Assembly: GCA_028685665.1 (NCBI GenBank)
Contig: JAQUDN010000003.1
Span: 1-49,166, forward strand
Length of the DNA: 49,166 bases
Reading direction: 5' to 3'
Origin: Burkholderiaceae bacterium
GTDB taxonomy: Bacteria; Pseudomonadota; Gammaproteobacteria; Burkholderiales; Burkholderiaceae_C
Shown: piece by piece, positions 1-49,166 of the stretch
Numbering within the stretch: the stretch's first letter is position 1
Layout of the letters: each line of letters opens with the position of its first letter
Program-made: the position numbers and the translations under genes
Notes under the pieces: model-generated
What the model was told of the DNA's origin: nothing
Databases searched by the model: none
What the model saw: only the letters and a program-made list of their open reading frames with translations

Positions 1-3000
1 CTTGGATGGACGTGAGCACCGTGTCCGATACATCGGCACTGCTGCTGGCCAGCACCGACAGCATCCGCTTTTTGCCCGACGAAAAGAACGGCACCACCGC
101 CACCTTCAGTTACTACATTTGGGACGGGTCTTCCGGCACCGCAGGCAACAAGGTGAGCGTGGGCACACGGGGCGGCAGCACGGCCTTCTCGACCGCAGGC
201 GACGTGGCCACGATCACCGTCACGCATGTCAACGACGCGCCGACGCTGGACCTGGACGGCAACGACTCCTCCACCGCCACCGGCACCAGCTTCACCACCA
301 CCTTCCGCCCACGGGGAACAGCCGTGGCGGTGGTGGACAGCGATGTCACGATCTCCGACGTGGACAAGCTGGCTTCTGGCGCCGACTATGTCACGGGCGC
401 CACGGTGTCTATCACCGGCGGCGCGGTGGACAACCTGTTTGGCACCACCTTCGAGACCTTGTCGTTCAAGACCGGCGGCGCGTCGGGTACCGATGCCAGC
501 ACCTACACCGGCAGCCAGGGCGCCATCACCATCACGGGCAATGGCGGCACGGCGCTGGCGCTGACCGGCAAGGGCACCTGGGCCGACTACCAAAACGCGC
601 TCAAGGCGATTTACTACCTCAACAGCAACCCCAACGCCGCCACGGGCGATCGCACCGTCACCGTCACCGTCACCGACGGCGCCCTGACAGCGGGCGAGGC
701 CACAGTGGACCGCCTTGCGTCCACGCCGGCCACCGCCACGGTGCAAACCCCCTGGACCACGGTGGTGGACCTGAACGGCACCACCACCGGACGCGACTAC
801 AGCGCCACCTACACCGAGGACACCACCGGCGTGGCCGTGGCGGCCTCCACCGCCAGCCTGGACAACCAGGCGGTCAATATCAAGACCGTGACCATGACCC
901 TGAGCGGCGGGGTGGACACTACCGAGAAGTTGTTTGTCAGCACCGATCTGGTGGCATTCCTGACCAACCGTGGCATCACGGTGCAAAACAACGACAGCCA
1001 AACCATCACCCTGGTGGCCAGCAATGCCGTCTCGGGTTACAGCGGCACCACTTACGGAACGGCCAACAGCGGTGTTTCGGCTGAAAACATGCAGCTGGCC
1101 TTGCGATCCGTGCAGTACGTCAACAGCGCGCAAAACCCGACCCTGGCCAACCGCGAAGTGACGGTGACCGTCGCGGACGTGAGCAACGTCGGTTTGGGCG
1201 CCAAGACCACGATCACGGTGGTCCCCAAGAACGACGCCCCCGAGAAGGGCGGAGACTTTGCCGGTGCGCTGGACGAGGGCGCGGTGTATGTCTTCACCAG
1301 CAGCGACCTCAACAGCACCGACGTGGACAACGCGCCCGCCACACTCAAATACCTCCTCACGTCCACGCCCGCACAGGGCACGCTGTTCCGCGACACCAAC
1401 AACAACGGCGTGGTGGATGCGGGCGAGGCGATTGCCACCGTGGGCACCAGCACCAGCGTGACTGCCATCAACGCCATTGGCAGCAACGGCTACTTCACCC
1501 AGGCCGAGGTGACAGCGGGCACCATCAAGTACGCGCACAACGGCCAGAACCCGAACGGCACCAACGCCACGGGCACCGACACCTTCGGCTTCAAGGTGGT
1601 GGACGGCATGGAGGACTATGCGTTCTCCAACATTGCCGCCAATCAGGCGGGCACGGTGACGCTGACGATTACGGAGAAGGACGATGCACCCACCGGCGCG
1701 CCGGTGGTCAGCGGCACCCTCGTACCAGGGCAGGTGCTCACGGCCAACGTGAGCAGCATGGCCGATGCGGATGGCCCGGTGAGCCCCACGTTCAGCTACC
1801 AATGGCAAGTCAGCAGCGACGGCAGCAACTGGAGCGACGCCACTGGCGCGGGTGCCACGACAGCCAGCTACACGCTGGTGGCGCTGGACCAGGGCCAGCG
1901 GGTCAGGGTGGCCGTGAGCTTCCAAGACGCCCTCGGGCGCCCCAACGCGCTCAAAGGCTTTGCCACTGGCACCGTGGCTTACACCAACGCCACCGTGGCC
2001 GGGAGCGTCACCATCAGCAACGATGGCACGCCCCAGGCCGGTGAAACCCTCAGCGCCAACACCAGCGCCCTGACCGACAGCGATGGCCTCGGCTCTTTAA
2101 GCTACCAGTGGATGGTCAGCACCAATGGCACCGACTGGACTCCTGTTGCGGGCGCCACCGGGCAGAACTACACCCTGCCTGGCAACGCCGCCACCGGCGC
2201 ACAGTACAAAGCCGTTGTCAGCTACACCGACGGGCGTGGCAACAACGAAAGCGTTGACAGCTCTGCCGTCACCGTCGTGGCCCCCGGAGCCACCGCCAAT
2301 ATCCCGCCCTCCCTGACGGGCACGGGCGCCTTCCCGGCAACCACGGCGCTGTTCAGCGGCGTGGCGGTGTCCACAGTGGAATCTGGCCAGACCATCAAGA
2401 CCCTGACGCTGACCGTCAGCGGCTTAAAGAACGCGGGCACAGAGAAGATCAAGGTGGATGGTGTGGACGTCGTATTGGGTGCGGCAACAACCACAGCCAT
2501 CACTGGCGGAACCATCGGCGGTGTGAGCTACGCCGTCACGGTCAACAGCGGCACCGCCACCGTTACCCTCACCCATACCGGTTTGACTGCAGCCCAAACC
2601 AAATCGCTGGTGGAAGGCTTGGCATTGAGCGGAGGCACGACCTCCGGCTTGCGCGTGGTCACGCTGAGCAGCCTGCAGGACAGCGGCGGTGGCGGTACGG
2701 ATATCGGTGCCATCGGCCTGAGCGCCACGGTGGATGTGGGTAACTCCCTCAACCCAACGCCTCCAGCAGTGTCAAGCAACACGGCCCCGACCGTGACGAC
2801 CAACTCGGGCGTCACGCTCGACGAAGGGGCAACGGCTGCTTTGACGGGCACTTTGGTCGCCACCGACGCCGAACAAGCCTCCGGCCTGAAGGTGGTGCTG
2901 GCTTCCGCACCCGCCAACGGCACGCTGTTCCGGGACACCAACAACAACGGTGTCGCCGACACAGGCGAAGCGCTCAACGCCACCACGAACAAGACGTTCG

Positions 3001-6000
3001 CCCTGGCTGACATTGCCGCAGGCCGCATCAAGTACGCCCATAACGGCGGCGAAACCACCAGCGACAGCTTCACCTTCAACGTGAGCGATGGCCTGGCGCT
3101 GAGCGATAACGCAGCAGGTGGAACCGCGACAGACCCCAGCACCTTCACCATCATTGTCACCCCGGTGGACGACCTGCCCACACTCAGCGCCACGGCGCTG
3201 GGCACCAGCGGCGCGCCCGTGGCGTTTGCCGAGGGCGCTGCCGCAATGGCCCTGTTCTCAAGCGCCGCCGCCAGCCCGGTGGAAGCAGCAGAAAAGATCA
3301 CCGGCATCACCGTACAGGTCAGCGGCCTGCGCGATGGAGCAGCGGAAAAACTGGTGGTTGATGGCGTGGCGATTAGTTTGATTGCTGCTACGACCACTGC
3401 TATCACTGGCGGTACTGTTGGCGGAGTGAGCTACGCAGTCGCTGTCACAGGAGGCACCGCCACCGTCACCCTGACGAAGACCGACACAGGCACGGTCTGG
3501 AACGGGCTGATCGACGGTCTTAAATACCAAAACACCAGCCAGAACCCCACCACCGGCAACCGCACGGCCACCTTGACCAGCGTGACGGAAACCGGTGGCC
3601 AAAGCTCGGCGGCAGCCATCACCAGCCATGTGACCGTCACCGCAATGAACGATGCGCCCACGCTCACGTTGAACACCATCACTGTGCAGGAAGGCGGCTC
3701 CAAAACCCTCACCACCAGCGACGTGACCCCCAGCGACGTGGTGGCCGCCGACGCGGACACCCCGCTGACCAGCCTGACCTACAAGCTCTTTACCGCGCCC
3801 ACCCACGGCACGGTGTACATCGACGCCAACGGCAACGGCGTGCTCAACGATGGCGAGGCGCTGGCGCTCAATGGCACCTTCACCCATGCACAGCTGAGCG
3901 GCGGCAAGGTGCGCTACGTCCACGACGACGGTGAGCTGGGCGACAGCTTTGCCTTGACCGTGAGCGACGGCCAGGGCGGCACGTCCAGCCCCGCGACGCT
4001 GACCGTGACCCGCACCCCGGTCAACGATGCGCCCAGCATTGCCGACCTGGGCTCGGACGTGCTCACCTACCTGGCCAACTCGGGCGCCAAGACGCTGGAG
4101 CAAGGCGGCAACGCCGTGGTGAGCGACCCTGATTCGGCCAACTTCAGCAGCGGCAACCTGCGGGTGTCCATCACCTTCAACCGCGACCCGGCCAACGATG
4201 TGCTGAGCATTGCCAACGGGGGCTTGGCAGCGGGCCAGATTGGTGTGTCAGGTGCCAACGTGAGCTACGGCGGCACCGCCATCGGCACCTTCACCGGTGG
4301 CACAGGCACCAACGACCTGGTCGTGTCGTTCAACGCCAGCGCCACGCCCACCGCCGTGTCGGCTTTGGTCAAGGCCATCCAGTTTGCGAACGGCCAGGCC
4401 ACTCCTGCGCTCACATCGCGCACGGTCAGCTTTGCTTTGTCGGACGGCGGGGCCAACGGCCAGGCCACACCGGTGGCTGTGAATGTGAACATCCAGACCG
4501 GGGGCACACCCAGCATTTCCATCGCCAACGGCTTCTTCGTGGTGGAAAACACCCAGCTGGTCACGGCGCTGTCGGCCTCCGACCCGAACAGCCGCCCCAT
4601 CACGTTCAGCATCAGCAGCACGGGGGATGCCACCAACAACCCCGATGCGGGCAAGTTCGAGATCGTTTCGGGCAACCTGCTGCGCTTCAAGGCTGCACCA
4701 GACTACGAAGCCCCGGCCGACAGCGGCGCGAACAATGTTTACAACGTGATCGTGCGCGCCACCAACGACCAGGGATCGGCTGCCGAACAATCCCTGGCCG
4801 TGACGGTGCTGGACCAGAACCCCGAGACGGCCGCCGTGGGCGATACCACGGGCCCGGCTTTTGGCTTTGCCACGGTCAATGGCAGCAGCCTGGTGATGAC
4901 CTACACCGATGCCAGCCCGCTGTCCGCCGCCAATCTGCCCCCCGCCTCGGCCTTTGCGGTCAAGGTGGGCGGCAGCACGGTGAACGTGAGCAACGTGGTG
5001 GTGAACGCCAACGCCAAGACCGTCACGCTGACCTTGGCATCCGCTGTCGCGGCAGGCCAGAGCGTGACCGTGGCCTACACCGACCCCACGGTGAACAACG
5101 ACGTGGTGGCCCTGCAGGATGCAGCAGGCAACGATGCCGCTACGCTGGCAGACACCGCAGTCAGCAATGTGACCCCGTCCAGCGGTGGCGGTGGTGGCGG
5201 TGGCGGTGTTGCACCGGCGCCTGCGCCTGCGCCTGCACCGGCACCGGCCCCTGCGCCCGCACCGACCACGCCCCCCGTGGGCTCGGTCACCGGGGGAAGC
5301 AGTACGACCACAACCGCGGTCGACGGAACCCAGACCACCACAACCACCGGGACCCTGGGTGGGGCACCGGTGGTCGAAACCACCACGGTCACCAACGGGG
5401 GTGCCACCGTGCATGAACTGGTCTATGTGCCGATCGCCCCTGGCACCGGCTCTGCCAGCATCACACCCACGGTCTTGCCTTTGCTCTACGAGGAAATGCC
5501 TGGCAGTGCCAGCAACACCACGGTGAGTCTGCCCGCTGGCGTTGGGCTGGTCTCGGTGGGCGACCGGACGCCCACCGGGAGCACAGGCCAGCAAGGCCTG
5601 ATCACGATGATTCAGTCTGCGGTGTCCGAGAGTGATCCGACCCGGACAGACATGGTGGGAGGCGGGCAATCCTTCCTGGACGCGCTGCCCGCCAACTCAA
5701 CCTTGTGGGTCAACAAGATCCAGCTGACGGCGCCCACCACCTTGCCGCGCGCTCCCAGTGCGCCCATCGTGGTCAATGGCGCAGCCAACAATGCCTCGAG
5801 CAACTTCACTGGCGACAAGCTCGAAGCCCTGGTGATCGATGCCAGCGCGCTGCCGGCAGGAACCGTGCTTGAGCTGCAAAACGTGGACTTTGCCGTGGTC
5901 ATTGGCAACGGCGTGATGGTTCGCGGCGGCAACGGCGCCAACGTGGTGTATGGCGGTGCGGGCTCCCAGAACATCCTGCTGGGCGAGGGCGATGACGTGC

Positions 6001-6659
6001 TGTATGGCGGCGCGGGTGACGACATCGTGGGCAGCGCAGAGGGCGCCGACCGGATTTTTGGCAACTCGGGCAAGGACACGCTGTTTGGTGGGGCCGGGGC
6101 CGACATCCTGCACGGCGGCACTGGAACCGACGTGGCCACCTATGCCGGCAACCGCAGCCGCTACGAGATCGTGCGCGACCATGGCAAGACCATCGTGCGT
6201 TCGCTGGACCGGCTGGACGACATCGATACCCTGATCAACGTGGAGACGATTCGCTTTGGCGATGGGGCGGTCCAAGTCCAGAACGATGCGTTCCACACCT
6301 GGATCGCCACGCTCTACCAGCAGGTGTTCAACCGCCAGCCGGACCTGGGGGGCTTTCAGTACTGGGCGAACGAATACGTGGGCGGCGACACGCTGGGCCA
6401 CATCGCGCTGTCGTTCATGCACTCGGCCGAGTACGCGTCGGGCATGGCCAAACCCTTCGACCAGCTGACGGCAGGCCAGCAGATCGACCTGTTCTACCAA
6501 CATTTCCTGGGCCGGGCGGCAGAGCCTGCAGGACAGGCCTACTGGGTGGGGCGCTTGAACGAAGGCATGAGCCCTGAAGACATCGCCGCCAACTTTGTCT
6601 ATTCGCAGGAATTGCAGCAGTCATACCGGCAGCCCGATTCGTGGGAGTTCCTGCTTTGA
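1..6659 (+). CDS. Giant cadherin-like/RTX repeat surface protein with DUF4214, 5' partial
   Basis: The reading frame is open from the left edge (first full codon at base 3), so the N-terminus lies outside; about 2,218 residues are visible. It is built from repeated beta-sandwich modules. CSPG/cadherin-like units lie at roughly 1240-1670, 2775-3165 and 3660-4020, and each holds an EF-hand-like loop of the form DxNxNGxxDxGE. Two SYQWQ-type Ig-like units lie near 1690-2280. Two paralogous modules near 2330-2740 and 3180-3650 share the motif TTAITGGT. A SwmB-like unit follows near 4840-5170, then a Gly8/Ala-Pro linker, then RTX-type nonapeptides (GGAGDD, GGAGAD) at 5926-6120. A DUF4214 region closes the protein at about 6290-6640. 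RTX repeats and DUF4214 are typical of calcium-dependent type I secreted or S-layer/adhesin proteins. Function (adhesion, biofilm, S-layer) is inference. A strong terminator follows. Confidence 0.85.
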   Translation, partial: WMDVSTVSDTSALLLASTDSIRFLPDEKNGTTATFSYYIWDGSSGTAGNKVSVGTRGGSTAFSTAGDVATITVTHVNDAPTLDLDGNDSSTATGTSFTTTFRPRGTAVAVVDSDVTISDVDKLASGADYVTGATVSITGGAVDNLFGTTFETLSFKTGGASGTDASTYTGSQGAITITGNGGTALALTGKGTWADYQNALKAIYYLNSNPNAATGDRTVTVTVTDGALTAGEATVDRLASTPATATVQTPWTTVVDLNGTTTGRDYSATYTEDTTGVAVAASTASLDNQAVNIKTVTMTLSGGVDTTEKLFVSTDLVAFLTNRGITVQNNDSQTITLVASNAVSGYSGTTYGTANSGVSAENMQLALRSVQYVNSAQNPTLANREVTVTVADVSNVGLGAKTTITVVPKNDAPEKGGDFAGALDEGAVYVFTSSDLNSTDVDNAPATLKYLLTSTPAQGTLFRDTNNNGVVDAGEAIATVGTSTSVTAINAIGSNGYFTQAEVTAGTIKYAHNGQNPNGTNATGTDTFGFKVVDGMEDYAFSNIAANQAGTVTLTITEKDDAPTGAPVVSGTLVPGQVLTANVSSMADADGPVSPTFSYQWQVSSDGSNWSDATGAGATTASYTLVALDQGQRVRVAVSFQDALGRPNALKGFATGTVAYTNATVAGSVTISNDGTPQAGETLSANTSALTDSDGLGSLSYQWMVSTNGTDWTPVAGATGQNYTLPGNAATGAQYKAVVSYTDGRGNNESVDSSAVTVVAPGATANIPPSLTGTGAFPATTALFSGVAVSTVESGQTIKTLTLTVSGLKNAGTEKIKVDGVDVVLGAATTTAITGGTIGGVSYAVTVNSGTATVTLTHTGLTAAQTKSLVEGLALSGGTTSGLRVVTLSSLQDSGGGGTDIGAIGLSATVDVGNSLNPTPPAVSSNTAPTVTTNSGVTLDEGATAALTGTLVATDAEQASGLKVVLASAPANGTLFRDTNNNGVADTGEALNATTNKTFALADIAAGRIKYAHNGGETTSDSFTFNVSDGLALSDNAAGGTATDPSTFTIIVTPVDDLPTLSATALGTSGAPVAFAEGAAAMALFSSAAASPVEAAEKITGITVQVSGLRDGAAEKLVVDGVAISLIAATTTAITGGTVGGVSYAVAVTGGTATVTLTKTDTGTVWNGLIDGLKYQNTSQNPTTGNRTATLTSVTETGGQSSAAAITSHVTVTAMNDAPTLTLNTITVQEGGSKTLTTSDVTPSDVVAADADTPLTSLTYKLFTAPTHGTVYIDANGNGVLNDGEALALNGTFTHAQLSGGKVRYVHDDGELGDSFALTVSDGQGGTSSPATLTVTRTPVNDAPSIADLGSDVLTYLANSGAKTLEQGGNAVVSDPDSANFSSGNLRVSITFNRDPANDVLSIANGGLAAGQIGVSGANVSYGGTAIGTFTGGTGTNDLVVSFNASATPTAVSALVKAIQFANGQATPALTSRTVSFALSDGGANGQATPVAVNVNIQTGGTPSISIANGFFVVENTQLVTALSASDPNSRPITFSISSTGDATNNPDAGKFEIVSGNLLRFKAAPDYEAPADSGANNVYNVIVRATNDQGSAAEQSLAVTVLDQNPETAAVGDTTGPAFGFATVNGSSLVMTYTDASPLSAANLPPASAFAVKVGGSTVNVSNVVVNANAKTVTLTLASAVAAGQSVTVAYTDPTVNNDVVALQDAAGNDAATLADTAVSNVTPSSGGGGGGGGVAPAPAPAPAPAPAPAPAPTTPPVGSVTGGSSTTTTAVDGTQTTTTTGTLGGAPVVETTTVTNGGATVHELVYVPIAPGTGSASITPTVLPLLYEEMPGSASNTTVSLPAGVGLVSVGDRTPTGSTGQQGLITMIQSAVSESDPTRTDMVGGGQSFLDALPANSTLWVNKIQLTAPTTLPRAPSAPIVVNGAANNASSNFTGDKLEALVIDASALPAGTVLELQNVDFAVVIGNGVMVRGGNGANVVYGGAGSQNILLGEGDDVLYGGAGDDIVGSAEGADRIFGNSGKDTLFGGAGADILHGGTGTDVATYAGNRSRYEIVRDHGKTIVRSLDRLDDIDTLINVETIRFGDGAVQVQNDAFHTWIATLYQQVFNRQPDLGGFQYWANEYVGGDTLGHIALSFMHSAEYASGMAKPFDQLTAGQQIDLFYQHFLGRAAEPAGQAYWVGRLNEGMSPEDIAANFVYSQELQQSYRQPDSWEFLL
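5184..5264 (+). repeat. Gly8 plus (Ala-Pro)9 low-complexity linker
   Basis: Eight consecutive glycine codons (5184-5207) and one Val are followed by nine Ala-Pro dipeptides (5211-5264) with a near 6-bp periodicity. It separates the Ig/SwmB-like repeats from the C-terminal RTX/DUF4214 part and is probably a stiff spacer. The 6-bp unit would let slippage change linker length without breaking the frame. Confidence 0.85.
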
Positions 6660-6692
6660 GGGTGAAGTTGTCTTGTTGAGCCGACCGCACTG

Positions 6693-6722
6693 AAAGAGCG
6701 CCCCAATGGGCGCTCTTTTTTT
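6693..6722 (+). terminator. Rho-independent terminator of the giant repeat protein
   Basis: Perfect 11-bp stem AAAGAGCGCCC / GGGCGCTCTTT around a CAAT loop, running into a T-run, 34 bases after the stop codon. Confidence 0.9.
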
Positions 6723-6767
6723 GATAGCTTCTACCGCTGGTGTTCATTGGCCTGAAGGGCAAAAATC
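6721..6767 (+). repeat. Dispersed palindromic repeat, copy 1
   Basis: Starts TTGATAGCT inside the terminator T-run and ends with a GGCCTGAAGGGCAAAAAT-like arm; resembles the intergenic elements at 9211, 10332, 12262, 24724, 28017, 31312, 32288 and 39341. Confidence 0.5.
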
Positions 6768-6912
6768 TCCACCATTTCCGTCTGCCGCGTCCCTTTGCCG
6801 TCTCGCCACCCCAAGGACACAAGCCTCTGCTACGCTGCACGCGGCCTGCGCTGCACCCCAGGGCGCTCCCGCCATGGGCCAGGCAAGCGACGACGAGGAC
6901 AGGACCAGACAC

Positions 6913-9195
6913 ATGGCAACGCATTTCGATTTTGTCGTCATCGGCGGCGGCGTGGCAGGGGCCACGGCCGCAGAGACGCTGCGGGCCGAGGGCGCAGAGG
7001 GCAGCATCCTGCTGCTGGCGGCCGAGCCCCATCCGCCCTACAAGCGGGCCTCGCTGTCCATGGCGTTCCTGTCCGAGGCGCAGGCGCCGGAGCCGCAATG
7101 GGCGCTCCCGGCCGGGGCCTACGGCGCGCTGGACATTGACCTGCGCCTGGGCACGCGGGTGGCCCGCCTGGACACCACCGAGCGCCTGCTGTGGACCGAC
7201 TGCGGTGAGTGCGTGCATTTCGGGCAGTTGCTGATCGCCACCGGTTCTCGCGCCCTCCAGTTGGACCTGCCGGGGGCCACGCTGGACGGCATCCATGGCT
7301 TGCGCTCGCTGGCCGATGCCCAGGGCCTGCGCGCCGACCTGCAGACCGCGCGGCGCGCCGTGGTGATTGGGGGCAGCTTCACGGGGCTGGAGGTGGCCGC
7401 TTCGCTGCGGCAAAGGGGATTGGAGGTGACGCTGATCGAGCGCGCGGGCCTGCTCGATGCGCTGCACCGGCCCGACATCGCGGCGTTTTTTGAGGGGGTG
7501 CTGAAGGCACAGGGCGTGCGCGTACTCACGGGCGATGCGCCGCGGGCCTTTGACGGCACTGAACGCGTCACCGCCGTGCACACCGTGGGCGGCCACACCC
7601 TGCCCTGCGATCTGGTGGTGCTGGGCATTGGCGTGGCGCCCGACACGGGTTTTCTGGAAGGCAGCGGCCTGGCAACCGACGAGGGCATCGTGGTAGACCG
7701 GTTCTTGCAGACCGCGGTGCCCGGCATCTTTGCGGCCGGCGATGTGGCCTCTTTCTTCGATCCGGTGTTCCAGCGCCAGCGGCGCATCGGCCACTGGGAC
7801 AACGCGGTCAAGCAGGGCCGGCTGGCCGCCCGCAATATGCGGGGCCAGCACCTGCCGTATGCGGAGGTCAGCTACTTTGACTGCCATGTGTTCGAGCACA
7901 GCTTCAACCTGCTGGGCCTGATCGAGCCCGGGCTGGAGACGGTCGACCGGGGCTCGCTGGCCAGCGGCTCTTTCGCCTCGTTCTACCTGCAGGACGGCGT
8001 GCCGCGGGCGCTGTTCTCGCTGGGCCGGCCCTCGCAGGAAACGCGGGTGACGGAGACGCTGATCCAGCACCGGGTGAACCTGCAGGCGCACCGGGCGCAG
8101 CTGGCCGACCCCCAGGCCCCGCTGGACCCCATCCCGAACCAGACGATCTTCATCCTGCAGGGCGGCGGCGCACTGGGCGCTTTCGAGTGCGGGGTGGTCA
8201 AGGCGCTGAGCGAGGGGGGCATCCGGCCCGACATCGTGGCGGGCGTGTCGATTGGCGCCTTCAACAGCGCCCTCATCGCCAGCAACCCCGACCGGGCCGT
8301 CGAGGCCCTCGAAGCCTTCTGGCAGGAGCTGGCCACGGGCTCCCCCGACCTGCCCGACGAGCCCCTGCGCCGGGCGCTGGCCCAGGGCATGGTGGCGATG
8401 TTCGGGGTGCAGCAGTTCTTCCAGCCGCGCTGGTTCCAGCCCATGCTGGACCTGCAGCAGCTGCCCATGCACTGGACCAGCCTGTACGACACCACGCCGA
8501 TCAAGCAGCTGCTGAAGAAATACATCGACTTCGACCGGCTGGCCTCCAGCCCGGTGCGGCTGCTGGTGAGCGCGGTGGATGTCGAAACCAGCGAGCTGGT
8601 GGTGTTCGACAGCTACGTGGACCGGCTGACGCCCGAGCACATCCTGGCCAGCGGCAGCCTGCCGCCGTCCTTCCCCTGGACGACGATCAACGGCCGGCAT
8701 TACTGGGATGGCGGCATCGTGAGCAATTCGCCGCTGGAGCAGGTGGTGGCGCGCTGCGGTTCGGCGGGCAAGCGGGTGTTCATCATCGACCTGTTTCCGG
8801 GCCAGCGGCGCACGCTGCCGCAGAACCTGGCCGAAGTGATGGCGCGGCGCGACGAGATTCTGTATTCGGAGCGCATCCGCAGCGATGTGCAGACGCGTGG
8901 CGTGGTGCATGGCTTCCAGCAACTGGTGGAAGACGTGATGGCGGAGCTGCCCCCCGAGGCCGCCACCCGCCTGCGGCACAGCCCGCGCTTCATCCAGCAG
9001 ATGGGCAACGAGGCCCCGATGCACATCACCCGCATCGTTCGCGGCGGCAGCGAGGACGAGGCGCCTTCCAGCGACTACGATTTTTCTGCGCGGACGGTGG
9101 AGCAACTGGCCCTGTCGGGCTACCGCATGGCCCGCCAGGCCCTGGGCCTGCCCGAGGCCACGGACCCGCCGGCCACGGCGCCCCCGTCGGCCTGA
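6913..9195 (+). CDS. Fusion: FAD/NAD(P) oxidoreductase and patatin-like phospholipase
   Basis: Encodes 760 aa. Residues about 1-400 are a pyridine-nucleotide-disulfide/ferredoxin-reductase-like oxidoreductase. It has an N-terminal FAD fingerprint (VVIGGGVAGATAAE), a second Rossmann NAD(P) site (VVIGGSFTGLEVAAS) and the FAD motif GIFAAGDV. From about residue 409 a patatin domain begins with the oxyanion loop LQGGGALGAF. It has the nucleophile motif GVSIG (Ser446) and the dyad Asp in WDGG (Asp599), so the lipase dyad is intact. The start at 6913 was chosen for AGGA eight bases upstream and the immediate FAD motif; an in-frame ATG at 6874 is possible. Both domains are normally separate proteins. 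A role in redox-linked lipid hydrolysis is inference. Confidence 0.85.
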   Translation: MATHFDFVVIGGGVAGATAAETLRAEGAEGSILLLAAEPHPPYKRASLSMAFLSEAQAPEPQWALPAGAYGALDIDLRLGTRVARLDTTERLLWTDCGECVHFGQLLIATGSRALQLDLPGATLDGIHGLRSLADAQGLRADLQTARRAVVIGGSFTGLEVAASLRQRGLEVTLIERAGLLDALHRPDIAAFFEGVLKAQGVRVLTGDAPRAFDGTERVTAVHTVGGHTLPCDLVVLGIGVAPDTGFLEGSGLATDEGIVVDRFLQTAVPGIFAAGDVASFFDPVFQRQRRIGHWDNAVKQGRLAARNMRGQHLPYAEVSYFDCHVFEHSFNLLGLIEPGLETVDRGSLASGSFASFYLQDGVPRALFSLGRPSQETRVTETLIQHRVNLQAHRAQLADPQAPLDPIPNQTIFILQGGGALGAFECGVVKALSEGGIRPDIVAGVSIGAFNSALIASNPDRAVEALEAFWQELATGSPDLPDEPLRRALAQGMVAMFGVQQFFQPRWFQPMLDLQQLPMHWTSLYDTTPIKQLLKKYIDFDRLASSPVRLLVSAVDVETSELVVFDSYVDRLTPEHILASGSLPPSFPWTTINGRHYWDGGIVSNSPLEQVVARCGSAGKRVFIIDLFPGQRRTLPQNLAEVMARRDEILYSERIRSDVQTRGVVHGFQQLVEDVMAELPPEAATRLRHSPRFIQQMGNEAPMHITRIVRGGSEDEAPSSDYDFSARTVEQLALSGYRMARQALGLPEATDPPATAPPSA

Positions 9196-9210
9196 AGCCG
9201 AACCGCTCTT

Positions 9211-9258
9211 GTTTCAATAGCAGCCAACGCCCGTCTGCCGGGGCCTGGAGGGCTAAAA
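9211..9258. repeat. Dispersed palindromic repeat, copy 2
   Basis: TTTCAATAGCAGCC arm, central GCC/GGC stem and GGAGGGCTAAAA arm. It lies between the convergent oxidoreductase-patatin and aldo/keto reductase genes and may serve as a bidirectional terminator. Confidence 0.5.
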
Positions 9259-9280
9259 CCCTGCAAACACCCCTGGAGAC

Positions 9281-10318
9281 TCAGCGCGCCACGGGCCCCT
9301 CGAAGCCGAAGCGTTCGGTATCGACCTCGGAGGCGCCCTGGGGCGCATAGCGGTTGCCCTGGATGGCCTCGGGTGGGAACAGCGCGTCCAGCCGGTCCAT
9401 GGCCTCCGGGCTGAGTTGGAGCCGCAGCGCGCCCAGGCAGTCCTGCAGGTGGTCGACGCGGGTGGTGCCGGGAATCGGCACGAAGCCGGGGTCTTTGTGC
9501 AGCAGCCAGGCCAGGGCCAGTTGCGCGGGCGTGGCGCCCAGCTCAGCGCCCAGGGCGCGCAGGGCGTCCAGCAGGCGCAGGTTCCGGGGGTAGTTGCCGG
9601 CCGGGTCGAAGCGCGGCAGGGTGCGGCGCATGTCGGTCGGGCCCAGGGTGCCCAGGGATTCCACGCTGGGCAGGGCCCCGCCCAGGAAGCCGCGCCCCAG
9701 CGGGCTGAAGGGCACGAAGGCCACGCCCAGTTCGCGGCAGGTGTCGAGCACCGCGATCTCGGGGTTGCGCGTCCACAGCGAATACTCGGACTGCAGCGCG
9801 GTGATCGGAAACTCGGCGTGCGCGCGGCGCAGCGTGGGGGCCGAGACCTCGCTCAGGCCGACGCTGCGGATCAGGCCCCGGCGCACGAGCTCGCCCAAGG
9901 CGCCCACACTGTCTTCGATCGGCACGCGCGGGTCCCAGCGGTGCAGGTAGTACAGGTCGATGACATCGGTCTGCAGGCGGCGCAGGCTGTCTTCGCAGGT
10001 CTGGCGCAGCACGTCGGGGCGGCCGTTGATTTCGCGCACCCGCGTGCCATCGCCCCGGTCCACGCCCTGCATGCCGCATTTGCTGGCCAGGGTGATGCGG
10101 TGGCGGTGGGGTTTGAGCAGCGGGGCGAGGCGGGTTTCGTTGGCGCCAAAGCCGTACAGGGCGGCGGTGTCAAAGAAATCGACCCCGGCATCGAGCGCAG
10201 CCTGCACCAGCTGGGCGCCCTGCCCGGCCGACACCGCAGGACCATAGCCATGGTCCAGGTTCATGCAGCCCAGGCCGATGGCCGAAACCGAAAAAGGGCC
10301 CAACGCGCGTTGCGGCAT
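9281..10318 (-). CDS. Aldo/keto reductase
   Basis: 345-aa NADPH-dependent aldo/keto reductase, expected to reduce small aldehydes or ketones in the cytosol. The family signature is visible in order: early GLGCMNL, FFDTAALYG containing the catalytic Asp and Tyr, LASKCG with the catalytic Lys, and YYLHRWD with the active-site His. The C-terminal half has the GIxPFSPLGRGFLGG-type segment and an IPGTTR cofactor-binding segment. Length is normal for the aryl-alcohol/YakC-like subgroup. The ATG at 10318 gives a full-length N-terminus. Physiological substrate unknown. Confidence 0.92.
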   Translation of the reverse strand: MPQRALGPFSVSAIGLGCMNLDHGYGPAVSAGQGAQLVQAALDAGVDFFDTAALYGFGANETRLAPLLKPHRHRITLASKCGMQGVDRGDGTRVREINGRPDVLRQTCEDSLRRLQTDVIDLYYLHRWDPRVPIEDSVGALGELVRRGLIRSVGLSEVSAPTLRRAHAEFPITALQSEYSLWTRNPEIAVLDTCRELGVAFVPFSPLGRGFLGGALPSVESLGTLGPTDMRRTLPRFDPAGNYPRNLRLLDALRALGAELGATPAQLALAWLLHKDPGFVPIPGTTRVDHLQDCLGALRLQLSPEAMDRLDALFPPEAIQGNRYAPQGASEVDTERFGFEGPVAR

Positions 10319-10331
10319 ACGACATCCTCAA

Positions 10332-10381
10332 CAAAAAGGCCTTCAGCGCCCACCCATCGGGCGCTTCAAGCTATCAAAAAA
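10332..10381 (-). terminator. Dispersed palindromic repeat, copy 3, likely FKBP gene terminator
   Basis: Perfect 7-bp stem AGCGCCC / GGGCGCT at 10345-10351 and 10359-10365, flanked by CTATCAAAAAA and CAAAAAGGCC arms. Read on the minus strand the stem is followed by a T-rich run, so this repeat copy can end transcription of the FKBP gene. Confidence 0.65.
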
Positions 10382-10401
10382 GTAGCAAATCCCCAGGGAG
10401 A

Positions 10402-10872
10402 TCAGTGCTGGTGCCCATGCTCGCCATGCACATGGCGGTGGGTGATTTCTTCGGCGGTGGCGGCGCGCACGGCGTTCACCTTGCAGCTGAAACGCAGCGC
10501 CTGGCCCGCCAGGGGGTGGTTGGCATCGAGCTGGACTTCGGGGCCCTTGATCTTGACCACGTTGAAGACCTGCGGCTGGCCATCGTTGCCCAGGCCCTGG
10601 AGCTGGCCGCCGACCTTCACGCCGGGTGGGAACTCGCTCTTGGGAATGGTGCGCACCAGGCTTTCGTCGCGCTCGCCAAAGGCGTCCGCCACGGCCAGAT
10701 CGACCGTGGTGGCAAAGCCGGCCGCCTGGCCTTCCAGCGCCGCTTCGATCTTCGGAAAAATATTGCCGTAGCCCCCGTGCAGATAGGCCACGCTGCCGCT
10801 GTCCAGCGGCTTGCCCTGCGGGCTGGTGACCTGGTAGGTGATGGTGACGGCGGTGTCTTTGCTGATGTTCAT
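10402..10872 (-). CDS. FKBP-type peptidyl-prolyl cis-trans isomerase, SlyD-like
   Basis: 156 aa. Catalyses proline cis-trans isomerisation and probably acts as a cytosolic folding helper. The N-terminus (TAVTITYQV then a glycine-containing FPKIEAALEG segment) and the inserted flap domain with VADAFGERDESLV and HPLAGQALRF match SlyD/FkpB-like proteins. The last ten residues are rich in His (HRHVHGEHGHQH), a metal-binding tail like that of SlyD, so nickel binding is plausible. The ATG at 10872 was chosen because the fold begins immediately; more upstream starts would add a pirin-derived out-of-frame stretch. Its leader contains a GGCGGCC/GGCCGCC hairpin at 10893-10910. Confidence 0.9.
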   Translation of the reverse strand: MNISKDTAVTITYQVTSPQGKPLDSGSVAYLHGGYGNIFPKIEAALEGQAAGFATTVDLAVADAFGERDESLVRTIPKSEFPPGVKVGGQLQGLGNDGQPQVFNVVKIKGPEVQLDANHPLAGQALRFSCKVNAVRAATAEEITHRHVHGEHGHQH

Positions 10873-10970
10873 GTCCGAGGTCCTGTGCAGCGGGCGGCCC
10901 GCAGGCCGCCGAAAAAAGCCCCGATTGTGCGCGACAGACGCCCCCTGCGCCCGCGTGCGCGCCAGGGCCC

Positions 10971-12032
10971 TCAGGCGGCCGTGGGCGTTTCGCCGTCGGC
11001 CTGGCCCGGATAGCGCGCAAAGCGGCGGGCTTCGGCGCCGTGCACGGGGTCGCTCACCGGCCAGGGCCAGCCGCCAAACTGGGTGCGGCGGTAGTCCTGC
11101 AGGGCCTGCTGGATTTCCTGCGGGGTGTTCATGACAAACGGGCCGTACTGGGCCACGGGCTCGCCAATGGGGCGGCCCTGGAGCAGCAGGCATTCGACGG
11201 GCGTGGCGCCGGTGTTGGTGAGCACGAGGTCCTGGCCGGCCACCACTTCGAGCGCTGCGTGCGCCGGCAGGTCCACCGATGCCAGGCGCAGGCCCTCCCC
11301 CCCGAAGTAATACAGCATGCGCCGCGTGCCCTGGCCTTGTGCGGCCGGCAGGGTCCACTGGGCGCCCGGCTCCATGCGCAGGGTCCAGATGGCTACATCG
11401 CCCTCGGGCTGCGCGGCCCAGGACTCGGGGGGCGGTGCCAGCGGGTCTGCCGCGCCGGGCAGGGCCCCGGCGACCACGGTGACGGTGGTCGTGTGGCCGG
11501 CGGCATCGCGGTGCTGCAGGCGCGGAATGCGCTCGTTCCAGAACATCGTGAAATGCGGCGGCGCCATCTTGGCGCGCGCGGGCAGGTTCAGCCAGACCTG
11601 GAACAGCTCCAGCGGATTGGGCGCGTGGGCGTCGAGCAGCGGAAACATCTCGGAATGCTGGATGCCCCGGCCCGCCGTGAGCCACTGCACATCGCCGCCG
11701 CCAAACCGCGCGGCCGCGCCCAGCGAGTCGGCATGGTCGATCAGGCCCTGGCGCACCAGGGTGACGGTTTCAAAGCCCCGGTGCGGGTGCGAGGGGAAGC
11801 CCGGCACGGTGTCGCCGTGGTACAGACTCCAGCCGTCCTGGCGGCTGAAATCGCTGCCGATCGACCGCCCCGCCAGCGAGGCCGCCGGCGCAAACGCCCC
11901 GTTGCCGGCCGGGTAGGCATCGTCGTGGTGGGCGCAGAACAAAAAAGGGTCGAGCGTGGGCCACAGGGGCCCCAGGGGCTGGGTTTGCAGGATGGGTGCG
12001 CTGGCAGGCGAAGGCAGAGGGGTGGAGGGCAT
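10971..12032 (-). CDS. Pirin family protein (bicupin)
   Basis: 353 aa. Pirins are two-domain cupins; bacterial members include quercetinases and redox regulators. The metal-binding signature is visible in the N-terminal cupin: HPHRGFETVT supplies two His, and GRGIQHSEMFP supplies a third His and a Glu. A second, more diverged cupin fills the C-terminal half. The start at 12032 was chosen because upstream sequence is low-quality coding and the Pirin fold follows within about 40 residues. It lies 98 bases upstream of the FKBP gene on the same strand, possibly co-transcribed. Substrate unknown. Confidence 0.88.
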   Translation of the reverse strand: MPSTPLPSPASAPILQTQPLGPLWPTLDPFLFCAHHDDAYPAGNGAFAPAASLAGRSIGSDFSRQDGWSLYHGDTVPGFPSHPHRGFETVTLVRQGLIDHADSLGAAARFGGGDVQWLTAGRGIQHSEMFPLLDAHAPNPLELFQVWLNLPARAKMAPPHFTMFWNERIPRLQHRDAAGHTTTVTVVAGALPGAADPLAPPPESWAAQPEGDVAIWTLRMEPGAQWTLPAAQGQGTRRMLYYFGGEGLRLASVDLPAHAALEVVAGQDLVLTNTGATPVECLLLQGRPIGEPVAQYGPFVMNTPQEIQQALQDYRRTQFGGWPWPVSDPVHGAEARRFARYPGQADGETPTAA

Positions 12033-12261
12033 CAGAGTTCCTGGGTGGGCATCGCCTTGCATCGGGCGACATGGCCAGCTTATATGGGGCCGACGCTGGG
12101 GGACAAAAGCGCTTCGGATGCCACAGTGCGGTGCGCGGGGCAGGACAGTGGGGCCCGCGCCACGGGAGCGGCGATGACGTACCGCGCGCCATCTGCGCAC
12201 ACCAGCCAACGCCCGGGTGTCGGCAGACTTCCGGGCCATCGCCGCTGGCAATGCAAGCCAT

Positions 12262-12312
12262 ATAGGCCGCTAGCCCTTGCCTGCCCTGCTCCAGCAGCTA
12301 TTGATTCAAGAG
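12262..12312. repeat. Dispersed palindromic repeat, copy 4
   Basis: Contains CTAGCCCTTGCC, CAGCAGCTATTGATTCAAGAG; the minus-strand reading gives the usual order of a TTGAATCAATAGCTG arm, a stem region and a GGGCTAGCGGCC arm. It sits at the 3' end of the small CxxC protein gene and upstream of the pirin promoter. Confidence 0.55.
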
Positions 12313-12316
12313 CGTT

Positions 12317-12568
12317 TCAACGCCCAGCCACCGACCAGCCGGCCTTCTGGTTGGTCTTGTCGTTCTCGTATTCCCAGGCCGTACCGCAGCAATCGCACAC
12401 ATAGCGGGTGATGGTGACGGTGCCGTGGCCGCGCTCTTCCTTGCGGTTGCCGCGCTGCACCAGTTCCGGGTGGCCCGGCGCCTTGCGCCAGTGGCGCTGG
12501 ATGCCCTGGCAGGGCACGCACAGCGCCATGGGTTTGAGTTCGTTCTGTCGGGCCAGGTCTTGGGTCAT
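12317..12568 (-). CDS. Small protein with two CxxC pairs, possible zinc ribbon
   Basis: 83 aa, no family recognised. Two cysteine pairs, CVPC at residues 17-20 and CDCC at 58-61, are separated by a basic stretch (RHWRKAPG, NRKEERGHG), the layout of a zinc ribbon. The sequence before the second pair (TVTITRYVCDCC) and the aromatic GTAWEYEND afterwards look like a compact folded domain. It is the last gene downstream of the methyltransferase-DTW-RIO kinase run, 121 bases after the kinase. RNA or protein binding is a guess. The ATG at 12568 is the first good start in frame. Confidence 0.7.
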   Translation of the reverse strand: MTQDLARQNELKPMALCVPCQGIQRHWRKAPGHPELVQRGNRKEERGHGTVTITRYVCDCCGTAWEYENDKTNQKAGWSVAGR

Positions 12569-12689
12569 GGGGGAGCAGCCATCGTGGGCTGGGGTGTGGG
12601 TTTGCAGGATGCCGGGCCGCGACTGTAAAGCAAGGGCGCCAAGGCCTGTGCAACCAGGCCTGCGAAAGGGGCGTGCGTGCAGGGCCCGC

Positions 12690-13568
12690 TCAGGCAGCCG
12701 CGGCCATGCGCAGCCTGCGCGCCGCCTCTTCATCGCGGGCGTCGTCGATTTCGCGCAGCACGGCCTGCATGTCCACATCCACCTGCTCGGGGGCGTAGCG
12801 CCCTGTGAGCGGCGTTTCGTTGCCCAGCAGCCCGCTCTGGTACAGGCTCCAGATCTCGGGGCCGTATTGGGTGGTGAGCAACGCAGGGGCGAACTGGCCG
12901 AAGAAGTCGCGCAGATTGGCCACGTCGCGCAGCAGCATGCGCTGGGCGTGGTGGTTGCCCGCAGCGTCCACCGCCTGGGGCAGGTCGATGATGACGGGGC
13001 CCTCCTGGCCCGCTTCGCCGTCCGGACCGGGCAGGTGCGCCAGCAGGATGTTGAACTCCGACAGGTCGCCATGCACCACGCCCGCGCACAGCATGCGCAC
13101 CACCTCGGCCACCAGCGTGGCGTGGTGGGTGCATGCGTCTTTGGGCGTGAAGCGCACGTCGTTCAGGCGCGGGGCGGCGTCGCCCTGGGCGTTGGTCACC
13201 AGCTCCATCAGCAGCACGCCATCGTGAAAATTGAACGGCTGCGGCACGCGCACGCCCGCGGCCGCCAGGCGGTAGAGCGCATCGACCTCGGCGCTTTGCC
13301 AGGCGGCCTCTTGTTCCTGCCGGCCAAACTTGCTGCCCTTGGCCATGGCGCGGGCCGAACGCGAGTTCTTGACCTTGCGGTTTTCGGTGTAGTCCACCGC
13401 CTGGCGAAAGCTGCGGTGGTGGGCTTCTTTGTAGATCTTGGCGCACAGGGTGTTGTCGCCGCTGCGCACCACGAAGACCATGGCTTCCTTGCCGCTCATG
13501 AGTTGCCGAACCACGGTGTCGATCAGGCCTTCCTCGATGAGGGACTGCAGGCGGGGGGGTGCTTTCAT
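12690..13568 (-). CDS. RIO-type serine/threonine protein kinase
   Basis: 292 aa, similar in layout to the PA4780-type bacterial RIO-like kinases. Visible kinase elements are a glycine-poor loop (LMSGKEAMVFVV), the ATP-binding Lys in LCAKIYKE, a basic insertion (RKVKNSRSARAMAKGSKFG), the catalytic loop VVHGDLSEFNILL and the metal-binding segment VIIDLPQAVD replacing DFG. The C-terminal helix-rich part ends in a REIDDARDEEAARRLR segment. In eukaryotes and archaea RIO kinases act in small-subunit ribosome maturation; bacterial targets are poorly known. The gene follows the DTW gene by 26 bases and probably shares its transcript. Confidence 0.9.
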   Translation of the reverse strand: MKAPPRLQSLIEEGLIDTVVRQLMSGKEAMVFVVRSGDNTLCAKIYKEAHHRSFRQAVDYTENRKVKNSRSARAMAKGSKFGRQEQEAAWQSAEVDALYRLAAAGVRVPQPFNFHDGVLLMELVTNAQGDAAPRLNDVRFTPKDACTHHATLVAEVVRMLCAGVVHGDLSEFNILLAHLPGPDGEAGQEGPVIIDLPQAVDAAGNHHAQRMLLRDVANLRDFFGQFAPALLTTQYGPEIWSLYQSGLLGNETPLTGRYAPEQVDVDMQAVLREIDDARDEEAARRLRMAAAA

Positions 13569-13594
13569 CGGTGCATTGTGCGCCCGGAGCCCCG

Positions 13595-14383
13595 TTACGC
13601 CGGCACGCTCAGCGCGCGCAGGCGCTGGTGCAGCGCGCCGTCGCCGTCCACGGGCAGCTGGTTCTTGGCCTGCAGATAGTGGTGGGTGAACACGTCGAGG
13701 TAGGCCTCCAGGGTCTGCGCCGCATGCGCCTCGCCGGCCAGCGCAAGGCACAGGGCCGCCACCTCGGAGGTGCACAGATGGTCCTCGTGCAGGGCATGGC
13801 GCAGGCGGTAGCGCGAGCGTTGCCCAGGCTGCAGGATGAGCACGGGCAGGCGGTCCAGATAGGGGCTTTTGCGGAACATGCGGCGCGCCTCGGGCCAGGT
13901 GCCATCCAGCAGCACGAACAGCGGGCGCTTGCCGCTGGCGCCCTGCACAACCCCATCGCCCAGGGGGCCAGGCAGGTCGGTCAGCCGCCGCTCGGGCGCC
14001 ACGCCTTCGCCCGGAAACACCACCACCGGCTGCCACTGCGGGTCGGCCAGCAGGGCCAGCAGGTCGGGGTGGACCTCGGTGCGCGCCCAGCCAAAGGCAA
14101 AGGTGTCCGCCACCACATCGGCGATCAGCCAGCCGGTGTTGCTGGGCTTGAGCGCCTCGACGTCGCCCATCAGCAAGCACATCCCTGCGCGCGTGGGCAC
14201 GGCCGGTCGCAGGGCGCACAGGCAGTGGCTGGGCACCAGGCGACAGCCGGCACAGCGCTCGCCGCGCGGACCGCCGCGCGCCAGAAAGGGCTTGGAACTG
14301 CGCGCCAGACGGTCTGCACGCGCACGCGCGACGGCATGGGGCCGCACGGGCGGCACCGCCACGGTCAACACGGGTCCGCGCAT
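13595..14383 (-). CDS. DTW-domain tRNA-uridine aminocarboxypropyltransferase
   Basis: 262 aa. DTW proteins such as TapT transfer the 3-amino-3-carboxypropyl group of SAM to a tRNA uridine (acp3U). Family marks in order are a cysteine cluster (CAGCRLVPSHCLC), SNTGWLIADVV, the DTW signature as LLDGTWPEARRM, and HEDHLCTSEVAALCLAL. The start at 14383 overlaps the methyltransferase 3' end by 19 bases. A longer start at 14425 is possible but would enlarge the overlap. Position between an SAM methyltransferase and a RIO kinase suggests an RNA-modification operon (inference). Confidence 0.88.
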   Translation of the reverse strand: MRGPVLTVAVPPVRPHAVARARADRLARSSKPFLARGGPRGERCAGCRLVPSHCLCALRPAVPTRAGMCLLMGDVEALKPSNTGWLIADVVADTFAFGWARTEVHPDLLALLADPQWQPVVVFPGEGVAPERRLTDLPGPLGDGVVQGASGKRPLFVLLDGTWPEARRMFRKSPYLDRLPVLILQPGQRSRYRLRHALHEDHLCTSEVAALCLALAGEAHAAQTLEAYLDVFTHHYLQAKNQLPVDGDGALHQRLRALSVPA

Positions 14384-14982
14384 TCCAGCGCAAACAGCGG
14401 CACTTCGCATTGGCGGCTCAGCCACACGCCCCCGCCCAGTTCGCTAAAGCCGTCCTGCAAGCCGCGCCGGTACAGCTCGGCCCGGTGGCGGAACAGGCGC
14501 GGATCGGTCAGGTCCTCGTCGATGATGTCGCGCTCGTAGTCCTCGCGCGCCACGGCTTCCACATACAAAGCGCCCCGGCACAGGCGCGCCAGGTTGCGCA
14601 GGGCGATTTTGAGATCGGCGGCGCTGAGGTAAGGCAGAACGCCCTGGCAGATCACCAGGTCAAAGGGCTCGGCCGGGTCATGGGCCTGGTAGTCCACCAC
14701 CGAGCCGCGCTCCCAGCCAAAGCGCCCGCACAGGTATTCGCTGAACTCCACCCCGTGGTAAGTGGCGTCGGGCAGATGGCGGGCCAGCGCGTCGCGCCAC
14801 AGGCCCACGCCGCAGCCGATGTCCAGCACGCGGCGCACGGGCACGCGCAGGTATTTCAGGTAGCTGCACACAAAGGCACCCAGGCGATCGACATGTTCGG
14901 GGTCGACCACGCTGGTCTTTTTGTCGAAGTAGTAGCGCTGGTAATACGCCTCGTCAAACCACTCGTCACTTGCTGATTGCAC
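14365..14982 (-). CDS. Class I SAM-dependent methyltransferase
   Basis: 205 aa. A canonical motif I is visible (VLDIGCGVGLWRDAL), followed by an acidic post-I position (YHGVEFSEYLC), motif II-like FDLVICQGVLPYL and a short C-terminal half. Substrate cannot be read from sequence. The start is GTG at 14982: AGAGGAG lies five bases upstream and the protein begins at VQSASDEWFDEAYYQ. The upstream in-frame region is GC-rich junk-like sequence. It is the promoter-proximal gene of the methyltransferase-DTW-RIO kinase run. Confidence 0.87.
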   Translation of the reverse strand: MQSASDEWFDEAYYQRYYFDKKTSVVDPEHVDRLGAFVCSYLKYLRVPVRRVLDIGCGVGLWRDALARHLPDATYHGVEFSEYLCGRFGWERGSVVDYQAHDPAEPFDLVICQGVLPYLSAADLKIALRNLARLCRGALYVEAVAREDYERDIIDEDLTDPRLFRHRAELYRRGLQDGFSELGGGVWLSRQCEVPLFALECADPC

Positions 14983-15135
14983 GCCGGCTCCTCTTTGCAG
15001 ACACGCCCCACGGCAGGGCGTTTGCGCCGGAGTATCGCGCAGCGCCCCCGAAGGGCCCTGGCGGTACGGCATGGCGTGTTTGCAGGGCCTGGCCCTTGCG
15101 GGGCTTGCGCTGGCAGCTCTGGTTTTGGAGGCAGG

Positions 15136-15160
15136 CCCGGCGGCCCGGGCGGCCGCCGGG
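15136..15160 (-). terminator. GC-rich hairpin after the catalase-like gene
   Basis: Perfect 10-bp inverted repeat CCCGGCGGCC / GGCCGCCGGG with a 5-base loop, ten bases past the stop codon. There is no T-run, so it is a weak or Rho-assisted terminator or simply an mRNA-end stabiliser. Confidence 0.5.
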
Positions 15161-15170
15161 GCGCTGGGGC

Positions 15171-16190
15171 TTACTGCTTGGAGCCTTCGCTCAGGCGGCG
15201 GCCCAAGGACACGCCGTAGGGGGCAGCGCGGCCCGACAGCATCGGATCGCTGGAGCCTTCCACGCCCTTGGGCAGCGCCAGCGGGTTGAAGGTGATGTTG
15301 ACGCAGTTGCCGCCCGCATCTTCGGCCACCGAGGTGACCTTGAGCGTGCCCAGGGTCACCTTCTTGCGGCCCTCGGGCAGCGGCACGGTGGCGCTGTCGA
15401 GCTTGTCGCCCGGCTGGGCCAGTTCGAGGTTGAAATGGAAGCTGACCTTGCCGTCCTTGACGCGCTGGCGCAGGTCGTCGAACAGGAAGCTCGCGCCCTT
15501 GGCCTTGGCTTCGTCGTCGCTCAGGCCCTGCACGCCGCCGGTGGGCTCAAAAACCCACTTGCCGAAATGCTTCTCGCCCTTGGCGTTGACGAAGGCAAAG
15601 GCGTGCACGCCCCAGTAGTTGACCGCACCGAAGCTGGCGGGCACCGGCTGCGAGGCGAAATGCCGGCCCTGCAGCAGCACTTCGGGGTTGGCGTCGGCAA
15701 AGGCCTTGACCTTGGCCGGATCGGCCGCCTTGGTGGCGGGATCGGGGCGCAGCGATTCCACGCGGCCCAGCATCTGCGCGGGCGAAGAAGCCCCAAACAC
15801 CGGGGCCGAAATATTGCCCATCTGCCAGACCTCGCCACCGGGCAGGTTGAACTGCAGCGCCAGGTTGCGCTGGCTCTTGGTGTTGTCGGCCGCCTTGGGG
15901 TTGGCGCCGCCTACCGAGAAGCGCACGATCACGGGCACCGCCGTGCCACTGAAGGCCGAGGCCGTGGACAAGGCCCGGCCCTCGGCGCTGCCGACGAATT
16001 CGCCCATCGCGCAGATGCCCTTGGCACCGGAACGGCGGTAGCCCTCGAATTTGCCATTGGTGGCTTCAAAGGCATCGACCATCTGGGTCGGATCGACGGC
16101 CGGGGCCGCGTTGGCATGGCCCGCGGCCGAGGCGTTGAGGGTGGCGCAGGCGGCAGCGGCGGCCACAGCGGAAAGGATCAGCTTTTTCAT
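15171..16190 (-). CDS. Exported catalase-family (SrpA-like) haem protein lacking the distal His
   Basis: 339 aa with a cleavable Sec signal (MKKLILSAVAAAAACATLNA, then AGHANA). The mature part is a short catalase-family peroxidase: RFSVGGANPKAADN and RNLALQF core strands, NYWGVHAFAFVN, and a C-terminal APYGVSLGRR segment where the proximal Tyr of this subfamily falls. The segment that normally reads HAKG, carrying the catalytic distal His, reads SGAKG (codons near 16030), so the distal His position is Gly. It may still bind haem but classical catalase chemistry is doubtful. Start at 16190 is supported by AAGGAA five bases upstream and the signal peptide. Confidence 0.85.
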   Translation of the reverse strand: MKKLILSAVAAAAACATLNASAAGHANAAPAVDPTQMVDAFEATNGKFEGYRRSGAKGICAMGEFVGSAEGRALSTASAFSGTAVPVIVRFSVGGANPKAADNTKSQRNLALQFNLPGGEVWQMGNISAPVFGASSPAQMLGRVESLRPDPATKAADPAKVKAFADANPEVLLQGRHFASQPVPASFGAVNYWGVHAFAFVNAKGEKHFGKWVFEPTGGVQGLSDDEAKAKGASFLFDDLRQRVKDGKVSFHFNLELAQPGDKLDSATVPLPEGRKKVTLGTLKVTSVAEDAGGNCVNITFNPLALPKGVEGSSDPMLSGRAAPYGVSLGRRLSEGSKQ

Positions 16191-16443
16191 GGGGGTTCCT
16201 TGGAGGGTCAGGGGGAAATCCATCGATCCGATTCAAGTCGGTTGGGCGAAGGGCCATGGCGCGCCAGGTTCGGAAGCACCACCTGCACAGTACGCAGCAT
16301 TCTGGCGATTGGATGTGACACAGGCCCGCCCCAAGCCGCCGCCCCGGCGCCAGAGCGTCCAGCCATCAAAAAAGAGAGCAACAACCGACCACGGGACGGG
16401 CATCAGAAGGCTTTTTGACCTCCAAGCCCGTCGCGGCGTCCGC

Positions 16444-17193
16444 TCAGGGTTCGAGGTACAGCGCTGCGAAGCGGGCGCGGGCCGCGGCGTTCAGGCCGAG
16501 CTGGTTTTCCAGATAGGCCGCCATGCCGCCGTAGTCCGCATCGACGGCATGCAGCGCGGCGTCCAGAAACTCCTGCTGCACGCGCCACAGCACCTGCAGC
16601 ACCTCGTCGGGTGCGGGGCCGGCCACGCCGGGCGGGCGGCGGTAGAGCTCGTTGGTGAGCAGGTAGTCGCGCATGACCACCTCGCGCGAGACGCCCAGGG
16701 CCTGCAGGATCAGGGCCGCGGCAAAGCCGGTGCGGTCCTTGCCGGCGGTGCAGTGAAAGACCAGCGGGGCATCGCTGTCCAGCAGCAGGGCGAACAGTTC
16801 GGCAAAGCGCGGGCTGTTGTCGTGGACGAAGGCCCGGTAGGTGTCCTGCATCAGGCCCACGGTTTCCTGGGGCGTCAGCGCATGGCCCTGGGCCAGCAGG
16901 TCGCGCACGCGCTGCACCACGGTGGGCTCGATGGTCAGCGCATGCTGCTGCAGGCCGGGAATGGCGTAGGGCCAGGTGGCACGCTCGTGCGCCCCCCGGA
17001 AATCCACCGCCCGGGTGATGCCCAGCGCTGCCAGCTGGGCCTGGTCCGCCGGGGTCAGCCCCGCCAGGTGGTCGGAGCGGAACAGGTGGCGCCAGCGCAC
17101 CGGACGGCCGCCATGCCCCAGGTAGCCCCCGAGGTCACGGAAATTGCTGACGCCCTCCAGGGGCAGGGAACGGGAAGGGAACGGAGCGGTCAT
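16444..17193 (-). CDS. Tyrosine phosphatase family protein (PF13350 type)
   Basis: 249 aa. The CX5R phosphatase signature is visible as FHCTAGKDRTGFAA, with nucleophile Cys148 and Arg154. The N-terminus has the family's SNFRDLGGY and VRWRHLFRSDHL motifs, plus VDFRGAHER with the likely general-acid region. Such enzymes dephosphorylate Tyr/Ser or phosphoinositides; no substrate can be inferred. ATG at 17193 is preferred over a TTG four codons upstream. It follows the VOC gene on the same strand after a hairpin-rich 206-base gap. Confidence 0.88.
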   Translation of the reverse strand: MTAPFPSRSLPLEGVSNFRDLGGYLGHGGRPVRWRHLFRSDHLAGLTPADQAQLAALGITRAVDFRGAHERATWPYAIPGLQQHALTIEPTVVQRVRDLLAQGHALTPQETVGLMQDTYRAFVHDNSPRFAELFALLLDSDAPLVFHCTAGKDRTGFAAALILQALGVSREVVMRDYLLTNELYRRPPGVAGPAPDEVLQVLWRVQQEFLDAALHAVDADYGGMAAYLENQLGLNAAARARFAALYLEP

Positions 17194-17337
17194 GGCGATG
17201 GGCAATCCGGAAATTCAGCGAAGGACGCAGCATAGACAGCCGGGAGGACGGACGCTGTCGCGCGGGGAGCAGGCAGGGGGGCGCATCCACGCAGCGCCAC
17301 AAAGACACCGCGATCCCGGCAATACGGCGCCCCTCCG

Positions 17338-17390
17338 GGGCCGCATTCCGAAGCATGCGGCCCAGCCCCTGGCCGCGCCATGGCCAGGGG
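17338..17390 (-). terminator. Double GC-rich hairpin between VOC and phosphatase genes
   Basis: Two perfect inverted repeats in series: GGGCCGCAT / ATGCGGCCC (17338-17363, 8-base loop) and CCCCTGGCC / GGCCAGGGG (17366-17390, 7-base loop). They start ten bases past the VOC stop and are probable termination or processing structures; neither has a T-run. Confidence 0.55.
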
Positions 17391-17399
17391 GACGCAAGG

Positions 17400-17792
17400 T
17401 CAGGCGGCCTTGGGCGGACGGTGCAGCAGGCACAGCTTGTTGCCATCGGGGTCGCGCACGTAGGCCAGGTACAGGCCGCCGGCGTCGGGCTCGCCGCGCC
17501 AGCCGGGTGGGTCCTCGCAGGTCACGCCCCCCGCAGCCACGCCCGCAGCGTGTGCGGCATCGACCTGCTCGGGCGACTGGGCGACAAAGCCAATGGTGGT
17601 GCCATTGCCATGGCTGGCCGGCTCGCCGTTGATGGGCGCGGTAATGCCAAAGGTATTGCCCGCATGGCTCCAGAACGTGCGGCCCTTTTTGTCGGTAAAC
17701 CCCGGCTTGGCGCCGAGCACGCCCAGAAAGGCGTCGTAGAACTGCCTGGATTGGTCGAGGTTGCTGGCGCCCAGCATGACGTGGTTGAACAT
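17400..17792 (-). CDS. VOC family (glyoxalase/bleomycin resistance-like) protein
   Basis: 130 aa, one VOC repeat pair. The sequence starts MFNHVMLGASNLDQSRQFYD, typical of a VOC N-terminal beta strand with a metal-ligand His. It ends AYVRDPDGNKLCLLHRP, the DPDGN motif preceding the C-terminal strand. Such proteins catalyse metal-dependent isomerisation or ring-opening or bind small molecules; the reaction is unknown. Start at 17792 is set by AGGAG eight bases upstream. Confidence 0.9.
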   Translation of the reverse strand: MFNHVMLGASNLDQSRQFYDAFLGVLGAKPGFTDKKGRTFWSHAGNTFGITAPINGEPASHGNGTTIGFVAQSPEQVDAAHAAGVAAGGVTCEDPPGWRGEPDAGGLYLAYVRDPDGNKLCLLHRPPKAA

Positions 17793-17911
17793 GGTGTGTT
17801 GTCTCCTGTGAGGGGTTGCCACCATCGGTGTGGTGGACTTTGTATCGTAGCAATCCGGGCCGACAGGGCCGCCGGGGCACCCCACAGGATGCCCCGGCGC
17901 CGCGCCTGTCG

Positions 17912-20900
17912 TCAGGCCAGATGCCCGGCCAAAATGCCCGCCAGCTCGAACATGCCGATCTGCGGCTTGCCGAAGACGGGCTGCAGCTTGGCGTCGGCGT
18001 TGATCTTGCGTTTGTCGGCGGGGTCCTGCAGGTTGTTCGCCTTGACGTAGTCCCAGACCTTCTTGAGGGCTTCGGTGCGCGGCACGGGTTCGGCGCCGAT
18101 CACCGCGGCCAGGGCGGCGCTGGGCTGTTTGCCGGCGGCCGGAGCGCGCGGGGCCTTGACAGCCGCTTTGGCAGCCGCCTTCTTCGCGGGGACTTTGGCA
18201 GCAGGTTTGGCGGCTTTTTTGGCAGCAGCGGCCGTGGTACGGGCGGCAGCAGCTCCTGTTTTAGGAGCAGCCGTTTTGCGTGCCGGGTATTTGGATTCGC
18301 GCTGCTCGAACTCAAAGGCGACCTTGCCAGCCTCCTTGTCCCAGGCCAGGAAGGCCTTGAAGGCGCGGCGGGTGCGCATGCTGACAAATTTATCGAGCAG
18401 GTCGGTCTTGCCGGTGGCCAGCAGCTTGTGCATCTGGGCGCGCTCCACGGGCTGCTGCAGGATGATCTTGCCGCTCTTGAAGGTGCAGCTCGGCGTGGGC
18501 TGGGCCAGGGTGGGCACGGCCTTGCTGCAGACGTAGTTGCTGCCATGCTCGTGCACGGGCGCGCCGCACACGGGGCACGGGCCCAGGGCTTCGCCGGCCA
18601 GTTCGACCAGTTCGCCCGATTCCTCGGCATTCTTGTCGTCGCCGAAGTCGAATTCGAGCTTGTAGTTCTGGGCTTCTTCGTCGAACTTGATGGCGATTTC
18701 GGCGGTGAAGGGCCAGCCGGCCTTGGAGCGGAAGCCTTCGAGCGGGCCGATCTTGCGCTCGCGCAGCAGGGTTTCGGCCTCGGCGGTTTCAAAGGTGCGG
18801 CCGGCCGGCGACTTGCCGAAGCTGAAGCCGCAGCCTTCGCCCTTGCCATCGGCGCCGGTGCAGGCGTAGCGGCGGTAGTTTTCCTTGACCAGGCCACCGC
18901 AGTTCGGGCAGGGCGTGGCCAGCTGGGCGTAGTCGCCAGGGATGGTGTCGCGGTCGTATTCCTTGGCTTTTTTGACCAGGCGCTCGGTCATGGCGGCGAT
19001 GTCGGCCATGAAGGCTTCGCGCGAGAGCAGGCCTTTTTCCATCTGCGAGAGCTTGTATTCCCATTCGCCCGTCAGGTCGGCGCGGGAGAGTTCCTCCACG
19101 CCCAGGCCGCGCAGCAGGGTCATGAGCTGGAAGGCCTTGGCGGTGGCGATCAGCTCGCGGCCTTCGCGCAGCATGTATTTCTCGGTCAGCAGGCCTTCGA
19201 TGATGGCAGCGCGCGTGGCCGGGGTGCCCAGGCCTTTTTCCTGCATGGCCGAGCGCAGTTCTTCGTCGTCGATCTGCTTGCCGGCGCTTTCCATGGCGCC
19301 CAGCAGCGTGGCTTCGGAGTAGCGGGCGGGCGGGCGGGTCTTGAGGGCCTTGGGGTCGACCTGCGCGGCCAGGGGCTGTTCGCCGGGCTGCACCGGGACC
19401 AGGTTCTGGCCCTTGTCGCCGTCCTTGCCGCCTTCGACCTCGTCAGCGGCTTCCTTGCCGTAGATGGCCAGCCAGCCGGGCTTGACCAGCACCTTGCCCT
19501 CGGTCTTGAAATGGTGCGTCGATGTGGCCCCCACGCTCGCCACTGCGTGTGCTTCGCTGCCCCCCAAGGGGGCCGCGCCTTGCTTGGGGCGGCCCGGCGC
19601 GGCGGCGACGGTCGAGATGCGCGTGGTCACCAAATGCTCGGCGCTGGGGAAGAACACCGCCATGAAGCGGCGCACCACCAGGTCATAGAGCTTTTGCTCG
19701 GCCTCGGAGAGGCCGCTGGGCGCCTGCAGCGTGGGGATGATGGCAAAGTGGTCCGACACCTTGGCGTTGTCGAAGATGCGCTTGCTGGGCTTGATGTAGC
19801 TGTTGTTCAGCGCCGTGAGCGCGTGCGGCGCCAGGTGCCTCATGCCGCTGTCGGCCAGCATTTCGAAGGTCTGGCGGGCCACGGGCAGGTAGTCCTCGGG
19901 CAGGTGGCGCGAGTCGGTCCGGGGGTAGGTCAGGGCCTTGTGGCGTTCGTACAGGCTTTGCGCCAGCGCCAGGGTGGTCTTGGCGCTGAAGCCGAACTTG
20001 CCGTTGGCCTCGCGCTGCAGGCTGGTCAGGTCGAACAGGCCGGGGCTGGCCTGCGAGGTGGGCTTGCTCTCTTCGGTCACCACGGCGGGCTGGCCGCGCA
20101 CGGCGTCGGCAATCGCCTGGGCTTCGCCCTGCGACCAGACGCGGTCGGAGCGGGCCTCGGCGTCTTCGGATTTTTTCCACTTCGGATCGAACCATTTGGC
20201 GGGGTAGTCCCCGGCCTGGGCGGCAAAACTGGCGTGGATTTCCCAGTAGTCGCGGCTGACGAACTTGCGGATCTTTTCCTCGCGCTCCACCACCAGCGAG
20301 AGCGTGGGCGTCTGCACCCGGCCCACGGTGGTCAAAAAGAAGCCGCCATCGCGCGAGTTGAAGGCCGTCATCGCGCGGGTGCCGTTGATGCCGACCAGCC
20401 AGTCGGCCTCGGAGCGGCTGCGCGCGGCATGGGCCAGGCCGGCCATCTGCTGCTCGGAGCGCAGGGCGTCAAAGCCGTCGCGGATGGCCTGCGGGGTCAT
20501 GGACTGCAGCCACAGCCGCTTGACGGGTTTGCCCAGCGGCACGGGCTTGCCGGCCTTGGAGCCGCCAGCGTATTGCTCGATCAGGCGGAAGATCAGCTCG
20601 CCTTCGCGGCCCGCGTCGCAGGCGTTGATGAGCTGCGTCACGTCCTTGCGCTTGGCCTGTTTGACCACCGCGTTCAGGCGTGTCTTGGTCTTGTCCACCG
20701 GTTTGAGGTCGAAATACGGCGGAATCACCGGCAGGTGCGCAAAGCTCCATTTGCCGCGCTTGACGTCGAATTCCTCGGGCGCCTGGATCTCGACCAGGTG
20801 GCCCACGGCGCTGGTAACGACATAGCGCTCGTTCTCGAAATGGTCCTCGTGCTTCTCGAACTTGCCCGCCACGGGCGTGAGGGCACGCACGATGTCTTGG

Positions 20901-20941
20901 GCAACGGAGGGTTTTTCTGCAATGACCAGGGTCTTGCTCAT
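17912..20941 (-). CDS. topB: DNA topoisomerase III with C-terminal SWIB domain
   Basis: 1009-aa type IA topoisomerase that decatenates DNA by single-strand passage. N-terminal Toprim is seen at LVIAEKPSVAQDI, with acidic motifs further on. The catalytic Tyr339 lies in TYPRTDS. Two zinc-ribbon remnants follow: CPNCGGL with paired Cys near residue 676, and CPVCGAP near 790. A long Lys/Ala-rich tail (about 880-945) leads to a SWIB/MDM2-like domain (KVWDYVKANNLQ, FGKPQIGMFEL), a combination known in Burkholderiales. Residues about 446-473 are an unusual Gly/Ala/Pro-rich insert encoded by a dispersed repeat, between VTTRIS and HFKTEGKVLVKPGW. The start at 20941 matches the conserved MSKTLVIAEKPS. 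Confidence 0.95.
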   Translation of the reverse strand: MSKTLVIAEKPSVAQDIVRALTPVAGKFEKHEDHFENERYVVTSAVGHLVEIQAPEEFDVKRGKWSFAHLPVIPPYFDLKPVDKTKTRLNAVVKQAKRKDVTQLINACDAGREGELIFRLIEQYAGGSKAGKPVPLGKPVKRLWLQSMTPQAIRDGFDALRSEQQMAGLAHAARSRSEADWLVGINGTRAMTAFNSRDGGFFLTTVGRVQTPTLSLVVEREEKIRKFVSRDYWEIHASFAAQAGDYPAKWFDPKWKKSEDAEARSDRVWSQGEAQAIADAVRGQPAVVTEESKPTSQASPGLFDLTSLQREANGKFGFSAKTTLALAQSLYERHKALTYPRTDSRHLPEDYLPVARQTFEMLADSGMRHLAPHALTALNNSYIKPSKRIFDNAKVSDHFAIIPTLQAPSGLSEAEQKLYDLVVRRFMAVFFPSAEHLVTTRISTVAAAPGRPKQGAAPLGGSEAHAVASVGATSTHHFKTEGKVLVKPGWLAIYGKEAADEVEGGKDGDKGQNLVPVQPGEQPLAAQVDPKALKTRPPARYSEATLLGAMESAGKQIDDEELRSAMQEKGLGTPATRAAIIEGLLTEKYMLREGRELIATAKAFQLMTLLRGLGVEELSRADLTGEWEYKLSQMEKGLLSREAFMADIAAMTERLVKKAKEYDRDTIPGDYAQLATPCPNCGGLVKENYRRYACTGADGKGEGCGFSFGKSPAGRTFETAEAETLLRERKIGPLEGFRSKAGWPFTAEIAIKFDEEAQNYKLEFDFGDDKNAEESGELVELAGEALGPCPVCGAPVHEHGSNYVCSKAVPTLAQPTPSCTFKSGKIILQQPVERAQMHKLLATGKTDLLDKFVSMRTRRAFKAFLAWDKEAGKVAFEFEQRESKYPARKTAAPKTGAAAARTTAAAAKKAAKPAAKVPAKKAAAKAAVKAPRAPAAGKQPSAALAAVIGAEPVPRTEALKKVWDYVKANNLQDPADKRKINADAKLQPVFGKPQIGMFELAGILAGHLA
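19524..19606 (-). repeat. Dispersed intergenic-type repeat inserted in frame in topB
   Basis: Minus-strand sequence contains GGGCCGCCCCAAGCAAGGCG, then a GCCCCC/GGGGGGC hairpin, then AGCGAAGCACACGCAGTGG and AGCGTGGGGGC. This arrangement is one I know as a frequent intergenic repeat in Acidovorax/Comamonas genomes. Here it is read through in frame and codes for an insert of about 28 residues in the topoisomerase. Confidence 0.6.
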
Positions 20942-21004
20942 GGAGTTTCTTTCTGTGGGTCTGAACGACCGGAGCCTGTCCGGGCGCTTCTACAATCCGA
21001 CTTT

Positions 21005-21037
21005 CACGCGCGTGCATGCGCACGCACATGTGTGCAC
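21005..21037. other. 33-bp perfectly alternating pyrimidine-purine tract
   Basis: Every step from 21005 to 21037 alternates pyrimidine and purine (CA, CG and TG/CA dinucleotides), a composition able to form left-handed Z-DNA under supercoiling. It lies between divergent topB and the SET gene, after a TACAAT -10-like hexamer at 20991, so it would be in the SET gene leader. Confidence 0.65.
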
Positions 21038-21060
21038 CATCAAGTTAACAGAGTTTTGCC

Positions 21061-21630
21061 ATGCCCCGCACCACCCCTTCTGCCGTCCCTTCCGCGCACC
21101 CGGGTCGGCGCATCCAGACCCGGCGCTCGGGGGTGCACGGCAAGGGCGTGTTTGCGGTGCAGGCGATTGCGGCAGGCGAGGTGCTGATCGAGTACACCGG
21201 CGAGATCATCCGCTGGCAGGAAGCCCAGGACCGCCACCCGCACGACCCGCTGCAGCCCAACCACACCTTCTATTTCCATGTCGATGAAGACCGGGTGATC
21301 GATGCGCTGCACGGCGGCAACTCTTCGCGCTGGATCAACCACAGCTGCGACCCCAACTGCTATGCCGACGAACGGGACGGCCGCATCTTCATCACCGCGC
21401 TGCGCAACATCGCCGCAGGCGAAGAGCTGAACTACGACTACGGCCTGATCATCGAAGAGCGCTACACCAAAAAGCTCAAGGCCGAATACCCCTGCTGGTG
21501 CGGCAGTCCGAACTGCCGCGGCACCTTGCTGGCCCCCAAGCGCGGCTGGGTTCCGCCCGAGCACCGGGCCGCTCCCGCCCCCGCGCAGCGCCAAAAAGCC
21601 GGCGCAGCCCCCCGGAGCCGCAAGGCATGA
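21061..21630 (+). CDS. SET-domain lysine methyltransferase-like protein
   Basis: 189 aa. SET domains transfer a methyl group from SAM to protein lysines. Visible motifs: GVHGKGVFAVQAI (SAM-binding SET-N), EYTGEII, the catalytic core RWINHSCDPNCYAD (Asn93-His94-Ser95-Cys96), ELNYDYGL with the catalytic Tyr, and a post-SET zinc-binding cysteine cluster CWCGSPNCRG that completes the site with the core Cys. All key residues are intact. A basic, Ala/Pro-rich tail could bind nucleic acid. Its last codon overlaps the birA start by four bases (ATGA), so translation is coupled. Target protein unknown; ribosomal or DNA-binding proteins are possibilities. Confidence 0.92.
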   Translation: MPRTTPSAVPSAHPGRRIQTRRSGVHGKGVFAVQAIAAGEVLIEYTGEIIRWQEAQDRHPHDPLQPNHTFYFHVDEDRVIDALHGGNSSRWINHSCDPNCYADERDGRIFITALRNIAAGEELNYDYGLIIEERYTKKLKAEYPCWCGSPNCRGTLLAPKRGWVPPEHRAAPAPAQRQKAGAAPRSRKA

Positions 21631-22493
21631 GCGCCCCGGTCCGCTGGCCCGCCGAAGCCCTCTGGGAAGCCGTGGTGCCCCGGCTGCCCGGCTTCACGGT
21701 TGAAATCCTGCCGGAAATCGACTCCACCAACACCGAACTCATGCGCCGCGCGCGGGCTGGGCGCTACGAACCCACCCTGCTGGTGGCCGAGCGGCAGACG
21801 GCCGGCCGGGGCCGGTTGGGCCGGACCTGGCACAGCGCCGAGGCCGGCGAAGCGGGCGCCCTGCCCTCGCTGACGTTTTCTTTGGGCTTGCCGCTGGCGC
21901 CCCGGGACTGGTCGGGCCTGTCGCTGGCCGTGGGCGTGAGCGTGGCCGAAAGCCTGCAGCCCGTGCTGCCCGCCCCCGGCACCACCCCGCGCATCGGCCT
22001 GAAATGGCCCAACGACCTGTGGCTCAGCGATGCCGCAGGAGACCGCAAGCTGGGCGGCATCCTGATCGAAACCGCCAGCTTCCATGACCTGCACAACGCC
22101 TCCACGACAAGCCCTGGCGCACAAGCCACGCGCTACGTGGTGGTGGGCGTGGGCCTGAATGTGCTGCCGCGCAGCCCCGAGGGCCTGTCCACCCGGCCCG
22201 GCTGCCTGCAGGAACTCGGCCCCCTCGACGCCCCCACGGCCCTGCTGCAGGTGGCCGCGCCGCTGGTGGCCCTGCTGCAGGGCTTTGCCGCCCAGGGCTT
22301 TGCGCCCCTGCAAGACCGTTTTGCCGCCCGTGATGTGCTGCGTGGCCGCACGGTGGTGCTCAGCGACGGCCAATCGGGCCTGGCCCAGGGTGTGGGCGCC
22401 GACGGGGCGCTGCAGGTGCACACAGCCCAGGGCCTGCAAGCCATCACCAGCTCGGAGGTCAGCGTGCGGCCGACGGCCGCGCCGCCGGCCTGA
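21627..22493 (+). CDS. birA: Biotin--[acetyl-CoA-carboxylase] ligase, monofunctional
   Basis: 288 aa. Activates biotin with ATP and attaches it to the carboxyl carrier protein. Catalytic motifs are visible: STNTEL, the biotinyl-AMP loop GRGRLGRTWHS, KWPNDLWL and KLGGILIE, followed by a C-terminal SH3-like cap. There is no N-terminal helix-turn-helix, so it is a class I enzyme without the repressor function of E. coli BirA. ATG at 21627 overlaps the SET stop. The SPOR gene follows after 11 bases; the coaX gene often found here in Burkholderiales is absent. Confidence 0.93.
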   Translation: MSAPVRWPAEALWEAVVPRLPGFTVEILPEIDSTNTELMRRARAGRYEPTLLVAERQTAGRGRLGRTWHSAEAGEAGALPSLTFSLGLPLAPRDWSGLSLAVGVSVAESLQPVLPAPGTTPRIGLKWPNDLWLSDAAGDRKLGGILIETASFHDLHNASTTSPGAQATRYVVVGVGLNVLPRSPEGLSTRPGCLQELGPLDAPTALLQVAAPLVALLQGFAAQGFAPLQDRFAARDVLRGRTVVLSDGQSGLAQGVGADGALQVHTAQGLQAITSSEVSVRPTAAPPA

Positions 22494-22504
22494 CACAGCC
22501 GCCC

Positions 22505-23182
22505 ATGCTGCGCCTGCTCGTTCTGCTTTTGCTGCTGGCCAATGCGGCCTACTACGGCTGGACGCAAGGCCTGCTGCGCCCCTGGGGCTGGGCGCCGGAG
22601 GAGCCGTCCGAACCCGAACGGCTCGCCCAGCAGATCCGGCCCGAAGCGCTGCAGATCCTGCCCCCGGGGACCGTCCCCGCCCACGCCGAGGCGGCTGCGG
22701 CCCCCGAGGCCGCCCCCGCCGCGTTGGGCGCCTCGCTCTGTCTGCACAGCGCGGTACTGGACCCGGCCCAGGCGGAAAGGCTGCGCGCGGTGGCCGCCGC
22801 CAGCCTGCCCAGCGGCAGCTGGAGCCTGGAAGCCACCCCGCTCCCCGGCCACTGGATCGTCTACATGGGCCGCTTCGCCGACACCGAGGCCCTGGAGAAA
22901 AAACGGTCCGAGCTGCGCGCGATCAAAGTTCCTTTCGAACGGCCCCACAACCCGGCGCTGGAGCCGGGCCTGTCGCTGGGGCGTTTTGCCTCGGAAGACG
23001 CCGCCCAGCGGGCGCGGACGGCGCTGGGCAGCCGGGGCGTGCGCACGGCGCGCGTGGTGCAGGAGCGGGCCGCCGTGCCCGGATTCACCTTGCGCCTGCC
23101 GGCCGTGAACGACGCCCTGCTGCCGGCCCTCGACCCGGTGCTGGCCGCGCTCGAAAACAAGGAGCTGCGCCCCTGCCCCTGA
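22505..23182 (+). CDS. SPOR-domain membrane protein
   Basis: 225 aa. One N-terminal membrane anchor (residues 1-17, LRLLVLLLLLANAAYYGW) is followed by a Pro/Ala-rich linker. A C-terminal SPOR-like domain starts near HWIVYMGRFADTEALEKK and ends with GVRTARVVQE. SPOR domains bind denuded glycan strands at the division septum, so a cell-wall or division role is likely. It is the third gene of the SET-birA-SPOR transcript, 11 bases after birA, and converges on the histidine kinase gene. Confidence 0.82.
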   Translation: MLRLLVLLLLLANAAYYGWTQGLLRPWGWAPEEPSEPERLAQQIRPEALQILPPGTVPAHAEAAAAPEAAPAALGASLCLHSAVLDPAQAERLRAVAAASLPSGSWSLEATPLPGHWIVYMGRFADTEALEKKRSELRAIKVPFERPHNPALEPGLSLGRFASEDAAQRARTALGSRGVRTARVVQERAAVPGFTLRLPAVNDALLPALDPVLAALENKELRPCP

Positions 23183-23251
23183 CCCCCGGGGGGCGCCGCG
23201 GGTCTGCGAAGGCCCGTGCGGGGCGGCCCGGACAGGGCCCCAGGACCCTCT

Positions 23252-24706
23252 TCAGGGGACGGCCGGCGCCGCCTGAAGGGCCGCAAAGCGCACGCTGAAG
23301 CGCGCCCCGGGCGGACGCTGGCCCGGATGGGCGTCTTCGAGCGTCACCTCGGCGCCGTGCTTGCGGGCGATTTCGCGCACGATGGGCAGGCCCAGGCCCG
23401 AGCCATCGGCCTCGGTGCCCAGGGCCCGGTAGAAAGGCTGGAAGACCATCTCGCGCTCGGCCTCGGGCACGCCGGGGCCCGAGTCTTCGATCTGGAGCAG
23501 GAGCACCTGGCCAAAACGGTCCGCCAGCACCCGGGCCGTGACCACGCCGGGCTTTTCGGCACTGGAAGGGGTGTAGTGGATGGCGTTGTCCACCAGATTG
23601 CGCACCAGCTCCTTGAGCAGGGTGGGGTTGCCGTCCACCCACACGCCGGGCGAGCCGGGATCGGCGCCGTCGTAACCCAGGTCGATGCGCTTGTCGAGCG
23701 CGCGGGGCACCGAATCGCGCACCACCTCGATGGCCAGCTTGGCCAGATCGCAGGGCTGGCGCACGATGCCCGCGCCACTGCCCTCGGCCCGTGCCAGCGC
23801 CAGCAGCTGGTTGACGGTGTGCGTGGCGCGGATGCTGGAGCGGCCGATCTGCTGCAGGGAACGCTTGAGCTCCTCGGTGCTTGTGCCCTCGCGCTGGGCC
23901 AGGTCGGCCTGCATGCGCAGCCCCGCCAAAGGCGTCTTGAGCTGGTGGGCCGCATCGGCCAGAAAGCGCTTTTGCGTGGCCAGTGAATCGCTCAGGCGCG
24001 TGAGCAGGTCGTTCACCGACGCCACCAAGGGGGCCACTTCGAGCGGAACGGTGCGGTCGTCCAGCGGACTCAGGTCGTCGGGATCGCGGGCGCGGATGCG
24101 CTGCTCCAGCTGGTTCAGCGGCTGGATGCCCCGTGCCAGCGCCAGCCAGACCAGCAAGACGGCCAGCGGCAGGATGACGAACTGCGGCAGCATCACGCCC
24201 TTGATGATCTCGGTGGCCAGCACGCTGCGCTTCTCGCGCGTCTCGGCCACCTGCACCAGGGCCATGGGCGAGCCCTTGAGCGGCAGGCGCAGCCAGATCG
24301 AGGCCACGCGGATTTCAATGCCACGCAGCTCGGCATCGCGCAAGCGCACCTCGCCCGGCACCAGCTTGTCTTCTTCCGGCGGGGCAGGCAGCTCCCACTC
24401 GCCCGACAGGAAGGCATTGCCCGGCCCGATCACCTGGTAGTAAACGTTGTCGGAGTCATCGGCCCGCAGGATTTCACTGGCGGGCTGGGGCAGGTTGAAC
24501 TGCACGGCGTCTTTTTGCACCGTGACCAGCTGGGCCAGGGCCTGGACGTTGTATTCCAGCGCCCGGTCAAACGGCTTGTTGGCCAGCCCCTGCGCCACCA
24601 GCCAGGTCAGCGCCAGGCTCACCGGCCAGAGCAGCAACAGCGGCGTCAGCATCCAGTCCAGGATCTCGCCAAACAAGGAGCGCTGTCCGCGCTGGAAAAT
24701 TTTCAA
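23252..24706 (-). CDS. Two-component sensor histidine kinase (TctE/QseC type)
   Basis: 484 aa inner-membrane sensor. Two membrane segments (about 18-38 and 170-200) flank a periplasmic sensor region of the DUF2956/TctE N-terminal type. A HAMP-like stretch follows, then the phospho-acceptor H box DAAHQLKTPLAG (His254), the N box ELVRNLVDNAIHY, and G boxes DSGPGVPEAE and GSGLGLPIV. No ATG precedes the first membrane segment at the right distance. I chose TTG at 24706 because homologues begin KIFQRxQRSLFGEIL; another TTG lies at 24718. It follows the response regulator gene by 72 bases that contain a dispersed repeat copy. Confidence 0.9.
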   Translation of the reverse strand: MKIFQRGQRSLFGEILDWMLTPLLLLWPVSLALTWLVAQGLANKPFDRALEYNVQALAQLVTVQKDAVQFNLPQPASEILRADDSDNVYYQVIGPGNAFLSGEWELPAPPEEDKLVPGEVRLRDAELRGIEIRVASIWLRLPLKGSPMALVQVAETREKRSVLATEIIKGVMLPQFVILPLAVLLVWLALARGIQPLNQLEQRIRARDPDDLSPLDDRTVPLEVAPLVASVNDLLTRLSDSLATQKRFLADAAHQLKTPLAGLRMQADLAQREGTSTEELKRSLQQIGRSSIRATHTVNQLLALARAEGSGAGIVRQPCDLAKLAIEVVRDSVPRALDKRIDLGYDGADPGSPGVWVDGNPTLLKELVRNLVDNAIHYTPSSAEKPGVVTARVLADRFGQVLLLQIEDSGPGVPEAEREMVFQPFYRALGTEADGSGLGLPIVREIARKHGAEVTLEDAHPGQRPPGARFSVRFAALQAAPAVP

Positions 24707-24723
24707 GGCAGCCGCCAATTCCC

Positions 24724-24781
24724 ATCAAAAAGGCAGCCAAGGCCCTGTAGCAAAGCGCAGATTGCTCTCATTTTTGATTCA
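24724..24781 (-). repeat. Dispersed palindromic repeat, copy 5, inside a two-component operon
   Basis: TTTGAT-type arms at both ends (CATCAAAAAGG and CATTTTTGATTCAA) around AAAGCGCAGATTGCTCT. It occupies the gap between the regulator and kinase genes, where it could lower expression of the kinase relative to the regulator. Confidence 0.5.
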
Positions 24782-25453
24782 ACCCGGGATCTTTTCCAGG
24801 CAGTAGCCCAGTCCGCGCACGGTGGCGATGCGGATCGGCCCCGCCTCGATCTTCTTGCGCAGGCGATGGATGTAGACCTCGATGGCGTTGTTGCTGACCT
24901 CTTCGCCCCACTCGCACAGGCGCTCCACCAGCTGCTCCTTGCTCACCAGGCGACCGGCGCGCTGCAACAGCACTTCGAGCAGGCCCAGCTCGCGGGCGGA
25001 GAGTTCGACCATCTTGCCGTCGATGGTGGCCACGCGGCCCGACTGGTCGTACACCAGGGGCCCGTGCTTGATGGTGCTGCTGGCCCCGCCCATGCCCCGG
25101 CGCACCAGGGCGCGCACGCGGGCTTCGAGCTCCTGCAGGCTGAAGGGCTTGGCCATGTAGTCGTCGGCGCCAAAATCCAGGCCCTTGACGCGCTCTTCCA
25201 CGCTGTCGGCCGCGGTGAGGATCAGCACCGGCAGCGCCGAACCCCGGCTGCGCAGTTTCTTGAGCACCTCCAGGCCGTGCATCTTGGGCAGGCCGAGGTC
25301 GAGAATCAGCAGATCGAACTCATGGTTGGTCATGAGGGCGGCATCGGCCTCGCTGCCGCTGGCCACATGGTCCACCACGGCGCCCGAGCCGCGCAAGGTG
25401 CGCAACAGACCATCGGCCAACACCTGGTCGTCTTCGGCAATGAGGATGCGCAT
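24779..25453 (-). CDS. OmpR/PhoB-family response regulator
   Basis: 224 aa. Receiver domain with acidic pocket (ILIAEDD), phospho-acceptor Asp52 in LLILDLGLP, Thr in ILTAAD and Lys in MAKPFS. The C-terminal winged helix has the ELSARELGLLEVL, IEVYIHRLRKKI and TVRGLGYCL segments. It is the first gene of the pair with the sensor kinase, most similar to the TctD/QseB group by the kinase type. AGGAGA stands about eight bases upstream of the ATG at 25453. Regulated genes cannot be deduced. Confidence 0.94.
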   Translation of the reverse strand: MRILIAEDDQVLADGLLRTLRGSGAVVDHVASGSEADAALMTNHEFDLLILDLGLPKMHGLEVLKKLRSRGSALPVLILTAADSVEERVKGLDFGADDYMAKPFSLQELEARVRALVRRGMGGASSTIKHGPLVYDQSGRVATIDGKMVELSARELGLLEVLLQRAGRLVSKEQLVERLCEWGEEVSNNAIEVYIHRLRKKIEAGPIRIATVRGLGYCLEKIPG

Positions 25454-25500
25454 GAGGGAAATCTCCTGAAAAAGGCGGGCGTCTGGGATGGGAGGGAATT

Positions 25501-26004
25501 CTAGGCGGGCGGGTCGCCATAGGCGCCGTAGGCTTCCAGACCGATCGCCACCACCGTGGCCACATGGTCCCCGACCTCGGCCCGGAACTCGGCCTCGGCC
25601 TGTGCCACGGCGTCCCGGAAAGCCTGCAGCCAGGCCAGGCCCGTGGGCGTAAAAGCCACCCGGCGCGCCCGGGCATCGCGGGGATCGGGCGTGCGCGTGA
25701 CCAGGCCCCAGGCCGCGCACTGGTCCACCAGATCGGCCATGGCCTGCTTGCTCATGCCGGCCCGCTGGGCCAGATCGGTGAGCCGGTCACCCTGCAAGGA
25801 CAGGTGGCGGGTGATGTGCACATGCGCCGCACTGACCTGGTCGCGCGCCGCCAGGTTGGACAAAGCCAGGGGCACCTCGACATTGCGGGCCATCAACTGC
25901 AGCACACGGGCATCGAAACGGCGCATGGCATGGCCCAGCAAACGGCCCAGATGGGTCTGGCGCCAGCCGTCTTCCGCGGGGGGTGAAGAGAGAGCTTCGA
26001 GCAT
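25501..26004 (-). CDS. MarR-family transcriptional regulator
   Basis: 167 aa. The winged helix-turn-helix is visible: SLQGDRLTDLAQRAGMSKQAMADLVDQCAAWGLVTRTPDPRD has the recognition helix and the wing with the conserved DPRDAR motif (shown in pieces: LTDLAQRAG, SKQAMADLVDQ, TPDPRDARARRV). The flanking helices form the dimer interface. It is divergent from recA, and a near-perfect inverted repeat begins nine bases before its start, suggesting autoregulation. Ligand unknown. Confidence 0.88.
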   Translation of the reverse strand: MLEALSSPPAEDGWRQTHLGRLLGHAMRRFDARVLQLMARNVEVPLALSNLAARDQVSAAHVHITRHLSLQGDRLTDLAQRAGMSKQAMADLVDQCAAWGLVTRTPDPRDARARRVAFTPTGLAWLQAFRDAVAQAEAEFRAEVGDHVATVVAIGLEAYGAYGDPPA

Positions 26005-26012
26005 GGCATATT

Positions 26013-26027
26013 GTCAGGCAAACTGAC
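26013..26027. promoter_or_regulatory. Inverted repeat, candidate MarR operator
   Basis: GTCAG-N5-CTGAC, flanked by TATT on the left and CAAATA on the right, which extends the symmetry imperfectly. It lies directly upstream of the MarR gene start in the marR-recA intergenic region, so the MarR protein may bind it to repress itself. Confidence 0.5.
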
Positions 26028-26068
26028 CAAATAACCTATTCACACGTTTCCATACCGCGCATAAACTA

Positions 26069-26084
26069 CTGTTCAAGCATCCAG
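26069..26084 (+). promoter_or_regulatory. LexA (SOS) box upstream of recA
   Basis: Sequence CTGTTCAAGCATCCAG fits the CTG-N10-CAG LexA operator core and lies 62 bases before the recA start, the expected place for SOS repression. Confidence 0.8.
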
Positions 26085-26145
26085 TGCTCGCTGCGAGACA
26101 AGGGGGTGCTGTCAACCCAAGCCATTGTTTTTCAAGGAGATTTCC

Positions 26146-27222
<1,077 letters not shown>

Positions 27223-27507
27223 GCCGGGTCGAACCGCCGTTTCGGTAAAACAAGGTTCGGGAGCAACTGGGCATCGCCCTGTTGCCGCCTGCCGTGGCGC
27301 CAGCCAATGCAGCCGACGCGGCGTAAGCCGGGTCGAACCGCCGTTTCGGTAAAACAAGGTTCGGGAGCAACTGGGCATCGCCCTGTTGCCGCCTGCCGTG
27401 GCACCCGCCAGTGCAGGCGACGCGGCGTAAGCCGGGTCGAACCGCCGTTTCAATCCCACAAGGTTCGCGGGCAACAGGACTTTGCCCTGTTGCGCAGCCC
27501 CTCTTCC

Positions 27508-27957
27508 ATGGTTTTTAACGCCCTCTCCCTCAAAGGCCGCGCCCTGCGCCTGCTCGGCCAGCGCGAGCATTCGCGTGCCGAGCTGGAACGCAAGCTGGCG
27601 CCGCATGTGCAGGAGGGCGAGGACCTGGACGCCGTGCTCCGTGAACTGGAAGCCAAAGGCTTCATCGATGCCGCCCGGGTCGTGGACTCGGTCTTGCACC
27701 AGAACACGGCCCGCTGGGGCACAGGCCGCCTGCGGCAGGCGCTGCGGGCCAAGGGGATCGACCCCGAGGCCGTGCAAGCCGCCCTGGCGCCCTTGCAGGA
27801 CAGCGAACTCGACCGGGCCCGGGCCCTGTGGCTGCGCAAATTTGGCACACCGCCCACCGAGGCCAAGGAACGCGCGCGCCAGATGCGCTTTCTGGCGGCG
27901 CGCGGGTTCAGTGGCGAGGTCGTGCGGCGGGTGCTGCAGGGCACGGACGGCGACTGA
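27508..27957 (+). CDS. recX: Regulatory protein RecX
   Basis: 149 aa. RecX binds RecA filaments and limits their extension and co-protease activity. The three-helix RecX repeats are visible: KGRALRLLGQREHSRAELE at the N-terminus, then GFIDAARVVDSVL, GTGRLRQALRAKGID and a last ARQMRFLAARGFSGEVVRRVL unit. It lies 285 bases after recA, an unusually long gap filled by the 104-bp repeat array. The ATG at 27508 has no strong SD (CCCCTCTTCC precedes it), so translation may be weak or depend on coupling. Confidence 0.92.
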   Translation: MVFNALSLKGRALRLLGQREHSRAELERKLAPHVQEGEDLDAVLRELEAKGFIDAARVVDSVLHQNTARWGTGRLRQALRAKGIDPEAVQAALAPLQDSELDRARALWLRKFGTPPTEAKERARQMRFLAARGFSGEVVRRVLQGTDGD

Positions 27958-28016
27958 GGGTGCCCCGGAGCCCCCTGGGGCCAGGGAACAGGCACGAGGC
28001 CTCGGGATATTCGGTC

Positions 28017-28074
28017 TTTGAGGCCTCTAGCGCTTATTCCACCTGCGCTTCATGCTCTTAATTCAAGAGCAATC
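28017..28074. repeat. Dispersed palindromic repeat, copy 6
   Basis: TTTGAGGCCTCTAGCGCTT arm, then a CTCTTAATTCAAGAGC palindrome. It lies between the convergent recX and argC genes and ends at the argC stop codon. Confidence 0.6.
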
Positions 28075-29005
28075 ACCAACCCAACATCAGTTGCAGGTTC
28101 TGCACCGCAGCACCGCTGGCGCCCTTGCCCAGGTTGTCGAGGCGGGCAATCAGCACCGCCTGGCGGTATTGCTCATTGGCAAACACCCGCAGCTCCAGCT
28201 GGTTGGTGTGGGCCAGGGTGTCGGCGGCCAGCTTGAGGTCGTCGGTCGGGGGCAGCACCTTCACCCATTGCTCCGGCACATTGGTGCGCGCGTAGTGCGC
28301 AGCCAGGGCATCGTGCAGATCGCTGGCCAGGGGGGCGCCCGGCAGCAGGTCGAGGTGCAAAGGCAGTTGCACCAGCATGCCTTGCGCAAAATTGCCCACG
28401 GCGGGAATGAACACCGGGCGGCGCGCCATGCCGGTGTAGTGCAGGATTTCCGGGATGTGCTTGTGCGTCAGGCCCAGGGCATAGGCCTCATAGGGCGCAG
28501 CCTGGCCGGCCTCGTAGGCCTCGATCATCGGACGGCCGCCGCCGGAGTACCCGCTCACCGAGGGCAGCGCCACCGGGAAATCGGCCGGAATCAGCCCCGC
28601 ATCGACCAGCGGACGCAGCAAGGCAATCGCCCCCGTGGCATAGCAGCCGGGGTTGGAGACGCGCGTGGCGGTGCGCACGGCATCCGCCTGGCCCGCACAC
28701 AGCTCCGGAAACCCGTACACCCAGCCCGGCGCCACGCGGTGCGCGGTACTGGCATCGATGATCTTGATGGCCCGGCCGGTCTCGGCGGTAATGGCATCGA
28801 CCATGGCGGTGGTTTCACGCGCCGCATCGTCGTGCAGACACAAGACCACCACATCCACGCCAGCCATCAGCGCGCGCTTGGCCGCAGGGTCCTTGCGCAA
28901 CCCCGGCGCAATGCTGACCAGTTCAATCTGCGGCATGGCCTGCAGACGCTCGCGGATCTGCAAACCCGTGGTGCCGGCCTCGCCGTCGATAAAAACTCTG
29001 GACAT
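28073..29005 (-). CDS. argC: N-acetyl-gamma-glutamyl-phosphate reductase, type 2
   Basis: 310 aa. NADPH-dependent reduction of N-acetylglutamyl phosphate, third step of arginine biosynthesis. The short (type 2) form is recognised by the N-terminal [18 protein letters not shown] nucleotide-binding motif, the catalytic Cys121 in [10 protein letters not shown] and the GYSGGGR segment. Full length for this class. Start at 29005 fits the conserved [12 protein letters not shown]. It is divergent from sucC, sharing a 179-base region with two palindromes. Confidence 0.95.
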
Positions 29006-29071
29006 GGAAGATGCTCCTGCAAAAGTGCGGCCGTGCGGTTGCCACCGTGGTGTAAGAATGCGCCAAGGATT

Positions 29072-29084
29072 GGTGCAGTGCACC
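29072..29084. promoter_or_regulatory. Palindrome GGTGCA-G-TGCACC, candidate operator
   Basis: Perfect 6-bp inverted repeat with a one-base centre in the argC-sucC divergent intergenic region. Regulator unknown. Confidence 0.4.
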
Positions 29085-29122
29085 ATGATACATTCGCACG
29101 TTGCCATATCCATACCCGCATG

Positions 29123-29138
29123 CATACACCCATGTATG
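29123..29138. promoter_or_regulatory. Palindrome CATACA-CCCA-TGTATG upstream of sucC
   Basis: Perfect 6-bp inverted repeat with 4-base loop, 47 bases before the sucC start. Either an operator or a leader hairpin; no promoter could be assigned with certainty. Confidence 0.35.
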
Positions 29139-29184
29139 TCAGTGGCAGCCGGGTAAAAAACCATCCGTTCCTGAGAGAGACCTC

Positions 29185-30345
<1,161 letters not shown>

Positions 30346-30402
30346 TGACCTGGGGGGCAGGCTGAAGCCTTGTCCCCTACTGACGAGACTAGGACACACA
30401 AC

Positions 30403-31299
30403 ATGTCGATCTACATCAACAAAGACACCAAGGTCATCACCCAGGGCATCACGGGCAAGACCGGTCAGTTCCACACGGAAAAGTGCCAGGAATACGCGAA
30501 CGGCAAGAACGCCTTCGTCGCTGGCGTGAACCCCAAGAAGGCTGGCGAAAAGATTTTTGACATCCCAATCTACGGTTCTGTCAGTGAAGCGGCCACGCAA
30601 ACCGGCGCCACCGTGTCGGTGATCTACGTGCCCCCCGCAGGCGCCGCCGCCGCGATCTGGGAAGCCGTCGAAGCCGATCTGGACCTGGCCATCTGCATTA
30701 CCGAAGGCATTCCCGTCAAGGACATGCTCGAGCTGCGCAACAAGATGAAGGCCAAGGAAGCCGCCGGTGGCAAGAAGACCCTGCTGCTGGGCCCCAACTG
30801 CCCCGGCATCATCACGCCCGAAGAAATCAAGATCGGCATCATGCCCGGCCACATCCACCGCAAGGGCCGCATTGGCGTGGTGAGCCGCTCCGGCACGCTG
30901 ACCTATGAAGCCGTGGCCATGCTGACCGAAGTCGGCCTGGGCCAGTCCACCGCCGTGGGCATTGGTGGCGACCCCATCAACGGTCTGAAGCACATCGACG
31001 TGATGCAAGCCTTCAACGACGACCCCGACACCGACGCCGTGATCATGATCGGCGAAATCGGCGGTCCCGATGAAGCCGAAGCGGCACGCTGGTGCAAGGC
31101 CAATATGAAGAAGCCGATCGTCGGCTTCATCGCAGGCGTGACCGCCCCCGCAGGCAAGCGCATGGGCCACGCCGGCGCGCTGATCGCCGGCGGTGCCGAC
31201 ACCGCCGATGCCAAGCTGGCCATCATGGAAGAGTGCGGCTTCGTCATCACCCGCAACCCTTCGGAACTGGGCAAGCTGCTGAAGGCCCAACTGAAGTAA
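30403..31299 (+). CDS. sucD: Succinyl-CoA synthetase subunit alpha
   Basis: 298 aa. Binds CoA and carries the phosphohistidine intermediate. Seen directly: [20 protein letters not shown] (CoA-binding Rossmann start), [12 protein letters not shown], the second motif [10 protein letters not shown] and the active-site [14 protein letters not shown] with His256. Full length and intact. A repeat-type hairpin and a strong terminator follow. The last 33 codons of this gene are duplicated 976 bp downstream as a remnant. Confidence 0.98.
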
Positions 31300-31311
31300 G
31301 TATCAAATCGG

Positions 31312-31362
31312 CTTACAACGCTTGTCCATCAAGCGTTTCTAGCTATTATTTTTGATGATTCC
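31312..31362. repeat. Dispersed palindromic repeat, copy 7, after sucD
   Basis: Perfect stem AACGCTTG / CAAGCGTT (31317-31337, loop TCCAT) followed by CTAGCTATTATTTTTGAT. It is the clearest copy of the repeat family and precedes the sucD terminator. Confidence 0.75.
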
Positions 31363-31364
31363 GA

Positions 31365-31402
31365 AAAACCCCCTGGAGCTGGACTTCAGGGGGTTTTGTT
31401 TT
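31365..31402 (+). terminator. Rho-independent terminator of sucCD
   Basis: Stem AAAACCCCCTG / CAGGGGGTTTT with an 11-base loop, followed by GTTTT. Its T-rich 3' flank makes it a strong plus-strand terminator. Confidence 0.9.
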
Positions 31403-31491
31403 GGGAGCTGGCCAGTGCGGTCGCTCTGCTTGAAGATGACCTATCTGGCAAGACAGCACAACAGAATTGACAGTCCACCAAAGCAAACTCT

Positions 31492-31503
31492 GACAAAAGT
31501 GTC
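31492..31503. promoter_or_regulatory. GACA-N4-TGTC site upstream of pilin 1, candidate PilR site
   Basis: Inverted repeat GACA-AAAG-TGTC, about 55 bases upstream of the -24 element. It is kept unchanged in copy 2 (32468-32479) although flanking sequence has diverged. PilR of Pseudomonas binds GTGTC-type motifs upstream of pilA, which makes this a plausible activator site. Confidence 0.5.
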
Positions 31504-31545
31504 GTGTTGCATCAGAAGCCATGAGGAAGACAGAAAACTCCCCAC

Positions 31546-31562
31546 CGGCACACCTATTGCTT
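31546..31562 (+). promoter_or_regulatory. Sigma-54 promoter of pilin 1
   Basis: CGGCAC-N5-TTGCTT fits the -24/-12 consensus (GG and GC ten bases apart, at 31547-31548 and 31559-31560). It stands 58 bases before the pilin start. Type IV pilin genes are classically RpoN/PilR dependent. Confidence 0.8.
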
Positions 31563-31619
31563 AAACTTACCCAGCAGGCAAAACTCTGCTTGTTTCTTGT
31601 TCACCCTAAGGAGAGATTG

Positions 31620-32132
31620 ATGAAGAAATCATTGCAACAGGGTTTCACCCTGATCGAACTGATGATCGTGGTCGCCATTATTGGTATTTTGGCAGCTGTG
31701 GCACTACCCGCTTACAAAGACTATACAGTGAAGGCTCGAATGTCTGAGGTAGTACTTGCAGCCTCACAATGCCGCACAACAATCAGCGAAGCCGTTCAAA
31801 CAATGAATGCTACAACTGTTGGCACCGCCAATAGTTGGGGTTGTGAAGCCAACGCAACCAATGCTGATGGTGCGAATACAACCAAAATGGTTCGATCGAT
31901 TTCAACAAGTGCCAGTGGCGTAATTACGGTTATCCCTGATTATGCAAATCTCGGCGTCACTCTCACAGCCGCCGACCTTATCACATTGAGTCCATATGTT
32001 GGTATTGGTGCTACAGCAGCAGCAGTTGACTTAAGTGCAGCAAGCAAAGATCAAGGCAAACAGATTACGGAATGGCGATGCACAGGCGCAACAGCTACTA
32101 TTAAAAAATATCTGCCCGGGTCATGTAAATAA
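31620..32132 (+). CDS. Type IV pilin, copy 1 (PilA-like)
   Basis: 170 aa major-type pilin. Class III signal with a short basic leader ending in Gly (MKKSLQQG) before [18 protein letters not shown], with the conserved Glu5 of the mature protein. PilD would cleave after the Gly and methylate Phe1. A head domain follows with two cysteine pairs: Cys in SQCRTT and WGCEAN, and the C-terminal disulfide loop between WRCTG and GSCK. Strong SD AAGGAGA precedes the ATG at 31620. GC content is far below that of the neighbours, suggesting acquisition from elsewhere. It is followed by an almost identical second gene. Confidence 0.95.
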
Positions 32133-32178
32133 TTAGCAAAAGATGAAAACTACTATTCAGGCCGTTAATTACTGGTGA

Positions 32179-32275
32179 CGCCGATGCCAAACTGGCCCTC
32201 ATGGAAGAGTGCGGCTTCGTCATCACTCGCAATCCTTCGGAACTGGGCAAGCTGCTGAAGATCCAACTGAAGTAA
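32179..32275 (+). pseudogene. Remnant of the sucD 3' end (last 33 codons)
   Basis: The text from about 32179 to the TAA at 32273-32275 matches sucD codons for [20 protein letters not shown] and GKLLK, with scattered substitutions and a terminal IQLK where sucD has AQLK. There is no start codon or upstream part; it is a by-product of the tandem duplication. Confidence 0.95.
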
Positions 32276-32287
32276 GTATCAAATCGG

Positions 32288-32338
32288 CTTCCAATGCTTG
32301 TCCACCAAGCATTTCCAGCTATTATTTTTGATGATTCC
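32288..32338. repeat. Dispersed palindromic repeat, copy 8, duplicated with compensatory change
   Basis: Copy of the element at 31312. The stem is AATGCTTG / CAAGCATT here versus AACGCTTG / CAAGCGTT there; both arms changed together, so pairing is kept. Confidence 0.75.
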
Positions 32339-32340
32339 GA

Positions 32341-32378
32341 ATCCCCCCTGGAGCTGGACTTCAGGGGGTTTTGTTTTG
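32341..32378 (+). terminator. Duplicated sucCD-type terminator
   Basis: Same stem-loop as at 31365 with a slightly altered 5' arm (TCCCCCCTG), the same CAGGGGG 3' arm and the same T-run. It now separates pilin 1 from pilin 2 and may end the pilin 1 transcript. Confidence 0.8.
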
Positions 32379-32467
32379 GAGCTTTGGCCAGTGCCACTGA
32401 TCTGCCTCGAAGTGACCTGTCCGGCTAGCCGACAGAACAGAATTGACAGTCCATCGAAGTAGATCTC

Positions 32468-32479
32468 GACAAAAGTGTC
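32468..32479. promoter_or_regulatory. GACA-N4-TGTC site upstream of pilin 2
   Basis: Identical to the site at 31492-31503 and at the same distance from the pilin start, within a block where the two copies otherwise differ. Confidence 0.5.
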
Positions 32480-32521
32480 AGGCCGGATGAAAAACAAGAG
32501 GAAAGAGAGAAAACTCCCCAC

Positions 32522-32538
32522 CGGCACACCTATTGCTT
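32522..32538 (+). promoter_or_regulatory. Sigma-54 promoter of pilin 2
   Basis: Identical CGGCAC-N5-TTGCTT element, 58 bases before the second pilin start. Confidence 0.8.
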
Positions 32539-32595
32539 AAACTTACCCAGCAGGCAAAACTCTGCTTGTTTCTTGTTCACCCTAAGGAGAGATTG

Positions 32596-33108
32596 ATGAA
32601 AAAATCATTGCAACAGGGTTTCACCCTGATCGAACTGATGATCGTGGTCGCCATTATTGGTATTTTGGCGGCTGTGGCATTGCCGGCGTATAAAGACTAT
32701 ACAGTGAAGGCTCGAATGTCTGAGGTAGTACTTGCAGCCTCACAATGCCGCACAACAATCAGCGAAGCCGTTCAAACAATGAATGCTACAACTGTTGGCA
32801 CCGCCAATAGTTGGGGTTGTGAAGCCAACGCAGCCAATGCTGATGGCGCGAATACAACCAAAATGGTTCGATCGATTTCAACAAGTGCCAGTGGCGTAAT
32901 TACGGTTATCCCTGATTATGCAAATCTCGGCGTCACTCTCACAGCCGCAGACCTTATCACATTGAGTCCATATGTTGGTATTGGTGCTACAGCAGCAGCA
33001 GTTGACTTAAGTGCAGCAAGCAAAGATCAAGGCAAACAAATTACGGAATGGCGATGCACAGGCGCAACAGCTGATATAAAAAAGTACTTGCCAGGCTCAT
33101 GCAAGTGA
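32596..33108 (+). CDS. Type IV pilin, copy 2 (PilA-like)
   Basis: 170 aa, differing from copy 1 by only two residues (Ala instead of Thr in NAANADG, and Asp instead of Thr in TADIKK). The prepilin leader, hydrophobic helix, four cysteines and SD AAGGAGA are all intact, so this is a functional gene rather than a silent cassette. Synonymous differences cluster at codons 26-32 and in the last 12 codons, while about 360 bases between are almost identical. That pattern fits recent gene conversion of an older duplicate. It ends with TGA where copy 1 has TAA. It converges on moaC. Confidence 0.95.
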
Positions 33109-33150
33109 TTTTCTAAAAATAGAAATATTACCTGATGGATTAATTCGAAC

Positions 33151-33636
33151 TCACCCCACCCAGCTCCCCGATTTCCCGCCGTGCTTTTCCAGCACGCGCA
33201 CGTCCTGGAGGCGCATGCCGCGATCAACGGCCTTGCACATGTCATAGATGGTGAGCAGCGCAATCTGGACGGCCGTGAGGGCCTCCATCTCGACGCCGGT
33301 GGGGCCGACGGTTTCGACCGTTGCAGTGCAAACAATGCTGTCAAGGCCCGCCGATAAAGCGCTATCTGCTTCGAATTCGATAGCAACCCGGGTCAAGGGC
33401 AAAGGGTGGCACAGGGGGATGAGGTCGCTGGTCTTTTTGGCGGCCTGGATGCCAGCGATGCGGGCGATTCCGAGCACATCGCCTTTTTTGGCGCTGCCTG
33501 ACTGGATCAGCGCCAAGGTGGCGGGCAGCATGTCGATGCGGCCGCGGGCGATGGCAATGCGGTGGGTCGCGGGTTTGGCGGACACATCGACCATATGGGC
33601 CTGGCCCTGGGCGTCAAAGTGGGTGAGTGCAGACAT
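33151..33636 (-). CDS. moaC: Cyclic pyranopterin monophosphate synthase MoaC
   Basis: 161 aa. With MoaA, makes cyclic pyranopterin monophosphate in molybdenum cofactor synthesis. Visible: [25 protein letters not shown], the active-site segment [23 protein letters not shown] and [11 protein letters not shown], which carries the conserved Asp and Lys. Full length. The ATG at 33636 is preferred to a TTG at 33651. No other Mo-cofactor genes lie in the window. Confidence 0.95.
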
Positions 33637-33746
33637 CGGGAAGCATTCCAAAACACGAAGAAACGGCCACCCCAGAAACCATCGGCAGCCCGAGGCATCA
33701 TACGGCGATGTGGATTCGCCAGCGCACCAACCGGGAGCCCTCCCCC

Positions 33747-35294
33747 ATGCCGATCTTTCAGCCCCACAGGCTTCTCTCGTCGATCCAATCCGCTTTAGCC
33801 GCTACTGTTCTCATCGCAAGCACCGGCCTGGGGCCTTCGGCAAGCTGGGCCCAGGCCTCTTTGCCGACCCTGGGGGATGGCAGCGACATCACCACCAGCC
33901 AGGAGCGGCGCCTGGGGGATCGCATCATCCGCGAGCTGTACCGCGACCCCGATTACCTTGATGACCCGGTGCTCGGGGAATACGTCCAAAGCCTCTGGCA
34001 ACCGCTGCTGGCCAGTGCACGCGCACGCGGCGAGCTGTCGCCGGAGCTGGACGAGCGTTTTGCCTGGGAAATTTTGCTGGGGCGCGACCGCACGGTGAAC
34101 GCCTTTGCCTTGCCCGGGGGCTATCTGGGTGTGCACCTGGGGCTGATGGCCGTGGTGGCCACGCGCGACGAACTGGCTTCGGTGCTGGCGCACGAGCTCA
34201 GCCATGTGACACAGCGCCACATCGCACGCCTGATCGCCCAGCAGAACAGGCAGGGACCCTTGCTGCTGGGTGCCATGGCCTTGGCGGTGCTGGCCGCCAG
34301 CAAAAGCCCGAACGCATCCAGCGCCCTGGTGCTGGGCGGGCAGGCAGTGGCCCTGCAGAACCAGCTCAACTTCTCGCGGGATATGGAGCGCGAAGCCGAC
34401 CGCATTGGCTACGGCCTGATGGAGCCCGCCGGCTTCGCACCCGGGGGCTTTGTGACCATGTTCGAAAAGCTGCAGCACGCCAACCGCCTCAACGACAACG
34501 GTAGCTGGCCCTACCTGCGCAGCCACCCTTTGACGACCCAGCGCATGGCGGACATGCAGTCGCGCCTGCCGCCAGGCACGCCCAGCACGGTGGTGGTCAC
34601 CGGGCTGGAGCATGGGATGGTGGCCGCGCGGGCCCGGGTCTTGTCCCAGCGCGGCCCCGATGCCCTGCGCCAATGGGTCGCCGAGCCACAGACCTCCGGC
34701 TTTGCCAGCCTCAGCCCGGCGCGGCGCGCGGCCGCCTTGTATGCGGCAGCCCTGGGCAGCAGCCAGGGGCGGGATTTTGAGCCTGCGCGGGTTTTCCTCG
34801 CCCGGCTCGAACCCCTGGCACGCACCGATGCAGCCGCCCTGCGGCAAATGCGCCTGTTGGCCGCCGAAATCGAATTGGCAGCCGGGCGGCCCGAGGCGGC
34901 CCTGCAGCAGCTGCAGGCAGGGCTGGCCGGACCGCAGACGCCCCGCCGCCCCGAGCTGATGCTGCGCACCGAGGCCCTGCTGCGCACGGGGCGGGCGGGC
35001 GAAGGTGTCGAGGCCTTGCAGGCGTGGTTGGGACAGCACCCGCGCGATGCCAGCGTGTGGCAACAGCTGTCCAGCGTATGGCAAGCCCAGGGGCAAGCGC
35101 TGCGGGCCGTGCGGGCCGACGCCGAAGCCCATGCGCTGCGCTACGACTATGCCGCGGCGGTGGACCGGTTCAAAGCGGGGCAGGATCTGGCACGCCGCAG
35201 CAGCGCGCCCGAGGACTACATTGAAGCGTCGATCATCGACACCCGCCTGCGCGCGCTGCAGTCACTGCTTCGGGAACAGGCCGCCGAGCGCTGA
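33747..35294 (+). CDS. M48 family metalloprotease with TPR region, BepA/YfgC-like
   Basis: 515 aa periplasmic protease/chaperone by similarity to BepA, which handles LptD and BAM substrates. A Sec signal ([13 protein letters not shown] then ASWAQA) is followed by the M48 domain with [12 protein letters not shown] (zinc ligands His149 and His153) and the third ligand Glu in [10 protein letters not shown]. An Arg/Ala/Leu-rich helical C-terminal half looks like TPR repeats. Start at 33747 gives the best signal peptide and has GGGAG nine bases upstream; ATG at 33708 would add 13 residues. The 3' end overlaps the convergent membrane protein gene by 33 bases. Confidence 0.9.
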
Positions 35295-35615
35295 TTCGAT
35301 CAACAGGCCCAGCACCGAGTAGATGAGCGAGCCGATCAGGGCCGCGCCAAATCCAGTGACGTGGAAGCCTTCCAGCACCGAGGCGGCCGCCCAGAACATG
35401 AGGGCGTTGATGAAGAAGAGGAACAAGCCCATGGTGACGACGGTCACGGGCAAGGTCAGGATGACCAGCACGGGGCGCAGCACCGTGTTGAACAGGCCAA
35501 TCACCAGGGCCGCAATGAGCGCGGAGGTGAAGCTCTGGACTTCCACGCCGTGGTAGATGTAGGCCACCAGCAGCAAGGATGCCGCACTGAGCAGCCATTT
35601 GAAAAGTAGTTTCAT
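35262..35615 (-). CDS. Four-TM membrane protein, phage holin superfamily IV type
   Basis: 117 aa with four hydrophobic segments (about 5-22, 30-50, 55-75 and 90-112) and the family's LRPVLVILTLPVTVVTMGLF core. Members of PF04020 are chromosomal inner-membrane proteins of unknown role; the holin name is historical and no phage genes are nearby. ATG at 35615. It converges with and overlaps the protease gene. Confidence 0.85.
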   Translation of the reverse strand: MKLLFKWLLSAASLLLVAYIYHGVEVQSFTSALIAALVIGLFNTVLRPVLVILTLPVTVVTMGLFLFFINALMFWAAASVLEGFHVTGFGAALIGSLIYSVLGLLIESALGGLFPKQ

Positions 35616-35680
35616 GGCGGCAGAATAGCACCCGCCCAAAAGCCCGAGGGCTTGGCGGGCTTACCGGTGAAACGCGTGGG

Positions 35681-35716
35681 GCGGGCGGGCGCCAGAGGTG
35701 CCTGGCACCCGCCCGC
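35681..35716 (-). terminator. Long GC-rich hairpin between terC and the membrane protein gene
   Basis: Stem GCGGGCGGG-C-GCCAG / CTGGC-A-CCCGCCCGC with one mismatch and a 6-base loop, nine bases past the terC stop. No T-run follows; termination strength uncertain. Confidence 0.5.
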
Positions 35717-35724
35717 GGGCCGGT

Positions 35725-36456
35725 TTAGCCGTGGTCTGCGGGGGCAGCGGCCGCGTGGCGCGCTGCCAGAACCTTGCCGATCACCAGCACCAGCAAGGCA
35801 CCGGTCACGCTGGCCACATAGCGCATGGCATCGGTTTGGGGCAGCTTGACCATCCACTGCAATTGCTCGGGGTCGGCCACCCAGGGGTCAGAGACCAGCA
35901 TGCCGCCCGCGATCCAGCCCAGCAACATCCCACCCAGGGTGATGATGGCGGGGAAGCGCTCCATGAGCTTGATGACCAGCTGGCTGCCCCAGACGATGAT
36001 CGGGATGGAGATGACCAGGCCCAGGGACACCAGCAGCAGCGAGTGCTCACCGGCATTCTGCGCGGCACCGGCGATCGCAATGACGTTGTCCACGCTCATC
36101 ACCAGATCGGCCACGATGATGGTCTTGATGGCAGCCAGCAGCTTGTCGCTACCCGCCACGTCGCCATGGCCGTCTTCATCGGGGGCCAGCAGCTTCACGC
36201 CAATCCAGACCAGCAGCAGCGCGCCGACAAACTTGAGGAAAGGCAAGGACAGCAGCGTCATCGCAAAGAAGATCAGGATGACGCGCAAGACGATGGCGCC
36301 TGCAGTGCCCCAGATGATGCCTTTGGTGCGTTGCGCGGGGGGGAGCTTGCGGCAGGCCAGCGCAATCACCACGGCGTTGTCGCCGCCCAGCAAGATGTCG
36401 ATGATGATGATCTGGCCCAGAGCGAGCCAGAATTCGGGTGAAGTCAGGAAATCCAT
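35725..36456 (-). CDS. TerC family integral membrane protein, likely Mn2+ exporter
   Basis: 243 aa with about seven membrane helices. TerC marks are the paired acidic membrane motifs GQIIIIDILLGGDNAVVIA and IIVADLVMSVDNVIAIAG, a short cytosolic loop with an acidic/His segment (DEDGHGD), and WGSQLVIKLM. Members such as Alx/YjbE-type proteins export manganese. An upstream yybP-ykoY riboswitch strongly supports manganese control and function. AGGA lies before ATG 36456. TerC is followed on the same strand by the small membrane protein after a hairpin. Confidence 0.92.
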   Translation of the reverse strand: MDFLTSPEFWLALGQIIIIDILLGGDNAVVIALACRKLPPAQRTKGIIWGTAGAIVLRVILIFFAMTLLSLPFLKFVGALLLVWIGVKLLAPDEDGHGDVAGSDKLLAAIKTIIVADLVMSVDNVIAIAGAAQNAGEHSLLLVSLGLVISIPIIVWGSQLVIKLMERFPAIITLGGMLLGWIAGGMLVSDPWVADPEQLQWMVKLPQTDAMRYVASVTGALLVLVIGKVLAARHAAAAPADHG

Positions 36457-36616
36457 AAATTCCTCAGTGTCAGGTGGCGAACAATGAACCCCGCACACTG
36501 TAGCGCCGAGTTCATCTGGGGTCTGGGTTGCGCGCAAGAGGGACCGAGGCACCGCCTGCCGGGCCATCGCCTGCAGGACTGTGGGGGCAGCCTTGACCAG
36601 ACCCTGCGCGGGCCCA

Positions 36617-36763
36617 TCAAAGGTCTTGCTCAGCCCCCGCACGGGAAAAGTGCGACAGGCCCGGAATGCCGGAAGCGGTGCTTCGTATTGACGACAATTC
36701 CGATACCGCGCAGCACGCCAGGCCAACCCGACTGCGCACGCGGTGGGAGCTACTCCCCCTCGA
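36617..36763 (-). ncRNA. yybP-ykoY manganese riboswitch upstream of terC
   Basis: Read on the minus strand: a P1 arm TCGAGG, the signature GGGAGTAG, a 7-bp P2 stem AGCTCCC / GGGGGCT (arms at 36745-36751 and 36632-36638), a conserved TTGTCGTCAATACG segment inside, then GAGCAAGACC and the P1 partner CCTTTGA. The paired signature loops and the terC target fit the Mn2+-sensing class (RF00080). About 160 bases separate it from the terC start and form the expression platform; divergent ggt promoter lies on its far side. Confidence 0.85.
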
Positions 36764-36925
36764 AGGCGTGATTGGACCATTGTCGAGACGGCGGCACAAG
36801 CCCCGGCCCCATTGGGGGTACTACGTACACCGCGCCAGAGACCGCACGGGCTCAGGGATTTCACCGACGGTGCGCAGGTCTGTTTTTTGCTAGGTTCTCT
36901 GTCTCATTACTCGGAGGATGTCTTC

Positions 36926-38794
36926 ATGGCCATTTCTTACCCAGGGCAGCGCCTTCCGCTGGTTTTTCTCAGTCTGGCGGCCGCGCTCGCCCTGACGGCC
37001 TGCGGGGGCAACGATGGCCCCCTGGTGCGGCAAGAACCCACCGAGCAATACATCCCCCCGGAACCCCCCTCGGGCTACACCGCCAAGTCCATCCAGTACG
37101 CCAACAAGGACATGGTGGCTGCGGCCAATCCCCTGGCGGTCAAGGCGGGCACAGACATCCTGGCCCAGGGCGGCAGCGCGATCGATGCCGCGATTGCGGT
37201 GCAGATGGTGCTGAACCTGGTCGAGCCGCAGTCCTCCGGCATCGGTGGCGGGGCCTTTTTGCTGCACTACGACAAGGGCACCTCCCAAGTGCTGGCCTAC
37301 GATGGCCGCGAAACCGCACCCCAAACCGCCACCACCCAGCTCTTCATTGGCAGCGATGGCAAACCGCTGGGCTTTCTGAATGCCGTCGATGGTGGGCTGT
37401 CGGTCGGCACGCCCGGCCTGCTGCGCATGCTGGAAGCCGCCCACAAGACCCACGGCAAGCTGGCCTGGAAAGACCTGTTCACCCCCGCGATCCAGCTCAG
37501 CGAGAACGGTTTTGCCATTTCCCAGCGCATGAGCGTGTCGATTGCCGGCTCGGCGGCCCGCATCAAGGCCCAGGGTGAACCCGGCGCCAGCTATTTTCTG
37601 AATGCCGACGGCACGGCCAAGGCCACAGGCACCCTGCTGAAAAACCCGGAATTCGCCGCCACGCTGCGCTCGATTGCCGCGGGGGGTGCCAACGCCTTCT
37701 ACCAGGGCGATATCGCGCGGGACATCGTGGCCAAAGTGCGCGCGCACCCCACCAACCCGGGCAAGCTCTCGCTCGACGACCTGGGCGGCTACACCGCCAA
37801 GGTGCGCGAACCCGTGTGCGGCATCTACCGCGTGCAATACCGCATTTGCGGCATGCCGGCGCCCAGCTCCGGCGGGCTGGCCGTGCTGCAGACGCTGGGC
37901 ATCCTGCAGAACTTTGACGTGGCGGCCCTCCAACCCAACACGCTGGACTCGGTGCACCTGGTGTCGGAAGCCTACCGCTTGGCCTATGCCGACCGCGCCT
38001 TGTATGTCGCCGACCCCGACTTCGTGGCGGTGCCGCAGGCCGGCATGATCGATGCCGGCTACCTGCAAAGCCGCGCCAAGCTCATCGACATGCAAAAATC
38101 CATCGGCACCCCCGTGGCGGGCGTGCCACCGGGCTTGGCGCAGGCCAAGGGCCAGGACAACTCACTGAACCTGCCCTCCACCAGCCACATGTCCATCGTG
38201 GATGGCACGGGCAATGCGGTATCGATGACCACCACCATCGAAAACGGCTTCGGCAGCCTGCAGATGGTGCGCGGCTTCTTGTTGAACAACCAGCTGACCG
38301 ACTTCTCCTTCACCGCCACCGACGCGGCGGGCAAGCCGATTGCCAACCGGGTCGAACCGGGCAAACGCCCCCGCAGCTCGATGGCGCCCACCCTGGTGTT
38401 CAACGCCAGCACGGGCGACCTGGAAGGGGCCATCGGCTCGCCGGGCGGCAGCGCCATCATCCAGTACACCGCCAAGAGCCTGATCGGCATGATCGACTGG
38501 AACCTGAACGTGCAGCAAGCCATCAACCTGCCCAACTTCGGCGCCCAGACCAACGCCACCACCTCGCTCGAAAAAGGCTCGGCCATCGACACCGCAGCGA
38601 TCCGCGCCGGGCTCCAGGCCCGGGGACACACCGTGGCGTCCACCGACACCTTCACCAGCGGCCTGCACGGGGTGGTCTTCAACGGCGTGCGGGCCAATGG
38701 CCTGCCCGGGCTGCTGGCACGCAACCCCGGCGCCGGAACCTATGCCGGGGGCGCCGACCCGCGCCGCGAGGGCACGGCGCAAGGCAACCCTTGA
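36926..38794 (+). CDS. ggt: Gamma-glutamyltransferase, lipoprotein form
   Basis: 622 aa. Hydrolyses or transfers the gamma-glutamyl group of glutathione. The N-terminus has a lipoprotein signal with lipobox LTAC (VFLSLAAALALTACGG), so it is membrane-anchored instead of freely periplasmic. GGT features follow: AVKAGTDILAQGGSAIDAAIA, GIGGGAFLL, DGRETAP, and the autoprocessing site at STSHMSIVDG, where Thr419 becomes the small-subunit nucleophile. GSPGGSAIIQY lies in the small subunit. SD GGAGGA precedes ATG 36926. A strong terminator follows at 38862. Confidence 0.95.
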   Translation: MAISYPGQRLPLVFLSLAAALALTACGGNDGPLVRQEPTEQYIPPEPPSGYTAKSIQYANKDMVAAANPLAVKAGTDILAQGGSAIDAAIAVQMVLNLVEPQSSGIGGGAFLLHYDKGTSQVLAYDGRETAPQTATTQLFIGSDGKPLGFLNAVDGGLSVGTPGLLRMLEAAHKTHGKLAWKDLFTPAIQLSENGFAISQRMSVSIAGSAARIKAQGEPGASYFLNADGTAKATGTLLKNPEFAATLRSIAAGGANAFYQGDIARDIVAKVRAHPTNPGKLSLDDLGGYTAKVREPVCGIYRVQYRICGMPAPSSGGLAVLQTLGILQNFDVAALQPNTLDSVHLVSEAYRLAYADRALYVADPDFVAVPQAGMIDAGYLQSRAKLIDMQKSIGTPVAGVPPGLAQAKGQDNSLNLPSTSHMSIVDGTGNAVSMTTTIENGFGSLQMVRGFLLNNQLTDFSFTATDAAGKPIANRVEPGKRPRSSMAPTLVFNASTGDLEGAIGSPGGSAIIQYTAKSLIGMIDWNLNVQQAINLPNFGAQTNATTSLEKGSAIDTAAIRAGLQARGHTVASTDTFTSGLHGVVFNGVRANGLPGLLARNPGAGTYAGGADPRREGTAQGNP

Positions 38795-38861
38795 CGCACG
38801 CCTGACAAGGGCATCCCCCGTGCCGCGGGCACGGGCTCCAGGGCTGCGGTTATCCTGCACA

Positions 38862-38900
38862 GCCTCCGGCCACCGCCTTTGCGGCCGGAGGCGTTTTTTT
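38862..38900 (+). terminator. Terminator hairpin directly before the DUF1289 gene start
   Basis: Perfect 10-bp stem GCCTCCGGCC / GGCCGGAGGC with an 11-base loop and seven T residues ending at 38900, six bases before the ATG at 38907. It suits ggt termination but leaves no room for a leader or SD on the next gene. A TATCCT -10-like hexamer at 38850 would start transcription at the stem. Confidence 0.85.
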
Positions 38901-38906
38901 GTGCCC

Positions 38907-39308
38907 ATGCCCGCGATCCATATCACCGACCTCGAATCCGCCATCAATTACTGGCGTGCACGCCATCCCTCGCCCGATGGCATCACACTGGCGCCCGAAG
39001 TCCGGGCCCTGGCCGAGGTCTACGCCCTGATGGTCCACACCCACACGGACGAGGCCGACACCCAGGGCTTCACGCCCCAGGCCCTGGCCGCCTGGCTGGC
39101 CTGGTACGACACCACCCCGGACACCCCCTGCATCGCGATCTGCTCCACGAGCCAGGGCGATGCGCAGTGCAAGGGCTGCGGGCGCAGTTTCGATGAGGTG
39201 CAGCACTGGCTGTCCCTGGACCCGTTCGCCAAACGCCAGGTCTGGCGCCGCATCACGCTGGAACGCCATGCCTGGCGCTTCAATCGCTACGCAGAACGGG
39301 CGCGATGA
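38907..39308 (+). CDS. DUF3717 and DUF1289 domain protein
   Basis: 133 aa. The N-terminal half (IHITDLESAINYWRARHPS) matches DUF3717, and the C-terminal half has the DUF1289 pattern: a cysteine cluster in CIAICSTSQGDAQCKGCGRS followed by FDEVQHWLSLD and WRRITLE. The four-Cys arrangement suggests a zinc site. No enzymatic function is known. The start falls six bases after a U-run terminator, with no SD; initiation may be leaderless or the hairpin may regulate it. Confidence 0.85.
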   Translation: MPAIHITDLESAINYWRARHPSPDGITLAPEVRALAEVYALMVHTHTDEADTQGFTPQALAAWLAWYDTTPDTPCIAICSTSQGDAQCKGCGRSFDEVQHWLSLDPFAKRQVWRRITLERHAWRFNRYAERAR

Positions 39309-39340
39309 GCCGGGCCAGGGCCGCAGAAACACAATGATTT

Positions 39341-39396
39341 ATTTTGATAGCGTAAAACGCTGTATCTACGGGCCCTAGAGGCATTTTGAGGCCGTA
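39341..39396. repeat. Dispersed palindromic repeat, copy 9
   Basis: ATTTTGATAGCG, a GCGTAAAACGC stem, and a GGGCCCTAGAGGCATTTTGAGG arm. It is the fullest match to the family consensus and lies just upstream of the nuclease gene, ending 12 bases before its start. Confidence 0.7.
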
Positions 39397-39408
39397 AACT
39401 CGCGCCCC

Positions 39409-40269
39409 ATGCCCAAGAAGAGCTCTCCCCCATCCCCCCTCGCCTCGCTGATCACCGCCTCGCGCCGGACCACGCTGTGGTTCATCGCCGCCAGCGCCCT
39501 CTCGGTACAGGGGGTCAGTTGCATTTCCAAAATCGACACCCCTGCGTCCCCGGGCCCGGCACAGGCCCGTTCCACCCATGTGGCGACGCAATTTTCTGGC
39601 TGCCGGGAGTTCTTTGCCGCCGGGGTGCCACCGCGCCTGCCACCGGCCGCGCTGCAGCGGGAGCTGTGCTATGCCTCGTTTGCGGTCTTGCACAACGGGC
39701 ACAGCAAGATTCCGGTGTTCGTCGCTGAGCGCCTGAACCGGGCCGTGATCGAGGACGCCGACGATGAAAAGCGCACCAACCGCTTCTTTGCCGATGCCCG
39801 CCTGCCCAGTGCCGAGCGCGCCACCCTGGAAGACTATGCCGGCTCCGGTTATGCCCGTGGCCACATGGCCCCCGCGGCCGACATGCCCACCGCCACCGCC
39901 ATGGCGCAGAGCTTTTCTCTGGCCAATATGGTGCCGCAGGCGCCCCGGCACAACTCCGGCATCTGGGCCAAGATCGAGCGGGATACGCGCCACTACGCGG
40001 CGCGCGCGCAGGGCGATGTCTATGTGATCACCGGGCCGGTGCTGGCAGAACCCAGCAAGGAAATCGGCCCGGGCCGCATCAAGGTGCCCAAATACCTGTT
40101 CAAGCTGGTGTACGACGCCCGCGCCGGGCGCGCCTGGGCCTATTGGCATGAAAACGCCGACAGCGCCGTCGCCAGCCCGCCGATCAGCTACGACGAACTG
40201 GTGCGCCGCACCGGGATGGAACTGCTGCCGGGGATTCCGGCCGCCGCCTCTGGCCGCCTGGCAAGCTGA
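39409..40269 (+). CDS. DNA/RNA non-specific endonuclease (NUC1 family), exported
   Basis: 286 aa. Sugar-nonspecific nuclease of the Serratia/NucA type. An N-terminal membrane or signal segment (LWFIAASALSVQGVSC, a possible lipobox before Cys) precedes the catalytic domain. The active-site motif is YARGHMAPAAD with His152; the usual Asp of DRGH is Ala here. The metal-binding Asn lies in LANMVPQAPRHNSGIWAKIE. The substrate-binding end is VYVITGPV and YLFKLVYD. There is no clear SD and the repeat element ends 12 bases upstream, so expression may be low. Confidence 0.88.
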   Translation: MPKKSSPPSPLASLITASRRTTLWFIAASALSVQGVSCISKIDTPASPGPAQARSTHVATQFSGCREFFAAGVPPRLPPAALQRELCYASFAVLHNGHSKIPVFVAERLNRAVIEDADDEKRTNRFFADARLPSAERATLEDYAGSGYARGHMAPAADMPTATAMAQSFSLANMVPQAPRHNSGIWAKIERDTRHYAARAQGDVYVITGPVLAEPSKEIGPGRIKVPKYLFKLVYDARAGRAWAYWHENADSAVASPPISYDELVRRTGMELLPGIPAAASGRLAS

Positions 40270-40343
40270 GCGCAGAAAGCTCCTTTATTCATAGCAATAA
40301 AAGCACGGCCAGAAAGGCTTGATGGCCATTCAAGGCCAGGAAC

Positions 40344-40904
40344 TCACTTCCAGCGCACGGGCTCCAGATGCACACTGCCCAGCTTGCTGCTCAAGGTCAG
40401 CGCACCTTCTTGCACCGTGGCCTGCAGCTGCATGCTGCGCTCGGCCAGGGCAGCGAGCTGCTGGGACGCCTCCGCAGGAATGCGCCAGACCTGCAATTTT
40501 TCCAGGCGCGAGAGCTTGGTCTCAATGCCTTTCCACCAGACCTCGGCGGCGTGGTGAAAGCAGTACACCAGCACCGCATCGGCCTTGCTGCAGGCCTTGG
40601 TCAGGGGCTTGTCCTCGGGCTGGCCCACCTCGATCCACAGGCGCTTGCGGCCGGTGAAGTCGGTCAGGGACACGTCCGGATCGTCGGGGTCGGACAGGCC
40701 GGCACCAAAGGCCAGGGTGCCATCGCCCTTGCACAGGTCGTTGAGCTGGTGCGCCTGGATGGCCAGCGCGGCCAGGCGAACCATCATGCGCTCGTCGGTT
40801 TCGCTGGGGTGGCGGGCCAGCGTCAGGGCGTGGTCGGCGTAGTAACCGTGGTCGATATCGGCGATCTGCAGATGCGCCTTGAAGATGGTGGATTTGATGG
40901 CCAT
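40344..40904 (-). CDS. YaeQ family protein
   Basis: 186 aa, usual family length. YaeQ proteins have a PD-(D/E)XK nuclease-like fold; the E. coli member was linked to RfaH suppression but its role is unclear. Visible motifs: MAIKSTIFKAHLQIADIDHGYY at the start (in parts KSTIFKAHLQI and DHGYYADH), LARHPSETDERMMVRL and LWIEVGQPEDKPLTKACSK with the putative catalytic Glu/Lys. ATG at 40904. Confidence 0.92.
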   Translation of the reverse strand: MAIKSTIFKAHLQIADIDHGYYADHALTLARHPSETDERMMVRLAALAIQAHQLNDLCKGDGTLAFGAGLSDPDDPDVSLTDFTGRKRLWIEVGQPEDKPLTKACSKADAVLVYCFHHAAEVWWKGIETKLSRLEKLQVWRIPAEASQQLAALAERSMQLQATVQEGALTLSSKLGSVHLEPVRWK

Positions 40905-40961
40905 AGGGGCGCGAGCATACCTGCTGGCGCGGGGCACGGCGGCCCGCGCGGGGCGCCCCAG

Positions 40962-41798
40962 TCAGGGGGCAGGCGCTTCCGCCGGCCAGGGGGGCAGCAG
41001 GCCGGCACTGGCCGGATCGGCCAGTGCCACGAAATACGGATTGAGGATGGGCCGCTGCAGCCCATAGGCCAGCGCCTGGCCATGGCGATCGACCACCGCG
41101 CCGCCGGCCTGCTCCAGGATGCACTGGCCGGCGGCCGTGTCCCATTGGCAGGTGGGTCCAAAGCGGGGGTACAGCGCGCCCAGGCCCTCGGCCATCTGGC
41201 AGAACTTCAGCGAGCTGCCCACCGGGTGCAGCACCCAGGGCCGGCCCAGCTGGTTCAGCCAGACGCCGACGGCATCCGTGCCGTGCGAGCGGCTGCCCAG
41301 CACCGGCAGCGGCTGGCCGGGATCGGGGGCCTGCACGCGCAGAGGCACCGGGCCTTGCGGCCCCTGCTTCCAGGCACCCAGGCCTTCGGCGGCGAAATAC
41401 AGCGCACCGCTGGCCGGGGCCAGCACCACGGCCGCCACCGGGCGGCCCGCGGCAATCAGCGCGATGTTCACCGTGAACTCGCCGTTGCGCTGGAGGAACT
41501 CCTTGGTGCCGTCCAGCGGATCGACCAGGAAGAAAACACCGGTCTCGGTGCTGCCGCTGCTGCGCGATTCCTCGGACCAGAGGTAGGTGGCCGGAAACGC
41601 GGCTTCCAGGCCCTGGCGGATGACCTGGTCGGCGCGCAGGTCGGCCTCGGTCAGGGCCGAGGCGTCGTCCTTGGTCCAGACCGTGAATGCACGGCCATAG
41701 ATGGCCATGATTTCGCGCCCGGCCTCCCGCGCAATCGCGCAGAGGTGGTCGAGCTGGGGCCGGTCCAGTCGCACGGGAACGGCTCCGGCCTCAGGCAT
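40962..41798 (-). CDS. cysQ: 3'(2'),5'-bisphosphate nucleotidase CysQ
   Basis: 278 aa. Inositol-monophosphatase-fold enzyme that removes the phosphate of PAP formed in sulfate assimilation. Metal-binding motifs are seen in order: WTKDDASALTEADLRAD, SEES, the signature DPLDGTKEFL and the second signature WDTAAGQCILEQAGG. The start lies one base past the purB stop (TGA-g-ATG), so the two genes are translationally coupled on the minus strand. Confidence 0.93.
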   Translation of the reverse strand: MPEAGAVPVRLDRPQLDHLCAIAREAGREIMAIYGRAFTVWTKDDASALTEADLRADQVIRQGLEAAFPATYLWSEESRSSGSTETGVFFLVDPLDGTKEFLQRNGEFTVNIALIAAGRPVAAVVLAPASGALYFAAEGLGAWKQGPQGPVPLRVQAPDPGQPLPVLGSRSHGTDAVGVWLNQLGRPWVLHPVGSSLKFCQMAEGLGALYPRFGPTCQWDTAAGQCILEQAGGAVVDRHGQALAYGLQRPILNPYFVALADPASAGLLPPWPAEAPAP

Positions 41799-41799
41799 C

Positions 41800-43929
<2,130 letters not shown>

Positions 43930-44394
43930 TCAGGTGTTCGCCCGGCGCTTGAGCCAGCGCATCAAGCGGCCCACCAGGGGCAGCTTTTCATACAACTCTT
44001 CGGCGGCATCCCAGTAGTCGCGGTGCAGGATCACCCGCCCCTGCGCATCGAGCACCAGGTGCGAGGCGCCGCGCACGGTCTGGGTCACGCCCGGATGGAA
44101 GCTTTTGAACGCAAACAGGAAGTCCCAGGTCAGAAAACACTGGTCGCCCTGCACCACGCGGCCGGTGACGACAAAGCGGGGCTGGTCGAGCGAGGCAAAC
44201 ATGTGGCGGAAGATCTGGGTGATGGCCGGGACCCCCTGCACTTCGTTGAAGGGGTCCTTGAAGACGGCCTCGGACGCATAGAAACGCCCGAGGGCCGGCA
44301 GATCGTCCGGGGACAAATGCTCGAAAAAACCCACCAGGCGGGTCACGGCGTCTTCCATGGCGGCGGGCGGCCGTCTCGGTTCGGAAAGGGGCAT
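43930..44394 (-). CDS. NTF2-like/SnoaL-type protein
   Basis: 154 aa. A cone-shaped NTF2-like fold is indicated by ALGRFYASEAVFKDPFNEVQG at the N-terminus and VILHRDYWDAAEELYEKLP at the C-terminal end, with a Trp/Phe-lined pocket (FLTWDFLFAFKSF). It ends with a basic LMRWLKRRANT tail. Function uncertain: binding of a small lipid or polyketide-like ligand, or an isomerase. It lies three bases after the SDR stop, so it is the last gene of the lipid operon. Confidence 0.85.
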   Translation of the reverse strand: MPLSEPRRPPAAMEDAVTRLVGFFEHLSPDDLPALGRFYASEAVFKDPFNEVQGVPAITQIFRHMFASLDQPRFVVTGRVVQGDQCFLTWDFLFAFKSFHPGVTQTVRGASHLVLDAQGRVILHRDYWDAAEELYEKLPLVGRLMRWLKRRANT

Positions 44395-44397
44395 GGC

Positions 44398-45180
44398 TCA
44401 AAGTCCGGTGAAGCGGCGCACCAGCGGGAAATACCACCGGTACGGCAGCAGGCGCAGCAGCTTCATGACCCGGGTGAAACGTTTGGGAAAGTGGATGTCG
44501 AAGTCGCCCCGCGCCCAGCCCTGCAGGATGGCTGCGGCCGCCTGCTCGGGTGAAATCAGCGCCGGCATGGCGAACTCATTGCCCTGGGTCAGCGGGGTGG
44601 CCACAAAGCCCGGGTTGATCACGCTCACCCCCATGCCCAGGTCGTGCAGGTCGAGGTACAGGGCCTCGCACAGATTGATCAGCGCGGCCTTGGTGGGGCC
44701 GTAGGCCAGGCTGCGGGGCAGGCCCCGAAAGCCCGCCACGCTGCTGATGAGGCTCACATGGCCGGGCCGGCCGCACTGGGCCGAGGCCACCATGGCCGGC
44801 AGCACGGCATGCAGCACAGACAAGGCACCGGTGTAATTGACCTGGGTGTGCTGCAGCATGGCGGGCAGGTCGATGTCGGTGGCGCGCATGGGGCGGTAGG
44901 TGCCGGCGCACACGCAGACCAGGTCCAGCGGCCCGGCCGCGAGCACCTGGGCAGCGGCCGCATCGACCTGGGCCTGCACGGTGATGTCCAGGGGCAGCGC
45001 CCGGCTGCCGGGATGGGCGTCGGCAAACGCCTGCAAGGCCAAAGGGCTGCGCGCCGACACCACCACCTGCGCGCCACGGGCGTGCAGGGCCGAAGCCATA
45101 GCCTGGCCAATCCCACTGGACGCACCCACCAGCCAGACGCGGCGGCCCTGCCAGTCCCGGAGCGGGGGGTTCAGGCTCAT
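44398..45180 (-). CDS. Short-chain dehydrogenase/reductase
   Basis: 260 aa. Rossmann NAD(P) site VWLVGASSGIGQAMA, the core VCVCAGTY, catalytic Ser in SLISSVAGF and the Tyr-x-x-x-Lys pair in SLAYGPTKAALINL, so the enzyme looks active. The end RFTRVMKLLRLLPYRWYFPLV is basic and hydrophobic, fit for membrane association. The start overlaps the DUF3833 gene 3' end by 4 bases. In this operon it probably reduces a lipid-derived aldehyde or ketone (inference). Confidence 0.9.
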   Translation of the reverse strand: MSLNPPLRDWQGRRVWLVGASSGIGQAMASALHARGAQVVVSARSPLALQAFADAHPGSRALPLDITVQAQVDAAAAQVLAAGPLDLVCVCAGTYRPMRATDIDLPAMLQHTQVNYTGALSVLHAVLPAMVASAQCGRPGHVSLISSVAGFRGLPRSLAYGPTKAALINLCEALYLDLHDLGMGVSVINPGFVATPLTQGNEFAMPALISPEQAAAAILQGWARGDFDIHFPKRFTRVMKLLRLLPYRWYFPLVRRFTGL

Positions 45181-45716
45181 GGCTGGCGCTTGGTGAAGGA
45201 GAGCGTGACCTCGCCCAGGCGGAAGCCGAACTTGCGCATGGTGGCGCGGTTGAGCATGACGCGCTCGTCGATGAGGTACATCCAGTCGTCCATCTGCACC
45301 TCATAGACCGTGCCATCGACCGGCAGGCTCAGCGTGTAGTTCCAGCGGAAGGCATTCCCGGCCGTCTGCCCCACGGCCTCGCCGACCACATCGTCGGCCT
45401 GGCCCGTGACGCGGCCATCGGCATGCTGGGTCAGGCGCCAGATGCGGCGCTGGGTACTGCCATCCGAGTAATGGAACACTTCATCTAGAACGCCCTGCTT
45501 GCCGGTCCAGCGGCCGTCCATCACCACGGTAAAGCGCTTGACGATCTGGCCGCTGCGGTCCTGAAAGATGCCGTGGGCGTCGATGGTGCCGTCGAAATAC
45601 CGGGCGAGGTCGAGCACGGGTTTCTCGGCCGCGTAGCCGGCCAGGTTCTGGCTGGCACAGCCGGACAGGGCGAGCGGGGTGGACAGGGCCATCCAGAGAA
45701 GAGAGCGTCGTTGCAT
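45177..45716 (-). CDS. DUF3833 family lipoprotein
   Basis: 179 aa. Twin-basic-start lipoprotein signal MQRRSLLWMALSTPLALSGC with lipobox LSGC, then DUF3833 features: FDGTIDAHGIFQDRSG, VVMDGRW, YSDGSTQRRIWRL and MYLIDERVMLNRATMRKFGF. DUF3833 is recurrent beside cfa and DUF1365 genes; its fold suggests lipid handling in the envelope. The start overlaps the MFS stop by one base (TGATG), and its end overlaps the SDR start. Confidence 0.88.
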   Translation of the reverse strand: MQRRSLLWMALSTPLALSGCASQNLAGYAAEKPVLDLARYFDGTIDAHGIFQDRSGQIVKRFTVVMDGRWTGKQGVLDEVFHYSDGSTQRRIWRLTQHADGRVTGQADDVVGEAVGQTAGNAFRWNYTLSLPVDGTVYEVQMDDWMYLIDERVMLNRATMRKFGFRLGEVTLSFTKRQP

Positions 45717-47017
45717 CAGGGGGCTCCTTGGGAGAGAGGGCGGTCCGTGGGCACGGGACGCCGCAGGATCAGGCCGTACAGGGCGGCAGCGGCCAGCAGC
45801 TTGAGCCCGCAGGGCAGCACCGCATACGCCCAGCCCAGGGCCTGCAGGCCCTCGGGGCTGCGGGTGCCGGGCTGGTAACCCAGCCCGTCGAGCAAGGGCA
45901 AGGCCAGGCCGGCGGCCAGGGCCAGGTTGAGCTTGGCGGCAAAGTGCCACCAACCCAAATACGCGCCTTCGTGCTGGCCGCTGTCGCCCTGGCGTTCGAT
46001 CACGCCGGCGAGCAAGGCCCCCGGCAGGGCCAGATCAGTGCCCAGGGCTATGCCCGAAAGGGCGCACACCCCCAGGAACGCAGCGCCATCGCCCACGCCC
46101 AGGCCCGCCGTCCAGGCAAAAACAGCCACCGCCAGGCCCATGCCGATCAACCAGGTGGCGGCCAGCCCCCAGCGGGCCACGGCGCGCAGCCACAGCGGAA
46201 TCGACAGGGCTGCACACAGAAAATACGCGCCCAGAAACAGCGGCTCCTGCACAGGCGGAACCTGCAGCCGGTCCTGGACGAAAAACAGCACCAGCGTGGC
46301 CGGCACGGCACTGGCAATGCCATTGAGCATGAACACCGCCAGCAGCCGGCGAAAGGCCGGACGCGCCCAGGGCCGCCACAGGCTGGCCCCAGAGGCCACC
46401 GCCCCTGCCGCGCGCGGCACAGCCGCTGGGCGGGGCGCACGCGCCCAGGCCAGCCAGCCGAGGACCAGGGTGGCCGCAAACACCCCCAGCATCGCGGGCA
46501 AGCCCCACAGGCTGGGCAGCACCGAAGCCAGCACCACGCCCACCAAAGCGGCCCCCTCGCGCCAGGCGACGATGCGGCTGCGCTGCAACTCATCGCCCCC
46601 CAGCCGCGCGCCCCAGGCCTGGTGCGCAATGCCCAGTTGGCTGTAGGCGGCATAGGTGACCAGCAAACAGGCCAGCGCCCAGGCGGTCAGGGCGTCCGGG
46701 CTGCGCACGGGCGGAAAGAACAGGCCCGTCAACCCCAGGGCCAGGACCAGGGCCGACAAGCCCCCCACCGCCAGCACCGCACGGGTGGAGCGCGCAAACA
46801 GCCGGTCGCTCAGGCGGCCCAGCCAAGGATCGGTCAGGGCATCCAACAACCGGGCCGCGAGCAGCACCGTGCCCAGCGTGGCCAGGGGCATGCCAAACGC
46901 ACGGGCGTAGTGGTGCGGCAACAGCACATACAAGGGCAGCGCGACGAAGGCGAGCGGCAGGCCGAGCAGGCCATAGGCCAGGCCCTCGCGCGCGCTCCAG
47001 CGCGGCCGGGACGTCAT
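45716..47017 (-). CDS. MFS transporter, glycoside-pentoside-hexuronide (GPH) cation symporter type
   Basis: 433 aa with about twelve membrane helices. The DALTDPWLGRLSDR loop and the second-half GIALGTDLALPGALLAGVIE are GPH-family-like, including the conserved Asp-Pro in helix 2 loop. GPH members move sugars, yet family branches beside cfa genes probably move lipids or other products. The start overlaps the chalcone-isomerase-like stop by 4 bases, and the stop overlaps the lipoprotein start. Confidence 0.9.
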   Translation of the reverse strand: MTSRPRWSAREGLAYGLLGLPLAFVALPLYVLLPHHYARAFGMPLATLGTVLLAARLLDALTDPWLGRLSDRLFARSTRAVLAVGGLSALVLALGLTGLFFPPVRSPDALTAWALACLLVTYAAYSQLGIAHQAWGARLGGDELQRSRIVAWREGAALVGVVLASVLPSLWGLPAMLGVFAATLVLGWLAWARAPRPAAVPRAAGAVASGASLWRPWARPAFRRLLAVFMLNGIASAVPATLVLFFVQDRLQVPPVQEPLFLGAYFLCAALSIPLWLRAVARWGLAATWLIGMGLAVAVFAWTAGLGVGDGAAFLGVCALSGIALGTDLALPGALLAGVIERQGDSGQHEGAYLGWWHFAAKLNLALAAGLALPLLDGLGYQPGTRSPEGLQALGWAYAVLPCGLKLLAAAALYGLILRRPVPTDRPLSQGAP

Positions 47018-47571
47018 GGGGTGCCCGTGGAACGGGGGGCAGCGATCAGGGCCTGGCGCAAGCTGGGCTCGGAGGTCTGGGGCGACAACCAGATGCCAAA
47101 GAACAAGCGGGCGAATTCAGGGTCGGGCACTTGGCCCACCACGCGCCCCCCCAGATGGAACAAGGCCGCGCCCCCCGGCTGGTAGATGCCGGTGAGCCGG
47201 TCGCCGGCCTTGACATCGGGCAGCGCAGCCTGCAGCGCCTGCTGCCAGCGCTGTGCCTGTGGCTCGCTGAACGTGCCCACACGGCGCATTTCTTCAAGAG
47301 AGCGTTTGGCAATCGCCTGCGCCGAAAAATCACGCTGGTAGGTCAGCTCCAGGGCCAGGGGGTGGGCCGCGTAATCCTCGGGGTTGAAGCCGGGGCGCAC
47401 CCAGAGGCGGGCCCGGTAGATGTCGAAGCCCAGGAAGCGCATCATCCCCTGCCCCGCCAGGCGCAGGTCGGACAAGGGCCAGGCGGGGTCGGCGGCCTGG
47501 GCCCATGCGGCTTGGGCACAAAACAGGCCTCCAGCACAAGCCAGCATTACAGAACAAGCTATCTTTTTCAT
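47014..47571 (-). CDS. Chalcone isomerase-like periplasmic protein
   Basis: 185 aa. Signal peptide (IACSVMLACAGGLFCAQAAWAQA) followed by a chalcone-isomerase-like domain: LRLAGQGMMRFLGFDIYRARL, ALELTYQRDFSAQAIAKRS and a C-terminal FGIWLSPQTSEPSLRQALI segment. Bacterial members of this fold are usually non-catalytic fatty-acid-binding proteins. ATG at 47571 has GGAAG six bases upstream; ATG at 47586 would add five residues. It follows cfa by 38 bases and overlaps the MFS start. Confidence 0.88.
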   Translation of the reverse strand: MKKIACSVMLACAGGLFCAQAAWAQAADPAWPLSDLRLAGQGMMRFLGFDIYRARLWVRPGFNPEDYAAHPLALELTYQRDFSAQAIAKRSLEEMRRVGTFSEPQAQRWQQALQAALPDVKAGDRLTGIYQPGGAALFHLGGRVVGQVPDPEFARLFFGIWLSPQTSEPSLRQALIAAPRSTGTP

Positions 47572-47609
47572 AGTAATTTCTTCCATGAAACGCCCAGGAG
47601 CCTGGCGGT

Positions 47610-48851
47610 TCAGGGCTTGACCAGGGTGTACTGCACCAGGTCAATGTTCTGCATGGCAAAGGCGGCTTCGCAGTAGGCGAGGTAGAACTCCCAGATGTGC
47701 ATGAAGCGCTCGTCGAAGCCGAGTTGGTGGATATGGGCGCGCTGGGCCAGAAAGCGCTCGCGCCAGCGCTTGAGGGTTTCCGCATAGTCCTGGCCAAAGG
47801 CAAATTCGTCGACCACCCGCAGGCCCGCCGCCTCGGCTTCGCGGCGGAATTCGCGGGGGCAGGGCAGGCAGCCGCCAGGGAAGATGTACTGCTGGATGAA
47901 ATCGGTGGAACTGATGTAGCGCTGGAACAGGCTGTCGTCGATCACGATGCTCTGGATGCAGGCCTTGCCGCCCGGCTTGAGCAGGCGGTTCAGCGCCTGG
48001 AAATAGGTCGGCCAGTATTCGCGGCCCACGGCCTCGATCATCTCGATGGAGCAAATGGCGTCGTAAGGGCCATCGCTGACATCGCGGTAGTCCTGCAGGC
48101 GCAGATCAGCCCGGCGCTCCATGCCATGCTGGGCCATGCGGCGCTGGGCAAAGGCCAGCTGCTCGGTGGACAGCGTGACGCCCGTGAGCGAGGCGCCGAA
48201 CTCGGTAGTGGCCATCTCGGCCAGGGCGCCCCAGCCGCAGCCGATCTCCAGCACCCGGTCGCCCGCCTGGACCCCGGCCATGCGCAGCGCCCGGCGCACC
48301 TTGGCCTGCTGCGCGGCCCGCATATCGCCACCGGCATCGTCCTCGAACAGGGCCGAGGAGGAGTTCATGGTGTCGTCGAGCCACAGCTCATAGAACGCAT
48401 TGCCCAGGTCGTAGTGGGCATGGATGTTTTTCTGGCTGTTGGTGCGCGTGTTCCGGTTGAGCAGGTGCTTGACGCGGTAGAGCAGCCGACCGGCCCAGGT
48501 GCCATACACCATGCTTTCCACCTGCTGGCGGTTGGCAATGAACAGCTTGAGCAGATCGGTCAGGTGGGGCGTGGTCCAGTCGCCGGCGATATAGCTTTCG
48601 GCAAAGCCGATGTCTCCGGACTTCAGGGCGGCGCTGCAGGCATTCCAGTTCTTGAGCGTGATGGCTGCTGCCACCCCGCCCCCCTGGCCAAAATGCTGCA
48701 GGCTGCCATCGGGCAGCTGGACCGTGAGGCTGCCGTGCTGCAGGCGCTGCAGCAGCTTCAGGGCAGTGCGGGCGGCGGCCGGAACATTGGACGGCAGGGC
48801 GGTGGCTCCGCGGGGGGCAGTAGAAGAGTTCATGGCGGTCTCGTTGGGCAT
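47610..48851 (-). CDS. cfa: Cyclopropane-fatty-acyl-phospholipid synthase family methyltransferase
   Basis: 413 aa. Uses SAM to methylenate or methylate unsaturated acyl chains of membrane phospholipids. Visible: AHYDLGNAFYELWLDDTMNSSS, the SAM motif VLEIGCGWGALAEMA, LTGVTLSTEQLAFAQ, SIEMIEAVGREYW and YIFPGGCLP. Full length. Start 48851 lies 4 bases after the DUF1365 stop; ATG at 48833 is an alternative. It may be a methyl- rather than cyclopropane-forming enzyme, as some homologues in such operons make branched or furan precursors. Confidence 0.95.
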   Translation of the reverse strand: MPNETAMNSSTAPRGATALPSNVPAAARTALKLLQRLQHGSLTVQLPDGSLQHFGQGGGVAAAITLKNWNACSAALKSGDIGFAESYIAGDWTTPHLTDLLKLFIANRQQVESMVYGTWAGRLLYRVKHLLNRNTRTNSQKNIHAHYDLGNAFYELWLDDTMNSSSALFEDDAGGDMRAAQQAKVRRALRMAGVQAGDRVLEIGCGWGALAEMATTEFGASLTGVTLSTEQLAFAQRRMAQHGMERRADLRLQDYRDVSDGPYDAICSIEMIEAVGREYWPTYFQALNRLLKPGGKACIQSIVIDDSLFQRYISSTDFIQQYIFPGGCLPCPREFRREAEAAGLRVVDEFAFGQDYAETLKRWRERFLAQRAHIHQLGFDERFMHIWEFYLAYCEAAFAMQNIDLVQYTLVKP

Positions 48852-48855
48852 GGGT

Positions 48856-49166
48856 TCAACGGGTCACGATGGAGGCGGGCGCCTCGGGCTTGCGATGGAA
48901 ACGCACGCGCTTGAGCCAGAGCTGCAGCGCGTGCCAGTGGATGCGGGCGATCACCGCCAGCGTCATGGCCGGATAGCCCCAGATGGCACGGCGCAGGGTC
49001 TGCGGCGTCACGGAATAGAGGGTCCCGCTCACGCTGGTCTGGATCAGCAGGCCGTCGGCATCGTCGTAGTCGATGCGCACCACGGTGCGGCCCGCTTCGG
49101 CGCCCTGCGCAGGGGGCGCCGTGCGCAGGAAGCGAAAACGGTACTGGCCGCTGACTTCGCAAAACG
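48856..49166 (-). CDS. DUF1365 family protein, 5' partial
   Basis: Only the C-terminal 102 residues are visible; the frame runs off the right edge. The beginning of the visible part (FCEVSGQYRFRF) and the end (WGYPAMTLAVIARIHWHALQLWLK) are characteristic of DUF1365, which is almost always next to cfa-like genes and flavin amine oxidases. It is the first gene in view of the lipid-modification operon, and its stop is 4 bases before the cfa start. Confidence 0.88.
   Translation of the reverse strand, partial: FCEVSGQYRFRFLRTAPPAQGAEAGRTVVRIDYDDADGLLIQTSVSGTLYSVTPQTLRRAIWGYPAMTLAVIARIHWHALQLWLKRVRFHRKPEAPASIVTR

Follow-up and report, generated by a model that had tools for sequence, protein, structure and literature searches.

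An eight-gene operon is probably split between two contigs

The window analysed here is the entire contig C47, 49,166 nucleotides in length, and at its far end it carries seven genes on the minus strand, the first of which, encoding a DUF1365 protein, is truncated by the end of the contig (Table 1). An earlier note, made from the letters of the window, had described these genes as tightly packed and co-oriented; this was borne out, each giving a Pfam match at the place assigned to it and with the spacing that had been given, the overlaps being 4 bp in every case. Such overlaps lie at the chalcone/MFS, MFS/DUF3833 and DUF3833/SDR junctions. Gaps of 4 bp and 3 bp separate DUF1365 from the cfa-like gene and SDR from SnoaL, respectively, and the gap between the cfa-like and chalcone-isomerase-like genes is 23 or 38 bp depending on the start codon that is picked.

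The remainder of the DUF1365 gene is found on a second contig, C251, the start of which corresponds to the final 17 bases of C47. Positions 3–151 of the DUF1365 profile are matched on C251 and positions 148–234 on C47, and the reading frame is kept across the break. The amine oxidase gene that the earlier note had foreseen upstream is also present on C251, where it overlaps the DUF1365 gene. The predicted join of the two contigs rests on the short overlap together with the agreeing gene content, and the complete operon is ufaD-ufaO-ufaM-chi-mfs-DUF3833-sdr-snoaL, comprising eight genes. A glutathione peroxidase gene (gpx), the product of which has an N-terminal signal sequence by eye, is located on C251 235 bp upstream of ufaD. 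Because gpx overlaps ufaD in two relatives (L056 and L109), as opposed to the 235 bp separation seen here, gpx probably heads the operon, and we assume that transcription from the gpx promoter reads through this region into ufaD.

Table 1. Positions of the operon genes and the convergent downstream gene. Coordinates refer to the window unless prefixed by C251.
Feature	Position	Strand	Evidence
ufaD, FAD amine-oxidase-type gene, 434 aa	C251:534-1838		PF01593 7e-20; 4-bp overlap with ufaO
ufaO, N-terminal 179 codons	C251:1-537	-	DUF1365 match; 17-bp contig overlap
ufaO (DUF1365), C-terminal 102 codons	48856..49164	-	Pfam DUF1365 2e-20, C-terminal part only
ufaM, cfa-like SAM methyltransferase	47610..48851	-	Pfam CMAS 9e-83
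chi, chalcone-isomerase-like protein	47014..47571	-	Pfam Chalcone_3 2e-11; N-terminal signal peptide by eye
mfs, MFS_2-family transporter	45716..47017	-	Pfam MFS_2 1e-43
DUF3833 lipoprotein	45177..45719	-	Pfam DUF3833 4e-70; lipobox LSGC by eye
sdr, short-chain dehydrogenase/reductase	44398..45180	-	Pfam adh_short 6e-33
snoaL, SnoaL/NTF2-like, final gene of operon	43930..44394	-	Pfam SnoaL_2 1e-14
GST gene, convergent, downstream of operon	43285-43899	+	

The core genes are homologues of furan fatty acid enzymes

Furan fatty acids are lipids produced under light and oxidative stress. Experiments on the Rhodobacter and Rhodopseudomonas homologues have demonstrated the steps of a pathway in which the CFA-type methylase UfaM, the amine-oxidase-like desaturase UfaD and the DUF1365 protein UfaO together convert phospholipid acyl chains into a methylated furan fatty acid; the furan oxygen derives from O2, and UfaO is responsible for the O2-dependent formation of the furan (PMC7380195). 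The amine oxidase, DUF1365 and cfa-like genes described here are homologues of UfaD, UfaO and UfaM (PMC7380195), and the locus encodes UfaO, a UfaD linked to ufaO, and a methylase of the CFA family that is of the UfaM type. The proposal that this is a furan or methylated fatty acid operon therefore fits by gene content, but the accompanying statement that the role of DUF1365 is not established is outdated, since that role has been published as UfaO (PMC7380195). We conclude that the furan-synthesis core is established biology in a new host.

Analysis of UfaO itself was less informative. A single histidine is invariant in 41 sequences and two further histidines are present in about 80% of them, a pattern that would say little about a metal site. 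Searching the UfaO sequence against solved structures gave no convincing match, and for a structural model of the L058 homologue (pLDDT 91) Foldseek returned nothing confident, the best E being 0.04. A fold assignment for UfaO was dropped, as the VIA-align Z scores, at most 7.4, fell within the common range.

The gene set recurs in other genomes

Five further genomes of the order (L050, L054, L056, L058 and L062) share the identical eight-gene order, and it appears again on plasmid pAZKH of Azoarcus sp. KH32C (AZKH_RS26020 to AZKH_RS25985), where all eight genes are present but a MerR-family regulator is encoded divergently and gpx is absent from the head. This recurrence in five genomes and on pAZKH shows that the gene set is beyond chance. 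Genomes further removed within the class often have SnoaL-SDR ahead of ufaD, and DUF2878-CHI-DUF3833 either follows or lies apart. Of 80 Rhodobacteraceae-type loci, 50 have a ChrR-ECF pair divergent from UfaD-UfaO-MFS-DUF3833-SDR. DUF3833 is also found without nearby ufa genes, for example on a Klebsiella plasmid, where its neighbour is a DUF523/DUF1722 gene.

Two characterised systems resemble the locus. In R. sphaeroides, the RSP1091-1087 operon (ufaD, ufaO and three more genes) and RSP2144 (ufaM) are under RpoE-ChrR control (PMC7380195). The three genes that follow UfaD-UfaO encode products of 402, 186 and 245 aa, which fit MFS, DUF3833 and SDR by size alone; here, by contrast, ufaM is part of the operon, chi and snoaL are added, gpx lies upstream and ChrR was not found. 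The light-induced pmlR1/pplR1 region of Pseudomonas encodes LitR, phrB, an SDR, an FAD oxidoreductase and ufaM (PMC9758184), bringing the SDR, oxidoreductase and ufaM into a single cluster, and matching gene orders were seen in the genome survey. Unlike at that region, photolyase and B12-MerR were not found here, and clusters of the Pseudomonas type showed no MFS gene and often have chi-DUF3833 at a separate site.

R. sphaeroides strains that lack RSP1087, 1088 or 1089 have an unchanged fatty acid profile (PMC7380195), and thus nothing ties those genes directly to a lipid product. This outcome would be expected if the accessory genes formed a separate photo-oxidative stress unit that is co-regulated with the furan genes without acting on furan lipids, an explanation that gains from the separation of chi-DUF3833 from ufa genes in several genomes, and from the Klebsiella copy of DUF3833, and that we regard as a substantial possibility, if short of an even chance. 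Against it, among 299 genomes of the phylum DUF3833 is present in 69 and DUF1365 in 94, and 66 of the 69 genomes with DUF3833 also have DUF1365 (Fisher p 1e-39, with kinship ignored); moreover, counting this one, six genomes of the order share the identical eight-gene order. It is also conceivable, but unlikely, that the pathway goes no further than a dienoic or methyl-branched acid, or that its product differs in chain length or by a second methyl group, giving a related lipid other than a furan. A DUF1295-linked second CMAS protein, perhaps FufM-like, does occur near other ufa cores, but it was not seen here, and the gene for UfaO, which forms the furan, is present with its reading frame continuing from one contig into the other.

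The accessory proteins include an MFSD2A-like transporter and a predicted lipocalin-like lipoprotein

The solved structures closest to the MFS_2 transporter are MFSD2A lysophosphatidylcholine symporters. A profile of the operon's MFS family scored 147 bits against MFSD2A compared with 98 bits against MelB, and three residues that are invariant in the family, D59, D63 and K362, align with MFSD2A residues pairwise. The transporter therefore resembles human MFSD2A (sodium-dependent lysophosphatidylcholine symporter 1) in being its best profile match and in the alignment of two N-terminal aspartates and a late lysine, but it is bacterial and shorter. That it is instead a sugar symporter of the GPH type with no lipid role seems improbable, given that its match to TIGR00792 gph is weak, reaching 64.6 bits against a curated cut-off of 231, and that the family profile scores MFSD2A about 50 bits above MelB.

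A structural model of the DUF3833 lipoprotein (pLDDT 95) predicts an up-and-down beta barrel of the lipocalin-like (calycin) type. The model aligned with BFA1 at a VIA-align Z of 16.3 (rmsd 2.4 over 131 residues), with nitrobindin at about 14 and with FABPs at about 10; the matches at Z 13-16 extend over about 130 residues. Neither DUF3833 nor the chalcone-isomerase-like protein found a convincing match when its sequence was searched against solved structures. A PHROGs search returned no hits. The MFSD2A-like profile and the predicted lipocalin-like fold suggest lipid handling at the envelope, and on these two grounds it is plausible that the accessory proteins act there.

UfaM differs from cyclopropane synthases at the bicarbonate site

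Residues C139, E239, H266, I268 and Y317 of E. coli Cfa form the bicarbonate-binding site of the enzyme. To place UfaM, 53 CMAS proteins of the fetched loci were aligned with three solved Cfa enzymes. In the UfaM encoded here, C139 is replaced by serine and H266 by glutamine (E. coli Cfa numbering; Ser166 and Gln300 of UfaM), so that two ligands are lost and an intact Cfa bicarbonate site is absent, whereas E239, I268 and Y317 are retained. The same pattern holds for the UfaM sequences linked to ufaD/ufaO: glutamine occupies the H266 position in all 50, the C139 position is serine, alanine or glycine in 49 and cysteine in one, the H240 position is alanine in 49 and arginine in one, and E239, I268 and Y317 are again retained. 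Both histidines are kept in the three DUF1295-linked CMAS proteins. It should be noted that this UfaM-type signature is derived from ufaDO-linked homologues and not from biochemically verified UfaM. Public records label UfaM-type proteins as cyclopropane synthases.

A genome search found no second full-length CMAS protein. An ordinary cyclopropane operon, in which the cfa gene makes plain cyclopropane phospholipids and its neighbours are incidental, is very improbable: although UfaM has a CMAS family match (9e-83), its closest solved relatives are cyclopropane synthases and E. coli expressing Halomonas UfaM also had cyclic fatty acids (PMC12089945), the protein falls below the curated cyclopropane-synthase cut-offs (286.6 vs 600, 242.3 vs 400 and 214.1 vs 650 bits), and the changes at C139 and H266 track the ufaD/ufaO context in 49/50 and 50/50 sequences, respectively. 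UfaM is probably something other than a plain cyclopropane synthase, and loss of the bicarbonate ligands would fit a reaction in which a proton is lost to give an alkene instead of ring closure.

A SigK/RskA-type ECF pair is a candidate regulator

Many relatives carry one of two known photo-oxidative regulators close by, ECF/ChrR or B12-MerR, and photolyases also occur beside homologous operons. The ECF/ChrR and photolyase neighbours that had been foreseen are thus seen in relatives, but no ECF or photolyase gene adjoins the operon on C251. L058 and L108 have a MerR-family gene beside the operon, that of L058 being of the B12-MerR type. Neither ChrR nor B12-MerR was found in the 88%-complete genome, the nearest candidates being a weak cupin match on C119 (E 5e-5) and a 79-residue match (E 2e-4), respectively; since the assembly is 88% complete, such regulators may be missing from it. 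A sigma-70 scan found no promoter in the portion of the locus that lies in the window, and there are no TGTA/TACA palindromes upstream of the operon.

In relatives with ECF/ChrR, the sequence TGATCC-N16-CGTA lies ahead of one of three genes, ufaD, snoaL or that for the ECF factor. The strict ECF11 form precedes ufaD in only 21/80 Rhodobacteraceae loci, and is therefore not universal even in that family. It is absent from the head of the operon here, where the variant TGAATCC-N16-CGTA is present. Scanning 68 kb with a matrix of ECF/ChrR sites gave as the best match GAATCC-N16-CGTAA at the head of gpx, scoring 12.7, which is below every training site (at least 19.1). Of the ECF genes, the one closest to the ECF11 query (35% identity) is unlinked to the operon, on C207, and has an RskA-type anti-sigma gene immediately after it and TGAATCC-N16-CGTATT upstream. 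With a 16-bp spacer, TGAATCC-N16-CGTA occurs at exactly two sites in the genome, upstream of this ECF gene and of gpx, at distances of 57 and 84 bp from the probable start codons. A third TGAATCC site, on C96, is inside a gene with a 15-bp spacer and was judged to be due to chance.

The motif is also found upstream of the orthologous ECF gene (ECF/RskA) in two other genera. The link between operon and ECF gene through the motif is seen in this genome only, L056 lacking the motif. Related genomes each contain roughly two to three matches to the pattern over three spacer lengths, so that it is position rather than rarity that supports the motif. None of the papers searched joins RskA, ECF sigma and singlet oxygen. 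From these sequence features, control of the operon by a SigK/RskA-type ECF pair, rather than by ChrR or LitR, appears likely.

Discussion

Taken as a whole, the locus is probably best explained as a stress operon that combines a furan synthesis core with accessory functions in envelope lipid handling, under SigK/RskA-type ECF control. We infer the chemistry, transport and regulation here as follows. By analogy with its homologues, UfaM would methylate a cis-unsaturated phospholipid acyl chain, UfaD would desaturate the methylated chain, and UfaO would add an oxygen derived from O2 to close the furan ring. The genes at the mfs, DUF3833 and sdr positions appear dispensable for ring synthesis in Rhodobacter, and their likeliest role would be at the envelope, in dealing with lipids that have been modified or oxidised. 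The MFSD2A-like symporter may carry lysophospholipid or fatty acid through the inner membrane. In the periplasm, acyl chains may be bound by the DUF3833 lipoprotein and the chalcone-isomerase-like protein, while oxidised products may be processed by SDR and SnoaL, and glutathione peroxidase would remove lipid peroxides. Expression is probably switched on by the SigK/RskA-type ECF sigma pair.

A more specific version of this proposal, which we put forward only tentatively, is that the accessory genes constitute a lipid-trafficking or repair route of the envelope, in which the MFSD2A-like symporter and two periplasmic lipid-binding proteins would move lysophospholipids of the furan or oxidised kind; in this genome the route would answer to a SigK/RskA-type ECF pair in place of ChrR or LitR.

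To the known pathway this locus adds a fuller operon, a sequence mark for UfaM, an MFSD2A-like transporter, a predicted fold for DUF3833 and a probable change of regulator. The change at H266/C139 is a simple mark that may separate makers of methyl-alkenes from makers of cyclopropanes, a distinction that public annotation fails to draw. Two of the three open Rhodobacter genes gain a testable candidate role in lipid transport from the likeness to MFSD2A and the predicted lipocalin-like barrel. If the RskA link is true, the same lipid response would have come under the control of three or more unrelated regulators.

Genes bordering the probable furan fatty acid operon and related loci

A glutathione peroxidase gene encoding an N-terminal signal sequence lies upstream of ufaD in the operon studied, and such a gene also occurs there in four further loci (L056, L058, L062 and L109). 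The Shewanella RpoE2-ChrR regulon includes a periplasmic glutathione peroxidase (PMC4336711). At the downstream border lies purB, which likewise comes after the identical operon in genome G019 (locus L058). The motif TGAATCC-N17-CGTA precedes, in genome G328 (locus L218), a homologue of the putative DUF3455-type lipoprotein gene of contig C255.

Coordinates of the features discussed
Feature	Location	Context
Second ECF gene with RskA-like partner	L210 (C255) 1-1808	Downstream of putative DUF3455-type lipoprotein gene
Second Chalcone_3 protein of the genome	G000:C191:23529-24029	
purB and convergent GST gene	window 41800-43899	Bordering operon
DUF3833 and adjoining DUF523/DUF1722 gene	L246 (NZ_CP113201.1) 5947-7454	Klebsiella plasmid
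Glutathione peroxidase gene, N-terminal signal sequence	L013:2074-2691	Upstream of ufaD

Because the second Chalcone_3 protein matches the family far better than the operon's chalcone-isomerase-like protein (1e-40 versus 4e-11), the operon type is, judged by sequence, a divergent branch of the family.

No ufa genes were found near DUF3833 on the Klebsiella plasmid, and Klebsiella accounts for 95 of the 135 plasmid records with DUF3833. RudS proteins, DUF523-type/DUF1722 fusions, are described as tRNA 4-thiouridine desulfidases (PMC11417400).

A DUF1295 gene was also seen close to some ufaD-ufaO-ufaM clusters (L107, L122, L125 and L126). In all of these loci except L122 it is adjoined by a second CMAS gene, whose product keeps both Cfa histidines and possibly performs the FufM step, a second methylation.
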